Source: a virus
Strand: one strand, 5' to 3'
Virus record (IMG/VR): IMGVR_UViG_3300000151_000005
Location: 1-31,469 of that record
Length of the DNA stretch: 31,469 bases
A model generated the notes under the pieces. It saw nothing but the letters and a program-made list of their open reading frames with translations. It did no database searches and was not told the origin of the DNA. This document shows, piece after piece, positions 1 to 31,469 of the stretch; the first letter of the stretch is position 1, and every line of letters starts with the position of its first letter. The position numbers were made by a program, and so were the translations under genes.

Positions 1-129
1 GATACAGGGAACACAGAGTTTGCTTTCTCTGGATGGGTGACATCTATCAGTAAGAGTATACCATTGGATGATAAAATCACAATGAGTGTAACAATTAAGA
101 TTGACGGACAGATTACAGAAACATCATAA
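1..129 (+). CDS. Major tail (tube) protein, C-terminal fragment
   Basis: An open frame enters from the window edge and ends at TAA 127-129, giving 42 residues that finish in KIDGQITETS. The segment (SGWVTSISKSIPLDDKIT, then an MSVTIKIDGQI strand) resembles the last beta-strands of lambda gpV / TP901-type tail tube subunits, which assemble into the hollow tail. Position supports this: the tube gene normally sits just before the tail chaperone pair and the tape measure, as here. The call rests mostly on synteny because most of the gene lies outside the window. Confidence 0.65.
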   Translation, partial: DTGNTEFAFSGWVTSISKSIPLDDKITMSVTIKIDGQITETS

Positions 130-162
130 TAATTTTTTGACCTTAACCATAGGAGTTTTAAA

Positions 163-510
163 ATGGGATTTTTAACAAAAGAACAAATAATGCAAGCACA
201 AGATTTAAAGACTGAAACAGTCCACGTTGAAGAGTGGGGTGGTGACGTACAGGTAAGAACTATCACAGCTAAAGAGAGAGATGAATTTGAGAAGCAGTTG
301 ATAAGTGGTGATCAAGCAGACCTTGAAAACATAAGAGCTAAATTCGTAGCAGCTACAGTAGTTGACGAAAAAGGAAAGCTTATGTTTAATAAAATGGATT
401 TGATTGATCTAGGAAAGAAATCAGCTTCTGCAATGGATAAATTATTCGAAGCAGGACAAAGACTTGCAGGACTTAAAAAAGAAGAAGTTGAAGAGCTAGT
501 AAAAAACTAA
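163..510 (+). CDS. Tail assembly chaperone (gpG-like)
   Basis: This 115-residue protein lies between the tail tube and tape measure genes, where lambda-type phages encode gpG. It is small, charged and helical in composition, with a short hydrophobic N-terminus (MGFLTKEQIM), a central RTITAKERDEFEKQ segment and an acidic lysine-rich C-terminus (KKEEVEELVKN). Chaperones of this class bind the tape measure during tail assembly and are absent from the virion. The start ATG follows AGGAG at about 150-154. The gene ends in the slippery sequence A AAA AAC TAA, so a fraction of ribosomes should continue in the -1 frame into the next gene. Family assignment is by context and features rather than a strong motif. 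Confidence 0.8.
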   Translation: MGFLTKEQIMQAQDLKTETVHVEEWGGDVQVRTITAKERDEFEKQLISGDQADLENIRAKFVAATVVDEKGKLMFNKMDLIDLGKKSASAMDKLFEAGQRLAGLKKEEVEELVKN

Positions 511-553
511 AGAAGCCAAGCAACCTTATTAAATTCAGACTTTGTTTGGCTTT
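501..553 (+). promoter_or_regulatory. -1 programmed ribosomal frameshift signal (slippery heptamer plus hairpin)
   Basis: The heptamer A AAA AAC occupies 501-507 with AAA and AAC as zero-frame codons, followed at once by TAA (508-510). After a 5-nt spacer, AAGCCAAGCAA (513-523) pairs with TTGTTTGGCTT (542-552) to make an 11-bp stem (one G-U) with an 18-nt loop; 512-553 can add a G-U pair. Slippery site, spacer and stem match the canonical arrangement of -1 frameshift sites in G/T tail chaperone genes. Confidence 0.88.
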
Positions 554-836
554 AGGATTCCCACATCCAGATTATTTAATGGAGGGTCTGACTTCGAAAC
601 AACTTAGTGATTGGGAAATTTACTACGCAGTAGAACCATTTGGTGAGGAAGCTGAGTGGAGTAGAATTGGTAGGTATTGTAGCTTACTGATCAACTTGAA
701 ATTAAAAGAAGGAAAAGAACAGTTTACACCATTTGATTTTATGCCTGAATTATATGAGGGCAAGAGAAGTAGAATGAAACAAACATCCGAAGACCATGTT
801 GGCATGATGAGGTCAATGATAAAAAAGGAAGAATAA
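507..836 (+). CDS. gpT-like extension of the tail chaperone, reached by -1 frameshift (G-T fusion)
   Basis: The frame is open from 507 (first codon CTA after slippage) to TAA 834-836 and contributes about 109 residues, giving a fusion of about 224 residues with the upstream gpG-like protein. The only independent start is a TTG at 546, buried in the stimulatory hairpin and without a ribosome site, so translation by frameshift is much more likely. The segment contains LTSKQLSDWEIYYAVEPF and ends MMRSMIKKEE, typical of the T domain that links the chaperone to the tail tube protein. The extra residues between slip site and TTG (LKKPSNLIKFRLC) are encoded without a stop, as the model requires. Confidence 0.85.
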   Translation, partial: LKKPSNLIKFRLCLALGFPHPDYLMEGLTSKQLSDWEIYYAVEPFGEEAEWSRIGRYCSLLINLKLKEGKEQFTPFDFMPELYEGKRSRMKQTSEDHVGMMRSMIKKEE

Positions 837-839
837 CAT

Positions 840-3038
840 ATGGCTAATATAGGAACATTAACAGTTGTAATTGATGGGCAAACTTTTAAACTTGAAAAAG
901 CAGTTAAAAAGGCTCAAGGACAGGTGCAGGGATTTACCAAAAAGAGTACGTCTGGTTTCAAAACTATGAAGCAGTCTATTCTTTCGGCTAGGTCTGCAGT
1001 AATTGCCTTTGGTGCGGTAAGTGCTCTTTTAGTAGGAAAAATATTTGGTTCTGCTGTAAAAGAAGCAGGTAATTTTGAAGAGTCACTAGGAAAAATCAAT
1101 TCACTTATGGAGAACTCAAATTTAGTATTTGGGGAATTCAGAAGTGGTGTCATAGATTTATCTAAGGAGTTCGGGAGATCAAAAATAGATTTAGCTACTG
1201 GTTTGAAAGATATCATTGATGCCACAATTCCTGCATCAGAAGCTATGGATGTTTTAAGAGCTTCTGCTAAATTAGCAGTCGGAGGTTTTACTGACGTAAC
1301 TACTGCAACATCTGCCACCATCTCAACTTTCCAACTTTACAGGAATGAGTTAAAGGATGCTACAGAGGCAACTGATTTCCTATTCGCCACACAAAAACGT
1401 GGTAGATTGACTTTAGAGGATTTAGCGAAAAACATTGGCACGGTAATTGGTGTGGCCAAATCAGCAGGTGTTTCATTGCAAGACTTGGGACAAGGTTTCG
1501 CAATGATTAGCAGGGTAGCGAAAAGTGCTCCTAAGACTGCTGTGCAATTTGCTGCATTGATAAAAACATTTACACAGACACAGTCAATAGACTCACAAAG
1601 ATTAGCCTTTGAAAAATTCGGTGTTACCTTAAATTCAACAGCTATAAAAAATGGTAAGCTTATAGAATCCATTTTAAAATTTAAGGATGCCAGTGCAGAA
1701 GAATTAAGTATCATTTTCAAAAATGTTCGTGCATTGAGGGCAGCAACAGCTATTCTGAACCAAAAAGCTAAAGCACAAGAAGATGCTGCTGAAATTGCGG
1801 GTAAAGCAGGAATTACTGACAGAGTAACTATGGAGGCTCAAAAACTCTTCAATGAACAGATGAAAGTTTTTGTTGAGCATATGAATGACTTGAAACTGGC
1901 ATTTGGTGGAGAGTTGCTTTCATCCTTAACCCTATTTGCTAAGATCTTTATATCATTAAAAAATTCAGGTGTGCTCAACGTATTATTCCTCCCTGGGTTC
2001 AGAATAGCTATTGCTGGCTTGGATGCTTTCATCAAGGAAATGGAGAAAGCAAAAAAAATCAGAGAGGGTATGAGAGAATTAGAGAAACAAAGTGAGATTT
2101 TCATATCTTCTGGCGGTAATATGAATGATCTCAGAGGTGGTCTTAGCAGAGAAGATATTCCTAAAGGTGGCACAGGTTCCTCTGCAGCAGAGAACTTAAA
2201 ATCTGACCTAGTATCTTTTGGTGCAGAAATAAAAAGATTTAAATCTGACTATGATAAGGTTACAAAAAGTTCTACAGATTTTGCAATTGTGCAGTTTCAG
2301 AGAGAGGCACAAGAGTTTGAAATATTGGTTCGTAAGAAACTGATCAGCCAAAAAGATTTTGATGAGTTCAGAACAAAGGGCTTGCAGCAAATCCGATTAA
2401 AGAACGATCAGACTTTTCAAACTATGGCATCAGCAGCTAAGAATTTTGGCGATGATTTCACTGACACTATGACTGATATGGTTATGGGTGCAGAAGTCAC
2501 CTTTGGAAATATCTTAGAATCATTCTCTAGAATGATCATACAAATGGCTATTAAAACACAGTTTGTACAGCCTATTTTGGGAGGTTTGTTTGGTGCAGCA
2601 GGAGGTGGTTCAGGAGGAGGATTAATAGGTGATATCTTTTCTAAATTTGGCAATAGTTCTCCCGATGCAGGTCTTCCATCAGTACCAAATAGTCTGCCTT
2701 CAAATTTCAAACTAAATAATGCAGGGCTAGGCATACAAGCAGCAGAGGGCGGTGTAGCTACGAAACCTACATTCGGAACTTTTGGTGAGGCAGGAGCAGA
2801 AGCATTAATACCACTCGATAGGTTCAAAGATTTCCAAGGTGGTTCTAACGTGACAGTGAATGTTATAGGAGCACCAGAAGGAACTAAGACAGAAGAGAAA
2901 GATGATGGGGCAGGTGGAAAGAGTGTTAACGTAATTCTTGATGAAATGACTGCACAGAACATAAGACCGGGAACGAAGACTTTCAGTAAATTAACAAATA
3001 CATTCGCAGGAATGAATACTAAACTAACAGGGAGATAA
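840..3038 (+). CDS. Tail tape measure protein
   Basis: At 732 residues this is the second longest virion gene and lies directly after the chaperone pair, the classic tape measure position. The N-terminal third has a hydrophobic helix (SAVIAFGAVSALLVGKIFG, about residues 52-70) and the PhageMin_Tail/TP901-type core (FEESLGKINSL, then about 110-280 rich in small residues with ATSATISTFQLYRNEL and KSAPKTAVQFAALIKTF). The C-terminus carries the common GGVATKPTFGTFGEAGAEALIPL motif (about 637-660) seen in lambda H-type proteins. The protein sets tail length and is ejected ahead of DNA; at about 0.15 nm per residue the tail would be near 110 nm (inference). AAGGAAG precedes the start. Confidence 0.93.
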   Translation: MANIGTLTVVIDGQTFKLEKAVKKAQGQVQGFTKKSTSGFKTMKQSILSARSAVIAFGAVSALLVGKIFGSAVKEAGNFEESLGKINSLMENSNLVFGEFRSGVIDLSKEFGRSKIDLATGLKDIIDATIPASEAMDVLRASAKLAVGGFTDVTTATSATISTFQLYRNELKDATEATDFLFATQKRGRLTLEDLAKNIGTVIGVAKSAGVSLQDLGQGFAMISRVAKSAPKTAVQFAALIKTFTQTQSIDSQRLAFEKFGVTLNSTAIKNGKLIESILKFKDASAEELSIIFKNVRALRAATAILNQKAKAQEDAAEIAGKAGITDRVTMEAQKLFNEQMKVFVEHMNDLKLAFGGELLSSLTLFAKIFISLKNSGVLNVLFLPGFRIAIAGLDAFIKEMEKAKKIREGMRELEKQSEIFISSGGNMNDLRGGLSREDIPKGGTGSSAAENLKSDLVSFGAEIKRFKSDYDKVTKSSTDFAIVQFQREAQEFEILVRKKLISQKDFDEFRTKGLQQIRLKNDQTFQTMASAAKNFGDDFTDTMTDMVMGAEVTFGNILESFSRMIIQMAIKTQFVQPILGGLFGAAGGGSGGGLIGDIFSKFGNSSPDAGLPSVPNSLPSNFKLNNAGLGIQAAEGGVATKPTFGTFGEAGAEALIPLDRFKDFQGGSNVTVNVIGAPEGTKTEEKDDGAGGKSVNVILDEMTAQNIRPGTKTFSKLTNTFAGMNTKLTGR

Positions 3039-3041
3039 CAT

Positions 3042-3413
3042 ATGGCAGCGTGGCCTGTATCACTACCACAACAAGGATTCATGGACATAACTGATTCTAG
3101 ACAGAACGCATTAGCGAGGTCATCTATGGATCAGGGAGCACCAAAGGTGCGTAAAAAGTTTACGGCTGCAGTAAGGAACCTGAGTATTAAGATGATACTT
3201 AATGGGACACAGAGAGCTACCTTTGACACTTTCTACATCACTACTACAGCAGAAGGTTCGGCTACATTTACATGGACTGATCCAGTGGATGACTCAGCTA
3301 TCACATGTAGGTTTAAAACACCTCCATCATGGAGTCTGTTGGCTAATTGTGATGGCTCTACTACGGCTACAAGAATATGGGAGTCTAAATTAGAATTGGA
3401 GATACTACCATAA
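3042..3413 (+). CDS. Minor tail / tail-tip protein (gpM-like position)
   Basis: This 123-residue protein begins 3 nt after the tape measure stop. It starts WPVSLPQQGFMDITDSRQN and contains KVRKKFTAAVRNLSIKMIL, TFDTFYITTTAEGSATFTW and RIWESKLELEILP. Small proteins with a WP.SLP opening, a KVRRRFT-like segment and F-W beta strands are common in tail-tip clusters of siphoviruses, in the slot of lambda gpM. It probably forms part of the distal tail ring. No catalytic motif is visible. The position is solid; the exact structural role is inferred. Confidence 0.6.
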   Translation: MAAWPVSLPQQGFMDITDSRQNALARSSMDQGAPKVRKKFTAAVRNLSIKMILNGTQRATFDTFYITTTAEGSATFTWTDPVDDSAITCRFKTPPSWSLLANCDGSTTATRIWESKLELEILP

Positions 3414-3414
3414 A

Positions 3415-3879
3415 ATGGCTATTACAGACACTACAAAACAACAAGCATTTTTAAGAGAGACATCAGATGTATTCTTAATATTGTTAACTGTATCTCACGC
3501 TGACATATCTGATATAAATCTGGTTAATAACAATGAGAATATTACTAGCAATAGTGTTGTCTTTACAGCAATGCCATTTACTATAACTTTACCTGATAGC
3601 AAGGAGAATGCTCCACCGAGGTCTACTGTGACTATTGATAATGTTTCTAGAGAAATTTCTACACATATTAGAAATATAACTACACCTCCAACAATAACTA
3701 TTTCTGTAATAAGAGCAGCAGCACCAGACACGTTAGAAATAACATTTGCTCCTCTAACATTAAGAAATGTACATTGGGACTTCACCACTTTAAGTGGAGA
3801 GTTAGTTGGTGAGAACATGGAAGCAGAACCTTATCCTGCAGGTCAGATGTCACCTGCATTTTTTCCTTCAATATTTTAA
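3415..3879 (+). CDS. DUF1833-like distal tail protein (gpL position)
   Basis: The 154-residue product begins one base after the previous stop. Features resembling the DUF1833 phage family are an N-terminal FLRETSDVFLILLTVSHADI segment, a central beta-rich region (FTAMPFTITLPDSKENAPP, then TVTIDNVSREISTHIRN) and a C-terminus ending AEPYPAGQMSPAFFPSIF. These proteins lie between the gpM-like and NlpC/P60 genes in many siphovirus tail tips and correspond in place to lambda gpL. It is predicted to be a structural tail-tip component. No zinc or iron cluster cysteines like those of lambda gpL are present. Confidence 0.65.
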   Translation: MAITDTTKQQAFLRETSDVFLILLTVSHADISDINLVNNNENITSNSVVFTAMPFTITLPDSKENAPPRSTVTIDNVSREISTHIRNITTPPTITISVIRAAAPDTLEITFAPLTLRNVHWDFTTLSGELVGENMEAEPYPAGQMSPAFFPSIF

Positions 3880-3882
3880 ACT

Positions 3883-4281
3883 ATGAACATAGAAGAATTT
3901 GCAAAAAAAGCTGTGAGTGTGTCATTCAAACCACATGGAAGAGATTGGAGTGGGTGGGACTGTTATGGACTTTTGTATCAAGGATACAAAGAAGTAAAGA
4001 ATGTGGAATTGATTAAGTATGATAAAATAGCGTACAGTGTGAAAGACAGAATCTTACTGCAAAGATTATTTGCAGAAGGAATAGAAAAGTATTGGAAAGA
4101 AGTAGATGACATTCAACCTTTAGATGGCATTATGTATTACGCAGCAGGTAGGACATGCCATGTAGGACTTGCAGTAACAGATAAAATGATGCTTCATACA
4201 GAGCATGGTACAGGTACAACTTATGAAAGAATTAAAAATTTTAGAAGAATAGAGGGAATTTATCGTTATGTCGGAGAATAA
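3883..4281 (+). CDS. NlpC/P60-type peptidoglycan peptidase of the tail tip (gpK-like)
   Basis: This 132-residue protein carries the NlpC/P60 catalytic pattern: Cys in GWDCYGLL (about residue 27), His in CHVGLAV (about 93) and a further polar His in MLHTEHGTGTTYE (about 104). The domain makes up the entire protein; the Mov34-like half of lambda gpK is absent. The enzyme would cleave peptide cross-links in the cell wall during tail penetration. It ends inside the first codons of the gpJ-like gene (14-nt overlap), which implies translational coupling. Confidence 0.85.
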   Translation: MNIEEFAKKAVSVSFKPHGRDWSGWDCYGLLYQGYKEVKNVELIKYDKIAYSVKDRILLQRLFAEGIEKYWKEVDDIQPLDGIMYYAAGRTCHVGLAVTDKMMLHTEHGTGTTYERIKNFRRIEGIYRYVGE

Positions 4282-7200
4282 TTTAATGCTTCCAGAAGAA
4301 GCAGAAAATAAACTAAGAATCATAGCAGTACCGCATCCCTTTAAAGCAGCAGGTATAGACAAGATAGTGAATGAGGGAATGTCTATTTCAGAAATAACTG
4401 AAATGGTGCAACCTGATCCTTTCTTGAGAAGATGTGCACATGTATGTATAAATGATGAATACATAAACGATTGGGATATAGTCCCAGAAAAGAACAGTGT
4501 TGTAGTTATTAGAACCATACCTATGGGCGGTGGAGGTGGAGGAGGCGGTGGAAGCAGTAGTAAAAGCCCCATCAAAGTTATAGCACAAGTAGCTGTGTTT
4601 GTTGTTGCAGCAGCATTGGCTGCTCCTAGTGGTGGTAGTTCTCTTTCACTTGTAGGTGCATTCGGTTGGTCAGGTACTTATATATCTTCATCTTTAATAT
4701 TCGCTGCTGTTTCTGGAGTAGGTATGTTGGCTATAAATGCCTTATCTCCTCCTCCTAGTGTTTCTTCTCCTAGTCTGGGATCACTTTCTAGTACAGACTC
4801 TTTCAGAGAAAGTCCTACATTATTTATAGAGGGAGCGAGTAATACTTTAAGACCTTTCGCACCAATACCAATGGTGTTAGGAAAGCATAAAAATGTGCCT
4901 CCTTTAGGTGCTCAAACATATACAGAGATAGTAGGAAATGACCAATACCTCAAGATGATGGTGATATGGGGATACGGCAGATTAGATATATCAAATATCA
5001 AAATAGGTCATACACTTATAACAGAATTTGATGATGTGACAATAGAAACAAATGAAGGAGTGTCAGGAGATAGTGCTCATACAATCTACCCAGATACAGT
5101 GTCACAAGATGATTTCACAATCACTTTGACAGCTACAGATAGTTGGACTACGAGAACCACTCAAGATAATTGTGATGAGATCAGTGTGGATTTAGTATGG
5201 GCTTCTGGTTTAGCTCAATACACTGGAGAAGGAGCAAAAATACCTATTACTGTAACACATGCGATAGAGTATAGCGTTTCAGGAGCTAACTCATGGAGTG
5301 CTCCAACCTACACAGCCAAAACAGTTTCTAGTTCAGCTATATCAGGTTCTAACATAACTTTGACTAATAACAAACTCCAAGCTGTGAGGCATGGTTTTAG
5401 ATGGTCTACGGGTACTAGAGGAAAATATGATGTAAGAGTAAGAAGAACATCTGTAGATTTACTAACAGATGATAAAGTATTTGATGTAGCTACTTGGACA
5501 ACTTTGAGATCAATAACTAACGAAGACCCAATAAACTTTTCACACCCTCTAGCTACTACAGCTATTTCTATTAGAGCGACAGATCAGTTGAATGGAGTCA
5601 TAAGTAATCTTAGTGCCACTACACAATCTTACGCTCCAGAATTTGGAGGGTCATCTTGGGCTGATGCATTAACCAGTAATCCTGCTTCCCTGTTTAGACA
5701 TGTTCTAGAAGGAGTAGGTAATGATAGTGCTGTAGCTGAAAGCAGAATTGACTTAGATAGTGTAGAAGAATTCTGGTCTCACTGTGATACTAACAGTTTT
5801 GAGTTCAATATGGTACGAGATTTCCAAGCTAGTGTATTTGATACATTGACAACTATTGTTTCTGCAGGTAGAGGCTCAGTTACACAGATAGATGGCAAGT
5901 GGGGAGTTGCTATTGATAAGGCTAAAACTGTACCTACACAGCATTTCACTCCAGTAAACTCTTGGGGATTTGAAGCAGAGAAACTTTTTCCCGATGCTCC
6001 TCACGCATTAAGAATGAGGTTTGCTAATAGAGATAAAGAATGGTTGTCAGATGAACGAATAGTTTATGATGATGGCTACACTTCTGCAAATGCTACAGTG
6101 TTTGAACAGATGGATGCTATAGGCATAACTAATACTGATCATGTATGGAAGAATGGTAGGTTCGCATTAGCACAAATAAGATTGAGACCTGAAAGATGGT
6201 CTTTAAGCACAGACTTTGAATGGATTACAGCTAAGAAGGGTGACATGGTTTTGGTTACTCATGATGTTCTAGTAGTGGGAATAGCTTCTGGTAGAATTAA
6301 GACTATTGTATCAAATAGTGCAGGAGACATGACAGGATTTACCTGTGATGAAATACTTACTATGGAGTTAGGGAATGCTTATGGTGTGTCTATAAGAACT
6401 GTATCTGACCAAGAGATAGTAAAGACAGTTGTTCTTGATGTAGGTGATCAAACAAGTGTTACTTTTGATAGTGTTATAGCAGCAGCTAGTGCACCTATAG
6501 TGGGAGACATGTTTAGTTTTGGAATCTCAGGTTCAGAGACAATTGAAGGACTTTTACTTTCAGCAGAGCCACAGAATGAATTAGCAGCTAGATTAAATAT
6601 AGTACCTAATTCAGCAGCAGTTTATACAGCAGACACAAGTACTATACCTGATTTTGATTCAAAGATAGTCGTTCCTAGTCCTTTACCTGATGTAACTATT
6701 TTATCAACTAGAACTGATGAGAGTATATTAGAAATAGGAGTAGGTAATACTTTACTTTCTAGATTGGGAGTCAGTTTTGTCCCAATAGCTAATGTGTTTG
6801 ATGCTTCAATTAATGCTCAAATCAGAGTAACAAGTAGTTCTGGAGAGTGGGCTGATGCCACTATAATCTCCCAATCAGCTTCTGAGATTATATTAGGAGA
6901 TGTATTAGAGGGAGAGACCTATGATGTAAGACTTCAAGCCACAAGTCCTAACTTTATTGTAAATGGAAATTGGTCTTATGCAAATGGTGTCCTTATTATT
7001 GGACAGACATCTGCACCATCAGCTTTAGCTAACTTAACTATATCAGCTTTTGGAGGCTCTGCTTTACTTAGATGGAGTACTCCTACAGATTTAGATGTAC
7101 TTTTTGGTGGAACGGTTCAATTCAGGCATTCAGATGAACTAGATGAAGCGAATGCTTCTTGGTCTGAATCAGTTTCTATAGGTACAACAGCAAAGGGGTC

Positions 7201-7846
7201 AGATTTAATAGCACAGTTACCCCTAAAACCCGGAACTTACTTAGCAAAAGTATTTGATAAGGGAGGGAGATCAAGTGATGTAGCTAAAGTAGATACTAAG
7301 CAAGCTACAATTCAAGCATTCTCTTCTGCAGCATCTGATGTAGTGGAGGAAACAGCTTTCTCAGGAATTCATACAAATACTGCTGCCCCTGATGGAATAC
7401 TTAAACTTTCAGCAGCAGGTTTAATGGATACTTGGACAGATGTAGATACAATAGCAGATTGGGATAGTGAAGGAGGAATGGAGACTTCAGGAACATACGA
7501 CTTTGCTGCAGGGTTTGATTTAACTACTGTTAAGGCTGTAAGGCTAACTACTGATTTGACTGTAGTAATTACTGGTCTGATTGATCTAATGGATTCATGG
7601 GCAGGTAATGTGGATGATAGAGAAGATTGGGATGGTGATGGAGGTGCTCCTGCAACAGCACAAGTACAGGTAAGGCAGACAGATGATGATCCTGCTACGT
7701 CAGCAGCATCGTGGACAGCATGGAATGATTTAGATAGTGCAGAATTTAATGCGAGAGGTTTCGATTTCAGATGCCAATTGACAACCACAGATACATCATT
7801 TAATATTTTAGTAAGTAAATTACAAGTTATAGCGGAGGAATTATAA
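4268..7846 (+). CDS. gpJ-like central tail-tip/host-interaction protein with gpI-like N-terminus
   Basis: The largest gene (1192 residues). Residues 1-85 resemble the gpI-type/ubiquitin-fold domain (GMSISEITEMV, CINDEYINDWDIVPEKNSVVVIRTIPM) and lead into nine consecutive glycines, then hydrophobic stretches at about 105-160 (VIAQVAVFVVAAALAAPSGG; LIFAAVSGVGMLAINAL) as in lambda gpI. Next comes the gpJ core (LRPFAPIPMVLGKHKNVPP; YLKMMVIWGYGRLDISNIKIG). A fibronectin III-like domain lies near 915-1010. The C-terminal 180 residues hold two related WD-rich segments (MDTWTDVDTIADWDSEGG and MDSWAGNVDDREDWDGDGG). In lambda, gpI and gpJ are separate; here they appear fused. It likely closes the tail tube and contacts the receptor or fibres. 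Confidence 0.85.
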   Translation: MSENNLMLPEEAENKLRIIAVPHPFKAAGIDKIVNEGMSISEITEMVQPDPFLRRCAHVCINDEYINDWDIVPEKNSVVVIRTIPMGGGGGGGGGSSSKSPIKVIAQVAVFVVAAALAAPSGGSSLSLVGAFGWSGTYISSSLIFAAVSGVGMLAINALSPPPSVSSPSLGSLSSTDSFRESPTLFIEGASNTLRPFAPIPMVLGKHKNVPPLGAQTYTEIVGNDQYLKMMVIWGYGRLDISNIKIGHTLITEFDDVTIETNEGVSGDSAHTIYPDTVSQDDFTITLTATDSWTTRTTQDNCDEISVDLVWASGLAQYTGEGAKIPITVTHAIEYSVSGANSWSAPTYTAKTVSSSAISGSNITLTNNKLQAVRHGFRWSTGTRGKYDVRVRRTSVDLLTDDKVFDVATWTTLRSITNEDPINFSHPLATTAISIRATDQLNGVISNLSATTQSYAPEFGGSSWADALTSNPASLFRHVLEGVGNDSAVAESRIDLDSVEEFWSHCDTNSFEFNMVRDFQASVFDTLTTIVSAGRGSVTQIDGKWGVAIDKAKTVPTQHFTPVNSWGFEAEKLFPDAPHALRMRFANRDKEWLSDERIVYDDGYTSANATVFEQMDAIGITNTDHVWKNGRFALAQIRLRPERWSLSTDFEWITAKKGDMVLVTHDVLVVGIASGRIKTIVSNSAGDMTGFTCDEILTMELGNAYGVSIRTVSDQEIVKTVVLDVGDQTSVTFDSVIAAASAPIVGDMFSFGISGSETIEGLLLSAEPQNELAARLNIVPNSAAVYTADTSTIPDFDSKIVVPSPLPDVTILSTRTDESILEIGVGNTLLSRLGVSFVPIANVFDASINAQIRVTSSSGEWADATIISQSASEIILGDVLEGETYDVRLQATSPNFIVNGNWSYANGVLIIGQTSAPSALANLTISAFGGSALLRWSTPTDLDVLFGGTVQFRHSDELDEANASWSESVSIGTTAKGSDLIAQLPLKPGTYLAKVFDKGGRSSDVAKVDTKQATIQAFSSAASDVVEETAFSGIHTNTAAPDGILKLSAAGLMDTWTDVDTIADWDSEGGMETSGTYDFAAGFDLTTVKAVRLTTDLTVVITGLIDLMDSWAGNVDDREDWDGDGGAPATAQVQVRQTDDDPATSAASWTAWNDLDSAEFNARGFDFRCQLTTTDTSFNILVSKLQVIAEEL

Positions 7847-7847
7847 G

Positions 7848-8207
7848 ATGCCTAAAGTGGCGGTGTTTGAATTAATAGGGAAACAGAAATCCTTAATAGG
7901 ATACAAGGACAAAGAAGAAGTTGAGGATGATGATGTAGTTGTTCCAGATAATTGTGATCTAGTTGCAGATGGCAGGTATTGGTATAACGAGGAAACGAAA
8001 CAATTTGTCCCATTTGGGCATGGTTTTGCAAAACCAAAGAAACCACAAGTGACAAAGGAGAGGGTATGGTACCTATTTATGAAAGCTGTTATAGATAGTG
8101 AAGTAGTAGAAATCATGCCTAGTGAATGCTCACAGTGGTTGACATGGTATGAGGAAAATTTAAAAATTAGAGAAGAGGAAGAATTATTATTTAGGAGGAG
8201 TAGATAA
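7848..8207 (+). CDS. Hypothetical protein downstream of the gpJ-like gene
   Basis: A 119-residue protein that I do not recognise. It begins one base after the gpJ-like stop and its TAA overlaps the next ATG by one base (TAATG at 8205-8209). It contains an acidic patch (KDKEEVEDDDVVVPDN), an aromatic segment (DGRYWYNEETKQFVPFGHGF) and a charged C-terminus (LKIREEEELLFRRSR). The tight coupling to the fibre genes suggests a fibre accessory or chaperone role, which is inference from position only. Confidence 0.6.
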   Translation: MPKVAVFELIGKQKSLIGYKDKEEVEDDDVVVPDNCDLVADGRYWYNEETKQFVPFGHGFAKPKKPQVTKERVWYLFMKAVIDSEVVEIMPSECSQWLTWYEENLKIREEEELLFRRSR

Positions 8208-9241
8208 TGTCACAAGATGATATGAATATAGCCAATGCGGATGGTGCTACAGTGAGAGCAGATATGAATTCTCAGATTGGTGCATTAGTCACTCACAGTT
8301 CTGGTGCAACTGCACCCTCTACCACGTTTGCATTTCAAACATGGGCTGACACTGCAAATGATTTGATGAAGCAAAGAAATACAGGTAACAGTGCATGGAT
8401 AGTATTATGGAAAATATCTACAGGGTTTTATGCAGTTGGTGCGGATATTGCGAGTGCAACTGCATTGCCAGTACTTGCAGATGGTTTGTTTAATGATGTT
8501 ACAGGTACAACTACATTTACTTCAATCAATGCACTTGGTATTGGCTCAACTAAGTATTTACAATTCGATGGAGCATTAACTGTTACACATCATGCAACTG
8601 ATTTAGTATTGCCACAAGGTAAGGATATTTTAACTCAAGCCGGGCAGATTCTTGGATTTTATGAATATGCAGCAGGAGATTGGAGATTAATATTTAATTC
8701 ATTCTCTTCTACTATAGGTAAACATACTATATGGATTCCAGCAAATGCGTGGAGGCCAACTACATCAAATGGGTGCGCTGCAATTGCAGATATTGAAACT
8801 ACTGCTGGTAATCCAGATGTACAAGCACTTGCATTTGATGCAAGTGCAGACGAGCATGCTCAAGTCGGAATTATGTTTCCGAAGTCTTGGAATTTAGGAA
8901 CACTCACATTCCAACCACAATGGACTACTTCTGGCGCAGTATCAACAGGGGTTGCTATAGCTTTACAGGGAATAGCGGTAAGTGATAATGAAAGTATAGA
9001 TCAAGTGTTTTCTGGTGGAACTCCAGTAGTTGTTACAGATGATGCACAAGGAGCCGCTTACGAACAATTAACAGCTGCGGAAAGTACCGCAGTCACTATT
9101 GGTGGCACTCCGGCTGATTTTGATATGGTATATCTAAGATTATTCCGTGATGTTTCTGATGGGAACGATGATATGACTCAAGATATGTTATTCATTGGAA
9201 CACATGTAACATTTAATACAGATCAAGGAGAGGACACATAA
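8207..9241 (+). CDS. Putative tail fibre / appendage protein
   Basis: A 344-residue protein rich in T, A, G and D and poor in K, typical of beta-structured fibre or receptor-binding subunits. The N-terminus (MSQDDMNIANADGATVRADMNSQIGAL) resembles short anchoring segments found at the start of phage fibres, followed by SGATAPSTTFAFQTWADT. The C-terminal half is jelly-roll-like in composition (LGTLTFQPQWTTSGAVSTG; DMVYLRLFRDVSD). It overlaps the upstream stop by one base and has a strong GGAGGAG ribosome site. It is probably exposed on the virion; the binding target is unknown. Confidence 0.65.
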   Translation: MSQDDMNIANADGATVRADMNSQIGALVTHSSGATAPSTTFAFQTWADTANDLMKQRNTGNSAWIVLWKISTGFYAVGADIASATALPVLADGLFNDVTGTTTFTSINALGIGSTKYLQFDGALTVTHHATDLVLPQGKDILTQAGQILGFYEYAAGDWRLIFNSFSSTIGKHTIWIPANAWRPTTSNGCAAIADIETTAGNPDVQALAFDASADEHAQVGIMFPKSWNLGTLTFQPQWTTSGAVSTGVAIALQGIAVSDNESIDQVFSGGTPVVVTDDAQGAAYEQLTAAESTAVTIGGTPADFDMVYLRLFRDVSDGNDDMTQDMLFIGTHVTFNTDQGEDT

Positions 9242-9242
9242 T

Positions 9243-9677
9243 ATGAGATATGCAAAGATTGACAGGGCAACTGGCAAGGTCTTAAAAGTTAAAGAGTTTG
9301 ACAATATCAATATGCCATTGAATAAACCTCATGTATGGATTGAGATTGTTAAAGAGGACATGCCTGTTTATGACAGAGAGACTCATAAAGCTGTCAGGAC
9401 TATTACTCAACCAGACTTATCAGATTTAGATATTGATGTTTCTCCAACAGTGCAAAGAGTACTTGGGTATGACGTTATACCATTATCACCTGATGAACTA
9501 CAGACTGTCACACTTGGAAAGATAAAAGCAACTAATGAAATGTTGTTTGATATGGTTGAGAGGATAATGGCTGCGATTGCAAATAATCCTGCACCATTAA
9601 AAAGAAATGATTTTCCTGAGACTGATTGGGATGTCATCAATGCTCGTTTAATATTAAGAGGGGAGGATTCTGTATAG
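9243..9677 (+). CDS. Hypothetical fibre-associated protein
   Basis: This 144-residue protein starts two bases after the putative fibre gene. Its N-terminus (MRYAKIDRATGKVLKVKEFDNI) resembles the small proteins or domains that often accompany phage tail fibres, with the phrase A-ID-TGKV followed by a helical C-terminal part (IKATNEMLFDMVERIMAAIANN). The fold is not recognised with certainty. Tail fibre chaperone or fibre base are the likeliest roles from position. Confidence 0.55.
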   Translation: MRYAKIDRATGKVLKVKEFDNINMPLNKPHVWIEIVKEDMPVYDRETHKAVRTITQPDLSDLDIDVSPTVQRVLGYDVIPLSPDELQTVTLGKIKATNEMLFDMVERIMAAIANNPAPLKRNDFPETDWDVINARLILRGEDSV

Positions 9678-9678
9678 C

Positions 9679-10545
9679 ATGGCATGGTCAAAAAAGAAAT
9701 GTGGGCTATATTTAAACGATCATCTTGCAGATTTTGAAGCAGATTTTACTGCAAGGTTAAGCCCTCCTGCTCAATTTGAACAGCACAAAAGAGTTTGTTA
9801 TAGATTGATGGGTACACATTTGATCGGTTTTGGTAGTGGTGGTGCTGTAGGTGTATCTGCGGATGCCACTTCTTACATTTTTGATGGTACTGGCGATTTT
9901 AAATCTGCACCAGATTCTTCTGATTGGGATTTATTTACCGACACATCTAATATGACCATTGACCTGTTTGTAAAGTTTGCCGTACATACTGGCACTGAGT
10001 ATATAATGAATCAAGGAAACGGTACTTTGGCATGGAATTTCCAGCATGTACATGGCAGTGGGTTTAAGATGGCTGTTATAGACTCCACTGAAGTAATTGA
10101 TATGCCTCTTGGTGGCGAAATAACAGACACAAACTGGCATCATCTGGCTTTCATAAAAGTTGTTGACGAGTATGGTATATATGTAGACGATACACAGGTA
10201 AGCTTCCTTGATGACCCAAGCACTATTTCTTCAATCACTACACAACTTAACATTGGATGCTGGAATGCCTCAAGCAATTTCTTCAACGGCAATAAAGATG
10301 AGATAAGGATTTATCATGGCAATCCTTTTGGTGCTGCACCAAATGTAGGGCTGTCTGATACAATAACAGCTCCAACTGAACAACACACAGTTGATGGTTC
10401 TACAAAATTATTAATACATGGAGCAGAGCCTGTGGTTTCTGGAAGCAAGGGAACCGATGGGTGGACAGCTCTTGATGCTACTGGAAATCATACCACAACT
10501 GGTCATGGAGATTTAGACGAAGACACTGTAGACTTTCAGTTTTAA
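9679..10545 (+). CDS. LamG/concanavalin-like lectin-fold tail protein
   Basis: A 288-residue protein. Residues about 68-215 match a LamG/concanavalin jelly-roll: FDGTGDFKSAPDSSDW, MTIDLFVKF, TNWHHLAFIKVVDEYGIYVDD, then LNIGCWNASSNFFNGNKDEIRIYHG. The WHHLA...YVDD...G.IDE/R pattern is the hallmark of LamG-like domains in phage appendages. Such domains commonly bind glycans, so surface-sugar recognition is a reasonable inference. A short low-complexity C-terminus follows. This is the last plus-strand gene; it ends 9 bp before the stop of the convergent minus-strand operon. The ATG at 9679 lies about 11 nt after GGGGAGG. Confidence 0.75.
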   Translation: MAWSKKKCGLYLNDHLADFEADFTARLSPPAQFEQHKRVCYRLMGTHLIGFGSGGAVGVSADATSYIFDGTGDFKSAPDSSDWDLFTDTSNMTIDLFVKFAVHTGTEYIMNQGNGTLAWNFQHVHGSGFKMAVIDSTEVIDMPLGGEITDTNWHHLAFIKVVDEYGIYVDDTQVSFLDDPSTISSITTQLNIGCWNASSNFFNGNKDEIRIYHGNPFGAAPNVGLSDTITAPTEQHTVDGSTKLLIHGAEPVVSGSKGTDGWTALDATGNHTTTGHGDLDEDTVDFQF

Positions 10546-10554
10546 GCTTCTTTT

Positions 10555-11169
10555 TTAACTTTCTTTAACATGAGATGCGCCTTTCTTAATCTTAACATCA
10601 AAAGTTTTATCTGCGCAATCTGTTAACTCATCTAGATGAGTTACAATGATGAATTGAAGGTTAAGCTTCTTTGATAATTCTTTTAATAATTCTGATGCCC
10701 TAGGAAGAAGGTCTTTAGAGAGAAACTTGAATGGCTCGTCTAATATAATTGTGTTCCTGCTTCTAGGGTTTTGCAAAGTCCACAAAGCAATCCGTAATGC
10801 AAAAGAAACAGTATCAATTACACCCCCTCCGCTTGCGGTAAGGGGGTTGATTTTCTCACCGTCTTTCTCAAATAACAACTCACACTCAGTCTTATTTCTC
10901 TTCACAACAAATTCAATTTTGAATTCATACGGATCGTCAAAGATTGTCTCTAGAGCCATAGTGACTATATCAGAAATATGAATCTCTAACTGACTCTGAG
11001 TATCTTTAGCTACCTTTTGTATAATGGCTTGAGCTTCTTCTGAACGTCTAATAGATTTCTTAAGAACCTTTCTATTATTATCCAGTTCTAGAAGAGTCCT
11101 TTTGACTTCATCTCTCTTACCTTTTTCCTGATCTATTTGTGATCTAAGTTCTTTAATCATTTCCACCAT
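10555..11169 (-). CDS. Rad50/SbcC-like ATPase, C-terminal half (split gene)
   Basis: A 204-residue protein with the C-terminal half of an SMC/Rad50 ATPase. The N-terminus is coiled coil (MIKELRSQIDQEKGKRDEVKRT in part), followed by the ABC signature region (LTASGGGVIDTVSFALRIALW), Walker B (NTIILDEPFKFLS) and the switch histidine (FIIVTHLDELTD). There is no Walker A and no zinc hook: both are in a separate gene at 12953-13861. An alternative start at 11160 would give the ATGA overlap common in this operon. The two halves must associate to form an ATP site, which with the SbcD-like nuclease would process DNA ends as T4 gp46/gp47 do. Confidence 0.85.
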   Translation of the reverse strand: MVEMIKELRSQIDQEKGKRDEVKRTLLELDNNRKVLKKSIRRSEEAQAIIQKVAKDTQSQLEIHISDIVTMALETIFDDPYEFKIEFVVKRNKTECELLFEKDGEKINPLTASGGGVIDTVSFALRIALWTLQNPRSRNTIILDEPFKFLSKDLLPRASELLKELSKKLNLQFIIVTHLDELTDCADKTFDVKIKKGASHVKES

Positions 11170-11465
11170 CTTTGTTTATATTTTGTCCACGCTTCAACTA
11201 ATAATCTATGTTGTTCGTTCACTAGACTAAGTGTTTTCTCTGCTTCCTTTTTTGCAAGGAAATTATAAGTGCTTTGATTATCATACTGCCCTGTTACAAG
11301 TGGCACTTCCCAAAATACTTCGATTGGTTTTTCAAGTAATTGCATTATGATCCTAAAACTGCATTCTTTATTATACATAAGAAACAAGTCATAGGGAGGC
11401 TCTATTGCCACTATAGTATCCAGAGACACATAAGTTCCATTACTCAATTTGTATATTTTATTCAT
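11157..11465 (-). CDS. Hypothetical protein between Rad50 C-half and coiled-coil gene
   Basis: A 102-residue protein of unrecognised family. The N-terminus is beta-like (MNKIYKLSNGTYVSLDTIVAIEPP), the middle has IIMQLLEKPIEVFWEVPLV and the C-terminus is helical and basic (LLVEAWTKYKQRWWK). It overlaps the downstream Rad50-like gene by 13 nt and the upstream gene by 8 nt, so it belongs to the same translationally coupled recombination operon. Function unknown. Confidence 0.6.
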   Translation of the reverse strand: MNKIYKLSNGTYVSLDTIVAIEPPYDLFLMYNKECSFRIIMQLLEKPIEVFWEVPLVTGQYDNQSTYNFLAKKEAEKTLSLVNEQHRLLVEAWTKYKQRWWK

Positions 11466-11697
11466 TTATTAGCATCCCATCCAACTTATCAATTTTCTTT
11501 TCAAGTTTAGTTTCGAGTTTCTTGATAGCTGTTATTTCTTTTTTTATAATCTTATCTGCTTCTTCAAAAGAATCACAACCATACTCATCTTTAAGATGTT
11601 TAAAGTAAGCTTCCTCTTGTCCTTCAAGTCTGATGACCTTAGTGTTCTGGAGTTCTATTCGTTCCTTTATAGTAGTTAACTTATCTATCATTGGCAT
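11458..11697 (-). CDS. Small coiled-coil protein in the SbcCD operon
   Basis: A 79-residue protein almost entirely predicted helix with heptad-like spacing (IIKKEITAIKKLETKLEKK near residues 49-67) and a central HLKDEYGCDSFEEADK segment. It is preceded by GGGAGAG six bases before ATG 11697 and overlaps the SbcD-like stop by 10 nt. Its place among the Rad50 halves and the nuclease suggests it contributes or stabilises coiled-coil structure in that complex; this is inference. Confidence 0.65.
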   Translation of the reverse strand: MPMIDKLTTIKERIELQNTKVIRLEGQEEAYFKHLKDEYGCDSFEEADKIIKKEITAIKKLETKLEKKIDKLDGMLINE

Positions 11698-12602
11698 TCA
11701 AGACTCTCCCATATCTTTTCTTTTGTTTTGTCATTCACTTTATTCTTAGTGAAAAACTCTTCTAAATTCTTCTCAAAATTGAAATCAATATCATAAGCTT
11801 CATTCAATCTATTCACAAATGAATCAATTCTACCATCCCTTTTCTTAGCTATATCAATATGACTTCGATCAATAACATCTTCTTCTATAGGAAGGTAGAC
11901 TCTTTTCACCGTATTGTCTTCTGCGTACCAAAGATATACAGAGGGCTTATGATCAATTTGGTTCGCACTCATACGCATTAATGAACCTGCATTGACAAGA
12001 AGCCTACCTTCATGTTCTACTGTAAATGACTGATGATTATCACCAGATACTATTAAATCATAACAAGGAAACTTCCTTAATAATCTTTTAGCGTGATCTG
12101 CTTTCTGATCAAACCATAGCTTCTCATCCTGAGACTTGATAACCATTTGATGAACTAGGGCTACATTAATCTTCCTAGCACTTTCTGTAAATCCCTGAAT
12201 CTTTTTCCCATAGGGGAACTCATGTATTTGGATTTTATCATCATAATTAAAATCATTAGTCATGACACGAAAGTTAGCCATTGACTTACTTAACACTCCC
12301 AATCCTGCTTCCTCCCACTTATCTAATCTGTGGTTAGGGAGATCATGTTGTCCTGCTATTGTCACTACCTTTGCTTTATAAAAATCAAAATCCATAAACC
12401 AATTAAGTAACTTATCTCCCCATACTGGTCTATGCCCAAAATCACCTGCTACAATTATAGGACATAGATGTTGCAGGGATAGATTATATATGAATTGCAG
12501 TTTGTTCATTTGTGCCTTCATATAATCATCTGTTCTACATACTGGTCTATCACTTCTGATATGCCAATCTGCGGAAAGAATCGCACTTACATTACCTTTC
12601 AT
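11688..12602 (-). CDS. SbcD/Mre11-like metallophosphoesterase (recombination nuclease)
   Basis: A 304-residue calcineurin-like phosphoesterase. Metal-binding motifs occur in order: SADWHI (motif I, D-x-H), VAGDFGH (motif II, GD), IAGQHD (motif III, usually GNHD, here with Gln), ALVHQMV (motif IV His) and VSGDNHQSF (motif V), then NAGSLMR. With Rad50-like ATPase partners it should act as an exo/endonuclease on DNA ends. I chose ATG 12602 rather than the TTG at 12605 because GGAG lies six bases upstream of the ATG. The C-terminal 70 residues are the capping/partner-binding region. Confidence 0.88.
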   Translation of the reverse strand: MKGNVSAILSADWHIRSDRPVCRTDDYMKAQMNKLQFIYNLSLQHLCPIIVAGDFGHRPVWGDKLLNWFMDFDFYKAKVVTIAGQHDLPNHRLDKWEEAGLGVLSKSMANFRVMTNDFNYDDKIQIHEFPYGKKIQGFTESARKINVALVHQMVIKSQDEKLWFDQKADHAKRLLRKFPCYDLIVSGDNHQSFTVEHEGRLLVNAGSLMRMSANQIDHKPSVYLWYAEDNTVKRVYLPIEEDVIDRSHIDIAKKRDGRIDSFVNRLNEAYDIDFNFEKNLEEFFTKNKVNDKTKEKIWESLECQ

Positions 12603-12951
12603 CAATCACTCCTGTATACTCTAGACCATTAACCAATCTCTTTGATTGAATAAAAATAATAGCATCTTTGAAATTACTAAATCTAGCTACCACATTACTA
12701 TTGCTAAAGTGAGGGTCAAATACATCACCATCAAAAATAGGAGTTTTTGTGATCACTATCTTCTCAGGTTGTACAGGGCAATCCATTATATCGTCTGAAT
12801 TATTACATCTGCTATTTATACGACAAGAATGTGTATTACTCGGAACATCTATTTTAATATAGCATTCTCCTGCAGGAAATAGATTAACCTTGAAATCCAA
12901 TGATTCTCCACATTGTCCGAAACCTTGATGTAAATTTAATGTTGTTTCCAT
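12592..12951 (-). CDS. Hypothetical cysteine-containing protein between SbcD and Rad50 N-half
   Basis: A 119-residue protein with no recognised family. ATG 12951 is preferred over the GTG at 12969 because GGAAGGGG lies just upstream of the ATG and the ATG falls one base after the upstream stop. It is beta-strand-like (ECYIKIDVPSNTHSCRIN; EKIVITKTPIFDGDVFD) with several cysteines (about C14, C26, C42, C48, C57) that could bind metal. It overlaps the SbcD-like start by 11 nt and is part of the recombination operon. Function unknown. Confidence 0.6.
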   Translation of the reverse strand: METTLNLHQGFGQCGESLDFKVNLFPAGECYIKIDVPSNTHSCRINSRCNNSDDIMDCPVQPEKIVITKTPIFDGDVFDPHFSNSNVVARFSNFKDAIIFIQSKRLVNGLEYTGVIDER

Positions 12952-12952
12952 A

Positions 12953-13861
12953 TTAATCACCCCTTCCACATAAAGGACATTGTTCAGGCATTAACTTTTC
13001 AAATTCTTCTTTATCTAAATCTCTCTTCATTTTTTGGTAAATTATATCGGTCTGTATATCAGTGAGTGTTGATGCGGTTGCTTTTAAATCCTCTAACTTC
13101 TCCTTTTTCTCATCTAATTCCTTTAATTCTCTCTCAATTGAATCGATTTCCTTCTTACAATCAACTACACCAGAGTACTTTTTAAGCTCTTTTTGACAGT
13201 TTTTAATGCTTTCTACTATGGTTTTGTTTAAATTAACCTTAGTTACTCTTTCAATTCTCTCTTCCTCAAGTGCCTCTATTTCGATCAGGGAAGCCTCGGC
13301 TTTTTCGAGGTAGTCAAACCCTGCATAACGGATTTGCGTGGCTTCTAGCTCCGATTTTACCCTTGCACAGACCGTTTTTTCGTCTTTTAGGGTCTTATTT
13401 ATATTAGCTAGGGAAATATCTATCTTATCTAAATTAACTATATTATTCAGATATGAAGCAACTTCTCCCCCCGACATAGCTAACAGAAAAGGAGAATCGA
13501 ACTGATTCGCTATATTTAAGGAGGAGAAGTTTAAAAGTTCTTTGACTTCTGTAGGCACACTTTGCCCAAATGAACGGTAAACCATGTCTCGTTCATCAGA
13601 ATGCACACAATATATATTATCTTTATACTTAGCTCTTTCAATAGATTCTGAGCCTATACCCAATATAACCTTTGTATCACCACCCCATTTACTTCTGAAA
13701 GCCTCACCTGATGGTTTGTTGTTTATCACCCAATTGAGTGCTCTGATGATAGCACTTTTGCCTGAATCGGATTGTCCAATAATGACATTGATTCCATCAT
13801 CAAAGCTGAGTTCAGTTTTCTTGTGTGCCTGAAAATTCTCAATTGTTAGTTGTTTAATCAT
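12953..13861 (-). CDS. Rad50/SbcC-like ATPase, N-terminal half with terminal zinc-hook CxxC
   Basis: A 302-residue protein with the N-terminal half of a Rad50/SbcC ATPase: MIKQLTIENFQAHKKTELSF (strand 1 and A-loop region), Walker A GQSDSGKSA (about residues 29-37), Q-loop region (ANQFDSPFLLAMSGGEVA), then about 150 residues of coiled coil. It stops right after CPLCGRGD, the CxxC zinc hook at the apex of the Rad50 arm. The returning arm, signature and Walker B are encoded at 10555-11169. It starts within the upstream stop (ATGA overlap). The break point at the hook makes a functional two-chain Rad50 plausible rather than a decayed gene. Confidence 0.87.
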   Translation of the reverse strand: MIKQLTIENFQAHKKTELSFDDGINVIIGQSDSGKSAIIRALNWVINNKPSGEAFRSKWGGDTKVILGIGSESIERAKYKDNIYCVHSDERDMVYRSFGQSVPTEVKELLNFSSLNIANQFDSPFLLAMSGGEVASYLNNIVNLDKIDISLANINKTLKDEKTVCARVKSELEATQIRYAGFDYLEKAEASLIEIEALEEERIERVTKVNLNKTIVESIKNCQKELKKYSGVVDCKKEIDSIERELKELDEKKEKLEDLKATASTLTDIQTDIIYQKMKRDLDKEEFEKLMPEQCPLCGRGD

Positions 13862-14169
13862 ATAACGTAATTATTTTCCCAAAATGCTCTACAAGCTCGT
13901 ATTAAAGCGATCTTTCGACCTTTCTTCTTATCAAAATTATCATGTTTACTGCAGACTGTATGACCGTGATACTCTCTTCCATCAATAGTAAGGACAGCTT
14001 CTACTCTTCTACGACCATCTTCTGTAACCATTGGTTTCTTCACCATTTCACCAAATTCCCCTACAACATCATTGTAAAATAGTTTGAAATCCTCAACCTT
14101 ATCCATTGGCAGGTTATCAAAAATCTGTGCTCCTGCTATCCGCTTCAACTTCTCATTATTACTTTTCAT
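13858..14169 (-). CDS. Hypothetical protein upstream of the Rad50 N-half
   Basis: A 103-residue protein I do not recognise. Its C-terminal half (VEAVLTIDGREYHGHTVCSKHDNFDKK and then GRKIALIRACRAF) is beta-beta-alpha in character and ends in an ATGA overlap with the Rad50-like start. The start region is odd: a 13-bp unit is tandemly duplicated so that two ATGs exist, and the good ribosome site (GGAG seven bases upstream) serves the first, out-of-frame ATG (14182), while the real frame begins at 14169. Expression may depend on re-initiation or be reduced. Confidence 0.65.
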   Translation of the reverse strand: MKSNNEKLKRIAGAQIFDNLPMDKVEDFKLFYNDVVGEFGEMVKKPMVTEDGRRRVEAVLTIDGREYHGHTVCSKHDNFDKKKGRKIALIRACRAFWENNYVI

Positions 14170-14182
14170 TATTACTTTTCAT
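14144..14182 (-). repeat. 13-bp tandem repeat duplicating a start codon
   Basis: On the minus strand ATGAAAAGTAATA occurs twice in a row (14182-14170, 14169-14157), followed by a degenerate third copy (ATGAGAAGTTGAA). The first ATG opens a 7-codon minicistron (MKSNNEK then TAA) in a different frame from the real gene; the second copy encodes the same residues as the start of the 103-residue protein. Confidence 0.85.
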
Positions 14183-14218
14183 TACTTATCTCCTTTAAAA
14201 AAATTATTGTCTTCTAAA

Positions 14219-14247
14219 TAAATACACAATGCATTCTAAATTGTAAA
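14219..14247 (-). promoter_or_regulatory. Possible weak sigma-70 promoter upstream of the 103-residue gene
   Basis: On the minus strand TTTACA (14247-14242), a 17-nt spacer and TATTTA (14224-14219) lie at the end of the HNH-like gene, about 50 nt before the next gene. The match is partial (TTGACA/TATAAT consensus) in AT-rich DNA, so this is tentative. Confidence 0.3.
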
Positions 14248-14673
14248 AGCTTTGTCAATTGCCCAACCTTTATTTATTCGTGAACGTAGTGTGCGTACAT
14301 TGATACCCAAAACTCTTGACCATTCTGCCACTGTTTTTCGGATATTGTTATGGGTAATATAACCATTAGTTCTCTTATTATTTGCTTGTTGTGCTAATGA
14401 TATCCAAGAACAATTATTCGGTTCATAATCCCCATCATTATTTTCTCTTTCCAAAGAAAATCCTTCTGGTTTTTCACCCATGTCTGCAAGAAAGTTAGCA
14501 AATTTATCCCATCTTGCACAATAAGTAATACCTCTGCTTCCATAATTTCTCCAATTCTTTCCTGTTAAACAATTACACCTTCTCTTCATACTTCTCCAAG
14601 AATTGTAAGTCGATGAAACCTCTCCCTTTTTAGAGTGTCCATGAGATAAATTTGTATAAGGGAATTTACCCAT
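14236..14673 (-). CDS. HNH/AP2-like putative homing endonuclease with NUMOD-type DNA-binding tail
   Basis: A 145-residue member of the widespread phage family with YNSWRSMKRRC, NYGSRGITYCARWDKFANFL and FSLERENNDGDYEPNNC...W. These Cys/His/Asn-rich patterns are usually described as HNH-like or AP2-associated. The C-terminal 35 residues (TVAEWSRVLGINVRTLRSRI then GWAIDKAFT) match the NUMOD-type helix-turn-helix that positions homing nucleases. It overlaps the RuvC-like stop by 8 nt and has an AAAGGA site. It is not needed for the neighbouring recombination pathway and is best read as a mobile intruder that settled between operon genes. Nuclease activity is inferred from the family. Confidence 0.75.
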   Translation of the reverse strand: MGKFPYTNLSHGHSKKGEVSSTYNSWRSMKRRCNCLTGKNWRNYGSRGITYCARWDKFANFLADMGEKPEGFSLERENNDGDYEPNNCSWISLAQQANNKRTNGYITHNNIRKTVAEWSRVLGINVRTLRSRINKGWAIDKAFTI

Positions 14674-15145
14674 TTTTTAATCCTTTCAAAATAACATCCT
14701 CAAAGTATATACATAAAGCGAACCCATCCCAACTGTGCTTCTTAAGTGGGTACAAGGTTCCCTGATTTTTCTTAGTACCTTTCTCACCAAACCGATCCTT
14801 TAACACTCTAGCAATATTAGCATCCTTTGCTCTAGATGTTTTACAGAAATGTAACTGTACTTCTGGTTTGAATACTAAAAAATAATCTTGCCTAGCTTTT
14901 TCCAATCTCTCCTGAAATCTCCCTATTGCTTTACAAGTATCAAAAGTAGTCACTCCTACAGGCATACCATAACTCCTGATATCCTCAATCACATAATGAG
15001 TGACCCAACATGACCCATGAATATCAAAAGGGATTGTACCATTCTCCTCCTCATGATTGGAATACAGAATCTCCTGCTTATCTGTATTCCAAATACAAAC
15101 ACCACTTTTCTCTGAACCTACATCTATTCCACAAATAACTGCCAC
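14666..15145 (-). CDS. RuvC-like Holliday junction resolvase
   Basis: A 159-residue RNase H-fold nuclease. Acidic motifs are present in RuvC order: GIDVGSEKSG (Asp, about residue 8), VIEDIRSYG (Glu, about 54), and the C-terminal pair region with AKDANIARVL and HSWDGFALCIYF (Asp, about 141). It would resolve branched recombination or replication intermediates before packaging. The start is GTG 15145, sharing one base with the RecA-like stop (TAGTG) and preceded by AGGAGG eight bases upstream inside the RecA gene. Confidence 0.82.
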   Translation of the reverse strand: MAVICGIDVGSEKSGVCIWNTDKQEILYSNHEEENGTIPFDIHGSCWVTHYVIEDIRSYGMPVGVTTFDTCKAIGRFQERLEKARQDYFLVFKPEVQLHFCKTSRAKDANIARVLKDRFGEKGTKKNQGTLYPLKKHSWDGFALCIYFEDVILKGLKNG

Positions 15146-16200
15146 TACTCAAACCTCCTTTTTCTTTTAGGTTTAATTTTCTCTTCTATTTCATTCCATT
15201 CAGTCTCGACTAAGGTAACTAACTTATCATACTCTTTAGGATTATCTTCCATTAGTTTTATCAAATCAATCCTGTCAATCTCTTCTTCATTCCAGATAAT
15301 CTTCTTAGCACCACCGTATAAATAAGTCAGCATACTTCCCATATCATCAACACCATAGTCAAACAGTATGTCAAACTCAGCATCTCTGAATGGTTTCGCT
15401 ACCTTATTACGTTTAAGAACAGCTTTAGTTCTGACACCGTAAATCTTCTTAGTTGATCTAAACTCTTTACTAAGCTTCCCTACCTGTGCCAACCATGCCA
15501 CTTGGTGAGTAAAGAAATCAAGAGCCTTACCACCTGCTCTGTAATGCTTCGCACCAAATAAACCTGCATTAATGTTCTCCCTAACCTGACTAATACAAAT
15601 CATTGTAGCATCTTTCCCTTCCATATATTCACAAGCTCTAGGAAAGAGAGTACTTGAAAAGTACTTCTGCTTCTCCATACCATAACTGCCATCCTGATCC
15701 TTCTCTTTTTTAATCGATTCTTCTGCTCTCTTCTTACTCGCTGTAGAACTCATGGCATCTATGGAGTCAATAATATAAAGTAAGAACTCGCCCTTCTTTA
15801 AATCTTTTACTCTCTTCAAGTAATCTCTTCCTACAGTTTCTGCTGTGTCAAATCTTACCCATTCGATTGCCTTGACTAACTCCTCTCCATACATATCTTC
15901 TATAGGGAAATCCATGACACCTTCAACATTGTTATAGACTATTGTAACCTTCTTTACAGCAGGAAATAAATCACTCTCCTTTCTATTAAGATTATAATAA
16001 ACTTGAGCACACGCTTCTAGGGCAAGAAGGGTCTTTCCTGAACTTCCATCTCCTACCAAATTCACTATTCGACCTCTTGCGTAACCGCCCTCCTTACCCT
16101 TTCCACTCATTGCTAAATTCAGCAACACTGAACCTGTACTTACAAACTCTACTCTAGTCTTACTCGTTTCTTTAACCACTTCCTTTTTTACTTTCGCCAT
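15145..16200 (-). CDS. RecA/UvsX-like recombinase
   Basis: A 351-residue RecA-fold ATPase. It has the RecA-type opening (VSTGSVLLNLAM; YARGRIVNLVG), Walker A GDGSSGKT (about 50-57), Walker B FLLYIIDSIDAM (about 137-148) and an L2-like region (CISQVRENINAGLFGAKH; GGKALDFF). It should form filaments on ssDNA coated by the neighbouring SSB and drive strand exchange or recombination-dependent replication. It overlaps the upstream 151-residue gene by 29 nt. The acidic/basic C-terminus ends KPKRKRRFE. Confidence 0.9.
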   Translation of the reverse strand: MAKVKKEVVKETSKTRVEFVSTGSVLLNLAMSGKGKEGGYARGRIVNLVGDGSSGKTLLALEACAQVYYNLNRKESDLFPAVKKVTIVYNNVEGVMDFPIEDMYGEELVKAIEWVRFDTAETVGRDYLKRVKDLKKGEFLLYIIDSIDAMSSTASKKRAEESIKKEKDQDGSYGMEKQKYFSSTLFPRACEYMEGKDATMICISQVRENINAGLFGAKHYRAGGKALDFFTHQVAWLAQVGKLSKEFRSTKKIYGVRTKAVLKRNKVAKPFRDAEFDILFDYGVDDMGSMLTYLYGGAKKIIWNEEEIDRIDLIKLMEDNPKEYDKLVTLVETEWNEIEEKIKPKRKRRFE

Positions 16201-16627
16201 TCTTCTCTCTCACACCCTTCTGTATATGTTCTCTCATAGCTTTCTTCTCGTCTGGTGATTTAGGTTCTGCACTTATTCCATTGATCAAAAGTTCTTGTAG
16301 ATTTTCCAATGAAGCTTTCTTCTGTTGTAAAGCACTAACACTTGCTTTCGCATTACTGATTTGGAAATTTAAATCAATTAACTCTTGATCGGTATCTAAT
16401 TCTCTGCCCAAAGCTGCATCAGATAATACTTTACCTGTGGACACCTTTTGTACATCTTTTATTGTTTTAATTTTATCTCTCTGTAAGGAATCTCTCCTAT
16501 GAACCAACTCAGACACCCTTAAAGAGTTCTCTAGGTAAATCACTGGCTGCATATTCCATTCGTTCTGCATGTCATGCTCATTGATCTCAACCTCATCTAG
16601 AGCAGTTTCTTTATTCCATTCTTCCAT
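16172..16627 (-). CDS. Hypothetical coiled-coil protein upstream of RecA
   Basis: A 151-residue largely helical protein. The middle (SELVHRRDSLQRDKIKTIKDV and LIDLNFQISNAKASVSALQQ, KKASLENLQELL) has heptad character; the tail is basic (HIQKGVREKNGESKKGSG). The ATG at 16627 follows AAAGGAG. The 29-nt overlap with the RecA-like start implies coupled translation. A recombination accessory role is inferred from position; no family recognised. Confidence 0.6.
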   Translation of the reverse strand: MEEWNKETALDEVEINEHDMQNEWNMQPVIYLENSLRVSELVHRRDSLQRDKIKTIKDVQKVSTGKVLSDAALGRELDTDQELIDLNFQISNAKASVSALQQKKASLENLQELLINGISAEPKSPDEKKAMREHIQKGVREKNGESKKGSG

Positions 16628-16867
16628 TATTTCTCCTTTCTATAAAGTGGGTAGGTGAGGACTCGATACCTCACATCGCACAACCTACGGTTGCATATGT
16701 TACTTACACCACTACCCCTTAATTGGAGCAGAGTTCAGGAGTCTCACCTGTATTATGTAGGGACTGCAAATAGCATTAGTTCATGAAACTCTTACCAAGT
16801 ACAATCTCTCCTAAATAACGTGTCTTCTTGAAGATATCTTCGCAGACAACCTCCGCATAATTATTCT
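16628..16867 (-). other. 240-bp intergenic region between SSB and coiled-coil gene
   Basis: No gene with a normal start fills this gap. It contains the tRNA-like element at 16648-16717. A second partly self-complementary stretch (AGAGTTT at about 16783-16789 with GAACTCT near 16731) could form a 7-bp closing stem. Directly after the SSB stop a frame without stops (ending at TAA 16776-16778; for example YAEVVCEDIFKKTRYLGEIV) reads like protein but has no ATG, GTG or TTG in frame. No promoter was recognised. Confidence 0.5.
16648..16717 (-). pseudogene. tRNA-like element, probably a decayed tRNA
   Basis: On the minus strand GGGTAG and CTACCC can close a 6-bp acceptor-like stem followed by A. 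A T-arm-like hairpin GTGAGG/CCTCAC has an 8-nt loop TATCGAGT, equal to a normal TTCGAGT loop with one inserted A. A hairpin around CCGTAGG lies in the anticodon position, but no 5-bp stem with a 7-nt loop and U33 can be drawn without wobble and C33. At 70 nt it is short. Either a degenerate tRNA or another structured RNA. Confidence 0.4.
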
Positions 16868-17800
16868 TTAAAACGGTATTTCATCATTCAGTGCTTTGTG
16901 TTGTTTCTTACAAGCTTTCCATGTTTTTCTCTCATCTTCCTTGCAATCCTCACACTCATCCTCATCTTCAAAGTCCTCACCAAATTCAAAACCTTCTGGG
17001 CAATCATTTGCAACTTCTGGTTTCTCATCAACTTCATCAGGATCATTAATAGTAGGCTCTTCATCAGCTACAGGATCATGATCTTGAACAGGTGCTGTAT
17101 CTTCTCCTGTCATTTCAGCTTTGATCACATCGTAATCCTGAAAGTTAAGTACTTCTTTGAACTCAGGAACTGCTTCCAGATATTCCTTAATCTGATCGTC
17201 ACTTCCCAATGGTGTTGAAGGATGGTCTAGTTGAACTGACGTATACTTTGTATTGTTCTTACCTAATCCTTCTCTTACTATGATAGCATCAAAACCTTCA
17301 AGAGGATCGCTGATATCTGTTATTTCTTTTGTACGTCTATTTTGGCATAAGTTAACCAAATTGTGTCCTACACTTGAAGTAGGTGCATCATATATCTTGA
17401 CACCTTCCTCTTGTTTGTCTCTGTCAATTATAAAGACTAGAGTTCTGTCAGTAATCTTGAATGCTTTAGCATCCTCTGACCTACCTGCTGCATACAGCTT
17501 TCTACTTTCTTCACATACAGGACACGCTTCTCCTAACATCTTTTCTCTGCATAGGAAAGCACTCTTGAACTTCTCCACTCCTATATTGTAATGAACAGAT
17601 ATGTCATATGCAAAATCATCAGCATCATTCTTAGCAGGGAGTACTCTTACAAAGTTATCTCCAACTATAGTTTTGAATGCTTTCAAATTCTCAGGAGTTT
17701 TTAAATACCAATGAGTAGTACTTTCTCTTCCTGAATTCTCAATTCTCTCTTTCAATCTCTCTGCGTTAAAATTACTTTTTGCTTTCGCTTTCTTTGCCAT
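16868..17800 (-). CDS. gp32-like single-stranded DNA-binding protein
   Basis: A 310-residue protein resembling T4 gp32-family SSBs: a basic N-terminus (MAKKAKAKSNFNAERLK), the core DNFVRVLPAKNDADDFAYDI, and a zinc-binding stretch with FLCREKMLGEACPVCEES. The C-terminal 90 residues are strongly acidic and include a second Cys cluster (EDECEDCKEDERKTWKACKK). It ends ALNDEIPF, very like the DDDIPF tip that bacterial SSB uses to recruit partner proteins. It should coat ssDNA in replication and recombination, with RecA immediately downstream. The combination of gp32-type core and SSB-type tip is unusual. Confidence 0.83.
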   Translation of the reverse strand: MAKKAKAKSNFNAERLKERIENSGRESTTHWYLKTPENLKAFKTIVGDNFVRVLPAKNDADDFAYDISVHYNIGVEKFKSAFLCREKMLGEACPVCEESRKLYAAGRSEDAKAFKITDRTLVFIIDRDKQEEGVKIYDAPTSSVGHNLVNLCQNRRTKEITDISDPLEGFDAIIVREGLGKNNTKYTSVQLDHPSTPLGSDDQIKEYLEAVPEFKEVLNFQDYDVIKAEMTGEDTAPVQDHDPVADEEPTINDPDEVDEKPEVANDCPEGFEFGEDFEDEDECEDCKEDERKTWKACKKQHKALNDEIPF

Positions 17801-17821
17801 TTTCTTTTTTTCCTTTCGTTT

Positions 17822-18205
17822 TCACTTTAACATTTCTAAATTTTCTATTTCATCACTAATCCAAATATCATAGAATGTATTATTCCAGTATTTGGCATTC
17901 ACAATACGCTTGTTCAGTGATATCACATCGCTAATTAAAGCCATACGTTCAACATCACCAAAGGCATCTTTTCTTGCTTCTTTAATTACTACTCTTGTAG
18001 TCTCTGCATCCCTAATAAGTTGTTTCGTGTCCATACGTTGTATAGGAAGTGCTAACAGCATGACCAACAATGCTAAACCGCCAAGTATACTCGCACCCAA
18101 TCCTATTCCTGCTTGTAGACCAATATCATAACCATCATACTCAGAAAAAGCAATTAAAGCAAGCCCCCCAAAAAACACCATTCCTAAAATCCACAATAAT
18201 ACCAT
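17822..18205 (-). CDS. Small membrane protein, unknown function
   Basis: A 127-residue protein with two hydrophobic segments (VLLWILGMVFFGGLALIAF at 2-20, and GIGLGASILGGLALLVMLLA at about 34-53), then a soluble part (TKQLIRDAETTRVVIKEARKD ... KYWNNTFYDIWISDEIENL). Similar two-helix proteins with an NxxxxxxYWN-IWI ending occur in many phage genomes with no assigned role. It starts right after the upstream TGA with GGAG available. An inner-membrane location is inferred. Confidence 0.65.
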   Translation of the reverse strand: MVLLWILGMVFFGGLALIAFSEYDGYDIGLQAGIGLGASILGGLALLVMLLALPIQRMDTKQLIRDAETTRVVIKEARKDAFGDVERMALISDVISLNKRIVNAKYWNNTFYDIWISDEIENLEMLK

Positions 18206-18409
18206 TCATTCTCCTTTCAATTGGTAACAATAAATTTCGGAGAACATCGGCTCTCCATCTTTTAAACGATTTCTAATATGTGTTCGAAACTTTGATCCTA
18301 ATCCCATAAACTCTTGATAGTAAAACGGTAGTAAAATAGTTGTTGCATCTTTTACTGATAACTCATCGATACGGTTTCCAGTAGAAATGCGAGTGCGTAA
18401 TATTTTCAT
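18206..18409 (-). CDS. Small hypothetical protein (67 aa)
   Basis: ATG 18409 is chosen because AAAGGAG lies four bases upstream and because any longer version would run through the tRNA-Ala gene. The 67-residue product (MKILRTRISTGNRIDELSVK ... SEIYCYQLKGE) has no recognised domain; it is basic in its second half (SKFRTHIRNRLKDG). It sits between tRNA-Ala and the membrane protein in the unit driven from 18766-18793. Confidence 0.6.
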   Translation of the reverse strand: MKILRTRISTGNRIDELSVKDATTILLPFYYQEFMGLGSKFRTHIRNRLKDGEPMFSEIYCYQLKGE

Positions 18410-18428
18410 CATTCTCCTTTCATAACTG

Positions 18429-18501
18429 TGGACACAACAAGAATCGAACTTGTCACAGACTCCGTGCAAGGGAATCTCGCCCCCTTGGAACATGTGTACC
18501 C
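18429..18501 (-). tRNA. tRNA-Ala (UGC)
   Basis: The 73-nt minus-strand element places every landmark at standard numbering: acceptor GGGTACA/TGTGTCC (two G-U), G18G19, anticodon stem ATTCC/GGAGT (one U-G) with loop CTTGCAC (anticodon TGC), five-base variable loop, T stem ACAAG/CTTGT with TTCGATT, and discriminator A73. CCA is not encoded. The D stem is poor and position 8 is C instead of U, so activity is not certain. Confidence 0.75.
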
Positions 18502-18511
18502 TTATAAACAT

Positions 18512-18589
18512 GCATACAAGGCAGATATTTTTATCAATGTAGGTAATAAAAATTTCGACCACTGTCAAGGAGGTTGTTACCTTGTATGC
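18512..18589 (-). ncRNA. Possible structured RNA with 10-bp closing stem
   Basis: GCATACAAGG and CCTTGTATGC (18512-18521 and 18580-18589) form a perfect 10-bp inverted repeat around 58 nt, inside which 18527-18534 and 18546-18553 form a second 8-bp A/U stem. It lies between a 42-residue small gene and tRNA-Ala in a promoter-driven unit. No tRNA fold fits. It may be a processing hairpin or a small RNA. Confidence 0.35.
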
Positions 18590-18594
18590 CCTTT

Positions 18595-18723
18595 CTATCG
18601 ATTATTTTTTTTAGCACATAATGCATTTTGCAGATTCAAAATTGCCTGTGAAATTTCTAAGGCTTCTTGCGAACTTGTTTGACCTGTTATTTTACTTGCA
18701 AGTGTTTCAATTGCTTCTTCCAT
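18595..18723 (-). CDS. Small hypothetical protein (42 aa)
   Basis: ATG 18723 follows AAAGGA with a seven-base gap, and the frame runs 42 codons to TAG 18595-18597: MEEAIETLASKITGQTSSQE and then a helical tail ending CAKKNNR. It is the first gene after the consensus promoter at 18766-18793 (5' leader about 36 nt). Composition is helical with few aromatics. Function unknown. Confidence 0.55.
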   Translation of the reverse strand: MEEAIETLASKITGQTSSQEALEISQAILNLQNALCAKKNNR

Positions 18724-18765
18724 TATTGTTTCCTTTCATTAGTTTCTCAATTATTTATATAGTAT

Positions 18766-18793
18766 ATTATACCATAATCTCAGCAAATGTCAA
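18766..18793 (-). promoter_or_regulatory. Consensus sigma-70 promoter
   Basis: Minus strand TTGACA (18793-18788), 16-nt spacer, TATAAT (18771-18766): both hexamers perfect. Transcription would start near 18759 and run through the 42-aa gene, tRNA-Ala, SSB and the recombination genes. Confidence 0.88.
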
Positions 18794-18808
18794 GATAAAA
18801 ATCAACAT

Positions 18809-21094
18809 TTATACAACTTTTTTACGCAGTTGTAACTCCTTTTGATTGAACCAGTTAGTGCCAATCAAGCATTCAATTTCCAAATCTACGTTGATAAAAT
18901 CGTAATCCCATCGAGTCATAATCTTCTTTATTCGTTTGTAAGTTTTTAAAACGTCATCTTTATGAACGTACAAAGTTATGTCATCATGAATTATCAACGG
19001 AATTTTATACCCCTCTCTAGAGGCTTCGATCATCGAAAGCAGACACAGATCACTAGCAAGACTTTGAACAGGTGTATTGATCATTTGGTTGTAGTCAAGT
19101 GGAGCGTGTCTTCGCCTACCTAAAAGACTCTCAACGTAATGATGCTTATTATAAAACTGTTCTAACTGTTTCTGCCAATTCTTAATGCTCGGATACATCT
19201 TAAATAATTCATTCTGTGCCTGTTGCATATCATCTTGATCTAGTTCTAGATTCCTAGCAATTGATTTGAACCCTGCTCCGTAGAACGAGGGAAATACGAA
19301 ACCATTCTTTGCACTGAATCTACTTACTTCTGTTCCTGTGATCTTCGATAACCTGTCTGCCCAAAACTGATGCATGTCATACTTAGCATTAATCTGTCTG
19401 ATCAACTCCCTGTCTCTACTCTCCATTGCCATACATCTTACTTCTGCTCCAGAATAGTCAAAGGACATTAAGTAATGATTCTCTGGAACTATAAACATCT
19501 CTCTAACAAAAGCATTATCATGTTTCGGAAAGTTTTGCAGATTAGGACTATCACTTGACAATCTTCCTGTCTCTGTGAAATGCAAATTGTAATTAGTATG
19601 AATCAGACCATCATCATAGATAGCTTTCTCAGCACCTACTAAATAAGTTGAGTGAAGTTTATTTAACTTCCTGTACTTAAGTAAATGCTCACAGAATGGA
19701 ACATCACCATAATGCTCTAGCACCTCTACATCACCACTGTCATTTACACCTGATGGAGTCTTCTTAATACTTTTAAGTTTCAGATGTTTAAACAGTATCT
19801 TGTTAGTTTGTTGCCAAGCATTAAGATTTATTTCCTGTCCTTTATCTTCTTCAAAATCTTTGACTACTTGCATGTCTCTAAGCAAAGCCATTTCTTTATA
19901 TCTCTCAGCACCTACCCTCTTTTTGTTATTGATTAAAACTTTTTGATCGATTAAAGCACCTGCCATCTCAGCTTTAAGAGTAGCTTCTGCTCCGTCAATC
20001 AACATGGTGTGTACAGCGTGATCCTTATCGTCAAGGAGTGGTGTGTAATGATCTCTAAGCTTATAAGTTAATTTAGTATCCAGACCGTTGTACTTCATAA
20101 GTAAGTCTGTAGGACACTTTCTCATGTCCTCTATATACTTGTCAGCTTCTTTGATCTTCTCTAGTCCAAAATTTACGAATGATAAATGACCTAGATTATG
20201 TGTTCTATTTGTTTCGTTCTTGATGTATGCTAGGTACTGAGTATCAATGATTTTATTCTTTATATCAATACCAAGTCTTTGCTTCGCCCACATTCTTTCA
20301 AACTTATAATTGTGGAATATCTTCACGCATTCGGATTCAAGAAGCTGTTTTAAATGATACTTAAGTCTTCCATCCATAATACTATCAGGGTCTTCTACTA
20401 AGAAGGAATAAGATTCTTTATGAGACAAAGCTATTCCACAACTAATTAACTGAGCACCTTTATTAAAAGGTTTTAATGGATATGTTTCCCAATCCAAAGC
20501 AAAATCTTTTTTCTCGTCAACAATCATGTCCATTAAATCTATAGCATCTTCTGAGTCGAGAGTTTTATTATCTTCTCTATAGTCGTGATCAAATCGGTAT
20601 CTTCGCATACCAGTTGACTTAGCAAACTTCAAGTCTCTCTCAAATACAGGTTGTAAGTGCCTGACCTGAGACTGCTCTTGATTATAAGTAACCACTACGT
20701 TACATGACTTCTCATGAAAAGGAATATTGTTACCTCTAAACTTATTAACTCCACCTGTCTTCTTTAAGATAGCTTTAGAACTAGCTCCCCCCATCAGTAT
20801 CATGAGTTTAGGTTTCATGTCCTTAATATCAGCCTGTAGGAACTCACTACATAACTTAATTTGCCGATCAGTTATCTTTGGTTCTATCTTACCTTTCTTA
20901 GGTGCTCTACATTTAACAATACTTGTGTAGAATATTTTGTCCTGAGAGAAACCTGCTTTAGTCAATTCCCTAGAAAGTCTTGAATGATTGACAGGCTGTT
21001 CCTCAACTACAATAACATCTGGATTCAGTACGTTACCAACTCCATTCAGTGTTTCAGTTTTTCCTCTCTTACATTTTTCACAGGTTTCATGCAT
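18809..21094 (-). CDS. Family A DNA polymerase with N-terminal FeS uracil-DNA-glycosylase-like domain and 3'-5' exonuclease
   Basis: A 761-residue replicative polymerase. Residues 1-165 are a family 4/5 UDG-like fold keeping four cysteines in FeS-cluster spacing (C5, C8, C62, C82), but the usual GEAPG active-site loop reads EEQPV (31-35), so glycosylase activity is doubtful. The exonuclease has ALDWET (D201, E203), FHNYKF (260-265) and KYNGLDTKL (Y335, D339). The polymerase has motif A FDYSGAEVR (D546), motif B RFSAKNGFVFPSFYG (592-606) and motif C IIHDDITLYV (H703, D704). A UDG fold fused to Pol I is known in SPO1-type phages. ATG 21094 is preceded by AAAGGAG. It is expected to replicate the phage genome with the helicase, primase and SSB in this window. 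Confidence 0.93.
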   Translation of the reverse strand: MHETCEKCKRGKTETLNGVGNVLNPDVIVVEEQPVNHSRLSRELTKAGFSQDKIFYTSIVKCRAPKKGKIEPKITDRQIKLCSEFLQADIKDMKPKLMILMGGASSKAILKKTGGVNKFRGNNIPFHEKSCNVVVTYNQEQSQVRHLQPVFERDLKFAKSTGMRRYRFDHDYREDNKTLDSEDAIDLMDMIVDEKKDFALDWETYPLKPFNKGAQLISCGIALSHKESYSFLVEDPDSIMDGRLKYHLKQLLESECVKIFHNYKFERMWAKQRLGIDIKNKIIDTQYLAYIKNETNRTHNLGHLSFVNFGLEKIKEADKYIEDMRKCPTDLLMKYNGLDTKLTYKLRDHYTPLLDDKDHAVHTMLIDGAEATLKAEMAGALIDQKVLINNKKRVGAERYKEMALLRDMQVVKDFEEDKGQEINLNAWQQTNKILFKHLKLKSIKKTPSGVNDSGDVEVLEHYGDVPFCEHLLKYRKLNKLHSTYLVGAEKAIYDDGLIHTNYNLHFTETGRLSSDSPNLQNFPKHDNAFVREMFIVPENHYLMSFDYSGAEVRCMAMESRDRELIRQINAKYDMHQFWADRLSKITGTEVSRFSAKNGFVFPSFYGAGFKSIARNLELDQDDMQQAQNELFKMYPSIKNWQKQLEQFYNKHHYVESLLGRRRHAPLDYNQMINTPVQSLASDLCLLSMIEASREGYKIPLIIHDDITLYVHKDDVLKTYKRIKKIMTRWDYDFINVDLEIECLIGTNWFNQKELQLRKKVV

Positions 21095-21095
21095 T

Positions 21096-21305
21096 CTATT
21101 CTCCTTTAATAGTTACCATTCCTTTTTTATGAAGTTCGTCTATTATTAATCCTGCCTTAACTGGTTCTCTAAACTCATTCCCACCATAACCATCCATGTA
21201 CCCTCTGAAAGCATGAGGATCAGGCAGAGTCATTGGTGGAGTACATTGCCAACCATTGTCGTGATGCTGTTTTCCTACATTGTAATTTCTTTCATAGACA
21301 GTCAT
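21096..21305 (-). CDS. Small hypothetical protein (69 aa)
   Basis: A 69-residue protein (MTVYERNYNVGKQHHDNGWQ ..., ending MVTIKGE) with a glycine/aromatic-rich centre (HAFRGYMDGYGGNEF). Starts after AAAGGAGAATAATT and ends two bases before the polymerase ATG; its last codons provide the polymerase ribosome site. The EYxxG..H..G opening is a style seen in small phage proteins of unknown role. Function unknown. Confidence 0.6.
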   Translation of the reverse strand: MTVYERNYNVGKQHHDNGWQCTPPMTLPDPHAFRGYMDGYGGNEFREPVKAGLIIDELHKKGMVTIKGE

Positions 21306-21322
21306 AATTATTCTCCTTTAAA

Positions 21323-21396
21323 TGGAGAGAGCTACTGGATTCGAACCAGTGTATGAAGGGTTGCAGCCAACCGCTTAACCACTCAGCCAAGCTCTC
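21323..21396 (-). tRNA. tRNA-Cys (GCA), CCA encoded
   Basis: Acceptor GAGAGCT/AGCTCTC, discriminator U, CCA in the gene, T stem ACTGG/CCAGT with TTCGAAT, and anticodon loop CTGCAAC (anticodon at 21362-21364). The anticodon stem GTTGG/CCTTC has two adjacent U-U mismatches at positions 28-42 and 29-41, which is unusual. All other arms are sound. Confidence 0.82.
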
Positions 21397-21402
21397 TAAA
21401 AA

Positions 21403-21474
21403 TTGATCCGCACAGAATCGAACTGTGATCAAGACATTATGAGTGTCCTATTCTAACCGTTGAACTACGGATCA
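21403..21474 (-). tRNA. tRNA with CAU anticodon (Met or Ile2)
   Basis: Acceptor TGATCCG/CGGATCA, anticodon stem GGACA/TGTCT with loop CTCATAA (anticodon CAT), T stem ACAGT/CTGTG with TCGATT-type loop, discriminator A; CCA not encoded. The first pair U1-A72 argues against an initiator. Elongator Met versus lysidine-modified Ile2 cannot be decided from sequence. Confidence 0.85.
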
Positions 21475-21479
21475 TTATA

Positions 21480-21554
21480 TGGCGGTCATTGAAGGAAATG
21501 ATCCTTCACCTTTTGAGCCTTGCTTCTCAAATATGCACCTTACAACATCCGACC
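21480..21554 (-). pseudogene. tRNA-like element with CCA and aberrant anticodon loop
   Basis: A 72-nt element plus encoded GCCA end sits in line with true tRNAs. T stem GAAGG/CCTTC is perfect but its loop is ATCATTT rather than TTCRANN. The acceptor pairs at five of seven positions (GGTCG with one G-U). The anticodon stem TTGAG/CTCAA encloses eight bases, AAGCAAGG, with no U33. No amino acid can be assigned. Probably a decaying tRNA gene. Confidence 0.5.
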
Positions 21555-21559
21555 TTATA

Positions 21560-21645
21560 TGGCTGCCTCGGCAGGACTCGAACCTGCATTGATCTGTCGA
21601 TCCCTCATTAACAGTGAGGTGCATTACCAATTATGCTACAAGACA
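21560..21645 (-). tRNA. tRNA-Asn (GUU) with extended variable arm, CCA encoded
   Basis: Acceptor TGTCTTG/CGAGGCA (two G-U), D stem GCAT/ATGC, anticodon stem CCTCA/TGAGG with loop CTGTTAA (anticodon GTT), T stem GCAGG/CCTGC with TTCGAGT, G73 and CCA. The variable region is 15 nt (GATCGACAGATCAAT) instead of about 5 and can fold as GATC-GACA-GATC, a class II-like arm not expected in tRNA-Asn. Confidence 0.85.
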
Positions 21646-21651
21646 TTAATT

Positions 21652-22107
21652 TTATATATCCATTGCACGATTATCAGGTCTTCTATTTGGATCAGGTGGT
21701 GGTTTTGGTTTAGGCTTCCTACTCATGTGGAAAGCACTACTGTCATCTGTAGCAAAGATTATCCTTCTCTCTGTATCAAGACATACTACCAGACCACTAC
21801 CAGTTACTATCTTCCAGTTGTTACTAACCAAAGGAAGCCACTGACCAAACTGCTTCCATTTAGATTCAAGTTGTGCTGTAGTCTTTCCAGTAAGCAAAAC
21901 TAAAATAGGTTTAGATGCTTCTGGATTCTTACATTCAAAATAAAATCCTAATTGATAAACAATTATAGGATCAGAATTCAGTTCCTCTAGAATACCTTCT
22001 ACCGTAGTTGGATGATCCAGAATCGGCTCATCACCAAATACAGCTACAGTCCCCACTATTAAAATCATCCAGATAAGTACTGCTAAAATAAATGCTTTTA
22101 AATTCAT
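21652..22107 (-). CDS. Secreted or membrane-anchored protein, unknown function
   Basis: A 151-residue protein with an N-terminal signal-anchor (LKAFILAVLIWMILIVGTVAVFG, residues 3-25), a globular middle (DHPTTVEGILEELNSD, FECKNPEAS, QFGQWLPLVSNNWKIVTGSG) and a proline/arginine-rich C-terminus (KPKPKPPPDPNRRPD). Two cysteines (about C58, C108) could form a disulphide outside the cytoplasm. It is embedded among tRNA genes. A role at the cell envelope, such as blocking superinfection, is possible but unsupported by motifs. Confidence 0.6.
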   Translation of the reverse strand: MNLKAFILAVLIWMILIVGTVAVFGDEPILDHPTTVEGILEELNSDPIIVYQLGFYFECKNPEASKPILVLLTGKTTAQLESKWKQFGQWLPLVSNNWKIVTGSGLVVCLDTERRIIFATDDSSAFHMSRKPKPKPPPDPNRRPDNRAMDI

Positions 22108-22126
22108 AATATTCTCCTTTTAAAGT

Positions 22127-22202
22127 TGGAGAGGATATTCGGATTCGAACCGAAACCAAAAGGTTGGAAGCCTTTCATGCTACCGTTAAACACCATACCC
22201 TC
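22127..22202 (-). tRNA. tRNA-Gly (UCC), CCA encoded
   Basis: Acceptor GAGGGTA/TATCCTC (one G-U), anticodon stem AAAGG/CCTTT with loop CTTCCAA (anticodon TCC), T stem TTCGG/CCGAA with TTCGAAT, discriminator U followed by CCA. All arms are sound. Confidence 0.9.
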
Positions 22203-22212
22203 TATTTCTAAA

Positions 22213-22290
22213 TGGTGGGTCTGCAGGGAATTGAACCCATTCGGTAGCCACTGTTTAGCAAACAGGCACATTACCAGACTCTGTCAACCT
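22213..22290 (-). tRNA. tRNA-Ser (GCU)-like, degenerate D arm, CCA encoded
   Basis: Anticodon stem CTGT/ACAG with loop TTGCTAA (anticodon GCT), a 9-nt variable region with GG/CC, T loop TTCAATT and ACCA end. The T stem keeps three of five pairs. Two acceptors are possible: AGGTTGA at 22290 with a normal-length D region (only 4 of 7 pairs with CAGACCC), or GAGTCTG at 22281 (6 of 7 pairs), which leaves no room for a D arm. Confidence 0.6.
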
Positions 22291-22297
22291 TCCTTAC

Positions 22298-22438
22298 TCA
22301 GTCTAGTGCAACTATTATCTCGGTTTTAAAACCATCCTCTTTCTCTGTTACTTTATCACAAGCAAGGTCTACTGCATGCTCCTCACTTACTGCAATAACA
22401 TAAACTGTTGGTAATGTTACTTTATAAACTTTCTCCAT
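22298..22438 (-). CDS. Small hypothetical protein (46 aa)
   Basis: ATG 22438 follows AAAGGGATGA and overlaps the end of the upstream gene by 17 nt. The frame gives 46 residues: MEKVYKVTLPTVYVIAVSEE, then HAVDLACDKVTEKEDGF and KTEIIVALD. Alternating hydrophobic beta strands around a helix look like a compact alpha/beta fold, so it is likely real though too short for routine gene finding. Function unknown. Confidence 0.6.
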   Translation of the reverse strand: MEKVYKVTLPTVYVIAVSEEHAVDLACDKVTEKEDGFKTEIIVALD

Positions 22439-23036
22439 TTTTTTCATCCCTTTCTTTTTTCTCTTGTTCTAATTGATTTGCTTTAAGTGCTCTAGCCTCA
22501 TTAGTATTACCGTAATGTGTTCCTTTAGTTGTTTTCTTTATGGTATACCAACCTCTGTAATTCTCAATCTTCTCATGACCAATCTTATCCAATTGCTTTC
22601 TCATGTTGTAGATGTAATCAGTAACACATTTGTAATCAGGTGAATCACATTCAAAGTAATCAGAAAGATGTTTCATAAGCATATTAGTAGTAGCAGCTTC
22701 CTGCTCTTTTATGAATCTGTAAATCACATCACTTCTAGTATGCTTTCTAAATGGTTGCAACATTCTCTTCTTAGCTTTATAGATAATCTTGTTGATCTTC
22801 TTAGACTTCTTTTTCTTCCTGTAAGTAGTTGCTCTAGGTCTATGACCTGCTCCCTCTCCTTTAGTAAACTGCTTACACTTAGTATGGTATTCAACAGAGT
22901 CTATCTTACAGATTTTACAATCCTTATTATCCTTATGCCAAGTCTTTCCGAACTCATCACATTTAATTACAACCTGTAAAGCTTTAGCAATCTTCTTACC
23001 ATATTCCTTTATTACTTTATCATCAAATCTGGGCAT
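22422..23036 (-). CDS. Hypothetical zinc-binding, basic protein with winged-helix-like C-terminus
   Basis: A 204-residue protein. Residues about 39-54 hold CKICKIDSVEYHTKC, a CxxC...HxxxC pattern suited to zinc. A strongly basic linker follows (YRKKKKSKKINKIIYKAKKR). The segment HTRSDVIYRFIKEQEAAT then YIYNMRKQLDKIGHEKIENY and GWYTIKK resembles a winged-helix DNA-binding domain. It overlaps its upstream neighbour by 14 nt. Nucleic-acid binding is inferred; the family is not recognised. Confidence 0.6.
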   Translation of the reverse strand: MPRFDDKVIKEYGKKIAKALQVVIKCDEFGKTWHKDNKDCKICKIDSVEYHTKCKQFTKGEGAGHRPRATTYRKKKKSKKINKIIYKAKKRMLQPFRKHTRSDVIYRFIKEQEAATTNMLMKHLSDYFECDSPDYKCVTDYIYNMRKQLDKIGHEKIENYRGWYTIKKTTKGTHYGNTNEARALKANQLEQEKKERDEKNGESL

Positions 23037-23562
23037 ACATTTCTTCTTTCTTAAAAAACTCTTTGACTAAGTTACTTGCCATTTTATGAAGTTTACTATC
23101 TCCTTCTTTAAGCACTGTAAGCAATCGTTCCTTCTCTGCCATGTATACTCTAGCGAAACCCTCATCAGCACCAACTATAGAAGATGTGTTATCTATCAGG
23201 TCAGAAAGCTTTATAGTCTTAGCACTTGCAGAAGACACCGCTGTGTGCTTGAAATCCATTTCCTTTCTCATCCTCCTGTTACCATCTTCTGGTTTTGATA
23301 CGTCAGTTAGATCAGCAACTAGAGAACCTATGAACAAACCGAACTCTCTCACTATCTCCTCTATAGTAACGTCAGTATCCTCTACAACGTCATGGAGTAG
23401 TGCTGCAGCTTCCATTCTCTTATCATCACTAACTTTAGCCACTAATCTAGCAACAGCTATAGTATGGTTGATGTAAGGCTCTCCAGTGTACTTTCGTACT
23501 TGTCCGTCATGAGCTTTAGTAGCAAACTTCAAAGCTTTCTTTACTATGTCTTTTCTTTTCAT
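23023..23562 (-). CDS. Mesh1/SpoT-type HD-domain (p)ppGpp hydrolase
   Basis: A 179-residue protein that is one HD hydrolase domain. Motifs follow Mesh1/SpoT: ATKAHDGQVRKYTGEPYINH (residues 14-33; H18, H33), AALLHDVVEDTDVT (H57, D58, E61) and KLSDLIDN (118-125). There is no synthetase or regulatory domain, as in small alarmone hydrolases. It would degrade (p)ppGpp or a related nucleotide made by the host during starvation or phage defence. ATGA overlap with the upstream zinc protein places it in the operon started at 24277-24305. Substrate is inferred from the family; other HD nucleotidases are possible. Confidence 0.8.
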   Translation of the reverse strand: MKRKDIVKKALKFATKAHDGQVRKYTGEPYINHTIAVARLVAKVSDDKRMEAAALLHDVVEDTDVTIEEIVREFGLFIGSLVADLTDVSKPEDGNRRMRKEMDFKHTAVSSASAKTIKLSDLIDNTSSIVGADEGFARVYMAEKERLLTVLKEGDSKLHKMASNLVKEFFKKEEMYAQI

Positions 23563-23804
23563 TTAACCACCTCCATTGCTTCATCACTTATCTTTTTTAA
23601 TTCAGGATTTTTCATCCAATTAGTTGAGTTAGGATCACATTTAGAATGCCTGAGTAAGCCCTGTCCTAGTTGAACAACTTTGTCATTCATCTTTCTGAAT
23701 TTTATGACGTTGTGACCATGTTTCTCCTTATCTTTTTTGTACTTATAAATCTCAACTATAGGAGAATCACAGACACAACAGATATGGTCATCAACCTTTG
23801 TCAT
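23559..23804 (-). CDS. Small hypothetical protein with Cys cluster
   Basis: An 81-residue protein beginning MTKVDDHICCVCDSPIVEIY, with CxxC at about 10-12 and a later HSKC (about 52-55) that could complete a zinc site. The middle (FRKMNDKVVQLGQGLLRH) is helical. It is joined by ATGA overlaps to genes on both sides. Function unknown. Confidence 0.6.
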   Translation of the reverse strand: MTKVDDHICCVCDSPIVEIYKYKKDKEKHGHNVIKFRKMNDKVVQLGQGLLRHSKCDPNSTNWMKNPELKKISDEAMEVVK

Positions 23805-24019
23805 ATGTCCTCCATAGCTATTGCAATATCATTGATCAGTATTTGTGCAAAACCACTCTTTGCATTTACGGAAGGATCATCCGCAACCATTTTTGCTACA
23901 ATGCAGTCAGATTCCATTATTCTTTTGAAAACATCATACTCAATTTCTTTCTGGAAAGTTATTGCTAAAGTTCTCTCTTTCCAATCTTCCTTTTTTGGAT
24001 TGTACATTTTTGCTAACAT
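23801..24019 (-). CDS. Small hypothetical protein, paralog of the next gene upstream
   Basis: A 72-residue protein (MLAKMYNPKKEDWKERTLAI ... QKEIEYDVFKRIMESD ...). It aligns along its length with the product of 24023-24238 (NPK...W.ER.L.I.F.KEIE...F.RIM.SD..VA..VAD), so the pair arose by tandem duplication. Starts 8 bases after GGAG and ends in an ATGA overlap. No known domain recognised. Confidence 0.65.
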   Translation of the reverse strand: MLAKMYNPKKEDWKERTLAITFQKEIEYDVFKRIMESDCIVAKMVADDPSVNAKSGFAQILINDIAIAMEDI

Positions 24020-24022
24020 AAT

Positions 24023-24238
24023 TTATTCTCCTTTTAAAGTTTCACAAACTTGATCTAATAAATGTTGTACTTCCTCTGTCGTTGTTTCGAATGTATCTGT
24101 GTCTGCTACAAAGTCGGCTACCACATAATCTGACTGCATAATTCTCTCGAAGATCATCATCTCAATTTCTTTTTCGAAGACAATAGTTAATGATCTTTCT
24201 AACCATCCACTCTTTGGATTATCTACAGTTGTCTTAAT
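24023..24238 (-). CDS. Small hypothetical protein with probable AUU start; tandem paralog
   Basis: The frame is open upstream to 24286, but an ATG there would lie inside the promoter -10 box. A strong AGGAG (24250-24246) sits seven bases before an in-frame ATT (24238-24236), and from that codon the protein (IKTTVDNPKSGWLERSLTIV ...) has the same six residues before NPK as its ATG-started paralog. No ATG, GTG or TTG occurs nearby. AUU initiation, known for infC, is therefore likely. 71 residues; function unknown. Confidence 0.65.
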   Translation of the reverse strand: MKTTVDNPKSGWLERSLTIVFEKEIEMMIFERIMQSDYVVADFVADTDTFETTTEEVQHLLDQVCETLKGE

Positions 24239-24276
24239 ACTGATTCTCCTTTCAATAAGATTTAAATTATGAGTAC

Positions 24277-24305
24277 AGTATATCAAATTCTTAATACTTT
24301 GTCAA
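24277..24305 (-). promoter_or_regulatory. Near-consensus sigma-70 promoter
   Basis: Minus strand TTGACA (24305-24300), 17-nt spacer, TATACT (24282-24277). Start near 24270 gives a leader of about 32 nt to the AUU-start gene. It would drive the small genes, the HD hydrolase, tRNAs and polymerase. Confidence 0.85.
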
Positions 24306-24318
24306 GAAGAAAATAAAT

Positions 24319-25284
24319 TTATTTTATCATTTCCAAAAGTTCTTCTCTAGGATAATTGTCAGGGTCTTTACCGGACTCAAGAACAAGTATCTTCACTTGT
24401 GCATTAACTAGAGGCTTTAAATTTTTAGCTATCTTGTCAGCATCATATAAGGCTTCTCCATCAAGTGCTATCCAAATCTCTTTCCTAATATCCAGTGAAC
24501 AAAGTAATGCCATCTGATCAACTGACATATCTTTTCCGAAGATACCTACAGCCACTCCCTTACCAAATCTTATTGTATCAAACACTCCCTCACATATGAC
24601 AAGACTATCCTGACCTTTTGTAATGTAGTCATAACCATAGAGTAGTTTCCTCATAGATATGATAGCAGTATCGTTACTACAGTTCTTGTACTTTGTCTTA
24701 TCATTAGAAACCGTTCTACCTAAGTAAGAGACAATCTCTCCCTCATAGGTGACAGGAAACATTAATCTGTAACCATACTCTCCCACAACCTCGGCTACAA
24801 TTCCCCATTCAGCTAATTCTTCTGGAGAGTAATTTCTTTCCTTAATAAATTTCAAAAACATTCTATCAAATATAAACTGTTCATCAAGTTCATGCAAATG
24901 GTGAGTAAAAGGAACTTCCAATTTCTTTTTCTCAGGCTTCGCCATCTCCTCAATAGTACTAAATTGTGTTAAGAGTTCCTGCACCTGTTCTTGAAAATTC
25001 TTGCGATCAATTACTTTCTCATACTGTCCATCTTTTATTCTGGTAAAGGCAGAAGTAGTAGAACAGTCCTCAAGTAACATGATCAATTTAACTAGATTAC
25101 CCTGCTCCTCACATTTCCAACAGTTGTATAACTTGGTATCTACATCAATACCCATATGGTAGTTATCATCGCCACAGGAAGGACAGCAGATACCTACACT
25201 ACCCATTCCTATGTTCTCACCCTCTTCCTTAAAGTGTACTTCCTGAGAGGTGAGGTACTCTCTAATATCGAAAGGGTTTTTCAA
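24319..25284 (-). CDS. DNA primase (CHC2-type zinc finger plus Toprim)
   Basis: A 321-residue primase. TTG 25284 is chosen because AAGGAG lies six bases upstream and a longer version would cross tRNA-His. The N-terminus has the zinc finger CCPSCGDDNYHMGIDV...YNCWKCEEQGN (CxxC, 22 residues, CxxC). The middle is LMFPVTYEGEIVSYLGRTV, the phage primase core. Toprim motifs are LVICEGVFDTI (Glu) and IWIALDGEALYDA (DxE). It makes RNA primers for the polymerase. A helicase domain is absent, so priming and unwinding are on separate proteins (helicase at 26357-27691). Confidence 0.9.
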   Translation of the reverse strand: MKNPFDIREYLTSQEVHFKEEGENIGMGSVGICCPSCGDDNYHMGIDVDTKLYNCWKCEEQGNLVKLIMLLEDCSTTSAFTRIKDGQYEKVIDRKNFQEQVQELLTQFSTIEEMAKPEKKKLEVPFTHHLHELDEQFIFDRMFLKFIKERNYSPEELAEWGIVAEVVGEYGYRLMFPVTYEGEIVSYLGRTVSNDKTKYKNCSNDTAIISMRKLLYGYDYITKGQDSLVICEGVFDTIRFGKGVAVGIFGKDMSVDQMALLCSLDIRKEIWIALDGEALYDADKIAKNLKPLVNAQVKILVLESGKDPDNYPREELLEMIK

Positions 25285-25307
25285 GTTATTCTCCTTAAAA
25301 ATAAAAA

Positions 25308-25385
25308 TGGGGTAGATAGTGGGATTTGCACCCACAGCCACTCGGTTCACAGCCAAGTAATCTAACTAATTGATATATATCTACC
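25308..25385 (-). tRNA. tRNA-His (GUG), CCA encoded
   Basis: Acceptor GTAGATA/TATCTAC with an extra G-1 opposite C73, the identity element of tRNA-His. Anticodon stem CTTGG/CCGAG with loop CTGTGAA (anticodon GTG), T arm GTGGG/CCCAC, CCA in the gene. Confidence 0.88.
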
Positions 25386-25395
25386 ATAAATAAAA

Positions 25396-25468
25396 TGCTT
25401 CCGAAGAGACTCGAACCTAGACCTAACGAATTAGAAGTCCGTTGCTCTTCCAATTAAGCTATGAACAC
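25396..25468 (-). tRNA. tRNA-Arg (UCU), weakened acceptor and T stem
   Basis: D stem GCTT/GAGC and anticodon stem ACGGA/TTCGT with loop CTTCTAA (anticodon TCT) are good. The T loop TTCGAGT is canonical, but only two of five T-stem pairs form, and the acceptor has mismatches at 3-70 and 7-66. CCA not encoded. Its first base directly follows the stop codon of the upstream gene. Confidence 0.75.
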
Positions 25469-25956
25469 TTATTTTTTATACACTTGTATCTTATAATTTT
25501 CACTAGATACATTTTGATCATTCTCTGAGATTCCCAAAATCCTGAAGAGCGTATCTGAATAGATTGTTATATCATATGCATGAGGATATTCTATCTTAAG
25601 TTTCTCAATCAAATCCTCTTTAATAGTTTTTGGTTTTACTGGTTTTGCCTTTTCCTTAACTAACAATTTTTCCATGAACTCAATCATTTCTATTGCTGCT
25701 TTTTGCTTTTCTACAATCATATGATCCTGCACAGTTACATATTTCTTAAAAAGAGAATCATATGTGTCACATCCCTGACCTTCTATATACAACGGACACT
25801 GAGCACAACCAGTAGCAGGATCATCACCCTCCCAATCCTCATAAAAGAATACCCTACACAACGCACAATCTTTTCCTGATGGAAATTCTCTATTTTTTAA
25901 TATGTCTGTTTTCCAATGATCAATACTTTTTTCTAATGCTTCAATTGTTTTACTCA
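25469..25956 (-). CDS. Cysteine-rich hypothetical protein (zinc-binding)
   Basis: ATG 25956 is chosen: AAAGGAG lies just upstream and any longer form would cross tRNA-Lys. The 162-residue protein begins MSKTIEALEKSIDHWKTD and has GKDCALCRVFFYEDW...TGCAQCPLYIEGQGCDTY, five cysteines in a pattern that recurs in unassigned phage proteins (S.xHW then C.LC, C..CP, C). A helical middle (IEMIEFMEKLLVKEKAK) precedes the tail. Likely metal-binding; function unknown. Confidence 0.65.
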
Positions 25957-25984
25957 TAACTCTCCTTTGGTTAAGGTTAAAATG

Positions 25985-26055
25985 TTCCCCCGAAAAGAAT
26001 CGAACTTTTATTGATGGGTTAAAAACCCACTGTTCTGCCATTGAACTACGAGAGA
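25985..26055 (-). tRNA. tRNA-Lys (UUU)
   Basis: Acceptor TCTCTCG/CGGGGGA (all pairs, two G-U), anticodon stem GTGGG/CCCAT with loop TTTTTAA (anticodon TTT), T stem AAAAG/CTTTT with TTCGATT, discriminator A; CCA not encoded. Confidence 0.88.
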
Positions 26056-26060
26056 TTAAA

Positions 26061-26123
26061 TGGTCAGGGGTAGAGGAATTGAACCTCCATCAGGTGCGAC
26101 CCGATTTACCATTTATCCCCCTG
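26061..26123 (-). pseudogene. Truncated tRNA-like element (60 nt plus CCA)
   Basis: Acceptor CAGGGG/CCCCTG, a normal T arm (GGAGG TTCAATT CCTCT) and an encoded ACCA end are present, but only 60 nt lie between the ends. A 3-bp D arm with AAATGGTAA loop and a GGT-CGC-ACC hairpin, or a D-less form with loop GTCGCAC, are the only options; no normal anticodon arm with variable loop fits. Best read as a tRNA gene that lost about 12 nt. Confidence 0.5.
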
Positions 26124-26131
26124 TTAATAAA

Positions 26132-26204
26132 TACCTCAGACAGGATTCGAACCTGTAGAATTTAGGTTCTAAACCTAACATGTATGCCATTCCATCACTG
26201 AGGC
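26132..26204 (-). tRNA. tRNA with UAG anticodon (Leu), class I variable loop
   Basis: Acceptor GCCTCAG/CTGAGGT (G1-U72 wobble), anticodon stem TTAGG/CCTAA with loop TTTAGAA (anticodon TAG), T stem ACAGG/CCTGT with TTCGAAT, A73. The variable loop is only ATTCT (5 nt), whereas bacterial tRNA-Leu normally has a long variable arm. CCA not encoded. Confidence 0.82.
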
Positions 26205-26212
26205 TTTGAAAA

Positions 26213-26283
26213 TCTGTGTAGGATGAATCGAACATCCTCTAAATGCTCCCAAAGCAATCGTGCTACCGTTACACTACACACAG
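26213..26283 (-). tRNA. tRNA-Pro (UGG)
   Basis: Acceptor CTGTGTG/TACACAG, D stem GTGT/GCAC, anticodon stem ATTGC/GCATT (one U-U mismatch) with loop TTTGGGA (anticodon TGG), T stem GGATG/CATCC with TTCGATT, A73; CCA not encoded. First gene after the promoter at 26308-26335. Confidence 0.88.
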
Positions 26284-26307
26284 TTATTAAATTTTAATTA
26301 TGTATAC

Positions 26308-26335
26308 ATTATAGCATAATATAAGATAATGTCAA
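26308..26335 (-). promoter_or_regulatory. Consensus sigma-70 promoter for the tRNA run
   Basis: Minus strand TTGACA (26335-26330), 16-nt spacer, TATAAT (26313-26308): both hexamers perfect. The start (near 26301) lies about 18 nt before tRNA-Pro, so the first transcript product is tRNA. Confidence 0.9.
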
Positions 26336-26356
26336 GTAAAAAATAAAAAAAGTTTT

Positions 26357-27691
26357 CTAATCATCCTCATTTCCTATAATTTCCTCATCTTCCAAGCAGA
26401 AAGCTCCTACGTCAAGTGCTTGTATCATTGACACACTCCAGTACTTCTGACCTTCTCTCACTTTAGCTGCGAAGAGTCTCATAACATTATTCCTTCTCTC
26501 TTCCTCTGTCTGGTTAAGTGACATCACTACGTCAGCTATCTTTGCCTTACCTATACTCCCAGAGGTCTGTCTCAGTCCTACTCTCCTAGCATCAATAGCA
26601 TCTCTCGTACCCTGTGTTGCACTCACTACACTGATGTTCCTCTCCTTTGCTAAACCTCTTAAGTTTGTGAACACATCATCTATCTCATGAATCTTCTCTT
26701 TAAATGTTCTGTCTGCTGCAAGTAAGTCTGCGTAGTCAACAAATATAATATCGGGAGCAAAGCCACTAATCTCAAGTTGATTAAGGTGAGCGTGAATTCC
26801 TCCTACTGTGAACTTACCTTCAATACCTTCTTTAACAATCATCTTACCATTTCTTTTCTTATAGAATTCTTTTGACTTCTTAAATAGTTTTGAATCAGTG
26901 TTAAGAATTTCTCTGTCAGCAAAGTTATGAGATGTACCGTCAGCAAACGTCACCATCAGATCATCGTTAGAACTGAACTCTCTTTTCATTCCTGACATAG
27001 ACATACCCAATCTCTTCATGTAGTTCTTGGTAATCATTTCAAGAGTGTAGACTACTATATTCTTACCTTGAAGTAAAGCACTCATAGCTCCGTCAATCAA
27101 AGCCCATGACTTACCTACGTTAGTCGCACCAAGCCAAAGAAATAATTCTGATCTGCAGTAACCATGAATCTTAGCATCAATAGTATTGATCCCTGTTCTG
27201 CAAACTACATCCAGATCATCATCACCTGTGTGAATGAAATCCCAGAAATCCATTCCAGTATCATAAACATTTAACTCAGTATTGAATGCTTCCAGAATAG
27301 TTTGCTTAACTTCTTTATACTTCTTTGCCTTAATTAACTCTGCTGATCTTAAGACTGCTGCTGTCAACTGTTGATACTGAATCCATTCAATCAATTGAGA
27401 TACGACATACTTCTTATTGAGGTCAATGGTCTTAATCTTCTTTAAATATAGCCGATAGAGTTTTGCTTCCTTAGACCTTTCATCAGATGCTTTGATGAAG
27501 TCTTTGAAATCATCTTTAGGAGCATCCTTAAACTCATCATAATAACTGTACAGCATAGAGCACAAATCTTTTCGAATCATTCCGTCAAAGAGATTCGTAG
27601 AGATACTGGTTCTGCATAACGTCAAGAAATTCTTATCTTGAAGTAACAGTTTTATTATACTATCCTGTATGTAGTCAGTTATTTTTTCCAT
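26357..27691 (-). CDS. DnaB-like replicative helicase
   Basis: A 444-residue helicase. The start is taken as ATG 27691, which overlaps the upstream TAA (TAATG); a TTG at 27739 lies deep in the upstream gene without support. The C-terminal RecA-like domain has Walker A LWLGATNVGKSWAL, the DnaB-type VVYTLEMITKN motif, Walker B DIIFVDYADLL and the later VSATQGTRDAI and AAKVREGQKYW segments. The N-terminal 150 residues are helical. It should unwind the fork 5' to 3' as a hexamer and be loaded by the initiator encoded just upstream. No separate helicase loader was recognised. Confidence 0.88.
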   Translation of the reverse strand: MEKITDYIQDSIIKLLLQDKNFLTLCRTSISTNLFDGMIRKDLCSMLYSYYDEFKDAPKDDFKDFIKASDERSKEAKLYRLYLKKIKTIDLNKKYVVSQLIEWIQYQQLTAAVLRSAELIKAKKYKEVKQTILEAFNTELNVYDTGMDFWDFIHTGDDDLDVVCRTGINTIDAKIHGYCRSELFLWLGATNVGKSWALIDGAMSALLQGKNIVVYTLEMITKNYMKRLGMSMSGMKREFSSNDDLMVTFADGTSHNFADREILNTDSKLFKKSKEFYKKRNGKMIVKEGIEGKFTVGGIHAHLNQLEISGFAPDIIFVDYADLLAADRTFKEKIHEIDDVFTNLRGLAKERNISVVSATQGTRDAIDARRVGLRQTSGSIGKAKIADVVMSLNQTEEERRNNVMRLFAAKVREGQKYWSVSMIQALDVGAFCLEDEEIIGNEDD

Positions 27692-27891
27692 TAAGTTATA
27701 TGCCTTATTACTCTTATTTCTCTCCCACACCTTTGACAATCTAAAGCATCCGTTTCTACATCTTGATAAAGAACATCCTTAAATTGAAAAGCACTATAAA
27801 ACTCTAAAGTATTAATATAATAATTATGCTCCTCACAGAAAGGACATCTGTACATAATTGCTTCCTCTGGTTCTACCACTGGAATTGTCAT
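27691..27891 (-). CDS. Small zinc-ribbon protein
   Basis: A 66-residue protein with two CxxC knuckles: MYRCPFCEEHN (about 16-19) and ALDCQRCGREIR (about 52-55), separated by a hydrophobic strand region. This is a zinc-ribbon pattern. It is coupled to the initiator gene by an ATGA overlap and to the helicase by TAATG, so it may adapt initiator to helicase; that role is inference. Confidence 0.7.
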   Translation of the reverse strand: MTIPVVEPEEAIMYRCPFCEEHNYYINTLEFYSAFQFKDVLYQDVETDALDCQRCGREIRVIRHIT

Positions 27892-29057
27892 TTCACACCA
27901 CTCTCCTTTCTAAATATTACAATTTCATCTCTAATTTCTTTCAGATCAAAATACTCATTCCTCTGTTCTGGAGTTCCTGTAAACAATTCGTGACAATTAT
28001 CAAATATGTGCCTTTTAATCTCTTCCAGATACCACTTAAATTTCTTTTTCTCTACTGCTTGCTGTATTTTAACTTCATTAGATACTTTCTTACTCTTTAA
28101 TTGTAGCATAGGATTATCTACCCAAAACTGTTCCCAAATCTCAATACCATTCTCAGTAATCAATTGATTAGGATTTGGTGCTTTCTCCCAATAATACTTA
28201 TGCTTACTCGTTTCATCTGATTCAAAGAACACATTCCTATAATATGACTTAACTAAACCTCTATATGTCTGAACTCTGTTAGGAGTCTGCTTATCCCAGA
28301 CCAAGAGAAAAGTAGTGAGTGACTTAAAGAACTTCTCATTCTTACCACCAAGTAAGTTATCTTTATAAGTAGTCTGAACAGGTCTGCCATAATCTCGTTC
28401 CAACATAGCTATAAATGATTTCTTAGTTTGAGCTAACTTTTCAAAATAGGAACTGCTATCTTTCATATCTCCAACGTACTCATAATTGTATTTATCACAA
28501 GGTTTTTTGGTGAGGTCAGGATTTTCCTGTTCTGTTGATTCTCTTAAAGAGTTGATTCTCTTAGGAGCTTCCTCATTGGCTTCAAACCCTTTACCTGTCT
28601 GCCTTGAAGACGTTTTACAACCTTTATTTTGGGGATGGTTATCCCCATTTTCATGATTTTCGGGGATGGTTATCCCCATTTCCTCTTTATTTCGGGGATG
28701 GTTATCCCCATTTTCCATTCCCATTTTTAGGTCTGCATCTTTGAATCCAGTGTTAATCCATTTATGCCAAGTGAAAATATACTCTGTTGGAACACCATTT
28801 TTTTTGGGTTTTATTTTTATTAGTCCATTGTCCTCCAATTTTATTAGTATTTTTCTGACAGTGTTTTCCTTTAAACCAACTTCTTCGGCTAATGTTTCTC
28901 GTTTTGGGAAAGCTTTCCCATTTTTTCCTGCATATTGGCACAGCCTACTAAAAATCATTTTATCATTCCCATTTATTTCAGTTCTCTTCATTAACCAGTT
29001 AGGCATGACAGCACCAAAAAATAAATTGAAAGGCTTATATTCTTCTCCTATAATCAT
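27888..29057 (-). CDS. Replication initiator (lambda O-like, winged helix) with internal origin repeats
   Basis: A 389-residue protein. The N-terminal 100 residues are a winged helix-turn-helix (NDKMIFSRLCQYAGKNGKAF, PKRETLAEEVGLKENTVRKI, LIKLEDNGLIKIKPKK), like O-type initiators. A hydrophilic linker (about 110-170) is encoded by DNA with three 16-bp palindromic repeats. The C-terminal part (KSFIAMLERDYGRPVQTTYK; WDKQTPNRVQTYRGLVKSYY; EEIKRHIFDNCHELF) probably contacts the helicase. As in lambda O, the gene carries what looks like its own binding sites. ATGA overlaps join it to genes on both sides. Confidence 0.8.
   Translation of the reverse strand: MIIGEEYKPFNLFFGAVMPNWLMKRTEINGNDKMIFSRLCQYAGKNGKAFPKRETLAEEVGLKENTVRKILIKLEDNGLIKIKPKKNGVPTEYIFTWHKWINTGFKDADLKMGMENGDNHPRNKEEMGITIPENHENGDNHPQNKGCKTSSRQTGKGFEANEEAPKRINSLRESTEQENPDLTKKPCDKYNYEYVGDMKDSSSYFEKLAQTKKSFIAMLERDYGRPVQTTYKDNLLGGKNEKFFKSLTTFLLVWDKQTPNRVQTYRGLVKSYYRNVFFESDETSKHKYYWEKAPNPNQLITENGIEIWEQFWVDNPMLQLKSKKVSNEVKIQQAVEKKKFKWYLEEIKRHIFDNCHELFTGTPEQRNEYFDLKEIRDEIVIFRKESGVK
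28631..28709. repeat. Three 16-bp palindromic iterons, probable replication origin
   Basis: GGGGATGGTTATCCCC occurs identically at 28631-28646, 28662-28677 and 28694-28709, spaced 31 and 32 bp (about three helical turns). Each is GGGGAT/ATCCCC around a GGTT centre. The copies are read in two different codon frames within the initiator gene (GDNHP twice, MGITIPE once), so DNA rather than protein sequence is conserved. AT-rich DNA lies at 28790-28860. Confidence 0.75.
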
Positions 29058-29401
29058 AGTACACCTTCCACTTCAAAATCTAGCATATGATAGAATATTT
29101 TCCCCTCTATTTTTTCAACTTCTACTACCCCAAGAGATTTTAGTTTGTTTAAGCTTTTCTTAAATACTTCTAGGGATAAGCCTACCCAATGACACATTTC
29201 ATCTTGTGATGATGCATGTTCTATTTCTAAAGATTTAGACATTTCCTCATATTCCAAATCTTGCAGAAGAGCAAGAAATACCATTTTATCTCTAGGGGAA
29301 AGATTCTTTGACTTGGCAAGCCATCTAGGGAATATCATTGGGGAAAGAAAATCTTGTGAGATTACTTGCCCTACTTCTCCTCTACATTCACTGAATTTCA
29401 T
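29054..29401 (-). CDS. Winged-helix protein, possible second initiation factor or regulator
   Basis: A 115-residue protein with the same layout as the N-terminus of the downstream initiator: MIFPRWLAKSKNLSPRDKMV then FLALLQDLEYEEM, DEMCHWVGLSLEVFKKSLNK and LKSLGVVEVEKIEGKIFY, a winged helix-turn-helix with wing. It may bind the iterons or act as a regulator or co-initiator. Start ATG 29401 follows GGAG; it is the first gene after the structured leader RNA and ends in an ATGA overlap with the initiator. Confidence 0.65.
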   Translation of the reverse strand: MKFSECRGEVGQVISQDFLSPMIFPRWLAKSKNLSPRDKMVFLALLQDLEYEEMSKSLEIEHASSQDEMCHWVGLSLEVFKKSLNKLKSLGVVEVEKIEGKIFYHMLDFEVEGVL

Positions 29402-29414
29402 TAAATTACTCCAT

Positions 29415-29477
29415 AAAAAAATGCCAAGATAAGTGAACCCTCTCCGTGCGAACAGTTATGGTTCCTTACCTTGGCAT
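29415..29477 (-). terminator. Rho-independent terminator hairpin in the leader
   Basis: ATGCCAAG (29477-29470) pairs with CTTGGCAT (29428-29421), continuing as GTAAG with a G-U, one bulged A (29434), then GAACC with GGTTC, for 18 bp in all, followed by seven U. It lies between the promoter and the first gene, so it must be read through for the initiator genes to be expressed from this promoter. Confidence 0.85.
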
Positions 29478-29521
29478 GTATCAAGATATCTTATAGTTCG
29501 CACGCAGTTATATTTTTCTAA
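29415..29521 (-). ncRNA. Promoter-driven pseudoknotted RNA (attenuator leader or small RNA)
   Basis: From the predicted start (about 29521) to the U-tract (29421-29415) lies about 107 nt with no gene. It contains an 18-bp terminator hairpin whose 20-nt apical loop has GTTCGCACG (29453-29445), perfectly complementary to CGTGCGAAC (29504-29496) near the 5' end. The two pairings cross, so they form a pseudoknot or compete. A 10-nt palindrome AAGATATCTT lies between. ATAACTG occurs twice, just before each partner. Confidence 0.75.
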
Positions 29522-29527
29522 GACTCT

Positions 29528-29556
29528 ATTATACCAAATATCATGCCATTTGTCAA
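29528..29556 (-). promoter_or_regulatory. Consensus sigma-70 promoter
   Basis: Minus strand TTGACA (29556-29551), 17-nt spacer, TATAAT (29533-29528): a perfect match in sequence and spacing. It drives the structured RNA and, past the terminator, the initiator-helicase genes. Confidence 0.92.
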
Positions 29557-29572
29557 GTAAAATCTTTACATT

Positions 29573-29818
29573 TCATAAAGTTTTTATTAATAGTTCTGTT
29601 GATAACCATTCTGCTTCCAGATCATCATCAAACAGTACTTTTTCAAGTACTTGTTCTTCTATTGTGTAAGTCTTAATTCCTTTTAGATCACAGTAAGCAA
29701 TACAATCTTCTTCTGTATCAAATGGTTCATCACATAAGTACTCTGCTATTTCTACTTTGCCTAACCACACCTCAGTCTCGACAGCATAATAAGCTGTCCT
29801 AGTATCCATAAAGTCCAT
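29573..29818 (-). CDS. Small acidic hypothetical protein
   Basis: An 81-residue acidic protein (MDFMDTRTAYYAVETEVWLG ... DDDLEAEWLSTELLIKTL). The frame starts directly after the upstream TGA, with GGGGG seven bases before the ATG. The middle (EPFDTEEDCIAYCDLKGI) has two cysteines. Its stop lies just ahead of the strong promoter at 29528. Function unknown; acidic small proteins often modulate host proteins, which is only a possibility here. Confidence 0.6.
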   Translation of the reverse strand: MDFMDTRTAYYAVETEVWLGKVEIAEYLCDEPFDTEEDCIAYCDLKGIKTYTIEEQVLEKVLFDDDLEAEWLSTELLIKTL

Positions 29819-29965
29819 TCAGTTTCCCCCTTTCTTTCTTTCAAAAGAACTCTTCATACTTACATTATCACAATCATCACATAGAGGAAATATATCCTTC
29901 TCATCACACAATACTTCCCTACCACATCCTTCACAACATTTCTTTACTTTATTTTGTTTTTTCAT
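29819..29965 (-). CDS. Small zinc-ribbon protein (48 aa)
   Basis: ATG 29965 to TGA 29819-29821 gives 48 residues beginning MKKQNKVKKCCEGCGREVLC and containing PLCDDCDN: two CxxC pairs about 18 residues apart, a zinc-ribbon pattern. It overlaps the SNF2 helicase stop by 17 nt and its TGA is followed immediately by the next ATG, so it is translationally coupled on both sides. Function unknown. Confidence 0.65.
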   Translation of the reverse strand: MKKQNKVKKCCEGCGREVLCDEKDIFPLCDDCDNVSMKSSFERKKGGN

Positions 29966-31469
29966 CCCTACCTTCCATTAAAGTTTCAAATATATTTGTA
30001 TCAGATTCCGATTTACCATCAATAACTCTGTTGAACACACTCATTTTCGGATTAAGTATATCAATCATAATCTCTTCATCAATACTATCCTTACCTAAGA
30101 AGTAATACACGTTAACAGAATCCTTCTGACCAATTCTATGTGCTCTGTCCTCTGCTTGCAAGAATTCATTCGGTATGTAGTCTATCTCAAGGAAACAAAC
30201 TGTTGATGATGCAGTCAGTGTTATTCCTGTTCCTGCAGACATCATGTTACCAATGAACACCTTGACCTTCTTATTATTCTGGAACTTCTCAACTATCTTC
30301 GTTCTCTCTTTAGCAGGAGTATCACCTTCAATAACAACTGCCACATCACTAAAATGAACCATCAAATCTTTAATAGTTTGCTTATGGATAGTGAACAGAA
30401 TTATTTTCTCGTCAACATTATCCTCTAAGAAATCTTTTAACCAATCAATGATTCCCTTCATCTTACCTTCAATAGCAAGTCTTCTAAGAGCACCCTTCTT
30501 AACCACTCCCTCGGCATTACTTGCTTTCTCTGCTTTCTTAAGACCATGCTCTTGGAGAGTATATGCTAAGAAGTCTTTCTTCGCTCTATCATACTTTGCT
30601 CTGTTACTTAATTCGATAGGTACTGTTGATCTAATCTTATCAGGTAAGTCTTTCAGAACATCTTTCTTGAGTCTCCTAATCATAACACCTTCAAGTATCA
30701 TGTTCAGTTCTTCAATGTTAGATGCACCTTTAAACTCCCAACCAAATCTATTATGTTTGGCATCACAATACTTCTGAGCATATTGCCACCATGAGGGGAA
30801 CATAACAGGATTAACTAAGTTAAGCATATTAAAGAACTCTAATGGTCTTGACTTAATCGGAGTACCAGACAAACCTATTATGTGATCCCTTCCACCACAT
30901 ATCAGTTTAACAGCTTTTGTTCTCTTAGTTTTGGACTCCTTCACGTAATGAAATTCATCGATGATAATTGCTTCCGGATTGAAGTCAACTATATCATTAC
31001 CTCTATGAGCTACTATATCATAATTCACTATCATGTAGTCAACATCATCAGGAACTTCTTCTGATTTCCTACCGTTAAGAATAAATACTTTCTTATTACT
31101 TACCAACCAGAAATTAATTTCCTTCTCCCAATTATACTTAACGGAAGCAGGACATACGATCAGAGTTCTCTTAGTGTGACGAGCACACCACGCAAGAGAT
31201 TGAACTGTTTTACCAAGTCCCATCTCGTCACAAATAGCCCCCCTTCCATTATTTTGATCAAGGAAACTAACACCTTCCTCTTGATATGCGAATAGATCGT
31301 GGTTCAGTACTTTAATTTTCGGTTCCTCAATTACAACAGGAATGTCATAGAGCTTTTTAAAAGCCAAGTCTGACCAGTTAAATCCACTAAGCGTTTTCAA
31401 GATATCAGTGTTAGTTTCCGTATGCGGTATGATTAACTTATTATCCTTTGGCTGATTAATTTCCTTTAT
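29949..31469 (-). CDS. SNF2-family DNA helicase/translocase, 5' end outside window
   Basis: A superfamily 2 helicase of SMARCAL1/SNF2 type. Motifs in order: Q-like YQEEGVSFL, Walker A (I) DEMGLGKTVQ, Ia LIVCPASVKYNWEKE, II IIIDEFHYVKE (DEFH), III GLSGTPIKSRP, then IV KIILFTIHKQ, V SAGTGITLTASS and VI QAEDRAHRIGQKDSVNVYYF. A TTG at 31400 could start it, but the frame stays open to the window edge and no good ribosome site precedes the TTG, so the gene probably begins beyond 31469. It may remodel forks or displace proteins from DNA during replication or recombination. Confidence 0.92.
   Translation of the reverse strand: MKEINQPKDNKLIIPHTETNTDILKTLSGFNWSDLAFKKLYDIPVVIEEPKIKVLNHDLFAYQEEGVSFLDQNNGRGAICDEMGLGKTVQSLAWCARHTKRTLIVCPASVKYNWEKEINFWLVSNKKVFILNGRKSEEVPDDVDYMIVNYDIVAHRGNDIVDFNPEAIIIDEFHYVKESKTKRTKAVKLICGGRDHIIGLSGTPIKSRPLEFFNMLNLVNPVMFPSWWQYAQKYCDAKHNRFGWEFKGASNIEELNMILEGVMIRRLKKDVLKDLPDKIRSTVPIELSNRAKYDRAKKDFLAYTLQEHGLKKAEKASNAEGVVKKGALRRLAIEGKMKGIIDWLKDFLEDNVDEKIILFTIHKQTIKDLMVHFSDVAVVIEGDTPAKERTKIVEKFQNNKKVKVFIGNMMSAGTGITLTASSTVCFLEIDYIPNEFLQAEDRAHRIGQKDSVNVYYFLGKDSIDEEIMIDILNPKMSVFNRVIDGKSESDTNIFETLMEGRDEKTK

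Follow-up and report, generated by a model that had tools for sequence, protein, structure and literature searches.

A structured leader RNA and terminator ahead of a phage replication-initiation operon, a possible transcription attenuator

In the 31,469-nt virus record IMGVR_UViG_3300000151_000005 (analysed whole and called the window below), a promoter, a short RNA and a strong terminator stand directly before the genes for replication initiation. A sequence-only reading of the locus had proposed that the RNA controls replication initiation as a riboswitch or protein-sensing attenuator, or that it is a stand-alone small RNA. Its coordinates for the promoter, the start region, the hairpin, the U7 tract and both complementary 9-mers are correct on the minus strand (Table 1). 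Among the proposed roles, a cis-acting transcription attenuator of the phage replication-initiation operon fits best, because the terminator lies 13 nt from the start of the initiator operon and a strong alternative fold is available to the pre-terminator RNA; we put the probability of this reading at somewhat under one half (about 0.47).

Table 1. Coordinates of the leader, the replication operon and associated elements (positions in the window unless another contig is named).
Feature	Position	Strand	Remark
sigma70-type promoter TTGACA-17-TATAAT	29528..29556	-	TG ahead of -10; 12/12 consensus positions
107-nt leader RNA (proposed attenuated transcript)	29415..29521	-	ends inferred from promoter and U-run
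P1 5' strand CGTGCGAAC (RNA: CGUGCGAAC)	29496..29504	-	exact complement of 29445-29453
P2 5' strand UAUCUUG	29482..29488	-	same 7-mer as 29425-29431 in terminator 3' arm; pre-emptor-like
terminator 5' arm	29460..29477	-	
P2 3' strand CAAGGUA	29467..29473	-	part of terminator 5' arm
P1 3' strand GTTCGCACG (RNA: GUUCGCACG)	29445..29453	-	inside terminator loop
terminator 3' arm	29421..29439	-	
U7 tract	29415..29421	-	first U also closes the stem
115-aa winged-helix protein gene	29054..29401	-	start codon 29401
389-aa replication initiator	27888..29057	-	DnaD/O-like, PHROG 270 and others
three 31-nt repeats	28622..28715	-	palindromic core; within initiator gene, downstream of leader
DnaB-like replicative helicase	26357..27739	-	downstream of initiator, same direction
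sigma54-like element sites	L011 9442-9720	+	
	L011 8745; L011 5203	-	
	L099 617-802; L012 3431-4270		
	window 29548	-	
CCCTAGAGAAG...GTGGGA block	L011 9790-9835; L099 935-985; L012 4395-4440		weak consensus fold

The promoter agrees with the consensus at every position, as had been claimed, with the -35 box TTGACA at 29556-29551 and the -10 box TATAAT at 29533-29528 separated by 17 nt on the minus strand, and the predicted transcription start, taken from the promoter position, is at about 29521. Three copies of the pattern CTTGACA(16-17)TATAAT are present in the window, where 0.11 would be expected (the expectation is for the slightly wider pattern searched), and it is thus a real promoter class of the phage; the three copies precede the leader RNA, a tRNA cluster and another gene. 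Over 67 nt, the leader promoter region matches the promoter of the relatives L099, L100 and L101 at 79%. An inverted repeat, TGTNAAG-N6-CTTGACA, spans the -35 box (29570-29551 in the window; 7544-7570 in L102, where it is perfect) and is possibly an operator. Ten tRNA genes (ARAGORN) are scattered over the replication region between 18428 and 26283, one cluster sitting behind a perfect promoter at 26335-26308.

The leader had been described as gene-free, and it is overlapped solely by mechanical ORFs without a Shine-Dalgarno sequence; a 15-codon GTG frame was considered as a leader peptide and rejected for lack of such a sequence. The claimed 18-bp hairpin followed by U7 is present at 29477-29421, with 18 pairs including one G-U, one bulged A and a 20-nt loop (-28.8 kcal/mol), and for the whole 107-nt leader the folding energy is -29.5 kcal/mol (z = -4.05). 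The first gene is preceded by a promoter, an untranslated leader and an intrinsic terminator, as in a transcription attenuator. The Rfam search with the leader RNA gave no match at the gathering threshold and miRNA-precursor noise alone at a relaxed threshold, in line with the earlier remark that no known riboswitch class is recognisable.

The start codon of the 115-aa gene lies 13 nt past the end of U7, and the operon runs 5' to 3' as leader RNA, 115-aa gene, initiator and DnaB, the initiator, which has PHROG replication-initiation matches, being the second gene. In a consensus scan, no minus-strand promoter-like site was listed from the leader to the initiator start; the nearest downstream site is at 28444 (9/12), within the initiator gene. 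Transcripts from the leader promoter and from upstream must therefore both cross the terminator. Judged from this layout, expression of the initiator operon probably needs read-through, and the leader terminator probably sets how often the replication genes are switched on. The 31-nt repeats are likely origin iterons. In phage lambda, iterons lie inside the initiator gene, transcription passes through the origin, and a terminator stands upstream of the replication genes. The window phage resembles lambda in its putative iterons, origin transcription and upstream terminator, whereas N/nut antitermination was not found in it and its terminator belongs to a dedicated leader with its own promoter. 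Because the putative iterons lie inside the initiator gene, as in lambda O/ori, read-through would transcribe the putative origin too. Direct repeats in the N-terminal part of the initiator gene were seen in four phage lineages, namely the window phage, L100 (2771-2842), L012 (7071-7190) and L105 (2119-2162), the last three with two or three repeats each and with sequences unrelated between phages; these stretches are likely origins of the lambda type, with iterons particular to each phage.

The terminator loop is exactly complementary over 9 nt to a segment near the 5' end, as the sequence-only reading had stated, and the helix thus formed (P1) uses the only two exact copies of its 9-mer in the window. 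When the 5' 44 nt were shuffled with the terminator kept, a 9-nt complement of the loop arose in one of 5000 shuffles, and the fold stability to nt 82 was also matched in one of 5000. Across the loci compared there are 392 distinct hairpin-plus-U sites of at least -12 kcal/mol in strength, and P1 is their longest match between a 5' segment and a short loop; the only other 9-nt match involves a 55-nt loop on a weaker hairpin of -15 kcal/mol. We therefore take both the terminator and P1 as real. P1 shares no base with the terminator stem and can form alongside the complete hairpin, so P1 alone need not block termination. The only helix competing for the stem is the 7-bp P2 (UAUCUUG:CAAGGUA). With P1 kept and nt 27-44 shuffled, 2052 of 5000 sequences (41%) gave an equally stable prefix and 361 of 5000 (7%) paired equally well with the terminator 5' arm. 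A direct repeat of UAUCUUG like that in the terminator 3' arm would turn up in about 2% of shuffles. The idea that P2 is statistically strong on its own was rejected, as it does not exceed chance in the nt 27-44 shuffles. As to the proposal that the 5' segment decides whether the terminator forms, P1 would not by itself have to do so; P2, a weak helix, is the one that overlaps the stem.

The 82-nt pre-terminator RNA has a folding energy of -21.6 kcal/mol (z = -3.84; none of 200 shuffles was as stable), with P1 nested around P2, which ties up part of the terminator 5' arm. When the RNA was grown in silico, P2 appeared at about nt 57, P1 had closed around it by nt 78, and the energy stayed at -21.6 kcal/mol from nt 81 to 90; the terminator was predicted to be the better fold only from nt 98-99, with two or three bases still to come ahead of the U-run. 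The P1 and P2 core of the pre-terminator fold was unchanged from 5 to 37 C. The helices had been described as crossing; they do cross relative to the terminator, but as long as the terminator 3' arm has not been made, P1 is simply nested.

Nearest-neighbour folding leaves out pseudoknots and kinetics, and the following path is what we infer from it. RNA polymerase would start near 29521, and over the first 97 nt or so the RNA would keep the 9-bp P1 and probably the 7-bp P2, the latter on part of the terminator 5' arm. The emerging 3' arm would pair with a largely unpaired AGGAACC toehold beside P2 and displace P2 to give the 18-pair terminator, while P1 probably stays as a pseudoknot with it, making the end state a crossing structure. 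Most transcripts would end at U7, and a minority would read through into the genes for the 115-aa protein, the initiator and DnaB, covering the putative origin with its iterons as well. This balance would be shifted by some factor, for which the 115-aa protein, the speed of the polymerase and an antisense RNA are candidates. If the leader regulates read-through, the replication decision of the phage would be controlled by RNA folding, beyond a repressor alone; such control is known for plasmids, and a phage example was not found in a limited literature search.

The same features might belong to an unregulated partial terminator, which would hold replication-operon transcripts at a fixed low ratio, leave the 107-nt RNA as a stable by-product and use P1 merely to compact a pseudoknotted 3' end. 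The compatibility of P1 with the full terminator, a P2 competition not beyond chance, and the lack of both a recognisable aptamer-like core and an Rfam match would all suit such an element. However, the exact 9-bp match between the 5' segment and the loop is improbable by chance and needless for a simple ratio-setter, and we regard this explanation as doubtful. Less credit is due to a stand-alone small RNA, in which the pseudoknotted 107-nt molecule would act in trans, with targets in the host or the phage, and the operon would be fed by read-through from upstream promoters. Its own perfect promoter, strong terminator and a fold more stable than shuffles are what such an RNA would have, but the RNA ends 13 nt from a start codon, upstream transcripts must cross the same terminator, and the RNA is without a homologue among the sequences searched; we consider this role unlikely.

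The closest mechanism in print to the proposed attenuator is that of the plasmid rep genes of pT181 and pIP501, in which a pre-emptor and a terminator beside the rep start are controlled by antisense RNA, pIP501 having a small HTH regulator as well (PMC5703833). Common to both are an untranslated leader directly before a replication-initiator gene and an intrinsic terminator shortly before the start codon. A candidate pre-emptor pairing with the terminator 5' arm (UAUCUUG:CAAGGUA) is present in the phage leader as well, but it is not statistically significant. The phage leader differs in sending its extra 9-bp helix to the terminator loop, in belonging to a phage with DnaB and PolA genes, and in being followed by a small winged-helix gene that resembles the initiator and not CopR. 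Antisense control itself, in which a counter-transcript would bind the leader and force termination, shares the logic of pre-emptor, terminator and rep gene (PMC5703833), and plus-strand promoter-like sites occur at 29471-29497 (TTGGCA-15-TATAGT, 10/12) and 29026-29054 (11/12). These sites are weak: the leader-internal one has its boxes 15 nt apart, a poor spacing, and is followed by no terminator, the other lies within the first initiator codons and has no equivalent in the counterpart stretch of L012, and dozens of promoter-like sites of at least 9/12 are expected by chance. An antisense-controlled leader is quite unlikely.

The layout of promoter, RNA, terminator and gene also recalls the phage-borne RCd22-abiF, where an RNA of about 100-130 nt is followed by a terminator and a gene expressed via limited read-through (PMC12373285). 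The leader could then be an RNA partner of the 115-aa protein encoded after the terminator, as in AbiF/RCd22 or type III toxin-antitoxin systems, and the RNA and the 115-aa gene are indeed jointly missing from the relatives that cover the region. Against this, the leader lacks AbiF RNA motifs (no AbiF match in Rfam) and tandem repeats, and the downstream protein is a winged-helix initiator paralogue and not a nuclease, ToxN or Abi_2 protein, which makes the partnership improbable. A comparison of the 115-aa protein with the N-terminal winged-helix domain of the initiator gave an hhalign probability of 92.8% (P = 3.9e-7), and by this alignment it is a distant paralogue of that DNA-binding domain. 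Its AlphaFold model shows the winged-helix order of elements at low confidence (pLDDT 60), so fold matches of the model carry little weight. Riboswitches are known from phages but described as rare, an example being the glutamine riboswitch of phage Melnitz (PMC9004378); there too a structured RNA is proposed to control phage genes, whereas the present leader has no Rfam riboswitch match and a simple two-helix fold without a recognisable aptamer.

Relatives were compared over the same region. L003/L011 (IMGVR 3300000212_000206) overlaps the window and, with complete identity along 6277 nt, adds no independent evidence; L012 and L123 (99.9% identity over 13 kb) were counted as one phage, the placement of L123 in a MAG labelled Nanoarchaeota probably being a binning error. 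The closest PolA relatives (L004-L006, 80-82%) stop short of the leader region and were left out. L100/L101/L099, L012/L123 and L105, whose DnaB proteins are 80%, 75% and 72% identical to that of the window phage, share the gene order SNF2 helicase, small genes, initiator and DnaB, and are without the leader RNA, a terminator before the initiator and the 115-aa gene. In L100, the same promoter stands behind the SNF2 gene and leads into the small genes and the initiator, with no strong hairpin between.

No divergent homologue of the leader RNA was found in searches of viral contigs with the 115-aa protein, initiator, SNF2, PolA and DnaB, or of genome contigs with DnaB; one DnaB alignment (A1) was discarded as too generic, having brought back unrelated phages. 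A covariance model of the antiterminator fold, run on 515 kb of loci, matched the window and the identical overlapping contig only. A scan of all viral contigs for the exact P1 pair retrieved, besides the overlapping contig, five unrelated GC-rich sequences in which the terminator architecture is missing. At the DNA level, phages and plasmids yielded nothing useful, the phage matches being weak and confined to the promoter stretch or 21 nt. Since the leader RNA and the 115-aa gene are jointly absent from relatives, they were gained, or lost elsewhere, together; a module present in one lineage and absent from its relatives points to joint acquisition of the gate and a stand-alone initiator domain. 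It is conceivable, though doubtful, that the leader is a phage RNA switch gained with this domain, which would sense a signal (perhaps the 115-aa protein) via the P1 pseudoknot and gate both initiator synthesis and origin transcription.

Two further explanations of the 9-mers are very unlikely. They might be binding sites for a regulator in DNA, with RNA pairing incidental, as they are inverted about 51 bp apart (close to five helical turns), each is preceded by ATAACTG or a near-copy, and winged-helix proteins are encoded next door, but one sits exactly in the terminator loop and the window holds no further copy. The complementarity might also have arisen by chance, in an ordinary leader or in an intergenic terminator. 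A single lineage and no conservation would accord with this, but the frequency is 1/5000 for this hairpin and stays below 1% even when the roughly ten terminator-like sites counted over half the window are allowed for.

Upstream of the SNF2 gene, the window phage and its relatives carry clusters of sigma54-like -24/-12 elements (TTTGGCAY-N4/5-TTTGC, GG-N10-GC), which in L099 are 46-nt tandem copies; a degenerate copy (GG-N10-GG) lies inside the spacer of the leader's sigma70 promoter. These elements could equally be iterons. Also upstream of the SNF2 gene, three otherwise divergent phages conserve a block around CCCTAGAGAAG...GTGGGA followed by a T-run, a possible structured RNA or terminator.
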